Under the pieces are notes generated by a model. The model was not told the origin of the DNA, did not search any database, and worked only from the letters and a program-made list of their open reading frames with translations. Positions 1 through 49,306 of a stretch of 49,306 bases of DNA are shown piece by piece (position 1 is the stretch's first letter; each line of letters starts with the position of its first letter). Location: contig JAQUVQ010000016.1 in the NCBI GenBank assembly GCA_028693285.1, forward strand, positions 1 to 49,306, in the 5' to 3' direction. This DNA is from Smithellaceae bacterium. Its GTDB lineage: Bacteria; Desulfobacterota; Syntrophia; Syntrophales; Smithellaceae. A program made the translations under genes and the position numbers.

Positions 1-643
1 GGGAAAGGGAATTCCTCAGCAGGTCGGGCGGCAGATTCGAGGCGGTTCGTCCCGTCGGCGGACCGGGCACAAAAAACAGCGGCAGGACGACATTTTTGCC
101 CGCGGCAATCGCATTGGCCAGAATCGTGTCGTTGTCGAGCCTTTTTTCGGATTCCTTCAGCGACGTCAAAACATCTTCCAGCCCTTGCCTGGGAGGGGAA
201 GGTTTGCTTTGAGCCATGTTTTTCTTTGGAGGAGCCGGAGTCGTTTCAGCGGCGGCGGGCGGCTCAGCCGGCGCCGGTTCTCCTTCGATGGACCGGATCA
301 GACCGCGCACTTCGACGAGCCCCTGGTTGACGTCTTTTTCCGAGTAAATGATGTCCAGACCGATGACTTTGACCTGGTAGGATTGCAAAAGCTCGACCAT
401 CGAGGCGATATGTGCGCGGGGCCAGGGCCACCGGCCCAGGTTGGCAATACTTTGTTCATCAATGGCGATGACGGCGACCGGGGCCTTCGATGATGTAACC
501 CGCAGATTGGCGCGCAAGTCATAAAGGCCGTTTTCCAGCGTTTCCAGGGGGCCCCAGGCCAGAAGAAAGGCAAAAAGCGTCAGCAGCATTAAAACGACGC
601 CCAGAATAAAATCGGAAATCATCGACTTGGTTATTTTCTTCAT
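1..643 (-). CDS. CHASE2-domain sensor protein, 3' end cut off by window edge
   Basis: The gene starts at the ATG at 643, behind an AAGGA ribosome site, and stays open to base 1, so only the first 214 residues are visible. Residues about 8-30 form a membrane segment. A CHASE2-type extracytoplasmic region follows, with the signature AVIAIDEQSI, then RWPWPR and VIGLDIIYSEKD. A Pro/Ala-rich stretch (PAPAEPPAAA and TTPAPPKK) interrupts the domain near residues 108-130. CHASE2 proteins are membrane sensors whose output domain (adenylate cyclase, Ser/Thr kinase, histidine kinase or GGDEF) lies at the C-terminus. That end is outside the window, so the output is unknown. Family assignment is from motifs only. 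Confidence 0.8.
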   Translation of the reverse strand, partial: MKKITKSMISDFILGVVLMLLTLFAFLLAWGPLETLENGLYDLRANLRVTSSKAPVAVIAIDEQSIANLGRWPWPRAHIASMVELLQSYQVKVIGLDIIYSEKDVNQGLVEVRGLIRSIEGEPAPAEPPAAAETTPAPPKKNMAQSKPSPPRQGLEDVLTSLKESEKRLDNDTILANAIAAGKNVVLPLFFVPGPPTGRTASNLPPDLLRNSLS

Positions 644-723
644 GCCCGATCCTTTTTCCGAAGATTGTGAACAACTGCAATGAAAATTATAGCGTAAGTG
701 ATGAGATATTTTTTGGCTGAAGT

Positions 724-744
724 ATAGGGGGCGCGGCCCCCTAT
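724..744. repeat. Perfect hairpin, 9-bp arms
   Basis: ATAGGGGGC (724-732) and GCCCCCTAT (736-744) are perfect inverted copies around a GCG loop. The hairpin lies between the CHASE2 gene and the promoter of the alcohol dehydrogenase. No T-run follows on either strand, so it is not a classic terminator. It could be a protein-binding site or RNA hairpin. The rest of 644-1041 holds only the promoter described next; I see no gene in it. Confidence 0.5.
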
Positions 745-970
745 GTCAAGAAAATAATAACCTTTTTCCGTGTTCACGCAGGGTGTGCTCAAACAGGGAG
801 TTTCCCGGGCGGCCAGAGGGAAGGCGATAAGCGCTATGATTTTCAGACTTTTTTTGAAGCAAATCGCCGTGTGAATCGCAAACAACATCTCTCCATACGG
901 CGGCTCAAAGTTAAAAGGAATACCCCGACGGTTTTCCCCTTTGAGCCCGGACAACACGGCCATGAATTTC

Positions 971-1000
971 TTGACAGGTCAAACCCGTTTCCTGTACATT
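971..1000 (+). promoter_or_regulatory. Probable sigma70 promoter for the alcohol dehydrogenase
   Basis: TTGACA at 971-976 and TACATT at 995-1000 are separated by 18 bp and lie about 40 bp before the dehydrogenase start. The -35 box is part of a perfect inverted repeat, TTGAC-AG-GTCAA (971-982), which may be an operator. Confidence 0.55.
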
Positions 1001-1041
1001 GCCTTCACCCGCCATCAGACACCGGAAGGGAGGAAGAAAAA

Positions 1042-2253
1042 ATGAAGGCGCTATACTTCGACAATAATCTTCCGCGGATCGTCATGGTTCAGGCCGCATC
1101 CCTGGTGTACCGGAATGCCGCTCTTCTGCCCTTTTCACCGACGCACTACGCCGAGGTGCCGGAACCGGAAATTCCCAACCCCCGCTGGCTCAAAGTGAAG
1201 AACCTGGCCTGCGGCCTGTGCGGCTCCGACATCCACTTCATGTTCATGGAAATGGACCCCAAGTGCTTTCCCGCCGCGACCCCGGGCATTGCCCGGAAAT
1301 ATCTCGGCCACGAACTGCTCGGGGAAGTGATGGAAACGGGAAATGAAGTTGCAGGATTTCAGAAAGGCGACCGGGTTTGCCTTCGAATCGACTGGCCTTC
1401 CTGCTTCCAGATGGAAATGGATCCGATGTGCCCGCAGTGCGCCCAGGGAGAATACATGCTCTGCCAGAATCTGGGGGCAAGGGAGCTGCCCCTGACGGAT
1501 GTGGGAGGCGGGTTTTCCCCGCGAATGGTGATGCACCGGACGCAGCCCTTCAAGGTTCCGGACAACCTGACCAATGACGAGGCCCTCCTGCTGGAGCCGA
1601 TGGCCTGCGCCGTTCACGCGGTCCTGAAGCATTCACCGACGGCGGGAAACCGCGTGCTGGTCATCGGATGCGGCACCATCGGGCTTCTGACCGTCGCGGC
1701 GGTGAAGGCCCTGGCCAAAGACGCGGAAGTGACCGCCTTGGCGCGGTATCCCTTTCAGGCCGACATGGCCCGCTCGCTGGGCGCGGACGAAGTCATCACG
1801 GGGCGGGAGGACCCTTACAGAAGCATCGCCAAACAAACCGGCGCGAAATATTTCGAGGGGTATTTCGGCAATCAAATCCTTCTGGGAGGGTTTGACGTGA
1901 TCTATGACTCCATCGGCAATGACGGCAGCCTGAACAGCTCGCTCAGGTGGGCGAAAAGCCGGGGCACGGTCGTGATTGTGGGCGTCAACTTCAAACCGGG
2001 GAAAATCGACTATTCGCCGATGTGGCATCAGGAACTGCATGTCACGGGCATCAACTGCCATATTCTTCAGGAAGGGTCTCTTCCCTCCTCCTTCGATATC
2101 GCCGCGCAACTGATTGCGGAGAAACGTCTGCCCGTCAGCCGACTCATCACCCACCGGTTTCCCATGGACCGTTGGCGCGACGCGGTGAAAACATTTCTTT
2201 CCAAAGGGGACAGGGGGGCGATCAAGATCGTCCTCGAACATCCTTCCGTTTAG
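1042..2253 (+). CDS. Zinc-dependent alcohol dehydrogenase (MDR superfamily)
   Basis: A 403-residue medium-chain dehydrogenase/reductase that should oxidise or reduce an alcohol/carbonyl pair with NAD(P)H in the cytoplasm; the substrate cannot be told. Catalytic-zinc motifs GLCGSDIHF and GHELLGEV are near residues 57 and 91. A Cys cluster, CPQCAQGEYMLC, resembles the structural-zinc lobe, but one of the usual four Cys is not obvious. The Rossmann motif VIGCGTIGLL is central. The start at 1042 was chosen over an in-frame start at 871 because GGGAGGAAG lies just upstream and homology-like sequence begins here. It is transcribed alone, next to a probable insertion that destroyed a neighbour. Confidence 0.85.
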   Translation: MKALYFDNNLPRIVMVQAASLVYRNAALLPFSPTHYAEVPEPEIPNPRWLKVKNLACGLCGSDIHFMFMEMDPKCFPAATPGIARKYLGHELLGEVMETGNEVAGFQKGDRVCLRIDWPSCFQMEMDPMCPQCAQGEYMLCQNLGARELPLTDVGGGFSPRMVMHRTQPFKVPDNLTNDEALLLEPMACAVHAVLKHSPTAGNRVLVIGCGTIGLLTVAAVKALAKDAEVTALARYPFQADMARSLGADEVITGREDPYRSIAKQTGAKYFEGYFGNQILLGGFDVIYDSIGNDGSLNSSLRWAKSRGTVVIVGVNFKPGKIDYSPMWHQELHVTGINCHILQEGSLPSSFDIAAQLIAEKRLPVSRLITHRFPMDRWRDAVKTFLSKGDRGAIKIVLEHPSV

Positions 2254-2414
2254 CGTTTTTAGCCCGGTCCCATGACCGGCCCGGAGCCGCCGGAAAACGA
2301 TTCCTGCTGTCCCGTCGGAAATTCAGAATGCGGCTTAATCGAATCCAAAATCCTGAAGGTTATAAGACCGGTCTTTGAGCCATGCCCGGCAGCGATTTAC
2401 CCCCATCATCTGCG
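2254..2414. other. Intergenic stretch without a recognised gene
   Basis: Together with the gene stump and hairpin element that follow, this forms a gap of over 300 bases. A short hairpin, CCGGTC-CCAT-GACCGG (about 2264-2279), sits right after the alcohol dehydrogenase stop. It has no T-run and is at best a weak terminator. No convincing coding sequence was seen on either strand. Confidence 0.4.
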
Positions 2415-2507
2415 TTATTTTTTCAATTTCTCCAAACCAAACTTTTTGATCATGATCCGGTCTTTCACGTTATTCGGCAGCCATCTGAATTGAGATTTCA
2501 GAAATGA
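2415..2507 (-). pseudogene. 3' stump of a short-chain dehydrogenase-like gene
   Basis: Read on the minus strand, 30 codons end in TAA at 2415-2417 and encode FRWLPNNVKDRIM followed by KKFGLEKLKK. This resembles the basic C-terminal tail of some SDR-family enzymes (recalled, not searched). No start codon or upstream part exists: the frame runs straight into the hairpin element at about 2505-2570 and the methyltransferase. The rest of the gene is not found on the far side of the methyltransferase. The simplest reading is a gene truncated by insertion or deletion. Confidence 0.45.
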
Positions 2508-2570
2508 ATTTCCTCGCAGCAAGCTACGAGGCATCTAAAACAGCAAGGAACGAAGCAAGCTTCGGGGAAT
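2505..2570. repeat. Tandem hairpin element at the 3' end of the methyltransferase
   Basis: Two related hairpins lie side by side. One is at 2512-2531 (CCTCGCAGC-AA-GCTACGAGG, one wobble pair). The other is at 2551-2564 (CGAAGC-AA-GCTTCG, perfect). On the minus strand both have the core AGCTTGCT. Flanks at the two ends (GAATTTCC and GGGGAATTC) are roughly inverted. This looks like a small palindromic mobile or boundary element linked to the methyltransferase cassette, and it may also end its transcript. Confidence 0.5.
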
Positions 2571-3515
2571 TCACCCCGAGAGATTAACGCCGTGCAGTTC
2601 CTTCTCAAATGGATTTCCATTCTGCCATCCGGTCTTTCCATAAGTGCGCAGACGTTCGAGACGTCGAATCATTATTTCACAATAGATGGGGTCTATGTCA
2701 CAGATCACGCACCTTCGCCTCATATAGTCTGACGCAACAAGAGTCGTCCCGGAGTGACCGAAAAAGTCAATCACGGTGTCGTTTTCCCTCGAACTGGCCG
2801 CAATAAGACGCTCAATCGCCTTTATGGGTTTCTGTGCGTAGCACCCATTGACATTCTCTTCCATCCGGTAGAATACCTGCTGAACATCCACCCAGACATT
2901 CCCGGGACGGATATTCTCTGACTTGCTCCGCTCCATATTCTCCGTTTTCTTCCCATTGATCTCCTTGTAATATCCACGGAGAATTTTCGGAATGTCCGTG
3001 TACTGGACAAAAAATACAGGATTGCCTTTGGTGTAGTACAGACACTCTTGACGAACCGACATCCAGTTCCTCTGCGTTCCGTACCCACGCTGATTTCGCA
3101 TAGTGATAAAAGAGCGTGATGAAAACTCTTTGAAATCGCGCATCATTAAAATGAATTCCGGAAGAGGCTGAAAGTCCTCGTTCTGATCCGCACCAAGCCA
3201 GACATAAAGACTGGAGTCGGGGGCGAGGGAAGCACTCGAGGTTTCAATCCACCGAGCGCACCAGTGGAGGAACTCGCCGATAGAACGTTTTTCGAACGCA
3301 ACAAGGTTATAGGGGGGATCATGAACGGCTAAAGATGCCTGTTGTCCCTGCATCAACTTTCTGATTTGCCCGGCATCAGTTGCATCGACGCATCCGATAC
3401 GATGACCGCGTACAGGGTCTATCCAAATTTCACCGGGGGCCAATCGGCAGTGGGGAAGCAATCTCTGTCTGATTTGCTGATCCTCATCAAGCCTTGGCAA
3501 TGTATAGTTCTTCAT
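2571..3515 (-). CDS. Orphan site-specific DNA methyltransferase (beta class, N4-C or N6-A)
   Basis: A 314-residue amino-methyltransferase that would transfer a methyl group from SAM to an exocyclic amine of adenine or cytosine. The catalytic motif IV, DPPY, is at residues 66-69. The SAM-binding motif I, FFGHSGT, is at 251-257. Motif IV before motif I is the beta-class order. The recognition sequence cannot be read. No restriction endonuclease gene is adjacent, so it is an orphan. The gene is visibly less GC-rich than its neighbours, sits just downstream of the 3' end of tRNA-Thr, and is bounded on the other side by a hairpin element and a broken gene; all of this suggests transfer. The start at 3515 has AAGAGA upstream. 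Confidence 0.85.
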   Translation of the reverse strand: MKNYTLPRLDEDQQIRQRLLPHCRLAPGEIWIDPVRGHRIGCVDATDAGQIRKLMQGQQASLAVHDPPYNLVAFEKRSIGEFLHWCARWIETSSASLAPDSSLYVWLGADQNEDFQPLPEFILMMRDFKEFSSRSFITMRNQRGYGTQRNWMSVRQECLYYTKGNPVFFVQYTDIPKILRGYYKEINGKKTENMERSKSENIRPGNVWVDVQQVFYRMEENVNGCYAQKPIKAIERLIAASSRENDTVIDFFGHSGTTLVASDYMRRRCVICDIDPIYCEIMIRRLERLRTYGKTGWQNGNPFEKELHGVNLSG

Positions 3516-3674
3516 AGTCTCTTTTTCTTATGCCCAACAGTTAAAATGTTCGGTTGGCTTTTTTGGATTTTTCAGGAAATATCACTCTTTGTTAAAAAAA
3601 ATGCAAAGAATAAAGTGCTTTATTTTAACAAAAGCAGTCCATAAACCTAGGCCAGCGGCGGCCAATAAAGAGCC

Positions 3675-3708
3675 AAAAAAGAAAGGGGCCAGCTATTGCC
3701 AACCCCTT
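3675..3708 (-). terminator. Rho-independent terminator of tRNA-Thr
   Basis: An 11-bp stem (AAGGGG with CCCCTT outside, wobble-containing inner part) at 3683-3708 has an AATA loop. It is followed on the minus strand by TCTTTTTT (3675-3682). It lies 8 bp after the tRNA 3' end, so the methyltransferase beyond it probably has its own promoter. Confidence 0.85.
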
Positions 3709-3715
3709 GATTTTC

Positions 3716-3791
<76 letters not shown>

Positions 3792-3810
3792 CTGCCTTGA
3801 AGAGATGTCG

Positions 3811-3839
3811 TATTTATATGAAGGGGTTTGCCTTGTCAA
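3811..3839 (-). promoter_or_regulatory. sigma70 promoter of tRNA-Thr
   Basis: On the minus strand TTGACA (3834-3839), a 17-bp spacer and TAAATA (3811-3816) lie about 20 bp upstream of the mature tRNA 5' end. This is close to consensus. Confidence 0.8.
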
Positions 3840-3923
3840 CCCCAATCTGCGCCCGCGGACCGCTTCGCCTTAATGATTGACTTTCTTCTTGTTTTCCTTT
3901 AGCTTCCAGGCGGACAGCAGCCA

Positions 3924-5057
3924 ATGATGGAAATCAGGATGATTCTATTTCTTTTAACCTTTTTATGCCTTTACGGCGGAATTAATTTTTATTTCTTTTT
4001 CCGCGCCAGAAGCGTTCTTCATTTCTCCGGCCCGCTGCAGGTCCTGTTGCTGGTCCTCCTCATTCTCCTTATTCTGGCACCGGCCGTCGTCCGGACGCTG
4101 GAATCGCTTCACTGCGAGCAGGCCGCGCGCTTCGTCGCCTGCGTGGGCTATATCTGGATGGCGTTTGTCTTTCTGTTTTTCGTTCTGAGCGTTTCTCTCG
4201 AGCTGGTCCGGTTCCTTCACAAGCTGATGGTTCCCGAAACCGGCACTTTGACGCTGAAAGCCGTCACGTTCAGCCTGTCTGTTTTGCTGTCCGCCGGTCT
4301 GGTGGTTTACGGCTGTGTGGACGCGAGGCGCATCCGCGTCAAGAACCTGCAAATTCCCGTACAGCAGGTTCTCCCCGGAAATGGAAAGCTCCGCATCGTC
4401 CAGATCTCCGACGTCCATGTCGGCATCATTATCCGCAACGACCGCCTCACGCCCATTCTCGAGAAGATCCGGGAAGCCAAACCCGACATTCTGGTTTCTA
4501 CCGGCGACCTGCTCGACGGCGAACTGGACAACATCATGATGGACGCGGAGCGCTTTACCGCAATTCCGGCGCCTGCCGGGAAGTTTGCTGTTCTGGGCAA
4601 TCATGAATATTATGCAGGCGTTTCGCGCTCCATTGAATTTACCGAAGCCGCCGGCTTTCAACTGTTGCGTGACGAGGTGGCGCAGGCGTCTGGGATTACG
4701 ATTTTCGGCGAAGACGACATCACCGGCCGGAAGCCCGGCTCTACGCAAAAAAGCGCGCTGTTTCTGAAATCGCTGGCCGAAAAGCAAAACGGCTTTGTTC
4801 TGCTTTTGAAGCATCAGCCGCACATTCGGGAAACGGCAAATTTCAACTTGCAGCTTTCCGGCCACACGCACGGCGGCCAGCTTTTTCCCTTCGGCTTCAT
4901 CGTCAAACTTTATTTCCCAAGAATATACGGTTTGCATACCCTGGCGGAAAACAAGCTGCTGTATATCAGCCGGGGCACGGGCACCTGGGGGCCGCCCGTT
5001 CGCATTTTCGCCCCGCCGGAAATCACCGTGATCGATCTGATCGGTAAAAAGAACTAA
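3924..5057 (+). CDS. Membrane-anchored metallophosphoesterase (YaeI-like)
   Basis: 377 residues. The first 130 contain about four hydrophobic membrane segments. A calcineurin-like dimetal phosphoesterase domain follows, with DVHVG (163-167), GDLLDG (194-199), GNHEYY (225-230) and SGHTHGGQ (312-319), so all five metal-binding blocks are present. Family members hydrolyse phosphodiesters or lipid headgroup phosphates at the membrane; the exact substrate is not visible. There are several in-frame Met codons near the start (3924, 3927, 3939), so the exact N-terminus is uncertain by a few residues. A methyltransferase gene follows 40 bp downstream on the same strand and may be co-transcribed. Confidence 0.88.
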   Translation: MMEIRMILFLLTFLCLYGGINFYFFFRARSVLHFSGPLQVLLLVLLILLILAPAVVRTLESLHCEQAARFVACVGYIWMAFVFLFFVLSVSLELVRFLHKLMVPETGTLTLKAVTFSLSVLLSAGLVVYGCVDARRIRVKNLQIPVQQVLPGNGKLRIVQISDVHVGIIIRNDRLTPILEKIREAKPDILVSTGDLLDGELDNIMMDAERFTAIPAPAGKFAVLGNHEYYAGVSRSIEFTEAAGFQLLRDEVAQASGITIFGEDDITGRKPGSTQKSALFLKSLAEKQNGFVLLLKHQPHIRETANFNLQLSGHTHGGQLFPFGFIVKLYFPRIYGLHTLAENKLLYISRGTGTWGPPVRIFAPPEITVIDLIGKKN

Positions 5058-5097
5058 TTCCGTCCAAAAAACCGATTTCAAAGCAGGCAGGGTCCGG

Positions 5098-5910
5098 ATG
5101 AAGAAAAACTATATCCACGGTTATCACCCGCGCGAAAATATCCGGTTACAGGACCAGGCCTCCACGCTGGCCGAACTGCTGCATTCCGACACGGCGTACC
5201 CCGCGGGAAGCCGCGTTCTTGAAGCGGGCTGCGGCGTCGGGGCGCAAACCGTTGCTCTGGCCCGCAGCAGTCCGGGCGCCTCGATTACCGCCATCGACCT
5301 GTCGGAGAGCTCACTTGCCGAGGCCGGCCGGAAAGCCGCGGCGGCAGGCCTGACAAACGTTCAATTCCGGCAGGCCGATATTTTTCATCTGCCCTTCGCG
5401 GCAGAGGCCTTCGACCACGTTTTTGTCTGTTTTGTCCTGGAGCATCTGACACATCCGTTGGAGGCCCTGGGCGCCCTGCAAAGCGTCCTCCGGAAAGGCG
5501 GCACGATGACGGTTATTGAAGGGGATCACGGATCCGCCTATTTCCACCCGGCAAGCGAATCCGCCCACCGGGCCATTCAGTGTCAGGTTGAGCTTCAGCG
5601 CAGGGCCGGGGGCAACGCCCTGATCGGGCGGGAGCTTTATCCCCTGCTGTGCCGGGCTGGTTTCAGCAAGGTTCGCGTCTCCCCCCGAATGGTGTACGTC
5701 GATTCAAGCAGACGCGTACTGGCCGACGGTTTCACCAGGAAAACCTTCACCGCCATGATTGAAGGCGTTCGCCAATCCGCTCTGGAAGCGGGCCTGATTG
5801 AAGAAGAAACGTTCGATCGGGGCATTCGGGACCTTTACAGAACGGCTGAGGATGACGGCGTGTTTTGTTATACGTTCTTTAAGGCTGTCGGCGAAAAGCC
5901 ATTGAAATAG
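5098..5910 (+). CDS. Class I SAM-dependent methyltransferase
   Basis: 270 residues with a Rossmann-type SAM fold: motif I VLEAGCGVGAQT at residues 40-51, the acidic ribose contact AIDLS, ADIFHLPF in the region of motif II/III, and VFVCFVLEHLTHP as the post-motif. This is the Methyltransf_11/UbiE-like pattern for small molecules. The substrate cannot be assigned; the C-terminal 100 residues are not diagnostic. It lies 40 bp after the phosphoesterase, and convergent rpsT follows. Confidence 0.8.
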   Translation: MKKNYIHGYHPRENIRLQDQASTLAELLHSDTAYPAGSRVLEAGCGVGAQTVALARSSPGASITAIDLSESSLAEAGRKAAAAGLTNVQFRQADIFHLPFAAEAFDHVFVCFVLEHLTHPLEALGALQSVLRKGGTMTVIEGDHGSAYFHPASESAHRAIQCQVELQRRAGGNALIGRELYPLLCRAGFSKVRVSPRMVYVDSSRRVLADGFTRKTFTAMIEGVRQSALEAGLIEEETFDRGIRDLYRTAEDDGVFCYTFFKAVGEKPLK

Positions 5911-5931
5911 AGTTCTTTTGAAATAAAGCGG

Positions 5932-5966
5932 AAAAAAACACGGCATCGCCGTGGGCGATGCCATGT
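5932..5966 (-). terminator. Rho-independent terminator of rpsT
   Basis: A 13-bp stem (ACATGGCATCGCC with GGCGATGCCGTGT, one G-T pair) has a CAC loop. Seven T residues follow on the minus strand (5932-5938). It begins 12 bp after the rpsT stop. Confidence 0.88.
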
Positions 5967-5977
5967 GCCTGCGAAAA

Positions 5978-6241
5978 TTATTGAAGAGCGTTTACTTTTT
6001 TGGTTAAGCGGGAAATTTTCCGGGAGGCGTTTTTCTTGTGAATCAGACCCTTGGAAGCGGCTTTCGCCACCGCGGGGATGGCTGCTTTCAATGCTTTTTC
6101 CGAATTTTCCCTGTTTTTGCTCTCCACGGACGCGATCACCGCTTTAACCTTGGTCTTGATCGCGGACTTGGCTGCGATATTGCGCGCGCGGCGGGCCTTG
6201 GCCTGGCGATCGCGTTTTTCTGCTGATTTGTGTGTTGCCAA
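5978..6241 (-). CDS. rpsT: 30S ribosomal protein S20
   Basis: 87 residues, highly basic and Lys/Arg/Ala-rich, beginning MATHKSAEKRDRQAKARR as expected for bS20, which binds 16S rRNA in the small-subunit body. The start codon is TTG at 6241-6239, preceded by GGGGAGGAG at 6 bp. No ATG fits. E. coli rpsT also starts with UUG, which is part of its autogenous control, so the rare start may be functional here too. It is a single-gene unit with its own terminator. Confidence 0.96.
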   Translation of the reverse strand: MATHKSAEKRDRQAKARRARNIAAKSAIKTKVKAVIASVESKNRENSEKALKAAIPAVAKAASKGLIHKKNASRKISRLTKKVNALQ

Positions 6242-6417
6242 AAGGTTCTCCTCCCCTGCATCCAGTTATTTAAGGTCAGGCTGTTTAACCCAATTATTTC
6301 GGGCTGTCAAGCGCAATTTCTGCCGTGTCCCTTTCCGCCGCCCCGGCTCCGCAGCGGGGTTGTTCAATCCGGACGGACGATCCTTGCGCCCGTCAGGTTT
6401 GAATCTGCCGGATATCC

Positions 6418-6446
6418 TTGACATTCGAATCAGCTTTTATTATATA
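6418..6446 (+). promoter_or_regulatory. sigma70 promoter of ald
   Basis: TTGACA (6418-6423), a 17-bp spacer and TATATA (6441-6446) give a near-consensus promoter with a leader of about 95 nt before ald. The rest of the 306-base rpsT/ald gap shows no gene and no riboswitch I recognise. Confidence 0.8.
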
Positions 6447-6547
6447 TCCCGACCCGCATGACGATCCATTCCGAAAAGCGCGGCCCGTGCGGCGTGAACA
6501 ACAAAATCGCGCAATCCAAATCCGGAAAAACACAAGAGGATGGCTAA

Positions 6548-7690
6548 ATGAAAATAGGAACCGTTCGAGAATTGAAAAACCACGAATACCGGGTCGGACT
6601 GACGCCGGACAACGTCATGGCTTACGTCAAGAAGGGGCACCAGGTGTTTGTGCAGTCGGGAGCAGGAGAGATGGCCAGTTTTTCCGACGACGAATACCGT
6701 TTGTGCGGAGCGGTGATTTTTCCGACGGCCGCGGAAGTGTGGGCCAAGTGCGACATGATGGTGAAGGTCAAGGAGCCGCTCGAAGAGGAATATCCGTACC
6801 TCCGTCCCGGTCTGATCCTGTTTACCTATCTGCACCTGGCGCCCAACCGTCCGCTGGTTGACGCCCTGTTTTCGTCGGGCGTGAAAGCGGTCGCCTACGA
6901 GACGATAGAAGGCAGAATGGGAAGCCTTCCCTGCCTGCGCCCGATGAGCGAAATCGCCGGCCGGCTCAGCATCCAGGAGGGCGCCAAGTACCTGGAACGT
7001 CCGTTCGGCGGCCGGGGCATTCTGCTGGGCGGCGTGCCGGGCGTCGAACGCGGAAAAGTCGTCATTGTCGGCGGAGGCATTGCCGGGACGTATGCCGCGA
7101 AAGCAGCCGTCGGCATGGGCGCGCAGGTGACGCTGCTGGACATCAGTCTGACCAGGCTGGTGTATCTCGATGATATTTTCGGCACATCCATCACAACGCT
7201 GTACAGCTCGGAGACGAACGTCGCCCGAAGCCTCGCGGAAGCCGACCTGGTCATCGGTGCGGTCTTGATCCCGGGGGCGACCACGCCCAGGCTGATCCGG
7301 CAGAATCATCTGAAAATCATGAAGCAGGGCGCCGTGATTGTCGATATCGCCATCGACCAGGGAGGATGCTGCGAAACGTCCCGACCCACCACGCATGACG
7401 ATCCCGTCTTCATCCTGGACGGCATCGTGCATTACTGCGTCGGCAACATGCCCGGCGCGGTTCCCAGAACGTCCACCGTAGCTTTGGCGAACACCACCCT
7501 TCCCTATGGAATGATGATCGCCGAAACGGGGCTGGAAAAAGCGTGCGAGTTCAACGAAGGTCTTTCCAAAGGCGTCAATATTTATGAGGGAGTCTGCGCC
7601 AACAAAAACGTGGCGGAAAGTCTGGACCTGCCCTACACGCCCGTCCATGAAGTGATGCAGTATCCGCAGATCTGCGCTTCCGCCGGATAA
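6548..7690 (+). CDS. ald: Alanine dehydrogenase
   Basis: 380 residues, the normal family length. It catalyses reversible NAD-dependent deamination of L-alanine to pyruvate and ammonia. The signature residues fall at the same numbers as in the characterised M. tuberculosis enzyme: Lys75 in MVKVKEP and His96 for pyruvate binding, and Asp270 in VDIAIDQGG. The NAD-binding motif VIVGGGIAGTYAA is at 172-184. The start at 6548 has AAGAGGA upstream. In an anaerobe it can recycle NADH by making alanine or use alanine as a substrate. It has its own promoter and is followed by a convergent gene block. Confidence 0.96.
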   Translation: MKIGTVRELKNHEYRVGLTPDNVMAYVKKGHQVFVQSGAGEMASFSDDEYRLCGAVIFPTAAEVWAKCDMMVKVKEPLEEEYPYLRPGLILFTYLHLAPNRPLVDALFSSGVKAVAYETIEGRMGSLPCLRPMSEIAGRLSIQEGAKYLERPFGGRGILLGGVPGVERGKVVIVGGGIAGTYAAKAAVGMGAQVTLLDISLTRLVYLDDIFGTSITTLYSSETNVARSLAEADLVIGAVLIPGATTPRLIRQNHLKIMKQGAVIVDIAIDQGGCCETSRPTTHDDPVFILDGIVHYCVGNMPGAVPRTSTVALANTTLPYGMMIAETGLEKACEFNEGLSKGVNIYEGVCANKNVAESLDLPYTPVHEVMQYPQICASAG

Positions 7691-7752
7691 CCTCGCGCCG
7701 CGGCCGGATACCCCGGGCTGAAACGATGCGTTTTCTCTTTTGAAACCGCTTC

Positions 7753-7790
7753 AAAAAAATCAGGCAGGCCCGACTGCGGCCTGCCTGATT
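7753..7790 (-). terminator. Terminator after acyl-CoA dehydrogenase (possibly two-way)
   Basis: A 12-bp perfect stem (AATCAGGCAGGC with GCCTGCCTGATT) has T7 on the minus strand. It lies between convergent ald and acyl-CoA dehydrogenase. The plus-strand side lacks a good T-run, so it serves the minus-strand gene best. Confidence 0.85.
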
Positions 7791-7810
7791 CCTGAATTGC
7801 GGATGGCCTC

Positions 7811-9619
7811 TTAATCTTCGAAATACTCGTTTTTCATCTTCACGGTCAGGCCGTCGCTGCTAAGCAGCCGGTCGGACAAGCCCTGAATTTTGGGCAGCTC
7901 GTAGCCGAAGAAGTAGCGGAACGCGGCCAGCTTGCCCTGGTAGAAATTTTCATCAGCTTCGCCCGGACTTTTGGCCAGCGACTTTTTGGCCGCCGTGGCC
8001 TGACGCAGCCACTGCCAGGCGATCGCAATGATGCCGAAGAATTCCAGATAGACCGTGGCGTCGGCCAGAAACATCTCCGGACCTTCCTTGGCGGCCACGC
8101 CGAACTGATGCATCGTTACTTTTTCCAGGAGCGCGACGGACGCGGAAAGCTTTTCGGCAAACGGCTTCAATTCCGCATCGCCTTCGGCGTCCTTGATGGC
8201 CTTGCGCACTTCCGCCAGATACAACTGGGCGGCCTTGCCTTTTTTCATCATCATCTTTCGGCCGAGCAGGTCCATCCCCTGAATGCCGGTTGTGCCTTCA
8301 TGAATCGGGTGGATGCGCACATCGCGGTAAAGCTGTTCAAGGGGAAACTCCTCGCAGAAACCGTAGCCGCCCAGAATCTGCAGGCCCGCGGAGCAGGACA
8401 GGATGCCCATTTCCGAGGGATACGTTTTGGCGACCGGCGTCAGCAGCTCCAGAAGCAGATTATAGTTTTCACGCTCCTCGCCTTCGGTCACATGCTCCAG
8501 GTCCTCATAAATGCCGCACTGGAACAGCAGCGACAGCGACCCTTCCACGACGGCTTTCTGAAACAGGAGCATGCGCCGGATATCCGCGTGCTCAATGATC
8601 GGAATCTGCGGCGACAACGGGTCCTTGGAGGTCAGCTTCCGTCCCTGCGGTCTTTCTTTTGCGTATTCCAGGGAAGCGTAGTAAGCGGCGGACGAAATCA
8701 CGGCCGCGGCCAGACCCACGTCAATGCGGGCGCCGTTCATCATCTGGAACATGTAGGCCAGACCCTTGTTGGCTTCGCCGACCAGCCAGCCGCGGCAGTC
8801 GTCGTTTTCACCGAAGGCAAGCTGGGTGATGGGGGAGCCCCGGTAGCCGAGCTTGTGATAGATGCCCGCGCAGTTGACGTCGTTGGGCTCGAGCGAGCCG
8901 TCATCCTTGATGCGCTTCTTGGGAATGATAAACAGCGAAATGCCCTTGATGCCGGCCGGCGCGTCCTTGAGCCGGACCAGCGCCAGGTGAATCACGTTGT
9001 CGCATCCGTCATGGTCGCCGGCGGAGATGAACAGCTTCTGGCCCTTGATTTTGCAATAGCCCTGATCCGTCGGGGTCGCCGTGGTGGTGAGGTCGGTGAG
9101 CGACGAGCCCGCCTGCGGTTCGGTGAGCGCCATCGTGCCCTGCCATTCGCCCGCGATCATTTTGGGCAGATACGCATCCTTCATTTCCTGAGTGCCGTAG
9201 GAAGCGATCAGGCCCGCCGCGCCGTGCGTCAGACCGTGGTAAACGGCGGCGGAATAGTTGGCCGCACCGAAAATCGCCGTCGGCAGCATCACGCCGATGG
9301 TGAAAGGAAGCTGCTGGCCGCCCAGATCGTAGGGAAAGGTGGAGGCGATCCAGCCGCCGTCACCCGCCGCGCGCATGATCTCGCGGACCCTGGGATGCAC
9401 CCTGACTTCGCCGTTGACATACTCGGGGGCCTTGCGGTCCATTTCCTCAAACAGGGGTTTGAAGAGGTCCTTGCCCATCCGCATCGCGGTGTCCAGAATC
9501 ATGTCGAAGACTTCCCGGCTGTGATCGGCAAAGCGGGAATATTTCAAAAGGGATTCCACGTCGTTGACTTCGTAAAGAAGGAATCTCAAGTTCCGGTCGC
9601 TGATAAATTTTTCTGCCAT
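7811..9619 (-). CDS. Acyl-CoA dehydrogenase with C-terminal extension
   Basis: 602 residues, versus about 380 for the classic family. The extra C-terminal helical part is typical of the long type (FadE5/DmdC-like). It is an FAD enzyme introducing a trans-2 double bond into an acyl-CoA; electrons go to ETF. TEPQAGSS is at 166-173. The catalytic base Glu441 sits in IHEGTTGIQ within the C-terminal ACAD signature. The start has AAAGGAG upstream. It is the last gene of the minus-strand block that contains a thiolase, two AbfD genes, an SDR and an enoate reductase, which supports a role in acid oxidation. Chain length or aromatic specificity is not readable. A terminator separates it from the thiolase. 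Confidence 0.93.
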   Translation of the reverse strand: MAEKFISDRNLRFLLYEVNDVESLLKYSRFADHSREVFDMILDTAMRMGKDLFKPLFEEMDRKAPEYVNGEVRVHPRVREIMRAAGDGGWIASTFPYDLGGQQLPFTIGVMLPTAIFGAANYSAAVYHGLTHGAAGLIASYGTQEMKDAYLPKMIAGEWQGTMALTEPQAGSSLTDLTTTATPTDQGYCKIKGQKLFISAGDHDGCDNVIHLALVRLKDAPAGIKGISLFIIPKKRIKDDGSLEPNDVNCAGIYHKLGYRGSPITQLAFGENDDCRGWLVGEANKGLAYMFQMMNGARIDVGLAAAVISSAAYYASLEYAKERPQGRKLTSKDPLSPQIPIIEHADIRRMLLFQKAVVEGSLSLLFQCGIYEDLEHVTEGEERENYNLLLELLTPVAKTYPSEMGILSCSAGLQILGGYGFCEEFPLEQLYRDVRIHPIHEGTTGIQGMDLLGRKMMMKKGKAAQLYLAEVRKAIKDAEGDAELKPFAEKLSASVALLEKVTMHQFGVAAKEGPEMFLADATVYLEFFGIIAIAWQWLRQATAAKKSLAKSPGEADENFYQGKLAAFRYFFGYELPKIQGLSDRLLSSDGLTVKMKNEYFED

Positions 9620-9683
9620 CCTGCACTCCTTTGTTTGCTGGAAAAACGCAAGGCCCGTAAAGAGAGGGCTTCGAGATTTTGTG

Positions 9684-9715
9684 AAAAATCTCCGGAGCCA
9701 TTCAGCCCCGGAGAT
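9684..9715 (-). terminator. Terminator between thiolase and acyl-CoA dehydrogenase
   Basis: On the minus strand the stem ATCTCCGG/CCGGAGAT (9688-9695 and 9708-9715) is followed by a T-run (9684-9688). It lies between the thiolase stop and the dehydrogenase start, so it may attenuate rather than fully separate the two. Confidence 0.7.
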
Positions 9716-9756
9716 GTTGTTGCACCCGCAAGAGGATCATCGCGGAGGAAAACCGC

Positions 9757-10965
9757 TTAGAACGTCAGGTTTTCCACGATGCAGGCCACGCCCAGGCCGC
9801 CGCCGCAGCAGGAGCTGAAGCAGCCGTACTTGCCTCCCTTGTCCATCAGTTCCCGCATGCAGAAAATGCCGATGCGCGATCCGGAAGCTCCGTTGGGATG
9901 ACCATAGGCAATGGCGCCGCCGTTGGGATTCCATTTTTCCCAGTCAACTTTTTCGCCGGTCTGCTTCTCCAGCTCCGCGGCCACTGCCAGGTTCTGCACG
10001 GCGAAGGCTTCGTTGCATTCCATGACATCCAACTGGCTCATCTTGATGCCGGCGCGCTTCAGCGCCTGGGGCACGGCATAGGCGGGGGCGATCCCCATGA
10101 TCTTGGGATCGACGCCGACATCGCCGCCGGACAGCCATTTGGCCCAGGGCTTGCAGCCCAGTTCTTCGGCCTTTTCCCTGGTCATCATCAGCACGAAAGC
10201 CGCGCCGTCGTTGCGGCCGGAGGCGTTGCCGGCGGTGACGGTTCCTTCTTTCGTAAACGCGGGAGGAAGCTTGGCCAGACCTTCCATCGTCGTCTCTAAA
10301 CGCGGAAATTCGTCCACCTTGAACTCCAGCGGAGGTTTCTTGCCCTGCGGAACCGTGATCGGAACGATGTCGCGCGCGCAGAAGCCGGACTCTATCGCTT
10401 TTTTGGTTCTCATCTGGCTTCGGTAGGCGAATTCATCCTGCGCCTGACGCGGAATGCTGTAGATTTTCTGGAGCGCTTCCGCGGTGAGGCCCATGTTCAT
10501 GGTCGCGGGGTCGCGGGAAGGGGCGAGCGACGGCGCGACCGGCAACGGGGGAATCATGCGGAAGGGCGGCGTGTTCATCGGGAAGCGGGCCGGTGCGCTG
10601 CTGTAAGATTCGTAGCCGCCGGCGATGATGACGTCGGCCTGGCCGGCCAGAATCTTCCAGGCGGCGTGGTTGATCGAATCGATTGCCGAACCGCACTGCA
10701 TTTCAATGTAGGAAGCCGAGGTGCTCTCGGGCAAGCCGGACGCCAGAGCAGGCCAGCGGGCGCCGTTGATGGCCGTGAGCGGTCCGATCGCGGAACCCAT
10801 GAAACAGCAGTCCACCACGCCGCCTTTTTCCAGAATCTTTGATCTTGCCACAAGGCCTTTGATGCACAGGCCCGCCATTTCCTCACCCAGGATGCCGCTC
10901 AGGGTCTTTCCCAGCGTGCCAAACGCCGTTCTCATGCCATCCACAAATACGACTTCTCTGCTCAT
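9757..10965 (-). CDS. Thiolase (acetyl-CoA acetyltransferase family)
   Basis: 402 residues. It cleaves 3-oxoacyl-CoA with CoA, or condenses two acyl-CoAs. The nucleophile Cys91 is in EMQCGSAIDS (the common form is CGSG). NEAF is at 318-321, His356 in YGHPNGASG, and the acid/base Cys386 in SSCCGGGLG. All catalytic positions are present. The start has GAGGAGGGG upstream. It belongs to the block of CoA-linked catabolic genes. Two inverted repeats upstream (10993-11009 and 11097-11112) may be regulator sites. Confidence 0.95.
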   Translation of the reverse strand: MSREVVFVDGMRTAFGTLGKTLSGILGEEMAGLCIKGLVARSKILEKGGVVDCCFMGSAIGPLTAINGARWPALASGLPESTSASYIEMQCGSAIDSINHAAWKILAGQADVIIAGGYESYSSAPARFPMNTPPFRMIPPLPVAPSLAPSRDPATMNMGLTAEALQKIYSIPRQAQDEFAYRSQMRTKKAIESGFCARDIVPITVPQGKKPPLEFKVDEFPRLETTMEGLAKLPPAFTKEGTVTAGNASGRNDGAAFVLMMTREKAEELGCKPWAKWLSGGDVGVDPKIMGIAPAYAVPQALKRAGIKMSQLDVMECNEAFAVQNLAVAAELEKQTGEKVDWEKWNPNGGAIAYGHPNGASGSRIGIFCMRELMDKGGKYGCFSSCCGGGLGVACIVENLTF

Positions 10966-10992
10966 AACCCCTCCTCTGTATTTTTGTTTTGT

Positions 10993-11009
10993 AAACGATG
11001 AAATCGTTT
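10993..11009. promoter_or_regulatory. Inverted repeat in the thiolase leader
   Basis: AAACGAT-GAA-ATCGTTT is a perfect 7-bp inverted repeat 28 bp before the thiolase start. It may be an operator of TetR type or a leader hairpin. Confidence 0.45.
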
Positions 11010-11096
11010 GCTCGAATGTTGCTCAAGATCCGCGCAGCCCAACAGCGCCTCTTCTTTTGGAGCGGTATCATACATGAAACATGACGTCAAGAAATA

Positions 11097-11112
11097 TACA
11101 ACGACTGTTGTA
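11097..11112. promoter_or_regulatory. Inverted repeat upstream of the thiolase promoter region
   Basis: TACAAC-GACT-GTTGTA is a perfect 6-bp inverted repeat. A possible -35 box on the minus strand, TTGACG, begins 6 bp away; the matching -10 box is unclear. It is a candidate binding site for a fatty-acid-type regulator. Confidence 0.4.
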
Positions 11113-11125
11113 AAAATCGCGATGG

Positions 11126-11156
11126 AAAAGCAAGGGCGGAAAGATTCCGCCCTTGC
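11126..11156 (-). terminator. Terminator after the EF-hand gene
   Basis: A 12-bp perfect stem (GCAAGGGCGGAA with TTCCGCCCTTGC) with a 3-nt loop is followed on the minus strand by TTTTCC. It lies about 70 bp after the EF-hand gene stop and upstream of the thiolase promoter. Confidence 0.8.
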
Positions 11157-11224
11157 ATGAAAACCGGTTTTTTACAGCCTGCGGCAAAAACCTTCATTCA
11201 TGCCGGAACATATAAACATTTGTT

Positions 11225-11821
11225 TTATTTTATTTTTTGTGCGGTTCCGGCATTTTTGGACATGAAATAGGTATGCTCCTCAAGGGAGATCCATCCGTTT
11301 CGGTTTTTGTCAATCTCCTTGAACCGCCTGGACATGGCCGCCATAAATTCATCCGTGGTAATTTTGCCGTCGTGGTTCGAATCCACGTCGAAAAAATTTG
11401 CCGCCCAGAAAACAACACATTCATCGTCGCCGATTTTACCGTCCCGGTTGACATCCAGTTTTTTCTTTGAAACTGCTTTGACCCTGGCGGGAACCCCGGC
11501 TTTCGGCCCGCACCAGAAGGCCATATATTCCTTGACCACCAGCGAACCGTTCTGATCCTCATCCATGGTTCCGAAAAATTCTTTATTGGCCGCTTCAAAC
11601 TCGGCCGCCGTCAGTTTGCCGTCGCGGTCGATGTCGATGTCTTTAAACCGCCCCTGCCAGAAAGCCGCGTGCTCCGTCACGCTGACAACCGCGTCGCCGT
11701 TGACATCCATCATGGAATTGACCGTCCGGGCCAACACGGGTTTTCGGGATTGAGCCGTCGCCGCACCGGAAACCGTCAACGAAATCATTAACAAAGCGAA
11801 AACCATCCATCCTTTTTTCAT
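11225..11821 (-). CDS. Secreted EF-hand protein with six calcium-binding loops
   Basis: 198 residues. It has an N-terminal signal peptide (MKKGWMVFALLMISL followed by an Ala-rich cleavage region ending near ATAQS). Six EF-hand-type loops follow: DVNGDAVVSVTE, DIDRDGKLTAAE, DEDQNGSLVVKE, DVNRDGKIGDDE, DSNHDGKITTDE and DKNRNGWISLEE. All keep the Asp/Asn ligands, and most keep Gly6 and Glu12. The start at 11821 has GAGGAGG 6 bp upstream; an earlier in-frame codon at 11860 lacks one. It should bind calcium outside the cytoplasm. Its link to the surrounding acyl-CoA genes is unexplained, and it may simply be the last gene of the transcript from the hydrolase. Confidence 0.85.
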   Translation of the reverse strand: MKKGWMVFALLMISLTVSGAATAQSRKPVLARTVNSMMDVNGDAVVSVTEHAAFWQGRFKDIDIDRDGKLTAAEFEAANKEFFGTMDEDQNGSLVVKEYMAFWCGPKAGVPARVKAVSKKKLDVNRDGKIGDDECVVFWAANFFDVDSNHDGKITTDEFMAAMSRRFKEIDKNRNGWISLEEHTYFMSKNAGTAQKIK

Positions 11822-11863
11822 AAAAGCCTCCTCAATAAAATAATGAAACAGCGGGGTCATATT

Positions 11864-12730
11864 CTAACGCTTCGGAATAGTGATCAATTCCTCAATCAGC
11901 GCATTAACCTTTCTGGCTTCTTCATGCTGAATCCAGTGCGAGACACCGGGAAATTTGATGAGCTTTCCCTGTTTGCAGTAGGCCATGCTCTGATCGGCCA
12001 TCTCCGAAAGCATGGCGACATCGTCTTCGCCCCACAGCAAAATCATGGGCATCGCCACGTCAAAGCTTTGCGGCGGCTCGGGCTGCGTCTGAATCATGGC
12101 CCGGTACCAGTTGACCATCGCGGAAAAAGCTCCCGGCTGCGCAAACGCTCTGCGGTACTCTTCCAGTTCTTCAGGCGTAAAGGCGCCGGGGCGGCTCGTG
12201 GTCGAAAGCAAATGCACTGGCCAGGCATAATTATGGGCCGAGCCGAATTTTTCCACCGCGCCGGGCAGTTGAAAATAAAAGATGTACCAGCTCTTCTCCA
12301 TCTGCCGCTGATTGGCAAAGAGATTTCTGGCCATGACCTTGGGATGGGGAACGTTCAAAATGGCCAGTTTTTCAACACGGCTGGGATATTTCAACGCCAC
12401 CCACCACGACACGGACGCTCCCCAGTCGTGGCCGACCAGAAAAACCTGTTTGCGGCCATAGGCGTCGATGAGGCCGATAATGTCCTTGGCCAGTTCATCA
12501 ATGTTATAGGCCGCAACGCCGGCCGGCTTGTCGCTTGCATTGTAGCCGCGCTGATCGGGCGCGACCACCAGGCAGCCCCGGTCGGCAAAATACCCGATCT
12601 GCTTGCGCCAGGCATACCAGAATTCCGGGAAGCCATGGAGAAACAAAATCATCGGACCATCGGAGGGCCCGGATTCCATAACGTGCAGTTTGATGCCGTT
12701 GGTCTCAATGCAACGCTCACGCAAATCCAT
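11864..12730 (-). CDS. Alpha/beta hydrolase, epoxide-hydrolase/dehalogenase type
   Basis: 288 residues. The oxyanion-hole motif HGFPEFWYAW, then DQRGYNASD, and the nucleophile elbow GHDWGAS with Asp in place of Ser are the pattern of soluble epoxide hydrolases and haloalkane dehalogenases, which form an alkyl-enzyme ester through Asp. The catalytic His is in GVSHWIQHEE and the late acid near WGEDD. The HGFPEFW form favours epoxide hydrolase. The start has GGAGAC upstream. It lies downstream of the enoate reductase, separated by a 26-bp palindrome, and 42 bp upstream of the EF-hand gene. Substrate unknown. Confidence 0.85.
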   Translation of the reverse strand: MDLRERCIETNGIKLHVMESGPSDGPMILFLHGFPEFWYAWRKQIGYFADRGCLVVAPDQRGYNASDKPAGVAAYNIDELAKDIIGLIDAYGRKQVFLVGHDWGASVSWWVALKYPSRVEKLAILNVPHPKVMARNLFANQRQMEKSWYIFYFQLPGAVEKFGSAHNYAWPVHLLSTTSRPGAFTPEELEEYRRAFAQPGAFSAMVNWYRAMIQTQPEPPQSFDVAMPMILLWGEDDVAMLSEMADQSMAYCKQGKLIKFPGVSHWIQHEEARKVNALIEELITIPKR

Positions 12731-12786
12731 CTCAGATGTCTCCTTTTGTTGTTAGCGGTTGGCGAAAAAGTTTATTGCTCAATCGG

Positions 12787-12812
12787 CAGGGAACGGTCGC
12801 GACCGTTCCCTG
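12787..12812. repeat. 26-bp perfect palindrome
   Basis: The 13-base arm CAGGGAACGGTCG is followed immediately by its exact reverse complement, with centre GGTCGCGACC. It sits between the enoate reductase and the alpha/beta hydrolase. There is no T-run. It may be a dispersed palindromic element, a processing site or a protein site. Confidence 0.6.
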
Positions 12813-12903
12813 CTATCCACCATCCACTATTCACCGCGGCGTTTTTTGTTATGAGCTGCGAGTCTTTCCCCATAGCCTCTCGCCCATTGCCTATAGCCTG
12901 TTT

Positions 12904-14862
12904 TTAAATCTCCCAGGCGGCTTTCGCCCCCTCCGTCGTCGCTTCGATGATCCTTCTGGGCGCGGCGGCGTCACCCACGACAAAATGACGGATGCCTTTT
13001 TTCGCCAGCATGTCTTTCAGCGCCGTGCGGGGTGTAACGCCGATGGCCACAATCACCTGGGCAACCGGCTCCAATCTTTTTTCCTCTCCCTTGACCTCGA
13101 CCGTCACCGCATTTTCTTCTATCTTTTTCACGCGGGTTCCCAGCATCAGGGCAATGCCGGCCGCCCGAAGGCGCTTGTGCAGCATGTAGCCGTGCGCGGC
13201 CAGCGCCAGAACGGGTGAAGCAGGCAGCATCTCCACGATGGTGATGTTCTTTAAGCCCTTCTCCCGCAGAAAATCGGCGGTTTCCATCCCCACCAGCCCG
13301 CCGCCGATCACCACCGCCGGCTCTTTGGGCTGTACGGTCCCGTCCAGAATCTGCCAGGCGTCGCAAACCACGGATGCGTTGACGCCCTCGGCCGGGCAGG
13401 CGGCTTTGCCGGCGCCGATGGCCAGAATGACGGCATCGGGTTTGCCCGCATCCACCATCTCCTCTGTGACTTCGACGCCTGTCTGGATTTCCACGCCTTT
13501 CTTTTTGCATTTTGCCGTGAGGGTCTGAATGTAGCGGCCGTACACCTCTTTGTGGGGCGCTTTGGCGGCATAGCGGACATTTCCGCCCGTTTCCTTTTCC
13601 TGCTCGAAGAGGGTTACCTGATGACCAAGACGCGCGGCCTCGAAAGCGGCGGTCAGTCCCGCCGGCCCGCCGCCTACCACCCACACCTTGCGGCGGACGG
13701 CCGCCGGACCCGCCGGATACATCAGTTCCTGACCGGTTTGCGGATTGATGGCGCAGCGAATCGGCAGCGCCTCCAGGGAGAGGCGCTCAATGCAGCCCTG
13801 ATTGCAGGCCAGGCACTCCAGCGTGTCCTCGGGATGTCCGGCCTGCGCGTTTTTGAGGAAATCCGGATCGGCCAGATGCTGGCGCGCCACGGCAATCATG
13901 TCCGCGTCGCCGCGGGCGATGACTTCGTCCATGAAATAAGGATCCGTGTAGCGCCCGACGGAAATCACCGGAACGCCCGCGCCCTCTTTCACCCTGCGCG
14001 CCAGGTGGGACTTGAAGCCGGGGGCATATTCGACCGGCGCGCTCGGGTTCGGCGTATCGATGTTCACGGCGGGACTGCCGTGCGTGCCGAAGGAAACATT
14101 GATGATGTCCGCGCCGGCGCTCACCAGATCGGGGAGGATGGCTTCCATGTCGGTGATGGTGTAGCCGTTTTTGATATACTCCTCGCCGGAGATCCGGATC
14201 GACATGGGGAAATCCGGACCGACCTGGCGGCGGACTTCCTCGAGGCATTCGATCATAAAGCGCGCCCGTCCGCGGAAATCGCCTCCGTACTGATCCTTGC
14301 GCTGATTGCTGTGCGCCGAAAGAAACTGCATGAGGAGATAGCCATGCGCTCCGTGAAGCTCAACGGCGTCAAATCCCGCCTTTCGCGCCCGCACGGCCGC
14401 GCTGCCGAAAGCGGCAATGGTTTCCTCGATTTCGGCAAGCGTCATCTCGCGCGGCGTTCCGAGAAAACCGAAGATATAACTGGGGATTGCCGAAGGTGCG
14501 ACAGCCTTGTTTTTCTTCTGCAGCAGGTAGTTCTCGCGGCCCGTATGGTGAAGCTGCATGGCGATTTTGCTTCCCCGCGCATGCACCGCATCGGCAAGCC
14601 TGCTCAGGCCGGGAATGAATTTGTCATCCCAGACGCCGATGCATCGCGGGGAGGCGGAACCCAGCGGGTGCACTTCCGTGATTTCCGTGATGATGAGGCC
14701 GGCGCCGCTCTGCGCCCTGCGTTTGATATAGGCCAGGTTGGCTTCGCTGACGGTGTTGTCGGGATTGCCGAGGGCTGTTCCCATGGGGGGCATGACCAGC
14801 CGGTTGGGAATCGTCAGCGAACGGATGGTGATCGGGGACAACAAATGCTCGAGGGTCTTCAT
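12904..14862 (-). CDS. NADH:flavin oxidoreductase, 2,4-dienoyl-CoA reductase-like (FMN, 4Fe-4S, FAD)
   Basis: 652 residues in the three-part layout of E. coli FadH and trimethylamine dehydrogenase. An old-yellow-enzyme FMN barrel comes first, with ELHGAHGYLL at 168-177. A 4Fe-4S site follows, with Cys350, Cys353, Cys357 and Cys370 (CX2CX3CX12C). The FAD/NAD(P) domains are last, with VVGGGPAGLTAA at 395-406 and a second GGGLVGMETADF. Such enzymes reduce activated C=C bonds of enoyl or dienoyl-CoA, or related electron-poor alkenes. The start has AAGGAG upstream. The SDR ends 17 bp before it on the same strand, so the two are probably co-transcribed. The natural substrate in this pathway is not known. 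Confidence 0.93.
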   Translation of the reverse strand: MKTLEHLLSPITIRSLTIPNRLVMPPMGTALGNPDNTVSEANLAYIKRRAQSGAGLIITEITEVHPLGSASPRCIGVWDDKFIPGLSRLADAVHARGSKIAMQLHHTGRENYLLQKKNKAVAPSAIPSYIFGFLGTPREMTLAEIEETIAAFGSAAVRARKAGFDAVELHGAHGYLLMQFLSAHSNQRKDQYGGDFRGRARFMIECLEEVRRQVGPDFPMSIRISGEEYIKNGYTITDMEAILPDLVSAGADIINVSFGTHGSPAVNIDTPNPSAPVEYAPGFKSHLARRVKEGAGVPVISVGRYTDPYFMDEVIARGDADMIAVARQHLADPDFLKNAQAGHPEDTLECLACNQGCIERLSLEALPIRCAINPQTGQELMYPAGPAAVRRKVWVVGGGPAGLTAAFEAARLGHQVTLFEQEKETGGNVRYAAKAPHKEVYGRYIQTLTAKCKKKGVEIQTGVEVTEEMVDAGKPDAVILAIGAGKAACPAEGVNASVVCDAWQILDGTVQPKEPAVVIGGGLVGMETADFLREKGLKNITIVEMLPASPVLALAAHGYMLHKRLRAAGIALMLGTRVKKIEENAVTVEVKGEEKRLEPVAQVIVAIGVTPRTALKDMLAKKGIRHFVVGDAAAPRRIIEATTEGAKAAWEI

Positions 14863-14879
14863 AATCGTTCTCCTTCGCG

Positions 14880-15674
14880 TTAATGCATCCCTAACAGCAA
14901 TCCGCCGTCGATAACGATTTCGGCGCCCGTTGTGTAGTTTGACGCTTCCGAGGCCAGGTAAACGGCGGCTCCGGCGATTTCATCCGGTTCCCCGATCCGG
15001 CAGGTCGGCAGATGCTTGCACATCTCTTCCTTCTGCTTTTTCGCCTCTTCCGGCGGCAGGTGCATCCAGTGGGAATTCATCATCTTTGTGCTGATGGGGC
15101 CGGGACAGATGGAATTGACCTGAATGTTGTCCCTTGCCAGTTCCATGGCGAAGGCCTTGGTGATCATCCGCACACCCGCCTTGGAAATGGAATACACGCT
15201 GACAAACGGCTCCGGCTTGAACCCGTCGATGGAGGCGACGTTGATGATTTTTCCGCCGCCCTGCTTTTTCATGACCCTGGCCGCCGCCTGGCTCATGAAG
15301 TAGGTGCCTTTGAGGTTGAGATTCATCAGCGTATCCCAGAGGCGCTCGTCCGTGTCCAGGACGGAGGCCATGGCGGGGCTGGCGCCGGCGTTGTTGACCA
15401 GAATGTCGATTCGTCCGAATTTCTCCAGAACCGTGTCCACCACCCGATAAACTTCGCCGATTTTGCCCAGATGCGCCGGCACCACCAGCACCTCGCAGCC
15501 GATGGCCGTCATTTCGCAGGCGGTGGCTTCCAGATCCTGCGCCTTTCGGCTGGTAATAACCACTTTGGCCCCTGCTTTGGCGAAACCGTAGGCAATCGCC
15601 TGGCCGATGCCGCGGCTGCCGCCGGTGACAACCGCCACTTTATCCTTTAATGAAAACTGGGAAATATCAAACAT
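14880..15674 (-). CDS. Short-chain dehydrogenase/reductase
   Basis: 264 residues of the classical SDR type. The cofactor motif is TGGSRGIG (17-24), then NNAG. The catalytic residues are Ser148, Tyr161 and Lys165 (YSISK). It would interconvert a hydroxy- and keto-group, plausibly on a 3-hydroxyacyl-CoA given the neighbours. The start at the ATG at 15674 has AAAGGAG 8 bp upstream; an in-frame GTG three codons earlier overlaps that site and is rejected. It lies between AbfD copy 1 (behind a strong terminator) and the enoate reductase. Confidence 0.92.
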   Translation of the reverse strand: MFDISQFSLKDKVAVVTGGSRGIGQAIAYGFAKAGAKVVITSRKAQDLEATACEMTAIGCEVLVVPAHLGKIGEVYRVVDTVLEKFGRIDILVNNAGASPAMASVLDTDERLWDTLMNLNLKGTYFMSQAAARVMKKQGGGKIINVASIDGFKPEPFVSVYSISKAGVRMITKAFAMELARDNIQVNSICPGPISTKMMNSHWMHLPPEEAKKQKEEMCKHLPTCRIGEPDEIAGAAVYLASEASNYTTGAEIVIDGGLLLGMH

Positions 15675-15749
15675 GGCAAACACTCCTTTTTTATGTTGTT
15701 GGATGCGTCAGAAAAGATGCAGCGGAAATTGCAACCCCTTTTGATCAGG

Positions 15750-15809
15750 AAAAATACGGGGCGTCCGCCGCGGGGAACGGTGCGAAGCCGCTCCCCGCAG
15801 GCGACCCCC
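15750..15809 (-). terminator. Strong terminator after AbfD copy 1
   Basis: A long GC-rich hairpin, with inner stem GCGGGGA-GCGG/CCG-TTCCCCGC, a CTTCGCA loop and outer pairs GGGG/CCCC, is followed on the minus strand by TATTTTT. It separates the dehydratase from the SDR-reductase pair. Confidence 0.8.
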
Positions 15810-15822
15810 GCGGGTAAGATGG

Positions 15823-17325
15823 TTATTTCTTGTCCGGTTTGGGCGCAAAAACTTCCCGGTCGCCGCCGCTCATGCCGGCGATGTATTTCACCAGCTTCTT
15901 GCGGGACTCGATATCGTACTGCGTGGTGATGGCAATCTGCTCCATGATCGGAGAGCCGCCGCCGTGATAGTTGCCGACGTTGACAATGCCGCCGGTGGCC
16001 GAACAGAGATGATCGCCCAGGTAGCGCCAGAACTGCGCCTGGTCCTCCGGCGACATCTTCGGATTGCGCTTGGTGTACTTCAGGAGCGCCTCGCCCGTGG
16101 CCGGATTGACGAAATCCTTTTCGTGCGGGAACGTCGCCACGACGCCGCCCGCGATGTCGCACAGAATTTCCGCCTCGCGCCAGACCGCCTCGCCCGACAG
16201 GCAGCGGCCCACGTTGCAGTAAATGGAATTCGGAATGTAGGAGCCGGGACCGTAGGGAACAAATCCAATGCCGGGCATGTAAACCTCCGGTTTGCCCAGG
16301 TCCGAAGCCGTGTAGCCCGCCGCGTAGCCCAGTTCGATCGTCATGATGATTTCGGCCAGTTTCTCACGGACATGGGATTCCTTGTGGACGTTGTTGCATT
16401 CGGCGGCCAGCGCCGCGGTGCCCAAAATGACGTCGCCGATGGCGGGCTTGCAGCCGGAGTAGGAATGACGGTGGAACAGGGCAAACAGCAGCGCCAAAAC
16501 GCCGCCGTGCTGATATTCGCCGGCCAGGAAGACCCTTTCCCACGGCACGAAGCAGTTGTCGAAAATCATGTAGGAATCGGTTGCGCCCGGCATAAACCCG
16601 CGTCTGTAATGCTCCCTCTGCCGCAGATTGTGAATGGTCACCACCTGGGTCAACCCGTCCCAGTCGCCCGGAACGGCAAAGGCCACGGCGTAGTCCTTGT
16701 CTTCCTTGCGCAGCGCTCGGGTGGGCAGCACGAGGACTTCGTCGGCCACGGAGGCTTCCGAAATGTGCAGCTTGCAGCCTTCCACGATGATGCCGTCCTT
16801 GGTTCGCTCCTTGATGCGGACGTACGCCCCGGGGTTGGGCTGATCGGCGGGACGTAGCAGGCGGTCGCCCTTGGTGTCCGTCTGGGCGCAGCATCCAACA
16901 AGGTCCCCGGTCTGGAAGCGGGTCAGCCATTTCTTGAAATTCTCGTGGTAATTCGTCTCGCCCGGCTTTACCTTGTCCGCTTCAAACGATACGTTGTAGA
17001 TGGCGTTGGTGCCGTCAATGCCCATGCACCGCTGAATGCAGCCGCCGACTTTCTGGCAGAGCATCCGGGTCATGTCCTGCTTGCGGTGCAGGTCAACCGT
17101 GCTCTGGTGAATGTGCGTGAAGCGGTTGATCTTCTCCCCGGTCAGGTGAGACGTGGCGGTAAGCAGGTCCGCGTTTTCCGGCTTTTGCGCTTCGTCATAG
17201 GTTGTCCCGATCGTATTGAGGCAATCCATCTGCAGTTCGTCGGTTCGGTCAATTAACTGCCCGTCAAAATAAATGTTCCTCTTCATTTTGGAAAGACCGT
17301 TAATGTAATCCTGCTTGGTTCTCAT
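15823..17325 (-). CDS. abfD: 4-hydroxybutyryl-CoA dehydratase / vinylacetyl-CoA isomerase, copy 1
   Basis: 500 residues. This FAD and 4Fe-4S enzyme performs ketyl-radical dehydration of 4-hydroxybutyryl-CoA to crotonyl-CoA and can isomerise vinylacetyl-CoA. The cluster ligands of the Clostridium aminobutyricum enzyme (Cys99, Cys103, His292, Cys299) correspond to Cys96, Cys100 (CIQRC), His285 and Cys292 (HRHSYSGC), so the active site looks intact. The HpaB-like acyl-CoA-dehydrogenase fold spans the whole length. The start at 17325 has AAAGGATG upstream. It is a tandem paralogue of the next gene upstream, with blocks of perfect DNA identity. A close relative with another hydroxyacyl-CoA substrate cannot be excluded. 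Confidence 0.93.
   Translation of the reverse strand: MRTKQDYINGLSKMKRNIYFDGQLIDRTDELQMDCLNTIGTTYDEAQKPENADLLTATSHLTGEKINRFTHIHQSTVDLHRKQDMTRMLCQKVGGCIQRCMGIDGTNAIYNVSFEADKVKPGETNYHENFKKWLTRFQTGDLVGCCAQTDTKGDRLLRPADQPNPGAYVRIKERTKDGIIVEGCKLHISEASVADEVLVLPTRALRKEDKDYAVAFAVPGDWDGLTQVVTIHNLRQREHYRRGFMPGATDSYMIFDNCFVPWERVFLAGEYQHGGVLALLFALFHRHSYSGCKPAIGDVILGTAALAAECNNVHKESHVREKLAEIIMTIELGYAAGYTASDLGKPEVYMPGIGFVPYGPGSYIPNSIYCNVGRCLSGEAVWREAEILCDIAGGVVATFPHEKDFVNPATGEALLKYTKRNPKMSPEDQAQFWRYLGDHLCSATGGIVNVGNYHGGGSPIMEQIAITTQYDIESRKKLVKYIAGMSGGDREVFAPKPDKK
16911..17160 (-). repeat. 250-bp tract identical to 18482-18731
   Basis: Every base matches the paralogous gene at a constant offset of 1571, while flanking coding sequence differs at many positions. 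The tract covers codons 56-138, including the two cluster cysteines. Further matching tracts are 16124-16229 (106 bp, perfect) and 16351-16496 (146 bp, one mismatch). Confidence 0.9.
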
Positions 17326-17350
17326 GGCGTCATCCTTTCTGTTGAAATGA

Positions 17351-17384
17351 TATAAAAAGGGGCCTCGGCCGTCAGGCCCCTTTT
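17351..17384 (-). terminator. Terminator between the two AbfD genes
   Basis: An 11-bp perfect stem (AAAAGGGGCCT with AGGCCCCTTTT) with an 8-nt loop runs into T residues on the minus strand. It lies 12 bp after the stop of copy 2 and 26 bp before the start of copy 1, so it may work as partial attenuation between them. Confidence 0.85.
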
Positions 17385-17396
17385 GGTCAGTCCATG

Positions 17397-18896
17397 TTAC
17401 TTCTTGACTTTCGGCGCCAGGGCTTCACGGTCGCCGCCGCTCATGCCGGCGATGTATTTCACCAGCTTCTTGCGGGAATTGATGTCGTACTGCGTCGTGA
17501 TGGCAATCTGCTCCATGATCGGAGAGCCGCCGCCGTGGTAGTTGCCGACGTTGGCGATGCCGCCCGTGGCCGAACACATCGAATCGCCCAGGTAGCGCCA
17601 GAACTGCGCCTGATCCTCGGCGGACATCTTCGGATTGCGCTTGGTGTACTTCAGGAGCGCCTCGCCCGTGGCCGGATTGGTAAAATCTTTCTCATGCGGG
17701 AACGTCGCCACGACGCCGCCCGCGATGTCGCACAGAATTTCCGCCTCGCGCCAGACCGCCTCGCCCGACAGGCAGCGGCCCACGTTGCAGTAAATGGAAT
17801 GGGGAATATAGGAGCCGGGGCCAAACGGCACAAAACCCATTCCGGGAATATAGACTTCCGGCTTGCCCAGATCGGAGGCGGTGTAGCCGGCGGCATATCC
17901 CAGTTCAATCGTCATGATCAGTTCGGCCAGTTTCTCACGGACATGGGATTCCTTGTGGACGTTGTTGCATTCGGCGGCCAGCGCCGCGGTGCCCAAAATA
18001 ACGTCGCCGATGGCGGGCTTGCAGCCGGAGTAGGAATGACGGTGGAACAGGGCAAACAGCAGCGCCAGGATCCCGCCGTGCAGATTCTCGCCGGCCAGGA
18101 AGACTCTCTCCCAGGGCACGAAACAGTCTTCAAAAATCAGGTACGAATCGGTCAGCCCCGGCGTGAAGCCCCGTTTGAAATGTTCGCGCTGGCGGTAGTT
18201 ATGAATGGTCACCACCTGCTTCATGCCGTCATAATCCGCGGGCACGGCAAAACCCACCGCGTAGTCCTTGTCTTCGGGACGAAGCGCGCGGGTGGGAATC
18301 ACCAGCACTTCATCGGAGACGGAGGCTTCGGAAATGTGCACCTTGCAGCCTTCGACCACGATGCCGTCCTTCAGGCGTTCCTTGATGCGCACATAGGCGC
18401 CCGGATTGGGCTGTTCGGCCGGCCGCAGCATGCGGTCGCCCTTGGTATCCGTCTGGGCGCAGGCGGCAATCATATCTTCCTTCTGGAAGCGGGTCAGCCA
18501 TTTCTTGAAATTCTCGTGGTAATTCGTCTCGCCCGGCTTTACCTTGTCCGCTTCAAACGATACGTTGTAGATGGCGTTGGTGCCGTCAATGCCCATGCAC
18601 CGCTGAATGCAGCCGCCGACTTTCTGGCAGAGCATCCGGGTCATGTCCTGCTTGCGGTGCAGGTCAACCGTGCTCTGGTGAATGTGCGTGAAGCGGTTGA
18701 TCTTCTCCCCGGTCAGGTGAGACGTGGCGGTCATCAGCGTTTCGTTCTCCGGCTTGGCGGCCTCATCATACGTTGTGCCCATAACGTTGATGCAGTCGCT
18801 TTGCAGCTCGTCGGTCCGGTCGATCAGCTGCCCGTCATAATAGACGTTGCGTTTCATTTTCGACAGGGCGTTGATAAAATCTTGCTTGGTTCTCAT
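17397..18896 (-). CDS. abfD: 4-hydroxybutyryl-CoA dehydratase / vinylacetyl-CoA isomerase, copy 2
   Basis: 499 residues, aligning end to end without gaps to copy 1. It keeps Cys96, Cys100, His285 and Cys292 as 4Fe-4S ligands. Differences cluster at residues 139-275 (for example KEDMIAA versus TGDLVGC near 140), the region that could tune substrate choice. The start at 18896 has AAAGGAG upstream; the open frame extends further but enters the TetR gene. Only 31 bp separate it from the TetR stop, so the regulator and this gene are very probably one transcript under the autoregulated promoter at 19693-19721. A terminator follows. Confidence 0.93.
   Translation of the reverse strand: MRTKQDFINALSKMKRNVYYDGQLIDRTDELQSDCINVMGTTYDEAAKPENETLMTATSHLTGEKINRFTHIHQSTVDLHRKQDMTRMLCQKVGGCIQRCMGIDGTNAIYNVSFEADKVKPGETNYHENFKKWLTRFQKEDMIAACAQTDTKGDRMLRPAEQPNPGAYVRIKERLKDGIVVEGCKVHISEASVSDEVLVIPTRALRPEDKDYAVGFAVPADYDGMKQVVTIHNYRQREHFKRGFTPGLTDSYLIFEDCFVPWERVFLAGENLHGGILALLFALFHRHSYSGCKPAIGDVILGTAALAAECNNVHKESHVREKLAELIMTIELGYAAGYTASDLGKPEVYIPGMGFVPFGPGSYIPHSIYCNVGRCLSGEAVWREAEILCDIAGGVVATFPHEKDFTNPATGEALLKYTKRNPKMSAEDQAQFWRYLGDSMCSATGGIANVGNYHGGGSPIMEQIAITTQYDINSRKKLVKYIAGMSGGDREALAPKVKK
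18482..18731 (-). repeat. 250-bp tract identical to 16911-17160
   Basis: This is the partner copy of the identity tract in AbfD copy 1. The companion tracts are 17695-17800 and 17922-18067. The patchwork of perfect and diverged segments is what recent gene conversion would leave. Confidence 0.9.
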
Positions 18897-18927
18897 AGGG
18901 GGTACTCCTTTCTTTGTGTATGCTTTT

Positions 18928-19665
18928 TTAGTTGTTTTCTCTGATTTTGCCGGAAGCGTCCGCACCCTCCGCCTTCGATTGCAGCGCCGGATCGTTTTGC
19001 AGCGTCTGCAGAAGAGAGCGGGCATCCTCCATGTTCAAATGCAGCGTAAGCCCCTGCTGATCCTTTTTCGCCCGGATGCCGTTCAAAACGATTTCCAGAA
19101 ACGGATCCAGCATCTCCATAATGGTTTTTTCGCGCCGGGGCATTCCCAGCATGTGCCAGTGGATAAACAGATGCTCGATGGTGCCCATCAGGATCGAGCG
19201 GATCAGGTAGGCGTCGGCGTCGGGACGGAACGTGCCGTTGGCGATCCCTTCGCGAATGCATTCGAGCAGGCGGTGGGCGGAACGGCGAATGGCCGCATGC
19301 GCGGCGGTCTGCCGGAAGCGCTTGTTGGACATCAACTGCAGCAGCACCAGCGCGGAGTAATGCGGATTGCTCTCGTAGAGCTGAATGTAGCTGAGCATGA
19401 TGGCGCGCATTCGGCCTTCCACATCTTTGATAAAGGGCAGGACGGCTTCGGATTCTTCATACGTATCGTTGGAGATTTTTTCGGGAATGGCAAAGAGCAG
19501 ATCTTCCTTGGTGCCGAAATATTCATAAATCGTCGCCTCGGAAACACCGGCTTCCTTGCTGATTTCGGATATCGTTGCCTCCTGAAAACTTTTTTCGGCA
19601 AAAATCCGCAAAGCCGCATCCATGATGCGGTTCTTCCTGGTCTTCGCACGAACGTGATCGGCCAT
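18928..19665 (-). CDS. TetR-family transcriptional regulator
   Basis: 245 residues. The N-terminal TetR helix-turn-helix spans about residues 10-56: IMDAALRIFAE, then ATISEISKEAGVSEATIYEYF, in two parts a standard TetR_N. The C-terminal ligand domain is helical with no diagnostic motif, and it ends in a longer-than-usual tail rich in charged residues. The start has AAAAGGA upstream. The gene leads into AbfD copy 2 after 31 bp. Its own promoter overlaps palindromic sites, so it likely represses itself and the dehydratase until an acyl-CoA or related ligand binds. The ligand is inferred from the neighbours only. Confidence 0.92.
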   Translation of the reverse strand: MADHVRAKTRKNRIMDAALRIFAEKSFQEATISEISKEAGVSEATIYEYFGTKEDLLFAIPEKISNDTYEESEAVLPFIKDVEGRMRAIMLSYIQLYESNPHYSALVLLQLMSNKRFRQTAAHAAIRRSAHRLLECIREGIANGTFRPDADAYLIRSILMGTIEHLFIHWHMLGMPRREKTIMEMLDPFLEIVLNGIRAKKDQQGLTLHLNMEDARSLLQTLQNDPALQSKAEGADASGKIRENN

Positions 19666-19692
19666 TGCAATATCCTTTTTTAAGTTTGATTT

Positions 19693-19721
19693 AACCTACA
19701 TCTTCATAGTCCCACTGTCAA
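19693..19721 (-). promoter_or_regulatory. sigma70 promoter of the TetR-AbfD transcript
   Basis: On the minus strand TTGACA (19716-19721), a 17-bp spacer and TAGGTT (19693-19698). The first operator-like palindrome lies inside the spacer and overlaps the -35 box, an ideal position for repression. Confidence 0.75.
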
Positions 19722-19780
19722 GTATTATTTTTTATCATAGTGCGACTATTTTTTTTAAACGATATTCATAGTCAATGGTC
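19706..19780. promoter_or_regulatory. Three operator-like sites with 31-bp spacing
   Basis: Site 1 is ATAGT-CCC-ACTGT (19706-19718), site 2 is ATAGT-GCG-ACTAT (19737-19749, perfect arms) and site 3 is ATAGT-CAA-TGGTC (19768-19780, one good arm). All begin with CATAGT and are spaced exactly 31 bp, close to three helical turns, so dimers would sit on one face of the DNA. This is probably the binding array of the adjacent TetR protein. Confidence 0.65.
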
Positions 19781-19805
19781 AGTTATTTCATATATATTTT
19801 TATTT

Positions 19806-20114
19806 TTACTCAGAAAAGAGAATGGATTTGATTTCCACGGCCACCGCTTCCGCCAGACGGTCCTCCGTTATTTCAACGGCATTCACCGTTTTTCCGGCAA
19901 CGATTACCCAGCGCCTGGCCGCCGCGCTGACTTCGGAATTCCAGACGCAGGCGGCCGGACAGCCGCATACCAGCAGCCCGGCGGGGCAAGGCGCGCCGGA
20001 AAGATCCGTCGTCAGGTGGAACTCAGGGCCAAGCCCACGCTGAACGTCGCTCACCAGTTTGGACCGGTCCAGTTGACAGTTGCAGCCGCCGCAGTATCGA
20101 ACAAAAATATCCAA
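19806..20114 (-). CDS. Small cysteine-rich protein with YCGGCNC motif, function unknown
   Basis: 102 residues if started at the TTG at 20114, which has GGAG 9 bp upstream and lies just after the thioredoxin stop; a longer frame would overlap the thioredoxin gene. There are six Cys: YCGGCNCQLDR near residues 7-17, one in GAPCPAG, and two in CGCPAAC. I recall similar CGGCN proteins in anaerobes as uncharacterised. The paired CxxC-like motifs suggest metal binding or thiol redox work. It follows the thioredoxin by 19 bp on the same strand, and they are probably partners. No signal peptide or membrane segment. Confidence 0.65.
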   Translation of the reverse strand: MDIFVRYCGGCNCQLDRSKLVSDVQRGLGPEFHLTTDLSGAPCPAGLLVCGCPAACVWNSEVSAAARRWVIVAGKTVNAVEITEDRLAEAVAVEIKSILFSE

Positions 20115-20133
20115 ATGTGTCGGACTCCGAATT

Positions 20134-20481
20134 TCAGCCGGGCTCGGCCGGCGGACAGGATTTGATGAAATCGGCGATCTGTTTCTCACTGAGGCCGACG
20201 CCCGGCCTTCCGTCGAGCCGCTTGACGATGCGGCCCTTTTCAAACAGGATCAGCGTCGGGAAAATATCGATGTCGTACACGTCCGCGGCGCGCTCGTCGT
20301 CGTCGGCCACCAGAAGCAGGCGCCGCTTTTCCTTTAGCGCCCATTTTTCAAACACCGGCAGGACCTTTCGGCAGAAAGGGCACCAGGTGGCGTACACCAT
20401 GGCGATCACTCTGTCGTCCGCCAGGAGTGCCTGATCCAGATCCTGAAGGTTGTCCACCGACGCGCATCTTTCGACGTCCAC
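20134..20481 (-). CDS. Thioredoxin-like protein
   Basis: 115 residues with the thioredoxin fold. The active site is ATWCPFCRKV (the usual form is WCGPC), the cis-Pro loop is FPTLILFEKG, and there is no signal sequence, so it should act in the cytoplasm. The WCPFC variant is closer to thiol reductases than to standard thioredoxin. It is the gene before the Cys-rich small protein and 46 bp after an SDR gene. It would reduce disulfides, perhaps those of the neighbour. Confidence 0.85.
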   Translation of the reverse strand: MDVERCASVDNLQDLDQALLADDRVIAMVYATWCPFCRKVLPVFEKWALKEKRRLLLVADDDERAADVYDIDIFPTLILFEKGRIVKRLDGRPGVGLSEKQIADFIKSCPPAEPG

Positions 20482-20527
20482 GGGCTTCCCTCCCTCTGCT
20501 GATGCAAAAATGCCGGAAACGCTTTTT

Positions 20528-21316
20528 TTAGACTTTCTTTAACGGCGCGCCCGTCAGGAACCTGTCCTGCAGCCTGCGCATGCCCTGAATCCAACGGTTG
20601 TAATCCGCCGCCTTGCGCTGGATGTAGGTTTTGACTTCCTTGTGCGGCAGAATCAGAAATTCATCGGCGGCGAACGATTCCATGACGGCGTTTGCGAGCT
20701 GCTCCGGCTTCATCAGGCCGTCCACCCCCGCCACGCCGCCGCCTTCATGCTGGCGCGTCATTTCCGACTCCACCGCCTGCGGACAAAGCGCAAACACCTG
20801 TATGCCCTGGCCGCCGTAGGTGATCGCCAGATTTTCCGCCATGCCCACCGCCGCGTGCTTGGTGACGGAATACGGCAGAGATCCGATCTGACTCAACAGC
20901 CCGGCCGCGGAAGCGGTGATCATGATCGCGCCGCCGCCTCGCCGGATCATTCCGGGAATGACCGCCCGCGCCACGAAAACATGCGCGAGAACATTAATCT
21001 CCCAGATGCGCTGCCAGGTTTCGTTGTCCACTTCATAGCCGCCGATCGCGATGATGCCGGCGTTGGAGCAGAAAAGGTCAACGCCGCCCCAGCGGTCTTC
21101 CGTGAATTTTACCAAGCGGATGATGTCCGCTTCCTTGCGTACGTCGCAGGCAAAAGCCTCTCCGCCCGCTTCCCCGGCGACGGCCTTTGCGCCCGCTTCA
21201 TTGATGTCGGCGGCGACGATGGCCTTCGCGCCTTCTTTTGCAAACCGCCGGCACAGGCCCCGGCCGATGCCGGAAGCCGCGCCCGTCACGATGATGGTTT
21301 TCCCCCTGATCTCCAT
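20528..21316 (-). CDS. Short-chain dehydrogenase/reductase
   Basis: 262 residues from the ATG at 21316, chosen because GGGGGAA lies upstream and the cofactor motif then begins at residue 11 as usual; an in-frame start at 21352 overlaps proC. TGAASGIG is at 11-18, CSNAG at 83-87, Ser136, Tyr149 and Lys153 (YSVTK). NAD(P)-dependent oxidoreductase of unknown substrate. It ends in a basic tail, like several SDRs of syntrophic bacteria. It lies 22 bp downstream of proC and may be in the same transcript. Confidence 0.88.
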   Translation of the reverse strand: MEIRGKTIIVTGAASGIGRGLCRRFAKEGAKAIVAADINEAGAKAVAGEAGGEAFACDVRKEADIIRLVKFTEDRWGGVDLFCSNAGIIAIGGYEVDNETWQRIWEINVLAHVFVARAVIPGMIRRGGGAIMITASAAGLLSQIGSLPYSVTKHAAVGMAENLAITYGGQGIQVFALCPQAVESEMTRQHEGGGVAGVDGLMKPEQLANAVMESFAADEFLILPHKEVKTYIQRKAADYNRWIQGMRRLQDRFLTGAPLKKV

Positions 21317-21338
21317 TTTTCCCCCACGGCTTTTTAGT

Positions 21339-22154
21339 TCATGAACCGGCAAGTTCTTTCGCTTTCTTCGCGGCCGCTTCCACGGCGCCCGTCAGCGTCG
21401 CGCGAATTTTCCCCTCCTCCAGCACCCGCAAACCGGCAGCAGTGGTTCCGCCGGGAGAGGTCACCATATTTTTCAACTGGGCGGGGTGATGACTTCCCTG
21501 AAGACACAGGCGGGCCGAGCCCAGCATCGTCTGCGCGGCAAGCTTTTCGGCCAGATCACGGCCCAGCCCCAGTTGAACGCCGGCATCCGCCAGGGCTTCG
21601 ATCATTACAAAACAATAGGCCGGGCCGCTGCCGCTGAGTCCCGTCACGGCATCCATGAGCTTCTCCTCCACTTCCACGGCCAGGCCGACGGCGCCCAGCA
21701 TCGCCAGGGCGTACTGTACGTCATCGGGGCGGGAAAAATGCCCCTTCGCCACGGCCGCGGCGCCTTCGCCCGCCAGCGCGGCGACGTTGGGCATCACGCG
21801 CAAAACGCGCGGTTTTTTGGTCAACCATTTTTCAATCGCATCCGTCGTCACGCCGGCGGCGATGGAAATAAACAGCTTTGAGGAATTCGCAGCCTGCCGA
21901 ATCTCTTTGAGGAGGTCGGGAAAATTCTGCGGCTTGACGGCCAGAACAATAATATCGGCCCCCTTCACGGCCTGACGGTTGTCATCGCTGACCCGCAGCT
22001 TCAGCGCAGAACGCAGCTCTTCCAGCCTCTGTGGATCAATGTCCGTCACGGTGATATTCTGCGGGGCAAGGAGCTTCCGGGTAATCATCCCCCGCGCCAG
22101 AATGCCGCCCATTTTGCCTCCGCCGAGAATCGCAACTTTCTTGCCTGTAAACAT
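21339..22154 (-). CDS. proC: Pyrroline-5-carboxylate reductase
   Basis: 271 residues. It makes L-proline from 1-pyrroline-5-carboxylate with NAD(P)H. The N-terminal motif is VAILGGGKMGG, then AVKPQ. The C-terminal family signature spans TGLSGSGPAYCF and MVTSPGGTTAAGLRVLEEG. The start at 22154 has GGAGGAC upstream; the frame extends 56 codons further without family similarity. In many bacteria proC is next to yggT and yggU. Here those genes lie nearby on the opposite strand beyond a hydrolase. Confidence 0.95.
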   Translation of the reverse strand: MFTGKKVAILGGGKMGGILARGMITRKLLAPQNITVTDIDPQRLEELRSALKLRVSDDNRQAVKGADIIVLAVKPQNFPDLLKEIRQAANSSKLFISIAAGVTTDAIEKWLTKKPRVLRVMPNVAALAGEGAAAVAKGHFSRPDDVQYALAMLGAVGLAVEVEEKLMDAVTGLSGSGPAYCFVMIEALADAGVQLGLGRDLAEKLAAQTMLGSARLCLQGSHHPAQLKNMVTSPGGTTAAGLRVLEEGKIRATLTGAVEAAAKKAKELAGS

Positions 22155-22201
22155 GGTTATGTCCTCCGGATGGCCAATACATGCCCTTTTTCCCGGCATC
22201 C

Positions 22202-22226
22202 TGTCAATACAATATTGAAGATTGTA
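22202..22226. promoter_or_regulatory. Divergent control region of proC and a hydrolase
   Basis: The minus strand has a -35-like TTGACA (22202-22207) for proC, with no clear -10 box. Directly beside it is an inverted repeat, TACAAT-N7-ATTGTA (22208-22226). The site could control both divergent genes. Confidence 0.35.
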
Positions 22227-22272
22227 TAAAAACCCGCTTTTGTGGTAGTCACGGGCTCGGGAGGGAAAACTC

Positions 22273-23064
22273 ATGCTGAAACATTTCAAAGTCGGGGACA
22301 ACAACATTGCCTGCTGGATCAACCCGGCTGATTTCGGCGCCCACGCGCAGAGCCTGGTCTTTCTTCACGGCTCCGGCGGCAACTCCGGCGCCTGGTCCGA
22401 ACAGTATTCGGTCCTGCACAAATCGTTCAACATCGCGGCCGTCGACCTTCCGGGGCACGGGCAATCGGAGGGAAGCGGAGAGAAGGATATTTTGGCCTAT
22501 GTCCTGCGTTTAAAGGAAATCCTCGAAGTTTTAAAATTGAAGCGCCCGGTTTTGGTCGGACACTCGCTGGGTGCGGCTATTGCCCTGGGTTTTGCCTCAC
22601 AACACCCGCAGGATGCAAGCGCCGTCGTGGCGGCGGGCGGCGGCCTGACCATGCCGGTCAACCCCGACATTCTGGACGGGTTTGCCAAACAGCCGGATTT
22701 GATCCTGGATTTGATGTGCAAATTCTCCATTGCCAAAGAAAACCGCCCGAAGCTCTTTGGGCCGCTGCGGGAAAGTCTGGGCCAGACCAGTGTTGATGTA
22801 GTGGCGAGCGACATGCTGGCGTGCAGCAAGTTTGATCTGACTGGAGAACTGGAAAAGATCCGCGTGCCGGTGCTGGCGCTTTGCGGCGTGGAAGACAAGA
22901 TGACGCCACCCGCTTCTTCCGAAAAGATTGCCAAGGGCATTGCCGGGGCAAAATGCGTTTTGATTGAAGGCGCGGGGCACATGGCGATGCTGGAGCGGCC
23001 CGAGGCGTTCAATGACGCGCTGATCACTTTTTGCCGGGAAATTGTTTCGGATCCCCGTCCCTGA
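22273..23064 (+). CDS. Alpha/beta hydrolase (serine type)
   Basis: 263 residues. FLHGSGGNSGAW forms the oxyanion loop, DLPGHGQSEG follows, and GHSLGAA contains the Ser nucleophile. The acid is probably in GVEDKMTPP and the His in GAGHMAMLE. The complete Ser-Asp-His triad indicates an esterase, lipase or thioesterase-like enzyme; MenH- or BioH-like alternatives cannot be separated. The start at 22273 has GGGAGGG upstream. It is divergent from proC and followed by yggT. Confidence 0.82.
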   Translation: MLKHFKVGDNNIACWINPADFGAHAQSLVFLHGSGGNSGAWSEQYSVLHKSFNIAAVDLPGHGQSEGSGEKDILAYVLRLKEILEVLKLKRPVLVGHSLGAAIALGFASQHPQDASAVVAAGGGLTMPVNPDILDGFAKQPDLILDLMCKFSIAKENRPKLFGPLRESLGQTSVDVVASDMLACSKFDLTGELEKIRVPVLALCGVEDKMTPPASSEKIAKGIAGAKCVLIEGAGHMAMLERPEAFNDALITFCREIVSDPRP

Positions 23065-23192
23065 GCGGCGTCGTCCGGATGCCGGCTGATGGATTCTTCA
23101 CAGGAATCGCCGGCAGAAAAGCTTTCACGGAAGGCCCGACTCTTTGACACAAACTCCCTGCGGGAAGCAAAAGATCCATCAGTGAGGAAGTT

Positions 23193-23489
23193 ATGTTTGC
23201 ATTGAGCAATTTCATCATCGCGCTGGCAAAAGTCATCGACATTGTTCTGACGGTCTATCTGTGGATCATCGTCGCCCGCGCTCTCATTTCCTGGGTGAAT
23301 CCCGATCCTTACAACAAGATCGTCATTTTCCTGTACCGCGTCACCGAACCGGTGCTGGGACCGATTCGAAGAATGCTTCCCCGGCACAGCCTGCCGATTG
23401 ATTTTTCGCCGCTGATCGTTTTGCTGATCATCATCTTTCTGCAGTATTTCCTGGTCCAGACACTGATCCAGGCGGCGCGAAGTTTTTAG
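23193..23489 (+). CDS. yggT: YggT-family membrane protein
   Basis: 98 residues with two hydrophobic segments (about 10-30 and 65-95) and the family pattern SWVNPDPYN and LGPIRRMLP. YggT proteins are small inner-membrane proteins linked to cell-envelope or osmotic functions, with no firm biochemical role. The start has GAGGAAG upstream. The next gene (YggU family) begins 14 bp later, the usual partnership. Confidence 0.88.
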   Translation: MFALSNFIIALAKVIDIVLTVYLWIIVARALISWVNPDPYNKIVIFLYRVTEPVLGPIRRMLPRHSLPIDFSPLIVLLIIIFLQYFLVQTLIQAARSF

Positions 23490-23502
23490 AAAGGCAAACG
23501 CT

Positions 23503-23820
23503 TTGACCGATACGCTCCTCATTCGGGAAACAAAGAACGGCTTATCCTTTGACATCCACGTCAATCCGCACGCCTCGCGGGCTGAGATCGCCGGCATTTC
23601 CGGCGGCATGCTGAAAGTTAAGGTCACCGCGCCGCCGGTGGAAGGCGCGGCCAACGACGCCTGCATCGAACTGCTGGCCAAAAAACTGGGGCTCAGGAAA
23701 AGCCTGTTGAAAATTTCCGCGGGGGCCAAGGGACGCAAGAAGACAATCCTGGTCAGCGACATCAATCGAACGGAACTGGAGCAAAGATTCCGAAGCCTGG
23801 ATTTCCCTCCTGACGCATAG
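23503..23820 (+). CDS. yggU: UPF0235/DUF167 protein (YggU family)
   Basis: 105 residues with a TTG start at 23503 preceded by AAAGGC. The family core VNPHASRAEI, then VTAPPVEGAANDACIELLAKKLG, identifies DUF167. The small soluble alpha/beta fold has an unknown role. It directly follows yggT and precedes murJ by 33 bp, so yggT-yggU-murJ is probably one operon. Confidence 0.88.
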   Translation: MTDTLLIRETKNGLSFDIHVNPHASRAEIAGISGGMLKVKVTAPPVEGAANDACIELLAKKLGLRKSLLKISAGAKGRKKTILVSDINRTELEQRFRSLDFPPDA

Positions 23821-23852
23821 TCGCCGGCAATAAGCAAAGCGCAATTGAAGAA

Positions 23853-25445
23853 ATGGACGATCCTACGGAAAAATCAGAAAATGCAAAAGTCGCCAAGGCC
23901 GCCGGAATCGTGGGCGCAGCGACGATGGTCAGCCGCGTTCTCGGCGTGGTCCGCGACATGGTCATCGCCGCCTTTTTCGGTGCGAGCTGGATGACGGACG
24001 CCTTCTGGGTGGCGTTTCGCATTCCCAATATGCTGAGGCGCCTGCTGGGCGAAGGCTCGCTTACGATTTCATTTGTTCCGGTGTTTACCGAATACCTGCA
24101 GAAAAAAACAAAACCGGAAGCGCTGGAGCTGGCCGACAACGCGTTTACGATCCTTTCCGTCATCCTGGCCGCCGTTTCCGCGCTGGGCATTGCGCTCTCG
24201 CCCGTGATTGTCGGACTGATCGCCCCGGGTTTCATGGCCAATCCCGACCAATACCAGCTTGCGGTTTTTCTGAACCGCCTGATGTTCCCCTACATCTTTT
24301 TCATTGCACTGGTCGCCCTGTGCATGGGGATTCTGAATTCTTTCCGGCATTTCACCTCTCCGGCTCTGTCTCCGGTGATGCTCAACATCGCCATGATCAC
24401 GGCCGCCGTCGCTCTGCACGACAAATTTGACCAGCCGATCACGGCGCTGGCCGCGGGCGTTCTGGCGGGCGGCGTCCTGCAGCTTGCCATGCAGTGGCCG
24501 GCCCTCGGGAAATTCGGCGTAAGGTTTCATTTCCGGTTCAATCTGCGCCACCCGGGCATCCGGCAGATCGGCGCGCTGATGCTTCCGGCCATCCTCGGCG
24601 CGGGCGTGGGCACAATCAATGTCTTTGTGGGAACGGTGCTGGCCTCCCTCCTGCCCAGCGGCTCGGTCACGTATCTGTTTTACGCCGACCGGATCATGGA
24701 GTTCCCGCTGGGGATTTTCGCCATTGCCATCGGAACGGCGGCGCTGCCCAGTTTTTCCGCTCATGCCGCCGCGGGAAAAACCGAAGAGCTGAAATCCAGC
24801 ATTTCCTTTTCCCTGCGGCTGCTGCTTTTTCTGACCATCCCGGCGATGGCCGCCCTGATGGCGCTCCATCTGCCCATCATCTCCGTGCTGTTCCAGCGCG
24901 GCGCGTTTGACGCACAGGCAGCCGTCTATACCGGCCAGGCGCTGTTCTGCTACGCGCTGGGGCTCTGGGCCTACTCGGTCCTGCGCGTCTTCGTTTCCGC
25001 CTTCTATTCCCTGAAGGATTCCAAATGGCCTCTGAAAGCGGGCATCATTACGCTGGTCGTCAACGTGGTTTTCAGCCTGACGCTGATGTATCCGCTCCGG
25101 CACAACGGCATCGCGCTGGCCGGCTCCATTTCCGCGGCCGTCAATGTCGGAGTCCTTGCGTTCGTGCTGAGAAACAAAATCGGACCGTATCTCGACCGTG
25201 CGTTTTACACCTCCGTTTTCAAGATCATCGCTTCATCCGCCGCGATGCTGGCGGCCATCGGACTCGTGGAATATGGAATGCCCTGGAACACGTCCTCGGG
25301 CTTTCGGGAACGTCTGATCTATCTCGTCCTTGCTGTTCTGACCGGGGCAGTCGCATACTTTGCGTGCGCCTACCTTCTCAAAAGCCCGGAAATGAGAGCC
25401 TTTTTGAAGATGATTCAAAAGAGGCTGACCGGATCCGGGAATTGA
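23853..25445 (+). CDS. murJ: Lipid II flippase
   Basis: 530 residues, polytopic, with about 14 hydrophobic segments and the MviN/MurJ opening GAATMVSRVLGVVRDMVIAA and LLGEGSLTISFVPVF. It moves lipid-linked peptidoglycan precursor across the inner membrane. The ribosome site is weak (TTGAAG), consistent with translation coupled to the upstream genes. The serS gene follows 93 bp later. Confidence 0.95.
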   Translation: MDDPTEKSENAKVAKAAGIVGAATMVSRVLGVVRDMVIAAFFGASWMTDAFWVAFRIPNMLRRLLGEGSLTISFVPVFTEYLQKKTKPEALELADNAFTILSVILAAVSALGIALSPVIVGLIAPGFMANPDQYQLAVFLNRLMFPYIFFIALVALCMGILNSFRHFTSPALSPVMLNIAMITAAVALHDKFDQPITALAAGVLAGGVLQLAMQWPALGKFGVRFHFRFNLRHPGIRQIGALMLPAILGAGVGTINVFVGTVLASLLPSGSVTYLFYADRIMEFPLGIFAIAIGTAALPSFSAHAAAGKTEELKSSISFSLRLLLFLTIPAMAALMALHLPIISVLFQRGAFDAQAAVYTGQALFCYALGLWAYSVLRVFVSAFYSLKDSKWPLKAGIITLVVNVVFSLTLMYPLRHNGIALAGSISAAVNVGVLAFVLRNKIGPYLDRAFYTSVFKIIASSAAMLAAIGLVEYGMPWNTSSGFRERLIYLVLAVLTGAVAYFACAYLLKSPEMRAFLKMIQKRLTGSGN

Positions 25446-25538
25446 TTCACCCGATAAAACCATTGACTTCAATTGTTCAAAGTGATAGGGAAACGCGTCT
25501 TTGGCGGGATTCGTCAGCCAAAGCACTGAAGGTAAATT

Positions 25539-26813
25539 ATGTTGGATATTAAGTACTTGAGGCAGAACCTGGAGGCCGTTCGCCGAAAAATGAACGAACG
25601 GGGGCAAAACATTGAATTTGACCGTTTTATCGGCCTGGACGCGAAAAGGCGGGACATTTTGCAGGCGGTGGAAACCCTGCGCAATGAGCGCAACAGTGTG
25701 TCCAGGCAGGTCGGCGAGCTGAAAAAGAAGAAAGAGGACGCTTCCGCACTGATTGCCAAAATGGGTGACGTCTCGGCCAAAATCAAGGAATATGACGAAA
25801 CCCTGCGCGTCACGGAAGAGGAGCTCAATGCCTTTGTCATGATCGTGCCGAACGTTCAGCACGAATCGGTGCCGCAGGGCGGCAGTTCCGAAGACAATGC
25901 GGTCGTGCGGACCTGGGGCGAAAAGCCGTCTTTCTGTTTTGCCCCGAAGCAGCACTTTGAACTGGGTGAAAGCCTGAACATTCTGGATTTCGGGCGCGGC
26001 GCGAAAATCACCGGAGCGAGATTCACACTCTACCGGGGAGCGGGCGCCCAACTGGAGCGCGCGATCACCAACTTCATGCTGGATCTGCACACGGCAAACC
26101 ACGGCTACACGGAGGTGTTTACGCCTTTCATGGTCAACGCCGAAAGCATGACCGGGACCGGCCAGCTTCCCAAGTTCAAGGAAGACCTTTTTAAAATTGA
26201 AGGCATGGACTATTACCTGATTCCGACGGCGGAAGTCCCGGTGACGAATATCTACCGGGATGAAATTCTTGAGGAAGACAAGCTGCCTGTTTATCTTGTG
26301 GCTTATTCAGCCTGCTTCCGCGCGGAAGCCGGTTCCTACGGCAAAGATACACGGGGATTGATCCGACAGCACCAGTTCAACAAGGTGGAGATGGTCAAGT
26401 TTTCCAAACCGGAGGCATCCTACGACGAGCTGGAAAAGCTGACCGCCAACGCGGAAGAAGTCCTGAAAAGGCTCGGCATCCCTTTCCGCACCGTTTGCCT
26501 GTGCACGGCCGATCTGGGCTTTTCTTCGGCCAAAACCTACGACGTGGAAGCCTGGATGCCCGGACAGGACACGTACCGGGAAATTTCTTCGTGCAGCAAC
26601 TTTGAGGATTTCCAGGCCAGGCGGGCGGCGATCCGCTTCCGCCGGAAAGACAGCGGCAAAGTGGAATTCGTCCATACCCTGAACGGCTCCGGACTGGCCG
26701 TGGGCCGCACCGTGGTCGCGGTTCTGGAGAACTATCAGCAGGCCGACGGAAGCGTCATCATCCCGGAGGCGCTGCGTCCTTACATGAGAGGCCTCGAGCG
26801 GATCACTCCGTAA
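25539..26813 (+). CDS. serS: Seryl-tRNA synthetase
   Basis: 424 residues, class II. The N-terminal coiled-coil arm (residues 1-105, heptad-rich with ELKKKKEDA) grips the long arm of tRNA-Ser. Motif 2 is [14 protein letters not shown], then HQFNKVEM. Motif 3 is [20 protein letters not shown] and TAEVP are also present. It charges tRNA-Ser. Two tRNA-Ser genes begin 33 bp downstream on the same strand, so enzyme and substrate RNAs are very likely co-transcribed. A small inverted repeat (CTTTGGC/GCCAAAG, about 25499-25523) lies in the leader. Confidence 0.97.
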
Positions 26814-26846
26814 GGCCGGAAGGATAACCGGGAAAAACATTACGAT

Positions 26847-26932
26847 GGAGGGATGGCCGAGTGGTCTATGGCGGCGGTCTTGAAAACCGTTGACCGAAAG
26901 GTTCGCGGGTTCGAATCCTGCTCCCTCCGCCA
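26847..26932 (+). tRNA. tRNA-Ser (anticodon TGA), CCA encoded
   Basis: 86 nt. The acceptor is GGAGGGA/TCCCTCC with discriminator G and an encoded CCA. The anticodon loop is CTTGAAA with TGA. A short variable arm (TTGACCGAAAGGTTC region) is present, as in class II tRNAs. The T loop is GGGTTCGAATCC. It reads UCA and related serine codons. Confidence 0.95.
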
Positions 26933-26998
26933 GATAATACAGAACTTCTTGCAGATTGAGACGTACTGTTTTAAACATACAGGCCTGAAAAAATCAGC

Positions 26999-27093
26999 GG
27001 AGAGATGGCTGAGTGGCCGAAAGCGATCGCCTGCTAAGCGATTGTACGCCCTTTAAAGGTGTACCGCGGGTTCAAATCCCGCTCTCTCCGCCA
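26999..27093 (+). tRNA. tRNA-Ser (anticodon GCT), CCA encoded
   Basis: 95 nt. The acceptor is GGAGAGA/TCTCTCC, discriminator G, and CCA is encoded. The anticodon loop is CTGCTAA with GCT, reading AGC and AGU. The variable arm is long (TGTACGCCC...GGTGTACC). It lies 66 bp after the first tRNA-Ser and was probably processed from the same transcript as serS. No clear terminator hairpin follows. Confidence 0.95.
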
Positions 27094-27245
27094 GTTTTAT
27101 TCTCCCATTCCGATTTTTATCGAAAAGTTCTTGAACCTGGCTTTAACCTTTTTTAAGCTTCCGATTGCAGTGTCCCCAGCGGGTTGTGAAGTTTTAGTTT
27201 AAAAAATAAGTCAAAATCAATCTAAAGCGAAAGGAGGAACACCTC

Positions 27246-28142
27246 ATGAAAAAAGGATGGAGAGGGATTGCCTTGCTATTGGCGATGGCCGTTTGCGGAC
27301 CGTTGCTGTTTGCCGGAATTTCTACCGCAGCGGGACCGGAAAGCGAGGAAAAAATTTTTCAGAGCGGCGCGATTCTGACGGTGGCCGAATCCAAGAGGCT
27401 GATCGGCAAGGCTGTGGCGCAGATGCCGATCGTCAAGAATGCTCTGGCCAACGGTATGGTCATTATCATCAAGGGGACAACCAACGCCTATGTGGCGGAA
27501 GAGATCACCGGAAAGAAAGCCGATCACGCAGCCTTTGTGACGGGAAGAATTGAACCCGAGAAAGGAACCAAAAACCTGCCCGAGGCGAAAGCCGTCAACC
27601 ACGTGATTCTGGAAAAAGGCAAGATCGTGGATATTCCGCTTGGCGAAGCGGCGAAGAAACTGAAGCCGGGCGACGTGGTCATCAAGGGCGCCAATGCCCT
27701 CGACTACAGGAACAAGATGGCGGCGGTTAATATTCTGCACCCGGAAGGGGGAACGACGGGAATCACCATGCCCATGATCGTGGCGCGCAAGGTTCACCTC
27801 GTGATTCCGGTCGGCCTCGAGAAGGTGGTTGCAGGCGATGTTGCGGAGCTGACGCTGAAAACGCGGGAGCCGGTGCAATTGCTGCCTCCTGCATCCGGTA
27901 AGTCGACGAATCGGTTTCCCGGTCACCTTATTCCCTCCCAGTGGCTGATTACAGGCGAAATCGTCACAGAGCTCGAAGCCATTAAAATCCTGACGGGAGT
28001 GACCGCCTTCCAGTGCAGCGCGGGCGGCGTCAGCGGCGCGGAAGGAGGCGTATGGCTTGTTTTCAGGGGAACCCGGGATCAAGTAAAAAAGGCCATGGAA
28101 TTGGCAAATTCCGTCCAAGGGGAGCCGCCTTACTCTGAATAA
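27246..28142 (+). CDS. Secreted protein of unknown function
   Basis: 298 residues. The N-terminal signal peptide has a Lys/Arg start and an Ala/Leu-rich core, with probable cleavage near STAAG. The body is mixed alpha/beta and Gly-rich, with repeated short loops such as MVIIIKGTTNAY, GDVVIKGANALD and HPEGGTTGITMP, and hydrophobic strands. It looks enzyme-like rather than structural, yet I recognise no family. The start has AAAGGAGG upstream, a very strong ribosome site. It stands alone between tRNA-Ser(GCT) and a hairpin. One Cys (QCSAGG) is near the C-terminus. Confidence 0.8.
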   Translation: MKKGWRGIALLLAMAVCGPLLFAGISTAAGPESEEKIFQSGAILTVAESKRLIGKAVAQMPIVKNALANGMVIIIKGTTNAYVAEEITGKKADHAAFVTGRIEPEKGTKNLPEAKAVNHVILEKGKIVDIPLGEAAKKLKPGDVVIKGANALDYRNKMAAVNILHPEGGTTGITMPMIVARKVHLVIPVGLEKVVAGDVAELTLKTREPVQLLPPASGKSTNRFPGHLIPSQWLITGEIVTELEAIKILTGVTAFQCSAGGVSGAEGGVWLVFRGTRDQVKKAMELANSVQGEPPYSE

Positions 28143-28163
28143 GGATGTCTAACGAAGTATTCC

Positions 28164-28204
28164 AGCGGGCTCTCCACTTCGCTTTGCGCAGTGGAGAGCC
28201 CGCT
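28164..28204. repeat. Long hairpin, 15-bp perfect arms
   Basis: AGCGGGCTCTCCACT (28164-28178) and its exact reverse complement (28190-28204) flank an 11-nt loop. It begins 22 bp after the stop of the secreted-protein gene. It lacks a T-run, so it is either a stability or termination hairpin of that transcript or a dispersed palindrome. Confidence 0.6.
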
Positions 28205-28269
28205 AATTCAAGCGTTCGGCGAAAGAAGGATTACTCATGATAGGATTTTATTATTCTTGAGAGGCAAAA

Positions 28270-28467
28270 ATGGAATTCTACATTGTGCTCTTTAAAGACG
28301 GTGCATTGAAAATTTTCAAGAAGAAGCAGAGCAAGTCAAAACTGGAACCTGACGCCAGACAATTTGTTTGTTCCAGTAATGTTACGGTGCAGGATTTAAA
28401 TGTTTGGGCATCCAACGATTTCAAAGGCTTTCGAACCATACAGGAAATCTTGCATGAGAAAAAATAA
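28270..28467 (+). CDS. Small hypothetical protein
   Basis: 65 residues, Lys-rich and less GC-rich than its surroundings. The start is preceded by GAGGC at 5 bp. It begins MEFYIVLFKDGALKIFKKKQ and resembles no family I know. No membrane segment or signal peptide. The lipoprotein gene begins 27 bp after its stop. It could be real or chance; the ribosome site and amino-acid make-up favour real. Confidence 0.5.
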   Translation: MEFYIVLFKDGALKIFKKKQSKSKLEPDARQFVCSSNVTVQDLNVWASNDFKGFRTIQEILHEKK

Positions 28468-28494
28468 TTGAAGCCGTCAGGCGAAGGAAAGCGA

Positions 28495-28914
28495 TTGAAA
28501 AGCAAAAAACGGAACTCTTTGATATTTTTGTTTTTAGCGGTTTTGCTGCTGTCCTCCTGCAGCACGGCCCAGACATCGGCAGCCCCGTCCTCTCCGCTGC
28601 GACCGGTCATTCTCACGGGAACGCACTGGCAGGCGACGTATCTGGCTTTTGAAACGGCAAAGAAAACATTCCCCGGCGACAAATGCGAAAAGGACGATGA
28701 GGAAGGCGTGATCAGAATCCATCGGGATTCCTTCTTTAACGGCAACACGCTGATCACCATCCGTTTCCAGCGGATCAACGACAACAACTGGTTCGTGAAC
28801 GTTTCCTCGGAAGGCGCCGGACTGAATCAGCCGCTGGTCAATCGATCGGTTGCGGAAACAGAGTACTACCTGAAAGCATTGGAGGACGCGGCCGCGGCGC
28901 CCGTCAGACGTTGA
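28495..28914 (+). CDS. Lipoprotein of unknown function
   Basis: 139 residues from the TTG at 28495, chosen because AAGGA lies 6 bp upstream; a TTG at 28468 in the same frame is the alternative. The signal peptide LIFLFLAVLLLSSC ends in a lipobox (LSSC), so the mature protein should be lipid-anchored. The mature part (about 120 residues, with THWQATYLAFETAKKTF and NNWFVNVSSEG) resembles small DUF3568-like beta proteins, but I cannot name the family. It ends 11 bp inside the convergent ychF gene. Confidence 0.72.
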   Translation: MKSKKRNSLIFLFLAVLLLSSCSTAQTSAAPSSPLRPVILTGTHWQATYLAFETAKKTFPGDKCEKDDEEGVIRIHRDSFFNGNTLITIRFQRINDNNWFVNVSSEGAGLNQPLVNRSVAETEYYLKALEDAAAAPVRR

Positions 28915-29935
28915 AGCGGAAGGTGATGATGTCGCCGTCGGCAACGACATATTCCTTGCCCTCCAGACGGAGACGGCCGGCGGATTTCACCTGGGCCTGC
29001 GACCCGCCGTGCGCCATGAAATCGTCAAAGGACATGACTTCGGCCTTGATGAAGCCGCGTTCGAAATCGTTGTGAATGGCGCCCGCGGCCTTGGGGGCTT
29101 TTGTGGAATGCGGAATGACCCAGGCTTTGACTTCGTCTTCGCCCACGGTGAAGAAGGACATGCGGCCCAGAAGCGTAAAAGCAGCGCGGATGATCCGGCC
29201 GAAGGCAGGTTCGGCGATGCCCATCGAGGACAAAAACTCTTTCTGATCGGCCGCGTCCAGCCCCGCGAGCTCCGCCTCGACCTTGCAGCAGATGCCCATC
29301 ACCGGTTCGGCAAGATGGGCGGCTTTGGCAAATTCATCGGCAAACGCTGGATTGTCTTCAGCCACGTTGACCACGACCAGTTCCGGCTTGATCGTCCAGA
29401 ATGAAAAACTCTTAAGCGTAAAGACTTCCTGAGCGGTAAGCCCCGCCCGGCGCAGCGGTTTGCCCGCCTCCAGGCAGTCCTTCAACCGCGGCAAAAGTTC
29501 GTTTTGCGCCGCTTCCTGGGGTGCAATGGCTTTTTTGGACATCTTGGCCAGGCGCTCCAGCTTCTTTTCAATGATGATGAGATCGGAGAGAACCAGCTCG
29601 TCTTCGAGTTTGCGGCAGGCGTCGAGAGCAATCGAAATATCCGGCAGGGAAAAACCGTCCACCACGTGCAGAATGCCGTCCGTGCCGCTCAGGTTCTGGC
29701 GGATCGCCTCCCAGGGATGTTCGCCCACGGCATGCACATCGACAAACGGAACTCTGGCCGGCGAGACTTTAGCGGGCTTGTAGATTTCGACCAGTTTGTC
29801 AAAGCGCTCATCCGGCACCGACGCCTGTCCGCGCACGACCGTTTCAGTGTGCGACGGGCTTATTTTCACGCCGGTCATAATTTCAAACAGGGTGCTCTTC
29901 CCGCTTTGGGGAAGCCCCAGAATTCCCATTTCCAT
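28904..29935 (-). CDS. ychF: YchF/OLA1-family ATPase
   Basis: 343 residues, a little shorter than the usual 363. P-loop GLPQSGKST at residues 7-15 (family form GxPNxGKS), switch region DVHAVGEHPW, the NVAE motif that replaces NKxD and gives ATP preference, and a C-terminal TGS domain ending GDIITFRFNV. YchF binds the ribosome and responds to redox or stress in other bacteria. The ATG overlaps the dapL stop (TAATG), so translation is coupled to dapL. The less typical P-loop suggests a divergent second-type YchF. Confidence 0.87.
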   Translation of the reverse strand: MEMGILGLPQSGKSTLFEIMTGVKISPSHTETVVRGQASVPDERFDKLVEIYKPAKVSPARVPFVDVHAVGEHPWEAIRQNLSGTDGILHVVDGFSLPDISIALDACRKLEDELVLSDLIIIEKKLERLAKMSKKAIAPQEAAQNELLPRLKDCLEAGKPLRRAGLTAQEVFTLKSFSFWTIKPELVVVNVAEDNPAFADEFAKAAHLAEPVMGICCKVEAELAGLDAADQKEFLSSMGIAEPAFGRIIRAAFTLLGRMSFFTVGEDEVKAWVIPHSTKAPKAAGAIHNDFERGFIKAEVMSFDDFMAHGGSQAQVKSAGRLRLEGKEYVVADGDIITFRFNV

Positions 29936-31110
29936 TACGAGAATTCCTTTTCGATTCGCGCCATCGCCTCGTTGAGCCGGTCGTCCGGCACGGTGAGCGA
30001 AATACGGATAAAGCCCTCGCCATACCGGCCGTAAGCCGTTCCGGCCGCTACCACGACGGCGGTTTTGTCAAACAGGCGGTTGGTGAATTCCAGCGACGTC
30101 ATGCCTTTGGGCGCGGGCACCCACAGATAAAACGTGCCGCGCGGCGGCTGAAAATCAATGCCGATCTTTTGAAGCGTCTTTAAAACCATCTCCCGGCGGC
30201 GTCCGTAAATGGAGAGCATCTCTTCAATAAATCCCGCTTCGCCGCGCAGCGCCTGTATCGCCGCAAACTGCACGGCGTTGAAAATGCCGGAGTCCGTGTT
30301 TTCCTTGACCTTGCTGATTGCCGCGATCAGGTCGGGATTGCCCGAGGCCATGCCGATTCGCCAGCCGCACATGTTGAAGGGCTTGGAAAAGGAATTCAGC
30401 TCGACGCCGATTTCTTTCGCGCCCGGCGCCTGAAGAAAGCTGATGCGCTCCTGTCCGGCAAACACGATTTCGCCGTAGGGATTGTCGTAGCAGACGGCAA
30501 TGTCGTATTCCCGCGCAAACGCCACCAGTTTGTTGAGAAATTCCAGCGTGGCGCACGCGCCCGTCGGGTTGTTGGGGTAATTCAAAAACATGGCCGACGC
30601 CTTTTTGGCCGTCTCCGACGGAATGTCTTCCAGAGCCGGAAGATAGTCGTTTTGCGCCAGGATGGGCACGTTGCAGGGAACGCCTTCCCCCATCAGGATG
30701 CTGGCGCGGTAAGCCGGATAGCCGGGATCGGTCATCAGCACGATGTCGCCGGGATTCACGCGCGCCAAAACAAAGTGGTGGCAGCCTTCCTTGGAGCCGA
30801 TGAGGCCCAGAATCTCTTTTTCCGGATTCAGCTCCACGCCGTAGCGCTGGGCGTACCAGCGGGCGATTTCCCTGCGCAGCGCGAGCATGCCTTTTTCCTC
30901 GTCGGTGGGATAGCGGTGGTTTAGCGGATCGCGGGCCGTGCGGCACAGTTCGTCAATGATGGAACCGGGAGTCGCTTCCACGGGATCGCCGATGGCCAGA
31001 GAAATAACGTCCACGCCGTCGGATTTCGCCTTGTTGATTTTTTTCCGAAGCTCCATGAACAAATAAGGGGGGATTTTCTTTAACCGTTCCGCCGTCTGCA
31101 CGATGAACAT
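29935..31110 (-). CDS. dapL: LL-diaminopimelate aminotransferase-type PLP enzyme
   Basis: 391 residues of fold-type I aminotransferase. The PLP lysine is in NSFSKPFNMCGWRIG, the Asn/Pro motif is NYPNNPTG, and a C-terminal Arg is in EGFIRISL. The opening IPPYLFMELRKKINKAK matches the DapL-2 group as I remember it. It would transaminate tetrahydrodipicolinate directly to LL-diaminopimelate. The adjacent dapF, the next enzyme of that route, supports this; aspartate aminotransferase is the main alternative. The stop overlaps the ychF start by one base, and dapF ends 17 bp upstream. Confidence 0.85.
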   Translation of the reverse strand: MFIVQTAERLKKIPPYLFMELRKKINKAKSDGVDVISLAIGDPVEATPGSIIDELCRTARDPLNHRYPTDEEKGMLALRREIARWYAQRYGVELNPEKEILGLIGSKEGCHHFVLARVNPGDIVLMTDPGYPAYRASILMGEGVPCNVPILAQNDYLPALEDIPSETAKKASAMFLNYPNNPTGACATLEFLNKLVAFAREYDIAVCYDNPYGEIVFAGQERISFLQAPGAKEIGVELNSFSKPFNMCGWRIGMASGNPDLIAAISKVKENTDSGIFNAVQFAAIQALRGEAGFIEEMLSIYGRRREMVLKTLQKIGIDFQPPRGTFYLWVPAPKGMTSLEFTNRLFDKTAVVVAAGTAYGRYGEGFIRISLTVPDDRLNEAMARIEKEFS

Positions 31111-31127
31111 TCCTTCCTGATCAGAGG

Positions 31128-31958
31128 TTATCGATACGCGTCTTCAAAAAGCGTCCCTTGATAGACTATTTTCACTTTCCCTTCAAGATAAATTTCCGAA
31201 AAAGCCCCGTCCTGACGGGAAAAATACACGCGCAGGGTTTCGCCGCTTTGCACGGTCACATCCACCGGCGAATCCACAAAGCGGCGTCCGGCCGCGGCCA
31301 GAACGGAGGCGACCACACCCGTGCCGCAGGCCAGGGTTTCGTCCTCGACGCCCCGTTCGTAGGTCCGGACCCGCATTTTATGCCGGTTGATCACCAGCGC
31401 AAAATTCGCGTTTGCGCCCTCGGGCTGAAACACTGCGTGCCGGCGGATTTCCCTTCCGGTGGCCGTCACGTCGCACGCCTCGGCGGACGCGACAAAGCAG
31501 ACGGCGTGGGGCACGCCCGTGTCGATGCAGTCCAGTCCGCACTCGCCTCCCGACAGATGAATCCGAATGTCCTGCTTCAGGGAAGAGGGATCGGTCAGCC
31601 GGACTTTCGCGACGTCGCGGGCCACTTCCGCGCGGATGATGCCGGCCTGCGTTTCGAAAGACATGGTTTGTCCGGCAATGCCGTTTTCAAAGGCAAAGCG
31701 CGCCACGCAACGCGCCGCGTTGCCGCACATGGCCGCCTCGGAGCCGTCGGAATTGAAAAACCGCCACCGGAAATCGGCGACCGCAGAGGGCTCGACAAGC
31801 AGCAGACCGTCCGCGCCGACCGACACTTTTCTTCGGCACACGCTTCGGGCAAAAGCCGGCAATTCTCCCACGTTCAGCGATAAATCGCGGTTGTCGATGA
31901 TGATAAAATCATTGCCGCTGCCGCTTGCTTTCCAGAATGCAACGCCGTTGCCGTTCAT
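31128..31958 (-). CDS. dapF: Diaminopimelate epimerase
   Basis: 276 residues. It interconverts LL- and meso-diaminopimelate for lysine and peptidoglycan. The two catalytic Cys are Cys78 in MCGNAAR and Cys211 in LACGTGV, and the N-terminal SGSGNDFIIID is typical. The start at 31958 has GAGGAATGG upstream. It is first in the dapF-dapL-ychF set. Confidence 0.95.
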   Translation of the reverse strand: MNGNGVAFWKASGSGNDFIIIDNRDLSLNVGELPAFARSVCRRKVSVGADGLLLVEPSAVADFRWRFFNSDGSEAAMCGNAARCVARFAFENGIAGQTMSFETQAGIIRAEVARDVAKVRLTDPSSLKQDIRIHLSGGECGLDCIDTGVPHAVCFVASAEACDVTATGREIRRHAVFQPEGANANFALVINRHKMRVRTYERGVEDETLACGTGVVASVLAAAGRRFVDSPVDVTVQSGETLRVYFSRQDGAFSEIYLEGKVKIVYQGTLFEDAYR

Positions 31959-32029
31959 TTGAATCCATTCCTCCGTCTCTAAATCCTCGCGCGAAACTTT
32001 TCAGCCGGCGGCGGTTGACGCGCGCTTTG

Positions 32030-32695
32030 TCACTTCATTGTCCGAATGCGAACGTCAATGTCCTTGTGATCCTTCATCAGCGCAAGCAGCTTTGCCGTAT
32101 CCGTCTCGCCCTGATGGTAGGGATACAGGACTTTCGGATGAAACATTTGAGCGGCGTCGGCCGCCATTTCCGGCGTCATGGTATAAGGCAGATTCATCGG
32201 CAGAAAGGCAATGTCGATGTTCTGAAGCCGTCTCATCTCCGGAATGTTTTCCGTGTCGCCGGCAATATAGACGCGCAAACCGCCCAGAGTAACGACATAC
32301 CCGTTTCCGACGCCCTTCGGGTGAAAGGGCTTTCCCGGCGCTCTCATGTGCTTCAGGTTGTAGGCCGGCACCGCCTCGATCTTCAGGCCCTCCACCACCC
32401 GCTCCTCGCCGTTTTTCATCACCAGTGTCCCGGGGATCTGACTGCCGACTTCATCGTTGCCGACAATTTTGGTCGCGGGGATTTTGATGATGTTCACGGC
32501 ATTCACATCCATGTGATCCCCGTGCCCGTGAGTGATCAATATCACATCAGCCTTTGGCAGTCTCGCATAATCCGCTTCCAGCGACACGGGGTCCGCGTGA
32601 ATGTTTTTGCCCGCCCAGAAAAAGATGAGCGAGCTGTGCCCCACAAACCGGATGACCAGATCCCCTTCGGGCGTTTGAATGGTATCGGATTCCAT
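32030..32695 (-). CDS. Metal-dependent hydrolase, UPF0173/UlaG-like metallo-beta-lactamase fold
   Basis: 221 residues. The metal motif is THGHGDHMD at about 55-63, a further Asp is in IAGDTENIPEM, and the final His is in YPYHQGETD. The IRFVGHSSLIFFWAG opening is the UPF0173 pattern. It is a cytoplasmic hydrolase with unknown substrate. The start has AAAGGAG upstream. The J-like/HTH gene ends 13 bp before this start, so the three genes from the MinD-like ATPase to this hydrolase may be one transcript. Confidence 0.85.
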   Translation of the reverse strand: MESDTIQTPEGDLVIRFVGHSSLIFFWAGKNIHADPVSLEADYARLPKADVILITHGHGDHMDVNAVNIIKIPATKIVGNDEVGSQIPGTLVMKNGEERVVEGLKIEAVPAYNLKHMRAPGKPFHPKGVGNGYVVTLGGLRVYIAGDTENIPEMRRLQNIDIAFLPMNLPYTMTPEMAADAAQMFHPKVLYPYHQGETDTAKLLALMKDHKDIDVRIRTMK

Positions 32696-32708
32696 AACCG
32701 CTCCTTTC

Positions 32709-33389
32709 TTACTCCTGTTCTTGCGCCCCTTCCCTTCGCGGCAGACGCGCGATGGTTTCCATGTAGCGGGCGGATAATTCCTCCACCGGCTCCAGACAGA
32801 GATATTTCAGATAGGATTTGACAAACCCCTTGAGGAAAATGGCCGCGGGCAGACGCTCGACGCGATCTTCTTCGATGTTTACCAGATGGTCCTGCCGGAC
32901 TTTTGTCGCCTGCGCAATCTGCGCAATCGCCACACCGAGCTCCTCGCGAATCTCCTTCAGGCCTGCTCCGCTCAGGGAACTGCGGGCCGTCAGCTCGCTG
33001 ATTCGTTCGCTTTCGCGGATTTTGCTTTTCAGGGATTCCTGGTTTGCCGGGACCGGCTGACGGTCGCGGACGCGGCTGATGTTGAATATGCCGACCGGCT
33101 TTTTGGCGTCGGGCCCGGCTTGCGCCGGCCGGTCGATTTCTCCCCGGCTTGCCAGTTCGTCGTCGTAGGCTTTCCGGGTGAGTTCATCCGCCAGGGTCCT
33201 GTAAGCTTTCTCCACCAGAGAAAGGATTTCCCGTCTTTCCGCCTCGGTGAAAAAGGAATGGCTCGCCGCCGAACCGGTCCGGTAAATCTGCAGGGCTGTG
33301 CCGTACGCCTGACGAATTTCAAACGCCGCCGCGGTCGGGCTCACGTCCAGCATTTCATAATAGTTCAACTCGGCAAAACTTTTCCGCAC
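32709..33389 (-). CDS. J-domain-like protein with RodZ-type helix-turn-helix
   Basis: 226 residues with two parts. Residues 8-80 look like a DnaJ J-domain (LNYYEMLDVSPTAAAFEIRQAY and AYRTLADELTRKAYDDEL, each part of a helical repeat), but the essential HPD tripeptide is missing; the loop reads IYRTGSAASH. Residues 140-205 form a Cro/RodZ-like HTH (GLKEIREELGVAIAQIAQAT, then LPAAIFLKGFVKSYLKYL). There is no membrane segment, unlike RodZ. It lies 40 bp after a MinD-like ATPase gene. It is probably an adaptor or DNA/protein-binding partner of that ATPase; the exact role is unknown. Confidence 0.75.
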   Translation of the reverse strand: MRKSFAELNYYEMLDVSPTAAAFEIRQAYGTALQIYRTGSAASHSFFTEAERREILSLVEKAYRTLADELTRKAYDDELASRGEIDRPAQAGPDAKKPVGIFNISRVRDRQPVPANQESLKSKIRESERISELTARSSLSGAGLKEIREELGVAIAQIAQATKVRQDHLVNIEEDRVERLPAAIFLKGFVKSYLKYLCLEPVEELSARYMETIARLPRREGAQEQE

Positions 33390-33429
33390 TCAGGCCTCCC
33401 CGACGGTTGTGCGCCAAGCCCGGCTCTTT

Positions 33430-34350
33430 CTACACGTACTGAAGCATCAATTGCCGGCCCGCCGGCTGAAAGATCTGCCGGCCCGCGGCGCGCAGCTCGC
33501 CCGCGGTCTTCGTGTAAGGGTAACGGTCCAGATAAGACACCTGCTGACAAATCGCATCGTGGACATGATCGTCGTAAGAGACATTGCCCATGAATTCGAC
33601 GTGCAGGTTCATGTGTTTTTCGATAATTCTGCAAACATGTGCTCCAAGGGCGGGATTGTCCCGCCTGTGAAGCTGGTTGATGATGAGCCTGAACCGGAAG
33701 GCGTCAAAATCCTTCTGAAGTTCCCGAAAGCGCTCCGGGTAGTCCCGCGCGATGACGTTCATCATAAACTCCGGCCGGCCCGAGGCGCCCTCGCCGAACT
33801 GCTCGATCGCCTCTTCCTCCAGCGCCTTGAATTGCGACACGCTGAAACCGTAACGGATTCGCCGGAAATAAACGGATCGGATCAGGCGGTACACATTTTC
33901 AATGGAGGTGGGCTCCGGCGTGGTAATGAAAATGCCGTTTTGGGAAATCAGAAAAAAATCGAGTGTGTTGAATGACGTTCCGGCGCCCAGATCCAGCAGA
34001 ATGCAGTCGTAATCCAGCTTCATGATGGCGCGCATTGTCTTGACCTTCTGTTCGTGGGGAAGATTGGCAATCGCGAAATGGTCCTGGGCGCCGCTGATGA
34101 GAAAGAGGTTTTCAAAAGGCGTCTCCACGACCGTGTCGTCCAGGCGTTCCGTCTTTTTCTGAAGAAAATCGGACAAACTTTTCGAAGGATAGGGAACCCC
34201 GACCAGCGTGTGCAGATTGGCCGCTCCCAGATCCAAATCGATCACCAGCGTTTTTCTGCCCAGCCCCGCCGACAACCGTCCCAGCGAACTGGTGATAAAG
34301 CTTTTGCCGGAGCCGCCTTTGCCTCCGCCAATCGGCCAAATATGCGCCAT
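33430..34350 (-). CDS. MinD/ParA-like ATPase
   Basis: 306 residues from the ATG at 34350. The deviant Walker A GGGKGGSGKS (8-17, signature Lys11) opens the protein, followed by VIDLDLGAANLHTLVG, Walker B DCILLDLGAGTS and TTPEPTSIENVY, as in the FleN/MinD group. A longer C-terminal half with YFRRIRYGFSVSQ is specific to this family. ATP-switched dimers of this type place complexes at a cell pole, on DNA or on the membrane. No flagellar or cell-division genes are nearby; the partner is likely the J-like/HTH gene. The ribosome site is weak. A TTGACA-like -35 box lies upstream. Confidence 0.82.
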   Translation of the reverse strand: MAHIWPIGGGKGGSGKSFITSSLGRLSAGLGRKTLVIDLDLGAANLHTLVGVPYPSKSLSDFLQKKTERLDDTVVETPFENLFLISGAQDHFAIANLPHEQKVKTMRAIMKLDYDCILLDLGAGTSFNTLDFFLISQNGIFITTPEPTSIENVYRLIRSVYFRRIRYGFSVSQFKALEEEAIEQFGEGASGRPEFMMNVIARDYPERFRELQKDFDAFRFRLIINQLHRRDNPALGAHVCRIIEKHMNLHVEFMGNVSYDDHVHDAICQQVSYLDRYPYTKTAGELRAAGRQIFQPAGRQLMLQYV

Positions 34351-34521
34351 AAACCATCCGCTCAATGATTTTAGTAGTTTCCTACACGAAAAACGAACAG
34401 GATTCAAGAAAAAAGTTTGATATTGTCAATGATTTTAAACAGTTTGAAATTTTTCACCCGGCGGGACCGCATGGAGCAGCCCTTCACCCGGAAAATCACA
34501 GCAGGGTCCGGGACAACTTTC

Positions 34522-34550
34522 TTGACTTATCCCACTATTGTTTTTAAGAA
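34522..34550 (+). promoter_or_regulatory. Probable sigma70 promoter of the SpoIID-like gene
   Basis: TTGACT (34522-34527), a 17-bp spacer and TAAGAA (34545-34550) lie 34 bp before the gene start, in the divergent region shared with the MinD-like gene. Confidence 0.55.
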
Positions 34551-34583
34551 GGCCTGTGACTTTTCGCGCTGTGGGATGAGGGA

Positions 34584-35906
34584 ATGATCGATCACGAACC
34601 GAACATACAGGCGGCCCTGCTGCAGCATACTTCCGAAGCCCGGCTGATCCTGGAAGGCGATTTCATTCTTCCCGACGGGCGCGTTATCAAAGGCGGATAT
34701 ATGGTCCGCGCCGACGGCGGCGAGGTTTTTCTGACCGACACAGAAGGCCGGGGGGGGATCCGCGGCAAAGACATTCTGCTTTCTCCCGCCGCGCCCGCTG
34801 AATCTTTTTTTACCGTATCCGGCATAAAGATCGGCATCGATTTTCACTGGCAGCGGGCGCAGAAACAGTCATTCCGGGGAGCGCTTTTGCTTTCGGGACA
34901 AGGCCAATCCGCCTTTCACCTCATCAATATCGTTCCGCTCGAGGAATACCTGGCCTCGGTGATTTCTTCGGAAATGGCGGCCAGCGCCCCTCTGGAGTTT
35001 CTCAAAGCACAGGCCGTCACCGCGCGAAGCTGGCTGACGGCGATGCTGGCGAAAAAAAAATCCATCCGGGCACGCCATCCAAAAACAAAAGGCGAAATCA
35101 TCGTTTGGCAGGATGTGAACGATCATCAGGGCTTCGACGTGTGCGCCGACGACCACTGTCAGCGCTATCAGGGCATCACCCGCATCGTTTCGGAAAATGT
35201 CAACCGGGCCATCGACGCCACACGCGGAATATTTCTGACCAGCGCGGGTGAAATCTGCGATGCGCGCTACTATAAATGCTGCGGCGGACGGACGGATGTT
35301 TTTGCAACCGCATGGGAGGATGCCTCTTTCCCCTATCTGACAAGCATCACGGACGGCAAGAAACAGCGCGCGCCGATCCATACGGAAAAAGACGCGGCCG
35401 AATGGCTGCGCGCAAAACCCGACGCATACTGCAACACCAACGATCCGGAAATTCTGCGGAAGATACTGCCCTCGTTTGATCTGGAGACCTTGAATTTCTA
35501 TCGCTGGCGGGTTGAATATCAGCCCGAAGAGCTGGAGGAAATTATCAGGTCGAAATCCGGCATCGACTTCGGCAGGCTGAAAAATATCGAGGCGCTGCAG
35601 CGCGGTCCGTCCGGAAGAATTTGTCGGCTGAAAATCGAAGGCTCGCTCGGCGCGGCGGTTGTCGGCAGGGAGCTGGAAATCCGCCGCTGGCTTTCGCCCA
35701 CGCATTTGCTCTCCAGCGCTTTCGTCGTCTCAGTCAAACGGGATCCGGACGGAAACGCGCTCGGCTTTCTTCTGGAGGGCGGCGGATGGGGACACGGCGT
35801 GGGCCTGTGTCAGATCGGGGCGGCGGTGATGGCGTCTCAGGGACGGAGCGCCGAAGAGATTCTGTCGCATTATTTTACCGGCGCAATGTTGAAAAAACTG
35901 TATTGA
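34584..35906 (+). CDS. SpoIID/LytB domain protein
   Basis: 440 residues. The SpoIID core is VPLEEYLASVISSEM, then FLKAQAVTARSWL near residues 117-150, and it ends in the strongly conserved GGGWGHGVGLCQIGA near residue 400. SpoIID proteins are lytic transglycosylases or amidase enhancers acting on denuded peptidoglycan. No signal peptide is evident at the chosen ATG (34584, GAGGG upstream), which is odd for a wall enzyme; an unseen upstream start or unusual export is possible. Several Cys (DVCADDHC, CCGG) are unusual. It is divergent from the MinD-like pair. Confidence 0.85.
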   Translation: MIDHEPNIQAALLQHTSEARLILEGDFILPDGRVIKGGYMVRADGGEVFLTDTEGRGGIRGKDILLSPAAPAESFFTVSGIKIGIDFHWQRAQKQSFRGALLLSGQGQSAFHLINIVPLEEYLASVISSEMAASAPLEFLKAQAVTARSWLTAMLAKKKSIRARHPKTKGEIIVWQDVNDHQGFDVCADDHCQRYQGITRIVSENVNRAIDATRGIFLTSAGEICDARYYKCCGGRTDVFATAWEDASFPYLTSITDGKKQRAPIHTEKDAAEWLRAKPDAYCNTNDPEILRKILPSFDLETLNFYRWRVEYQPEELEEIIRSKSGIDFGRLKNIEALQRGPSGRICRLKIEGSLGAAVVGRELEIRRWLSPTHLLSSAFVVSVKRDPDGNALGFLLEGGGWGHGVGLCQIGAAVMASQGRSAEEILSHYFTGAMLKKLY

Positions 35907-35959
35907 CGTCCTCAAGGATGACCTGGAAAACGGGTGCAAGAGCCAACTAAAGGAACTTC

Positions 35960-37366
35960 ATGTCTGATCCCAATCAACATGCAAACGATGGTCGCGCTTC
36001 GCAGTTAAAAGCATGCCGAGGCGGCGGGAAAGAGGCGACGCAGGCGTATGGCGCCATACGCCGAGGAGACGATGACAAAGCCAGCAAAGGCAGGCGCATG
36101 AATGCGAAGCGCAACCCCTGGCTCTGGGTACCGTCCATCTACATCGCCGAAGGCATTCCCTACATGATCGTCATGACCGTCAGCGTCGTGATGTACAAAA
36201 ATCTGGGGCTTTCCAACACCGACATCGCTCTTTACACCGGCTGGCTTTACCTGCCCTGGGTGATCAAACCGCTGTGGAGCCCCTTCGTCGATCTTTTCCG
36301 CACCAAGCGCTTCTGGATCGTCGCCATGCAGCTGGCCATCGGCGGATCATTTGCCTGCGTCGCCCTCACGCTGCCGGCATCGGATTTTGTGCGCTATACG
36401 CTCGCCATGTTCTGGATCATGGCCTTTTCTTCCGCCACGCATGACATCGCCGCCGACGGCTTTTATATGCTGGGGCTCACCACGCCCGAACAGGCCGCCT
36501 TTGTCGGCGTGCGCACTGTTTTTTACCGCGTCGCCACCATTGCGTCCAAGGGCGGCCTGGTGATTCTGGCCGGCACGCTGCAAAAATGCGGTTATCCGGC
36601 AGCTTGCGCCTGGTCGATCACATTCGTGGTCGTCGGCGCTTTTTTTCTGGCTCTCTGCCTGTATCATTTGCTGGTTCTGCCCTATCCCGAAGCCGACCAC
36701 AGCGCGCCGCTGGACAAAGGCCGGGGCGTTGTGGCTGAATATTTCCGGATCATCACCCTGTTTTTCCGCCGCAAAGATATTGTCGTCATCATCTGCTTTT
36801 TTTTGTTTTTCCGCTTTGCCGAAGCGCAACTGGTGAAGATGGTCGCGCCGTTTCTTCTGGATTCCCGCGCCGAAGGCGGCCTGGGGCTTTCCACCGCCCA
36901 GGTCGGATGGATTTACGGCACCGTGGGCGTTGTGGCGCTCATGCTGGGCGGGCTTTTGGGCGGCTATGTCATTTACCGCAACGGCCTGAAATTCTGGCTG
37001 TGGCCAATGGTGATCATCATGCATGTGCCCGATGTAATTTTCGTGTATCTGTCGCACGCGCAGCCGGATAATATCTGGCTGATCGGTTCCGCGGTAGCAG
37101 CCGAGCAATTCGGCTACGGATTCGGATTTACCGCCTATACGATGTATATGATCATGGTTTCACAGGGTGAATACAAAACCGTCTTTTACGCCATCGGCAC
37201 GGGAATCATGGCGCTGGGCATGATGCTGCCGGCCATGTCCAGCGGCTGGATTCAGGAAAAACTCGGATATATTCATTTCTACTACTGGATATTGCTCACG
37301 ACGATCCCGGGATTCATCGTCACGGCGCTGGTAAAGATCGATCCGGAGTACGGGAAGAAGGCGTAG
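35960..37366 (+). CDS. MFS transporter, AmpG-like
   Basis: 468 residues if started at 35960 (AAAGGAAC upstream). The conserved membrane protein begins only at MNAKRNPWLWVPSIYIAEG, coded from 36098, which would give 422 residues. About 12 membrane segments, with AEGIPYMIVMTVSV and HDIAADGFYML as in AmpG permeases for muropeptides or related solutes. The first 46 codons are hydrophilic and cover a 20-bp palindrome, so they may be a leader made from a repeat, not true protein. It follows the SpoIID-like gene by 53 bp; muropeptide uptake would suit that neighbour but is inference. Confidence 0.82.
   Translation: MSDPNQHANDGRASQLKACRGGGKEATQAYGAIRRGDDDKASKGRRMNAKRNPWLWVPSIYIAEGIPYMIVMTVSVVMYKNLGLSNTDIALYTGWLYLPWVIKPLWSPFVDLFRTKRFWIVAMQLAIGGSFACVALTLPASDFVRYTLAMFWIMAFSSATHDIAADGFYMLGLTTPEQAAFVGVRTVFYRVATIASKGGLVILAGTLQKCGYPAACAWSITFVVVGAFFLALCLYHLLVLPYPEADHSAPLDKGRGVVAEYFRIITLFFRRKDIVVIICFFLFFRFAEAQLVKMVAPFLLDSRAEGGLGLSTAQVGWIYGTVGVVALMLGGLLGGYVIYRNGLKFWLWPMVIIMHVPDVIFVYLSHAQPDNIWLIGSAVAAEQFGYGFGFTAYTMYMIMVSQGEYKTVFYAIGTGIMALGMMLPAMSSGWIQEKLGYIHFYYWILLTTIPGFIVTALVKIDPEYGKKA
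36043..36062. repeat. 20-bp perfect palindrome within a possible dispersed element
   Basis: The arm GGCGTATGGC is followed by its exact reverse complement. It is set between GACGCA and GAGGAGACGATGAC. I have an impression that similar GACGCAGGCGTA/TACGCCGAGGAG elements recur in deltaproteobacterial genomes, but no second copy is in this window. Confidence 0.55.
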
Positions 37367-37428
37367 GCGACGGGGTTCGGGCCGCAGCCATAAGGTTCAT
37401 GGGGGCCTGAAAACCGCAAGCCGGTGCT

Positions 37429-38193
37429 TCAGCACGTATCCGGCGAGACGACTTTTACATAGCGCCATCCCATGTAAACCGCCACCAGGACAAACATCCA
37501 GCGCAAGGGCTCCTCCGGAATAAACTGGGCGATTCCGGCGCCGGCAAAGGCGCCCAGCACAATGCCCGGCACCATGCTGAACAGCAGTTTGCCCGCCACA
37601 TTGCCCAGCTTCCAGTGCGCGAAAGCGCCGACGAATCCTGAAGGGACCATGACCAGGAGAGCGGTTCCCTGGGCAACGTGCTGTGTAAAGCCTCCCAGAA
37701 GGATCATGGCGGGAATCATGATCGTTCCGCCGCCGATCCCCATCAGACCGGAAAGAAATCCCGTAGCGCCCCCCGTCACGACCAGGGCGACATTGGAGAC
37801 GGCATCCGGCAGAACGCCGATCCAATCGGCGAGAATGGGCTTCAAAAGCAGGAGCGCGGAGCAAAAAATCAGAAACCCGCCGAAAAATTTTTTCAGCTTC
37901 CAGTCGGGCAGCCGGTCGGCCAGACGGGCGCCCGCCGCGGCCAGCAGCATGGCCGGAACCGCCAGCAGAACGGCCGCTTTCCAATTCACCTGGCCGTGCA
38001 GTCCGTAAGAGACGGCCCCGCTGATTCCCGTAAAAATCAATACCACCAGGGACGTGCCGTGCGCGCGGCACTGATCCACATGCAGTATCTCCACCAGCAG
38101 GGGAACCATGATGATTCCACCGCCGATTCCAATCAGTCCGCCGAAACAGCCGGCGGCAAGACCGATGGCAAAACTGATCCACTGCGTCCTCAT
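37429..38193 (-). CDS. TauE/SafE-family permease
   Basis: 254 residues with about eight hydrophobic segments. The family's repeated motif occurs twice: GGLIGIGGGIIMVPLLV near residue 19 and SGLMGIGGGTIMIPAMIL near 155. Members are thought to export sulfite, sulfoacetate or other organosulfur anions. The start at 38193 was chosen because GGGGGTTG lies upstream; 19 further in-frame codons have no family similarity. It is convergent with the AmpG-like gene and downstream of an MFS gene on the same strand. Confidence 0.88.
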   Translation of the reverse strand: MRTQWISFAIGLAAGCFGGLIGIGGGIIMVPLLVEILHVDQCRAHGTSLVVLIFTGISGAVSYGLHGQVNWKAAVLLAVPAMLLAAAGARLADRLPDWKLKKFFGGFLIFCSALLLLKPILADWIGVLPDAVSNVALVVTGGATGFLSGLMGIGGGTIMIPAMILLGGFTQHVAQGTALLVMVPSGFVGAFAHWKLGNVAGKLLFSMVPGIVLGAFAGAGIAQFIPEEPLRWMFVLVAVYMGWRYVKVVSPDTC

Positions 38194-38260
38194 TTTCAAC
38201 CCCCGTTCACAAAAATAAACGGCATCGCCGTTTACGATCATACGGATCACGTCCTGAAAA

Positions 38261-39637
38261 TCAAGCCTTATGTACGCGCCCGCGCGCCAGCGAAGCCAGA
38301 ATGCCGCCCACGCAGATCACCGCCAGAATTGCAAAAATGATTTTCGCGCTCGTGATCAGCAGCTCGCCGTTTTCGTAGTCAATGCCGCGGCTGCCGATGA
38401 TCCAGGCGAAAACCAGCATGGCAATGCCCATGCTCAGCATCTGCCCCACCATCCGCATGGTCGCCTGCATCGCGGACGCGATGCCGTAAAATTTGCCGTC
38501 CACCGAGCTCATGACCGCATTGACGTTGGGAGAAGAAAAAAGCGCGAAGCCGGTTCCCAGAAGCGCCAGACAAAACAGAATCGTCCAAAGCGGCGTATCC
38601 CTGGCAACGAAAATCAAACCGGCGAGGCCGACGACCGTGATTGACATTCCGATCGAGGAAATGATGCGGGGTTCATGGCGATCGGACAGCCGCCCCGCCA
38701 GCGGCGAGAAGACCGCCTGCAGCAGGGGTTCGATGACCAGCAAAAAACCGGTCTGGGAAGGCGTGAGCCCTTTGACGTGCTGCAGATAAAGACTCATCAG
38801 GAACGTGACCGCAAAGGTTGCGCTGTAGTGAATCAGGGCGGCCAGGTTGGAGAAGGCAAAAACCCGGTTGCGCAGAAACAGGCGGATATTGATGAGCGGC
38901 GAGGGCTTTTGGAGCTGACGGCGGATGAAAATAATGAAAAAGATTCCGCCCGCGGCAATCAGAACGGCGCCGCGGGAAGAGGGAAGCCGCGAAAAGCCGT
39001 ACATCAGGGCAAACAGTGCAGCCGCGTACAGGAAGGAACCGCTCAGGTCAAATGGTTCTCCCGCCGCGGCGGGCGTTTTTTCGTCCTCCATCCGCAAGGC
39101 CAGCCCCGCGGCACCTGCTCCCAGCGCGGCGTTTGCGATAAAAATGGCCTGCCATCCCAGGTGCTGGGTCAGCAGGCCGCCGATCAACGGACCGGCGGTG
39201 AGGCCGGTGTAAACGGCGGCAATGTTGATCCCCAGCATTTTGCCGCGCTCGCCCGCGGGATAGGCGGAAACCAGGAGAGCCGTGCCGGTGCTGAAGATCA
39301 TCGCGGCGCCGAATCCCTGAGCGACGCGCAACGCGATAAAAAGGCTCTCCGTTTCCGGCAAGACGGCCAGAAGCGAGGAGAGAGCAAAAATCAGCGATCC
39401 GGAAAGGAAAAATATTTTTCTCCCGTAAATATCCGCGAGCCGCCCCATCGGCAGCAGCATGATGGCCGATGCCAGAAGAAACGAAGACGCCACCCAGCTC
39501 AGGGAAATTGCATCCATGGAAAAAGCCCGGCCGATGGCGGGAAGGGCGACGTTCACGGAAGACCCCATGAAGGGCGTCGTAAACGAGCTGATCGTGGTGG
39601 CAAAAAGAACAATGGGGAGTTTTTTCGGAGTGGCCAT
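38261..39637 (-). CDS. MFS transporter, DHA2/EmrB-like
   Basis: 458 residues from the ATG at 39637; a GTG four codons earlier is possible. It has 12-14 membrane segments. The drug/proton antiporter motifs are present: GRLADIYGRK (motif A, between helices 2 and 3), LRVAQGFGAAM, and GPLIGGLL (motif C) in helix 5. It probably exports a hydrophobic compound. The gene lies 23 bp after the ThyX-like gene on the same strand. Confidence 0.87.
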   Translation of the reverse strand: MATPKKLPIVLFATTISSFTTPFMGSSVNVALPAIGRAFSMDAISLSWVASSFLLASAIMLLPMGRLADIYGRKIFFLSGSLIFALSSLLAVLPETESLFIALRVAQGFGAAMIFSTGTALLVSAYPAGERGKMLGINIAAVYTGLTAGPLIGGLLTQHLGWQAIFIANAALGAGAAGLALRMEDEKTPAAAGEPFDLSGSFLYAAALFALMYGFSRLPSSRGAVLIAAGGIFFIIFIRRQLQKPSPLINIRLFLRNRVFAFSNLAALIHYSATFAVTFLMSLYLQHVKGLTPSQTGFLLVIEPLLQAVFSPLAGRLSDRHEPRIISSIGMSITVVGLAGLIFVARDTPLWTILFCLALLGTGFALFSSPNVNAVMSSVDGKFYGIASAMQATMRMVGQMLSMGIAMLVFAWIIGSRGIDYENGELLITSAKIIFAILAVICVGGILASLARGRVHKA

Positions 39638-39660
39638 GGGTCCCGTCACAGGAAAGGGGG

Positions 39661-41133
39661 TTACTTTCCGGGAAAGGCTTTTTTATGCAGCGCGGCAAAG
39701 CCGTCCTTGCCGCAGGCCATCATCAGCGTCAGCGGCATGAGGCGGCGCGCCTGCCGAAGCATGCTTTCCGACAGATTCCGGATATCCCACTGGGCGTGCG
39801 CGTCCGCCCGCAGGCGGGACAGATGGTAAAGCTCCCGGGCGTTGAATTTCATAAGTACCCTTCTGCGGTGCGCGTTGGTCAGAAGATAAGCCGCCGCCTG
39901 CGGCGCTTTTTCCAGAATGCGATCATATCTCTTTTCCGTCTGCCGCATGAGGGCCATGAATTCCTTTTGCCGGCCGACCAGGCGCACGGAGGGCGGAACG
40001 GTCACGCCCAGCCTGGGGGCGTAGTCCTGGGCGATGATGGTCGCCATGCGGTGGCGCTTGAGCTGGGCAAAGCAGCTCGCGCTTACCGTCAGCTCGTAGC
40101 GCAGATCGACGTTTTCCAGTTCCCTTAGCGCGGCATCGTAGAGCTGCATGTTTTCAAACACGGTTTGGAACAAGCCTTTCATCTCGCGGGGGCTCAGCCG
40201 GGCGGCGCGGCGCTGGCAACGTCCGTAGCTCTGAGAGGAAGAAGCAAACAAAACCGCGGCGGCGGCCTGCCGGTCCGCGCCGGGCGTCGCGGATACGAGC
40301 CGGACATCGGTGAACTTTTCCCGGTCTGCTTTCACTTGCCGCTTCTCCAAAAGGATTCCGGCCATGGTCCGCAGCCGCGGCCGGGTCAGGCGGTCGTAAT
40401 CTGTAGCTTGGGTGTAGCGAATCAGCGACGGCGCGATTTCCCGGGTTGCGGCATAGAGTTTTTCGCTGAAAAGGCGCGCCTCCGCCAGCGGCAGGGAGGC
40501 CAGCCGGCGCAGCATCAGCTCCAGATTGCGGGCGTTGACGGTCATCCCCAGTTGCGTCTGGGTGGCAAGCGCGATGGCGTAGCGCGCATCTTCCTTGGCC
40601 CAGCCCTCCAGCAAAGAGCGGTTGGCGGGGTTTGCGGCCAGTTCCGGATTTTTCTCAAAGACATGAGGCCGGAGCCGCTCATAGAGATCATGGTAAAAAT
40701 CGTTTTGCAGCCGGATCGTTTCGACAAATTCCTCCCGCATTCCCGCCCGGACGATTTCTTCAGGCACGACGAAGTCCCGGTCAAACAATACGTACCGCTG
40801 GGATTTTTCCGTATAGGAGCAAAGGCGGAATTTTTCGATTTCTTCAACCAGCAGGCGGGAAACGCCGATCACGTCGATGTTGAAGACCGCGTGTTCGGCC
40901 ACCGAGCTGTGCCCCATCTCGAAAACGATGTTGCGGTTGGATCGGCGGGCTTTTTCGACTTCGGCCCTGGCGTCTACACGCAGTTGATCCACGGACCTGG
41001 GGCTGCGGCTGATGCGGGCGTAGGCGGCGGAAATCGTTTCCGGCGTAATGTCCTGCTTCAGCCCGCTCTTCTCGTGAAGCTCACGGATCAAATCGTAATC
41101 GACGTTGCAGCCGGCCAGGAGCACCTTCATCAT
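39661..41133 (-). CDS. ThyX-like flavoprotein with two ThyX-related halves
   Basis: 490 residues, about twice a normal FAD-dependent thymidylate synthase. The first half has GHSSVAEHAVFNIDVIGVSR, then EKFRLCSYTEKSQRYV, a clear ThyX pattern in which the RHR of RHRxxS is changed to KFR. The second half has QLKRHRMATIIAQDY, where RHR is kept but the following Ser is not. Together the halves may rebuild one active site, or the protein may have another role. Long ThyX forms are known in a few groups (from memory, chlamydiae). The first ATG overlaps the murI stop (TGATG), so translation is coupled. Confidence 0.78.
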   Translation of the reverse strand: MMKVLLAGCNVDYDLIRELHEKSGLKQDITPETISAAYARISRSPRSVDQLRVDARAEVEKARRSNRNIVFEMGHSSVAEHAVFNIDVIGVSRLLVEEIEKFRLCSYTEKSQRYVLFDRDFVVPEEIVRAGMREEFVETIRLQNDFYHDLYERLRPHVFEKNPELAANPANRSLLEGWAKEDARYAIALATQTQLGMTVNARNLELMLRRLASLPLAEARLFSEKLYAATREIAPSLIRYTQATDYDRLTRPRLRTMAGILLEKRQVKADREKFTDVRLVSATPGADRQAAAAVLFASSSQSYGRCQRRAARLSPREMKGLFQTVFENMQLYDAALRELENVDLRYELTVSASCFAQLKRHRMATIIAQDYAPRLGVTVPPSVRLVGRQKEFMALMRQTEKRYDRILEKAPQAAAYLLTNAHRRRVLMKFNARELYHLSRLRADAHAQWDIRNLSESMLRQARRLMPLTLMMACGKDGFAALHKKAFPGK

Positions 41134-41939
41134 CAAAGCCTCACCATCTCAATGCGCGGCAGCGTCCGGCCGAGAAAGCGTTCGCCGATGGTCTGAAAAC
41201 GGTACGGCACATCGCTGACGCAAAAAAGATACTCCGGCGGCCGGTTTGCCGTGCTGCCCAGATTGTTCTGCCGAATGAGGTCGGCGGCAATGTCCGCCAT
41301 GGCTTCCGCCGAATCGATCAGCCGGACCTGCCCGCCGGTAATATCCTGAAAGAGGGGCTTGAGGAGCGGATAATGTGTGCAGCCGAGGACCAGCGTGTCC
41401 ACGCGCTCGGCCATGACGGGCTTCAGGTATTCCTCGGCGACGAGCCTGGTGGCCGGATGCTCGAACCAGCCTTCCTCCACCAGCGGAACGAAGAGGGGGC
41501 ACGCCTGCGAAAAAACCTTCGCGTCCCGGTCCAAAATATGGATGGCCCTGGCGTACGCGTTCGAGTTGATCGTGGCGGGTGTGCCGATCACACCGATGGA
41601 TTTGCTGCGCGTTCGGGCGACGGCGATTTTCGCGCTGGCCTCGATCACTTCCAGCACCGGCACGGGCGAGAGATCCCGAATGGCCTGATAGGCGACCGCC
41701 GCCATGGTGTTGCAGGCGACGATCAGGAGCTTGACGTCTTGCTTCAACAGGAATTCGGCGATCTGCAGCGCGTAGCGCCGGATGGTTTCCACCGATTTGA
41801 CGCCGTAAGGCACCCGCGCCGTATCCCCGAAGTAAATAATGTTTTCAAAAGGCAGGCGTTCCATGAGGGAACGAACCACCGTCAGTCCGCCGATGCCGGA
41901 ATCAAAAACGCCGATTGCCTGATTGGCCTGAATGTTCAT
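41133..41939 (-). CDS. murI: Glutamate racemase
   Basis: 268 residues from the ATG at 41939, with AAGGGA upstream; a longer frame to 42122 lacks family similarity. It makes D-glutamate for peptidoglycan. The catalytic Cys are Cys76 in VACNTMAA and Cys187 in LGCTHYPLL, and the opening IGVFDSGIGGLTVVR and YFGDTARVPYG are typical. The stop overlaps the ThyX-like start by one base. Confidence 0.95.
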   Translation of the reverse strand: MNIQANQAIGVFDSGIGGLTVVRSLMERLPFENIIYFGDTARVPYGVKSVETIRRYALQIAEFLLKQDVKLLIVACNTMAAVAYQAIRDLSPVPVLEVIEASAKIAVARTRSKSIGVIGTPATINSNAYARAIHILDRDAKVFSQACPLFVPLVEEGWFEHPATRLVAEEYLKPVMAERVDTLVLGCTHYPLLKPLFQDITGGQVRLIDSAEAMADIAADLIRQNNLGSTANRPPEYLFCVSDVPYRFQTIGERFLGRTLPRIEMVRL

Positions 41940-42182
41940 GTTGTCCCTTATCCCCGTCATTTCGTCATCGACATTTTTTGCCGTTTCGGATAAAAGCAGA
42001 ATCCGGATTCGGAAAAGTCGACGAAAAAGCGGGCTTTTTGTACCACAACTTTCCGAAACATGCCAAGAGTTCTTCAAACGATGCACTGGACAAAGTTCCA
42101 TCGGTTGGTGTAAGCAAAGCAACGATGTCCGGTAAAAAATCGCGTTGAAACGCGGCTCACGCCGGAAAGGAACCCAGCCGCC

Positions 42183-42584
42183 ATGTTAAACAAGATCGTC
42201 ATTCGCTATACCGACAAGCGTCTTGTCAAAGGCGTCACGGTTGACTTTGCCCCCAACCGGGATATTTTTCATGTCACGCCGGCGGGATTTTCGCCCAGCG
42301 ACAAGCCGCTGGAAGTGCGCGTCGCCGATCTGAAAGCCATTTTTTTCGTCAAGGATTTCTCCGGCAATCCGAAACATGAGGACCGGAAGAATTTTGAGCC
42401 GGGCATACCCGTTTTGGGCCGCAAGATCCGGGTGCTCTTCAAGGACGGCGAGGTCCTGGTGGGAACCACCCAGGGGTATCAGTTGAACCGACAGGGGTTT
42501 TTCGTCATTCCGGCGGACGCTCAATCCAATGTCGAGCGCTGCTTTGTGGTCACGAAGGCGACGCGTGAAGTGAAGTTCATCTAG
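42183..42584 (+). CDS. Conserved-looking hypothetical protein, beta-rich
   Basis: 133 residues with no signal peptide or membrane segment. It opens KIVIRYTDKRLVKGVTVDF, then LKAIFFVKDFSGN and VLFKDGEVLVGTTQGYQ. The pattern of strands around FFVKDF and FKDGE is one I recall from deltaproteobacterial hypothetical proteins, sometimes attached to PilZ-like domains. Function unknown. The start is reached through GGAAAGGAAC some way upstream. The next gene starts 61 bp later on the same strand. Confidence 0.72.
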   Translation: MLNKIVIRYTDKRLVKGVTVDFAPNRDIFHVTPAGFSPSDKPLEVRVADLKAIFFVKDFSGNPKHEDRKNFEPGIPVLGRKIRVLFKDGEVLVGTTQGYQLNRQGFFVIPADAQSNVERCFVVTKATREVKFI

Positions 42585-42645
42585 CGGCAATGCAAAGAAT
42601 CCGGATGCGCGGGATCCTCGCTTCCGGCAGGATGAAAATAGTCAT

Positions 42646-42984
42646 ATGCCTGTTTATATACAAATTATTCTGTGGGTCGTGGGCTTTGCGGTCTTCGTCC
42701 TGGCGGTGATGTATTTCGCGGGTTTCGGCCTGCGGCGGGTCTGCTTCAAAATCATCGCCGAACTGGAAGAGGCGGGCGCCTTCAAGGTGTCCCGGGCCAT
42801 CCGGCTTCAGGATGAGCGGAAAAATTTCTTTCGGGTCGGAACGGGCAATTTGCGCCCCCGGGCCCTTCATCTTCTGATAACGGACAAACTGGTCGTCAAA
42901 ACGCCGGACGGGAAATACTACCTGGACCGGGAAAAGCTAGCGGAACTGAAAAGCGGCGACGGCAAGTCTTCTAGCGGATCGTGA
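42646..42984 (+). CDS. Small membrane-anchored hypothetical protein
   Basis: 112 residues. One N-terminal membrane helix (about 5-28), then a soluble basic region with CFKIIAELEEAGAFKVSRAI and TDKLVVKTPDGKYYLDREKL, which reads like a small winged-helix fold. No known family recognised. It overlaps the 3' end of the convergent secreted-protein gene by 14 bp. Confidence 0.68.
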   Translation: MPVYIQIILWVVGFAVFVLAVMYFAGFGLRRVCFKIIAELEEAGAFKVSRAIRLQDERKNFFRVGTGNLRPRALHLLITDKLVVKTPDGKYYLDREKLAELKSGDGKSSSGS

Positions 42985-43333
42985 GCGCCGACACCACGTC
43001 CAGAATCCCGTCCGCCGTAAAGAAAAACAGCTCGTGCGCGGCCACCTGCCGGCTTCGGTCCTCGGCTTCCCTCAACATGGGAACGATTTCGATGGCCGTG
43101 ACGTCCATCCACCGATCATTCATGTTGATGCGAACGACAACACCCTGATCATTGACCTCATGCGGAATCTTGTAGGAACGCAAAACCCGTACGACGAAAT
43201 CATTTTTCTGCCGGATCACATAGGCCGCCCGCTCCTGGAGCGCGCGGACCTTTCCGTATTCCTGCGCCTGCGCCGGCGGCAAACCGGAAATGAGCAGAGC
43301 CGCCGCCATCAATGCCAAACTTATTTTTTTCAT
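42971..43333 (-). CDS. Secreted hypothetical protein
   Basis: 120 residues from the ATG at 43333, with GGGAGG 5 bp upstream. The signal peptide MKKISLALMAAALLISG is followed by an Ala-Gln-Ala cleavage region. The mature part is about 95 residues and ends in AAHELFFFTADGILDVV. No family recognised. It lies 59 bp upstream of ettA on the same strand. Confidence 0.7.
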   Translation of the reverse strand: MKKISLALMAAALLISGLPPAQAQEYGKVRALQERAAYVIRQKNDFVVRVLRSYKIPHEVNDQGVVVRINMNDRWMDVTAIEIVPMLREAEDRSRQVAAHELFFFTADGILDVVSALTIR

Positions 43334-43392
43334 TTCCACCTCCCTCTCAAGGAACAGGGCGCCGCACGGCGGCGGGTCTGCGCGTCCCGCGG

Positions 43393-45078
43393 CTACCTTC
43401 TGGTGAGCTGACGGTATTTGATCCGGTGGGGCTGGCTGGCCGCCGCGCCCAGCCGGCTTTTGCGGTCTTCTTCGTATTCGGAATAGTTGCCGTCGAAAAA
43501 CAGCACTTTGCTGTCCCCTTCAAAGGCCAGGATGTGCGTGCAGATGCGGTCCAGGAACCAGCGGTCGTGGCTGATCACAACGACGCAGCCGGCGAAACTC
43601 TCCAGCGCGTCTTCGAGCGCCCGCAGCGTGTTGACGTCGAGGTCGTTAGTCGGCTCGTCCAGCAGCAGAACATTTCCGCCTTCCTTGAGCATGCGCGCCA
43701 GGTGGACGCGGTTGCGCTCGCCGCCGGAAAGCGTTCCGACCTTTTTCTGCTGATCCGTTCCGGAGAAGTTGAACCGCGAGACGTAGGCGCGGGAATTGAT
43801 CTGCCGGCCGCCGACAGGGATGATGTCCTGGCCGTCCGAAATCATCTCCCAGATGTTTTTCTCCGGATCCAGCGCGTCGCGGCTCTGATCGACATACGCC
43901 AGTTTGACGGTCTCGCCGATGCGGATCACGCCCGCATCCGGCATCTCCCGGCCGGTAATCATGCGGAAGAGCGTGGTCTTGCCCGCGCCATTGGGGCCGA
44001 TGACGCCGACAATGCCCCCGGGCGGGAGTTTGAAGGTCATGGCATCCACCAGCAGTTTGTCGCCGTATCCTTTGGAGACAGCATCGGCTTCAATCACCAG
44101 ATCGCCCAGGCGGGGACCGGGCGCGATAAAGAGTTCGCGCGTGCCGGATTCTTTTTCCAGATTCCTGTCCAGCAGTTCCTCATACGCCTTGATGCGCGCC
44201 TTGGATTTGGCATGCCTTCCTTTAGGCGACATTCGAATCCACTCCAGCTCGCGCTCCAGGGTTTTGACACGGGCGCTTTCCGTCTTTTCCTCGTTTTTCA
44301 GGCGGTTTTGCTTTTGTTCCAGCCAGGAGGAATAATTGCCCTGCCAGGGGATGCCCTGGCCGCGGTCGAGTTCGAGAATCCAGCCCGCGACGTTGTCCAG
44401 AAAATAGCGATCGTGCGTCACGGCAATCACCGTTCCTTCGTATTTTTGCAGGTGATGCTCCAGCCAGGCCACGGACTCGGCGTCCAGGTGGTTGGTCGGT
44501 TCGTCGAGCAGCAGAATATCGGGCTTCTGCAGCAGCAGGCGGCACAGGGCCACGCGGCGGCGTTCTCCGCCGGAAAGAACTTGCACGGGCGTATCGCCGG
44601 GCGGACAGCGCAGCGCATCCATGGCCATCTCCAGGCGCGAATCGATATCCCAGGCGTCGAGCGCGTCCATCTTTTCCTGCAGGGCGGCCTGCCGGTCGCA
44701 GAGCTTGGCCATCTCCTCGTCCGACATTTCCTGGGCGAACATTTCGTTGACCGCGTTGTAGTCGTTCACCACGTCGATCGTGGCCTGGACGCCCTGCTCC
44801 ACGATCCGGCGCACGGTTTTGGCCTCGTCGAGCCGGGGCTCCTGCTCCAGGTAGCCGACTGTGTAGCCGGCGGACAAAATGGTTTTGCCCAGAAACTCCG
44901 CATCGACGCCGGCCAGAATTTTCAAAAGCGAGCTTTTGCCCGATCCGTTGAGGCCGATCACGCCGATTTTCGCGCCGTAAAAATAGGACAGGTAAATGTC
45001 CTTGAGCACCGGTTTCTTTTCGTAAACCTTGCTCACGCCGATCATGGAATAGATGACTTTGTTCCCTTCATTGGCCAT
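43393..45078 (-). CDS. ettA: Energy-dependent translational throttle protein EttA
   Basis: 561 residues, an ABC-F ATPase with two nucleotide domains. Domain 1: GLNGSGKSS, signature LSGGERRRVALC, Walker B ILLLDEPTNHLD. Domain 2: GPNGAGKTT, LSGGERNRVHLA, VLLLDEPTNDLD. The arm and interdomain linker (MSPKGRHAKSKARI) match EttA. It binds the ribosomal E site and gates the first elongation step in response to the ATP/ADP ratio. No membrane domain. GGAGGA lies upstream of the start. Confidence 0.95.
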   Translation of the reverse strand: MANEGNKVIYSMIGVSKVYEKKPVLKDIYLSYFYGAKIGVIGLNGSGKSSLLKILAGVDAEFLGKTILSAGYTVGYLEQEPRLDEAKTVRRIVEQGVQATIDVVNDYNAVNEMFAQEMSDEEMAKLCDRQAALQEKMDALDAWDIDSRLEMAMDALRCPPGDTPVQVLSGGERRRVALCRLLLQKPDILLLDEPTNHLDAESVAWLEHHLQKYEGTVIAVTHDRYFLDNVAGWILELDRGQGIPWQGNYSSWLEQKQNRLKNEEKTESARVKTLERELEWIRMSPKGRHAKSKARIKAYEELLDRNLEKESGTRELFIAPGPRLGDLVIEADAVSKGYGDKLLVDAMTFKLPPGGIVGVIGPNGAGKTTLFRMITGREMPDAGVIRIGETVKLAYVDQSRDALDPEKNIWEMISDGQDIIPVGGRQINSRAYVSRFNFSGTDQQKKVGTLSGGERNRVHLARMLKEGGNVLLLDEPTNDLDVNTLRALEDALESFAGCVVVISHDRWFLDRICTHILAFEGDSKVLFFDGNYSEYEEDRKSRLGAAASQPHRIKYRQLTRR

Positions 45079-45110
45079 GCGCCGCCGATCCTCCCGCGAA
45101 TTGAGAACTC

Positions 45111-45776
45111 CTAAATGTAGGGGAATATGTTCTGGATGATAATGTTGAAGTTGTCCTGAACCTTGTCGTGGCCCTCGATGATGCTCATGTGGCCGGGGAA
45201 GAGCATTTCAACATCCAGATCCGAAAGCGTCACGATGCTTTTTTTAAGATGCGCGCCGTTGCCGCCCGGAAAATCGGTGCGCCCAACATTCTGCTGAAAG
45301 ACGACATCGCCGGAAAAAAGCGCTTTCTTTGCAGGCCAGTAAAGTCCGATGGAGCCGGGCGTGTGGCCGGGGATGGAAATGACCTTGAAAAGCCCGCCGC
45401 CCAGTTCGAGCCGGCCGTCCTCGAGCTGCATATTGATCTGCATCTGCGGAACGGTCATGCCGAAAAGGCCGTAAAGTTCGCCGCCGATGCCCTTGAGAAA
45501 ATCCATTTCCTTGCGGTGCAGGGCAATCTTCACCTTTTCATGGTCGAAAAGCTCGGACCCCTGGAAGTGATCGGGGTGCGAATGCGTGTTGATGACATAT
45601 TGGATGTCTTTTTTCCTGATGCCGTCGTTGGCCATCTGGTTGAGCAAATCCGGCAGGTAGCGCGTGAGCCCCGGATCGACGAGCGCCTTGACGTTGCCGC
45701 CGATATAGTAGCTGTTGCAGTTGTTGTCGAAATAATTGGCCCATTCGTAAACATAAATGTCTTCCCGGTACTTCAT
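45111..45776 (-). CDS. Metallo-beta-lactamase-fold hydrolase
   Basis: 221 residues from the ATG at 45776; a GTG three codons upstream sits too close to the ribosome site AAAGGGGA. The metal ligands are THSHPDHFQG, PGHTPGSIGLY and SGDVVF, and GHMSIIEG ends the set. This is the glyoxalase II/persulfide-dioxygenase-like layout, and the substrate is not visible. It lies 32 bp before ettA on the same strand. Confidence 0.85.
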   Translation of the reverse strand: MKYREDIYVYEWANYFDNNCNSYYIGGNVKALVDPGLTRYLPDLLNQMANDGIRKKDIQYVINTHSHPDHFQGSELFDHEKVKIALHRKEMDFLKGIGGELYGLFGMTVPQMQINMQLEDGRLELGGGLFKVISIPGHTPGSIGLYWPAKKALFSGDVVFQQNVGRTDFPGGNGAHLKKSIVTLSDLDVEMLFPGHMSIIEGHDKVQDNFNIIIQNIFPYI

Positions 45777-45828
45777 TTTACACACTTTCCCCTTTAGGTA
45801 AATTTATGCAGTTGTTTTTTCCCGAACG

Positions 45829-46044
45829 TCATCCCTGCCGGTTTGCGGCGCGGCGCGGAACAAAGATCCAAAGCAGAATATAGAGAAGAAATCCCGTGCC
45901 GAAACACAGCACCAGCAGGGTAAACAACAGCCGCCACACCCAGGAAGGAATGGGCGTATGCTCTCCCAAACCGCCGCAGACGCCGCCGATCCAGCGATCG
46001 GTTTCGGATTTGGCAAATTCGGCAAACCAGTTATCCGTTGTCAT
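45829..46044 (-). CDS. PspC-domain protein
   Basis: 71 residues. The PspC signature WIGGVCGGLGEHTPIPSWVW is followed by one membrane helix and an Arg-rich end. PspC-type proteins sense or stabilise the inner membrane. No other psp genes are nearby. The start has AAGGATGG upstream. Confidence 0.85.
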   Translation of the reverse strand: MTTDNWFAEFAKSETDRWIGGVCGGLGEHTPIPSWVWRLLFTLLVLCFGTGFLLYILLWIFVPRRAANRQG

Positions 46045-46125
46045 GGGTCCATCCTTGATCCGGGGTAAATGACGTCGGGGGCTCCGCTTGCGGAGTCAGG
46101 CGCCGAAGCAAAGCACGCAGGTATC

Positions 46126-46632
46126 TTATTGCACCGGCGTCACTTTGTCCAGCGGCATCTGCGTGGAGCTGAAACCGACCTTTATCATATTGCCGTCCTT
46201 GTCCACCAGGATCATCATGGGCACGCCGACCGCGTTGTACAAGGCGCCGACGGAGCCGTCCTCATCGAGCAGCGTCCGATAGGGCAGAGCGTTGGCCTGG
46301 GCGAACCGCGCCACTTTTTTGGCCGGCTCCATGATGTTGATGTAAATCACTTCCAGCCCCCTGGACGCATAGGTTTCATAAACCTTTTTGTATTTCGGGA
46401 TCTCCGCCCGGCAGCCGGGGCACCAGGTAGTCCCGAAAAAAATCAGGACGGGTTTGCCGCGCTGGGCGCTCATGCGGAATATTTTCCCCTTCAGATCCTT
46501 CAGGGTGAAGTCCGGCGCGGGCGTATATTGCGGCTTGAAAGGCGCGTTGGGAATAAATTGCCCGGCAGACGGAATGGCGGAAAGGCCGAGAATCAAGAAC
46601 AAAGCCACGAAAACGCGATATATCTTTTGCAT
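46126..46632 (-). CDS. TlpA/ResA-like exported thiol-disulfide protein
   Basis: 168 residues from the ATG at 46632, with AAGGAG upstream. A signal peptide or anchor (residues 5-22) precedes an AhpC/TSA-thioredoxin domain with PAPDFTLKDLKG and the active site TTWCPGCRAEIP; the cis-Pro is in VGVPMMILVDKDG. It acts outside the cytoplasmic membrane, reducing or exchanging disulfides, for example in cytochrome c maturation. It starts 11 bp after the CcdA-like gene, which would supply electrons. Confidence 0.88.
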   Translation of the reverse strand: MQKIYRVFVALFLILGLSAIPSAGQFIPNAPFKPQYTPAPDFTLKDLKGKIFRMSAQRGKPVLIFFGTTWCPGCRAEIPKYKKVYETYASRGLEVIYINIMEPAKKVARFAQANALPYRTLLDEDGSVGALYNAVGVPMMILVDKDGNMIKVGFSSTQMPLDKVTPVQ

Positions 46633-46643
46633 GATGCTCCTTG

Positions 46644-47357
46644 TTAAAATGCCAGTGTGCCGGCAGTATACAGAAAATATTCGGCCGCGCCAATTAAAAT
46701 AACGCCGAAAACCCTTGTAATGACTGTCATCCACGCGCCGGACCGCGGCAGCGCGGCGATCAGTCCGGCAAACGTCCCGACCAGGATCAGAAGCGTTCCC
46801 ATGCCGAAGGCGAACACAAACAACAGGCCGATGCCCATCGCCACGTGGGTCTTGAGGGCGACGAATCCCAGAAGCACGCCGAGCGCCGGCGCGGTGCAGG
46901 GACCGATGACGAAGCCGGAAGCGGCGCCCAAAAGAAAACTGGGGAGAAATCCTTTTTTCCCGCCGCCCGTGTAGTTCAGGATTTTTTGCGGAATCGGAAT
47001 CGATATTTTGAAAACGTCCAGCATGGCGAGCCCCATGACGAGGCAGACATTGGCCATAAGGAAATAAACAAGCGGCGTCGTCTGCATCTGACCGAAGAGC
47101 CGGCCTGACAGAGCGGCAACTGCGCCAAGCGCCGCATACGTCACTGAAAGCCCCAGAACGTAAAACAGCGACAGCAAGAAGCCGCGCAGCTTCGTCGTTG
47201 CTTTCTGGGCGCCGATGAATCCCACCGTGACGGGGATGAGCGGGTATGTGCAGGGCGTGAAGCTGATCACCACGCCTCCCAGGTAGGCGGCCGCAAAAGC
47301 CAGGATCACCGAGCCCTGTATGTACAAGGCTAAATTGTTGATCAGATTTTCAATCAT
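46644..47357 (-). CDS. ccdA: CcdA/DsbD-like membrane electron carrier
   Basis: 237 residues with six hydrophobic segments. The two reactive Cys are in FTPCTYPLIPVT (segment 1) and IGPCTAPALG (segment 4), the CcdA pattern. It passes electrons from cytoplasmic thioredoxin across the membrane to exported thioredoxin-like proteins. It is operonic with the TlpA-like gene downstream. Confidence 0.9.
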   Translation of the reverse strand: MIENLINNLALYIQGSVILAFAAAYLGGVVISFTPCTYPLIPVTVGFIGAQKATTKLRGFLLSLFYVLGLSVTYAALGAVAALSGRLFGQMQTTPLVYFLMANVCLVMGLAMLDVFKISIPIPQKILNYTGGGKKGFLPSFLLGAASGFVIGPCTAPALGVLLGFVALKTHVAMGIGLLFVFAFGMGTLLILVGTFAGLIAALPRSGAWMTVITRVFGVILIGAAEYFLYTAGTLAF

Positions 47358-47408
47358 CTGTTTTCCATGAATTGTTTTTTTAGAATGTATAGACGGACGA
47401 AAAAAACG

Positions 47409-47494
47409 TCAAGATAAAATATCGGCCACGCCTGTATTTTCACCTATATTTTCACCTACATTGTCGCCTATATTTTCTGTCGCCTATATTTTCT
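47409..47494 (-). pseudogene. Possible remnant with tandem 12-bp repeats
   Basis: On the plus strand five units of the type CCTATATTTTCA lie at 47431-47494, the fourth longer by CTGT. Read on the minus strand they encode NVGENIGENTGV followed by ADILS and a TGA (47409-47411). The extra 4 nt break the frame. Repeats of NVGENVGEN type are known near the C-terminus of some AAA_4/AlbA-type ATP-binding proteins, so this may be the stump of such a gene. No upstream open frame remains. Confidence 0.35.
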
Positions 47495-47522
47495 TGACAT
47501 GCAAGATTGAGTCTTTTATACT
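47494..47522 (+). promoter_or_regulatory. Near-consensus sigma70 promoter
   Basis: TTGACA (47494-47499), a 17-bp spacer and TATACT (47517-47522). It directly follows the 12-bp repeats and points at the YeiH-like gene. Confidence 0.8.
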
Positions 47523-47877
47523 CCGAATCGTAAACAACGACTCAAAAAGGATGCTGCGATCCCCGAACTCAACATCCCTTTGGAGATGTCGCATGACGAT
47601 TCCTGTGGCATCGATATTCAGCGGTAAATTTGAATTCGATCTTGCCCTTCCTGCGGCTTTTCATAATCCTTTCAGCTCCATCAGCAATCTCCGCCTCCAT
47701 ATCTTAAACATCCTCAGCAATGAACCGGAAACGAAAAATTGTCCTCGCTCAAAGTTCAATTAACAATGGTTTTAGGTCTGAATGATTAAAATGCTTCTTT
47801 AACGATAATTTGGGAGGGGGGGTGAAACATTACCGGTCGTATTTCAGAACTAAAAATCAATGAAAAGGGAGGTCTCT
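47523..47877 (+). other. Long leader without a convincing gene
   Basis: About 350 bases separate the promoter from the exporter start. A 100-codon open frame lies in it (47461-47763), but it begins upstream of the promoter, has no ribosome site and does not read like protein. The sequence is less GC-rich than neighbouring genes. I see no riboswitch class I recognise. Confidence 0.5.
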
Positions 47878-49306
47878 ATGGGCAGCAAGCAAGGTCTTTT
47901 CAAGACCGAGGACTGGTGGTCAGTGTGGCTGGGATTATTTATTTTCATAATCTCACTTGGCTCGCTTTTAGGCCTGGATCTCTTAGGATGGGCCGTAACG
48001 CCTAAAGTGTGGATGGAAATTTCAAAATCCATAGCCCCCGCATCCAAGGGCTATGCAGAACTCCATCCGATCATATCCATCATTTTGACATTTCTTGCCG
48101 TTCTGGGATTGCTCATGGTCGGCGCAAGGGCCATGGGTTATGATTTGAAAAAATTCGTTTATGGCTTTACGATTATTTTCTGGTTGACCTATTGCTGTAA
48201 TATCATTGGACATTATGCGGTCATCGCCGCGCAGACACCCGCTGACCTGAAAAAGTTCGGACTGGACTGGTCATTGAAGCTGACCGGTGAAGCCGGATTG
48301 ATTCTGGCTTTGCTGGTCGGTCTTTTTATCGGCAACTTTATGCCGAAGTTTGCCAACTCACTGAAAGAGGCGGCAAGGGCGGAATGGTTTATCAAAACAG
48401 CCATCGTTATTATGGGCGTCGGACTTGGCGTGAAATCCGCCGAACAACTGGGGCTGGCGACATCGATGATGTTCAGAGGACTTTGCGCCATTGTCGAAGC
48501 CTATCTGATTTATTGGGCTGTCGTCTATTTAATCGCCAGAAAATATTTCAAGTTCAACCGTGAATGGGCGGCGCCGCTTGCTTCCGGCATATCCATCTGC
48601 GGCGTGTCGGCGGCCATTGCCACAGGCGGCGCCATCCGCGCCCGTCCGATCATTCCCGTCATGGTTTCTTCTCTGGTCGTTATTTTTGCCGTCGTTGAAC
48701 TGATCATCCTTCCGTTTGTCGCAACAGAACTGCTTCCCAACCAGCCGCTGGTTGCAGGGGCATGGATGGGCCTTGCCGTTAAGACGGACGGAGCCGCCGT
48801 CGCCAGCGGCCAGATCGTGGAATCTCTGATCTATGCCAAAAACGCGGCCCAGGGCATCAATTATCAGCCGGGCTGGGTTGTAGGCGCGGCCACGACTGTT
48901 AAAATTTTCATCGACATTTTCATCGGCATATGGGCGTTCATCCTGGCCGTCATCTGGACAACCAAAATCAATCCCACCAAGGGTGATAAAGCCAGGGCCG
49001 GAGAAATATGGGACCGCTTCCCCAAATTTGTCATCGGCTATTTTGTGACTTTCATCATCATGCTCATTATCGGTTTGAACTGGCCGGACATCAAATCGCA
49101 AATAAAAATTTCCGCCTCGGAAACCGACGTATTCCGAAAACTGTTTTTCGCTTTGACTTTCTTCTCCATCGGGCTGGCCTCCAACTTTAAGAAACTCTGG
49201 GAAGAAGGCATCGGAAAACTGATGCTGGTTTATGTGATCGCGCTGTTCGGTTTCATCATCTGGGTAGGGCTGTTCATATCATGGATATTCTTCCAGGGTG
49301 TGATGC
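47878..49306 (+). CDS. YeiH-like putative sulfate exporter, 3' end cut off
   Basis: The visible 476 residues start at an ATG with GGGAGG upstream and continue off the right edge. There are at least ten hydrophobic segments. Family features of UPF0324/YeiH: FIGNFMPKFA, then IKTAIVIMGVGLGVKSAEQ, GISICGVSAAIATGGAI and KTDGAAVASGQIV. The visible length already exceeds the roughly 340 residues usual for YeiH, so this is a long variant. The substrate is inferred only from the family name. Its DNA is more AT-rich than the preceding genes. Confidence 0.85.
   Translation, partial: MGSKQGLFKTEDWWSVWLGLFIFIISLGSLLGLDLLGWAVTPKVWMEISKSIAPASKGYAELHPIISIILTFLAVLGLLMVGARAMGYDLKKFVYGFTIIFWLTYCCNIIGHYAVIAAQTPADLKKFGLDWSLKLTGEAGLILALLVGLFIGNFMPKFANSLKEAARAEWFIKTAIVIMGVGLGVKSAEQLGLATSMMFRGLCAIVEAYLIYWAVVYLIARKYFKFNREWAAPLASGISICGVSAAIATGGAIRARPIIPVMVSSLVVIFAVVELIILPFVATELLPNQPLVAGAWMGLAVKTDGAAVASGQIVESLIYAKNAAQGINYQPGWVVGAATTVKIFIDIFIGIWAFILAVIWTTKINPTKGDKARAGEIWDRFPKFVIGYFVTFIIMLIIGLNWPDIKSQIKISASETDVFRKLFFALTFFSIGLASNFKKLWEEGIGKLMLVYVIALFGFIIWVGLFISWIFFQGVM

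Follow-up and report, generated by a model that had tools for sequence, protein, structure and literature searches.

How do two adjacent copies of a gene come to be identical to the base in some stretches and deeply divergent in others, and what would this patchwork mean for the enzymes that they encode? The question is raised by a tandem gene pair in the window, by which we mean the whole 49,306-nucleotide stretch of Smithellaceae DNA analyzed here: an upstream copy, B, and a downstream copy, A, both on the minus strand in the order B-A and separated by 71 bp (Table 1). The two genes differ at 203 of 1497 aligned bases, and their proteins (500 residues for A, 499 for B) share 442 identical residues. 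Realignment reproduced the original prediction to the base: a constant offset of 1571 with zero indels, perfect identity over 250 bp and over 106 bp, and a 146-bp stretch composed of two identical runs (16351-16428 and 16430-16496) flanking a single mismatch at 16429. Additional identical runs cover 57 bp (16052-16108) and 50 bp (15857-15906), and the longest run was matched in 0 of 20,000 shuffles.

Table 1. The dehydratase-like gene pair, its tracts and its genomic neighborhood, in window positions.
Feature	Positions	Strand	Description	Basis
TetR/FadR-like regulator	18928..19665	(-)	adjacent upstream of the pair, conserved in cluster	
Gene B, upstream copy	17397..18896	(-)	499 aa counted from the Met matching gene A; probably the derived residue type	ORF; PDB 1u8v E=1.7e-86
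Divergent N-terminal region in B	18732..18896	(-)		dS; fixed A/B residues
Conversion tract 1 in B	18482..18731	(-)	identical to A; likely donor side	
Divergent middle-domain region in B	18068..18481	(-)		dS; fixed A/B residues
Conversion tract 2 in B	17922..18067	(-)		dS; tree
Conversion tract 3 in B	17695..17800	(-)		identical run, dS
Terminator-like hairpin between B and A	17355..17384	(-)	stem kept with compensatory changes in other tandem pairs	
Gene A, downstream copy	15823..17325	(-)	500 aa, 4-hydroxybutyryl-CoA dehydratase-like (HpaB fold), majority residue type	ORF; Pfam HpaB_N/HpaB; PDB 1u8v E=2.9e-91
Divergent N-terminal region in A	17161..17325	(-)	codons 1-55	7 fixed A/B differences
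Conversion tract 1 in A	16911..17160	(-)	codons 56-138, holds Cys96 and Cys100	identical to B, dS=0; tree
Divergent middle-domain region in A	16497..16910	(-)	codons 139-276	13 fixed A/B differences
Conversion tract 2 in A	16351..16496	(-)	codons 277-325, holds His285 and Cys292, one mismatch	dS; separate A clade (p=0.040) and B clade (p=0.008) rejected
Conversion tract 3 in A	16124..16229	(-)	codons 366-401	identical run, dS
SDR oxidoreductase	14880..15683	(-)	adjacent downstream of the pair, conserved in cluster	
OYE/BaiCD-like (BaiCD/FadH-like) Fe-S flavin ene-reductase	12904..14862	(-)	conserved in cluster	
Alpha/beta hydrolase	11864..12730	(-)	conserved in cluster	
Thiolase	9757..10965	(-)	conserved in cluster, several genomes	
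Acyl-CoA dehydrogenase	7811..9619	(-)	conserved in cluster, several genomes	

Synonymous divergence along the two genes is far from uniform. Between the window copies, dS is 0 in tract 1, 0.06 in tract 2 and 0.04 in tract 3, versus 1.0 in codons 139-275, 2.05 in codons 326-365 and saturation in codons 1-55, with an intermediate 0.32 in the 3' part. Synonymous differences fall in 98 of the 429 informative codons, and a difference-free run as long as the longest one, 81 codons, arose in 0 of 100,000 shuffles. The same test is significant for the orthologous pair in G012 (95 of 20,000 shuffles) and not significant for that in G005, two genomes of the same genus, and for more distant tandem pairs it is weak or not significant.

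Among named relatives, those closest to the pair come from metagenome assemblies of Smithella and other Syntrophales; at 79-85% identity, family members also occur in assemblies of Desulfatitalea, Dehalococcoidia and Actinomycetota. In G005 and G012 the orthologous pair keeps the B-A order behind the same TetR gene, with B and A 98% and 93% identical to the window copies in G005 (L136) and 95% and 94% in G012 (L138/L137). Sliding A/B identity drops to 70-80% in codons 1-55 and 139-275 in all three genomes and climbs around codons 56-138; around codons 277-325 it climbs in the window and in G012. G012 carries its own homogenization, its copies being 98% identical in tract 1, 96% in tract 2 and 97% in the tail, and G005 retains an older, non-identical state of tract 1 (91%); the N-terminal flank, by comparison, is at 73-75%.

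Trees separate these regions by history: the divergent parts follow orthology, and the tracts follow genome or lineage. Trees of the divergent parts place the A copies with the lone A gene of G011 and the B copies with the single-copy B genes of G019 and G020. Forcing the two window copies together is rejected there (AU p=7.6e-5, a cost of 135 log-likelihood units), as is forcing all six copies together (p=3.3e-6); a constraint that unites the three A copies, or the three B copies, is not rejected, as expected (p 0.32 and 0.25). The tract 1 tree instead places the six copies and the single B gene of G019 in one clade (95/93), with the A gene of G011 outside; in the tract 2 tree the window copies are sisters (97/88) and separate A and B clades are rejected; and in the tail tree the two G012 copies pair with each other (100/90). 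Since the groupings differ between tract 1, tract 2 and the tail, conversion must have occurred more than once, in three genomes that are related and share part of their history and so are not fully independent replicates. Other, older tandem pairs in the same operon slot (L135 8916-12011 in G021; L037 6001-9096 in UBA5764; L134 9804-12856 in G006) have no strong conversion tract. A further tandem pair, in G008 (L140, G008:C5, 7479-10142), has internal deletions, in codons 116-142 and 402-435 of the first copy and 126-181 of the second; these are either decaying genes or an assembly problem.

Both copies are HpaB-fold proteins (Pfam HpaB_N and HpaB) whose best solved relative is the 4-hydroxybutyryl-CoA dehydratase AbfD (PDB 1u8v), and the [4Fe-4S] ligands (two Cys, a His and a Cys) together with Tyr296, Lys300 and Gln101 are invariant in 51 copies. 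The original name of 4-hydroxybutyryl-CoA dehydratase holds at the level of family, by fold and cluster ligands, but not beyond it: in both window copies Glu257 is replaced by Asp, Glu455 by Gly and Thr190 by Ser, and position 455 is Gly (once Ala) in every copy that covers it. We take all three to be active-site residues that matter for catalysis in AbfD. A canonical homologue that keeps them lies on contig C61 of the same genome and scores 777 bits against 1u8v, versus 310 bits for gene A. Judged by these residues, the pair should rather be called 4-hydroxybutyryl-CoA dehydratase-like. A search of the literature available to us for this enzyme family in Smithella found nothing.

Cys96 and Cys100, which had been placed in the longest tract, are indeed within the 250-bp tract, and the remaining cluster ligands, His285 and Cys292 (His292 and Cys299 in AbfD), sit in the 146-bp tract. 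Breakpoints at about codons 138 and 277 fall near the limits of the middle domain, and Pfam splits the protein at 267/278. A predicted structure from a shallow alignment (pLDDT 36), which we do not count as evidence, has no helices at about 140-262, in agreement with a middle beta domain. At the level of sequence, recurrent ectopic conversion has demonstrably overwritten the N-terminal-domain segment with Cys96 and Cys100 and the beginning of the C-terminal domain, where His285 and Cys292 lie, and codons 1-55 and 139-275 have remained divergent, with type-specific residues, in three genomes. The patchwork first proposed, in which gene conversion keeps the cluster-binding core uniform and the region at residues 139-275 diverges, is strongly supported and seen in all three. 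Residues fixed between the types number 22, with 7 in codons 1-55, 13 in codons 139-275, the others at 358 and 497, and none in the tracts; several are close to where Glu257 sits in AbfD. At most positions, type A carries the residue that most other copies have, so type B is probably derived and type A is near the consensus of the family. Within each type, orthologues show a low dN/dS (in codons 139-275, dS is 0.77 and dN 0.044 between the B copies of G005 and G012), and both types are evidently under purifying selection.

The reading toward which we lean is that A and B are two older paralogues from a distinct subfamily of 4-hydroxybutyryl-CoA dehydratase-like enzymes, placed in tandem in a fatty-acyl-CoA operon of Smithella-type syntrophs, and that they undergo recurrent ectopic conversion, their divergence being kept by selection, with a shared radical core and different acyl-CoA pockets. 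Selection would purge conversions that cross the middle domain, as expected if the enzymes use the same [4Fe-4S]/FAD radical core but differ in their pockets, and A and B would work as two homo-oligomers in one pathway. That they are two dehydratases with different substrates is plausible, given that 20 of the 22 fixed differences lie in codons 1-55 and 139-275.

The divergent parts may instead simply be too unlike to recombine, rather than being protected by selection. In that case, which we consider less probable but take seriously, recombination would need long near-identical stretches, the conserved cluster-binding segments would be converted while the divergent parts escape, and A and B would be redundant dosage copies. 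The tracts do coincide with strongly conserved protein segments, and operons with B only or A only are viable; since either copy alone suffices in other genomes, the functional difference between A and B cannot be essential. Against mere redundancy, in codons 1-55 and 139-275 the residues of type B are fixed across five genomes and those of type A across six, and purifying selection acts on both types.

The original prediction also offered a heteromer of A and B held together by recombination, and here the other genomes weaken the case. A uniform core and the tandem order kept in three genomes would fit a hetero-oligomer, but the G019 assembly, with a completeness of about 100%, contains just one gene from the whole family, of type B, in the same slot; in G020, G013 and G014 that slot holds one gene that the tree puts on the B side, and in G011 only A. 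These B-only and A-only slots make an obligate heteromer unlikely. The hairpin between B and A points the same way, as it suggests unequal dosage: all seven of the tandem pairs that we compared have it, and 5 of its 11 base pairs show double compensatory changes; the conserved hairpin probably makes the dose of A differ from that of B, although our terminator scan as a whole gave no excess over its shuffles. Taken together, we consider a hetero-oligomer improbable. The gap between A and the SDR gene (15684-15822) also folds strongly, and so do its counterparts in L151 and L139, whose sequences look unrelated.

Still less probable is an assembly artifact in which reads of one copy were placed in both to produce the identical tracts. 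The genome is a fragmented draft of 95 contigs, 250 bp exceeds a typical short read, and the contigs of G005 (which ends inside A at codon 367) and G012 (broken within B, codons 367-417) break inside the repeat. Breaks at or beside tract 3 are expected from a genuine repeat, and the same segments are homogenized yet non-identical in G012 and G005; this argues against an artifact, which should not create such older, partly diverged tracts. Finally, extreme DNA or codon constraint without conversion, suggested by the conserved protein segments that the tracts encode, is virtually excluded and was rejected, because synonymous sites in tract 1 are free to change between orthologues there (dS 0.83 between window A and the A gene of G011, 1.30 between window B and the B gene of G020).

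The direction of conversion can be read in part. Tract 1 of window A is 95% identical to B of G005 and 91% to its A, and 6 of 8 informative sites are B-like; B is most likely the donor. For tract 2 the signals conflict, the sequence being closer to A of G005 yet B-like at 5 of 7 informative sites, and tract 3 is uninformative on direction. The unconverted part of window A is itself distant from its orthologues in G005 and G012 (dS 0.70-0.75), and the window SDR gene is at dS 0.98 from that of G012, compared with 0.3-0.5 for most other cluster genes (the thiolase, at 0.78, and an EF-hand gene, at 1.17, being further exceptions) and 0.20 between the window and G005 B copies. The A-SDR block (14880-17325) may have been replaced by the allele of a more distant Smithella lineage.

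The neighboring genes suggest a setting for two such enzymes. The cluster order recurs in many Smithella-type genomes, with the slot between the TetR and SDR genes filled by B, by A or by two copies, and the gene set would be consistent with an acyl-CoA degradation pathway for substrates with an oxygen or unsaturation at the gamma position. In such a pathway a dienoyl- or enone-type acyl group would be the substrate of the ene-reductase for reduction, and A and B would serve as 4-hydroxyacyl dehydratase or 3,2-enoyl isomerase. Inside the cluster, a gene at 11225-11860 encodes the 211-residue EF-hand protein; G012 has a diverged homologue (62%) at the corresponding site, and in G011 a homologue (70%) lies further downstream.

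Conversion limited to one region, with protected divergent regions elsewhere, is already established, and the A/B pair is an added case. In mammalian TLR1/TLR6 (PMC2077338), as here, tandem paralogues undergo recurrent, region-confined conversion in many species while another region diverges, but those are eukaryotic receptors with one large tract, and these are bacterial radical enzymes with several tracts that include the cluster ligands. Bacterial RF1/RF2 (PMC4530459) similarly show conversion limited to a shared-function domain, with specificity domains spared and no fixed direction; they are ancient paralogues with two cases, compared with tandem copies and recent exact identity here. Recurrent conversion of bacterial duplicates is likewise the subject of a study of long-lasting concerted evolution in prokaryotes (PMC6053082), which found 26 genes and does not mention hydroxybutyryl in its text. 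Among dehydratases, A and B share with AbfD the HpaB fold, the ligands Cys99/Cys103/His292/Cys299, and Tyr296, Lys300 and Gln101, but are only about 40% identical to the canonical homologue of this genome, which lies in a different operon. Metallosphaera has two 4-hydroxybutyryl-CoA dehydratase annotations in one genome, Msed_1220 and Msed_1321, one of them used for the reaction; by locus number they are no tandem pair, and the portion of that source consulted does not report conversion (PMC7078158).

The pair is a clean bacterial case, seen in three genomes, of conversion that holds the radical-enzyme core of two paralogues in common and leaves the rest distinct. Conversion here amounts to natural domain swaps, and A/B chimeras would be a direct test of whether substrate choice is set by codons 1-55 and 139-276. 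The locus also flags an uncharacterized and widely distributed enzyme subfamily (about 79-90% identity in Desulfobacterota, Chloroflexota and Actinomycetota assemblies) without the two glutamates of the textbook enzyme.

A link to Smithella metabolism is more speculative. Propionate dismutation in Smithella is described as proceeding through condensation, methyl rearrangement, oxygen transfer to C3 and 3-ketohexanoate cleavage (PMC10180298), and gamma-to-beta oxygen transposition is a chemistry open to this enzyme family: a 4-hydroxyacyl-CoA dehydratase/isomerase would take 4-oxohexanoyl-CoA, reduced to 4-hydroxyhexanoyl-CoA, to hexenoyl-CoA, toward 3-ketohexanoyl-CoA. It is conceivable, if doubtful, that the family supplies the oxygen transfer step, with the canonical C61 gene the likelier catalyst, the middle domains of A and B specialized for other acyl chains and their core kept uniform by conversion. 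On that contig, L154 (G000:C61, 9172-15095) holds a thiolase, the canonical dehydratase and a 949-residue fusion of aldehyde:ferredoxin oxidoreductase and iron alcohol dehydrogenase, and a fusion of this type directly adjoins a dehydratase-family gene in several other Smithella genomes. The genome also contains two methylmalonyl-CoA-mutase-type genes (L159 294-3447 and L160 2220-4352), one of them beside a MeaB GTPase, which possibly serve the rearrangement step of propionate dismutation.
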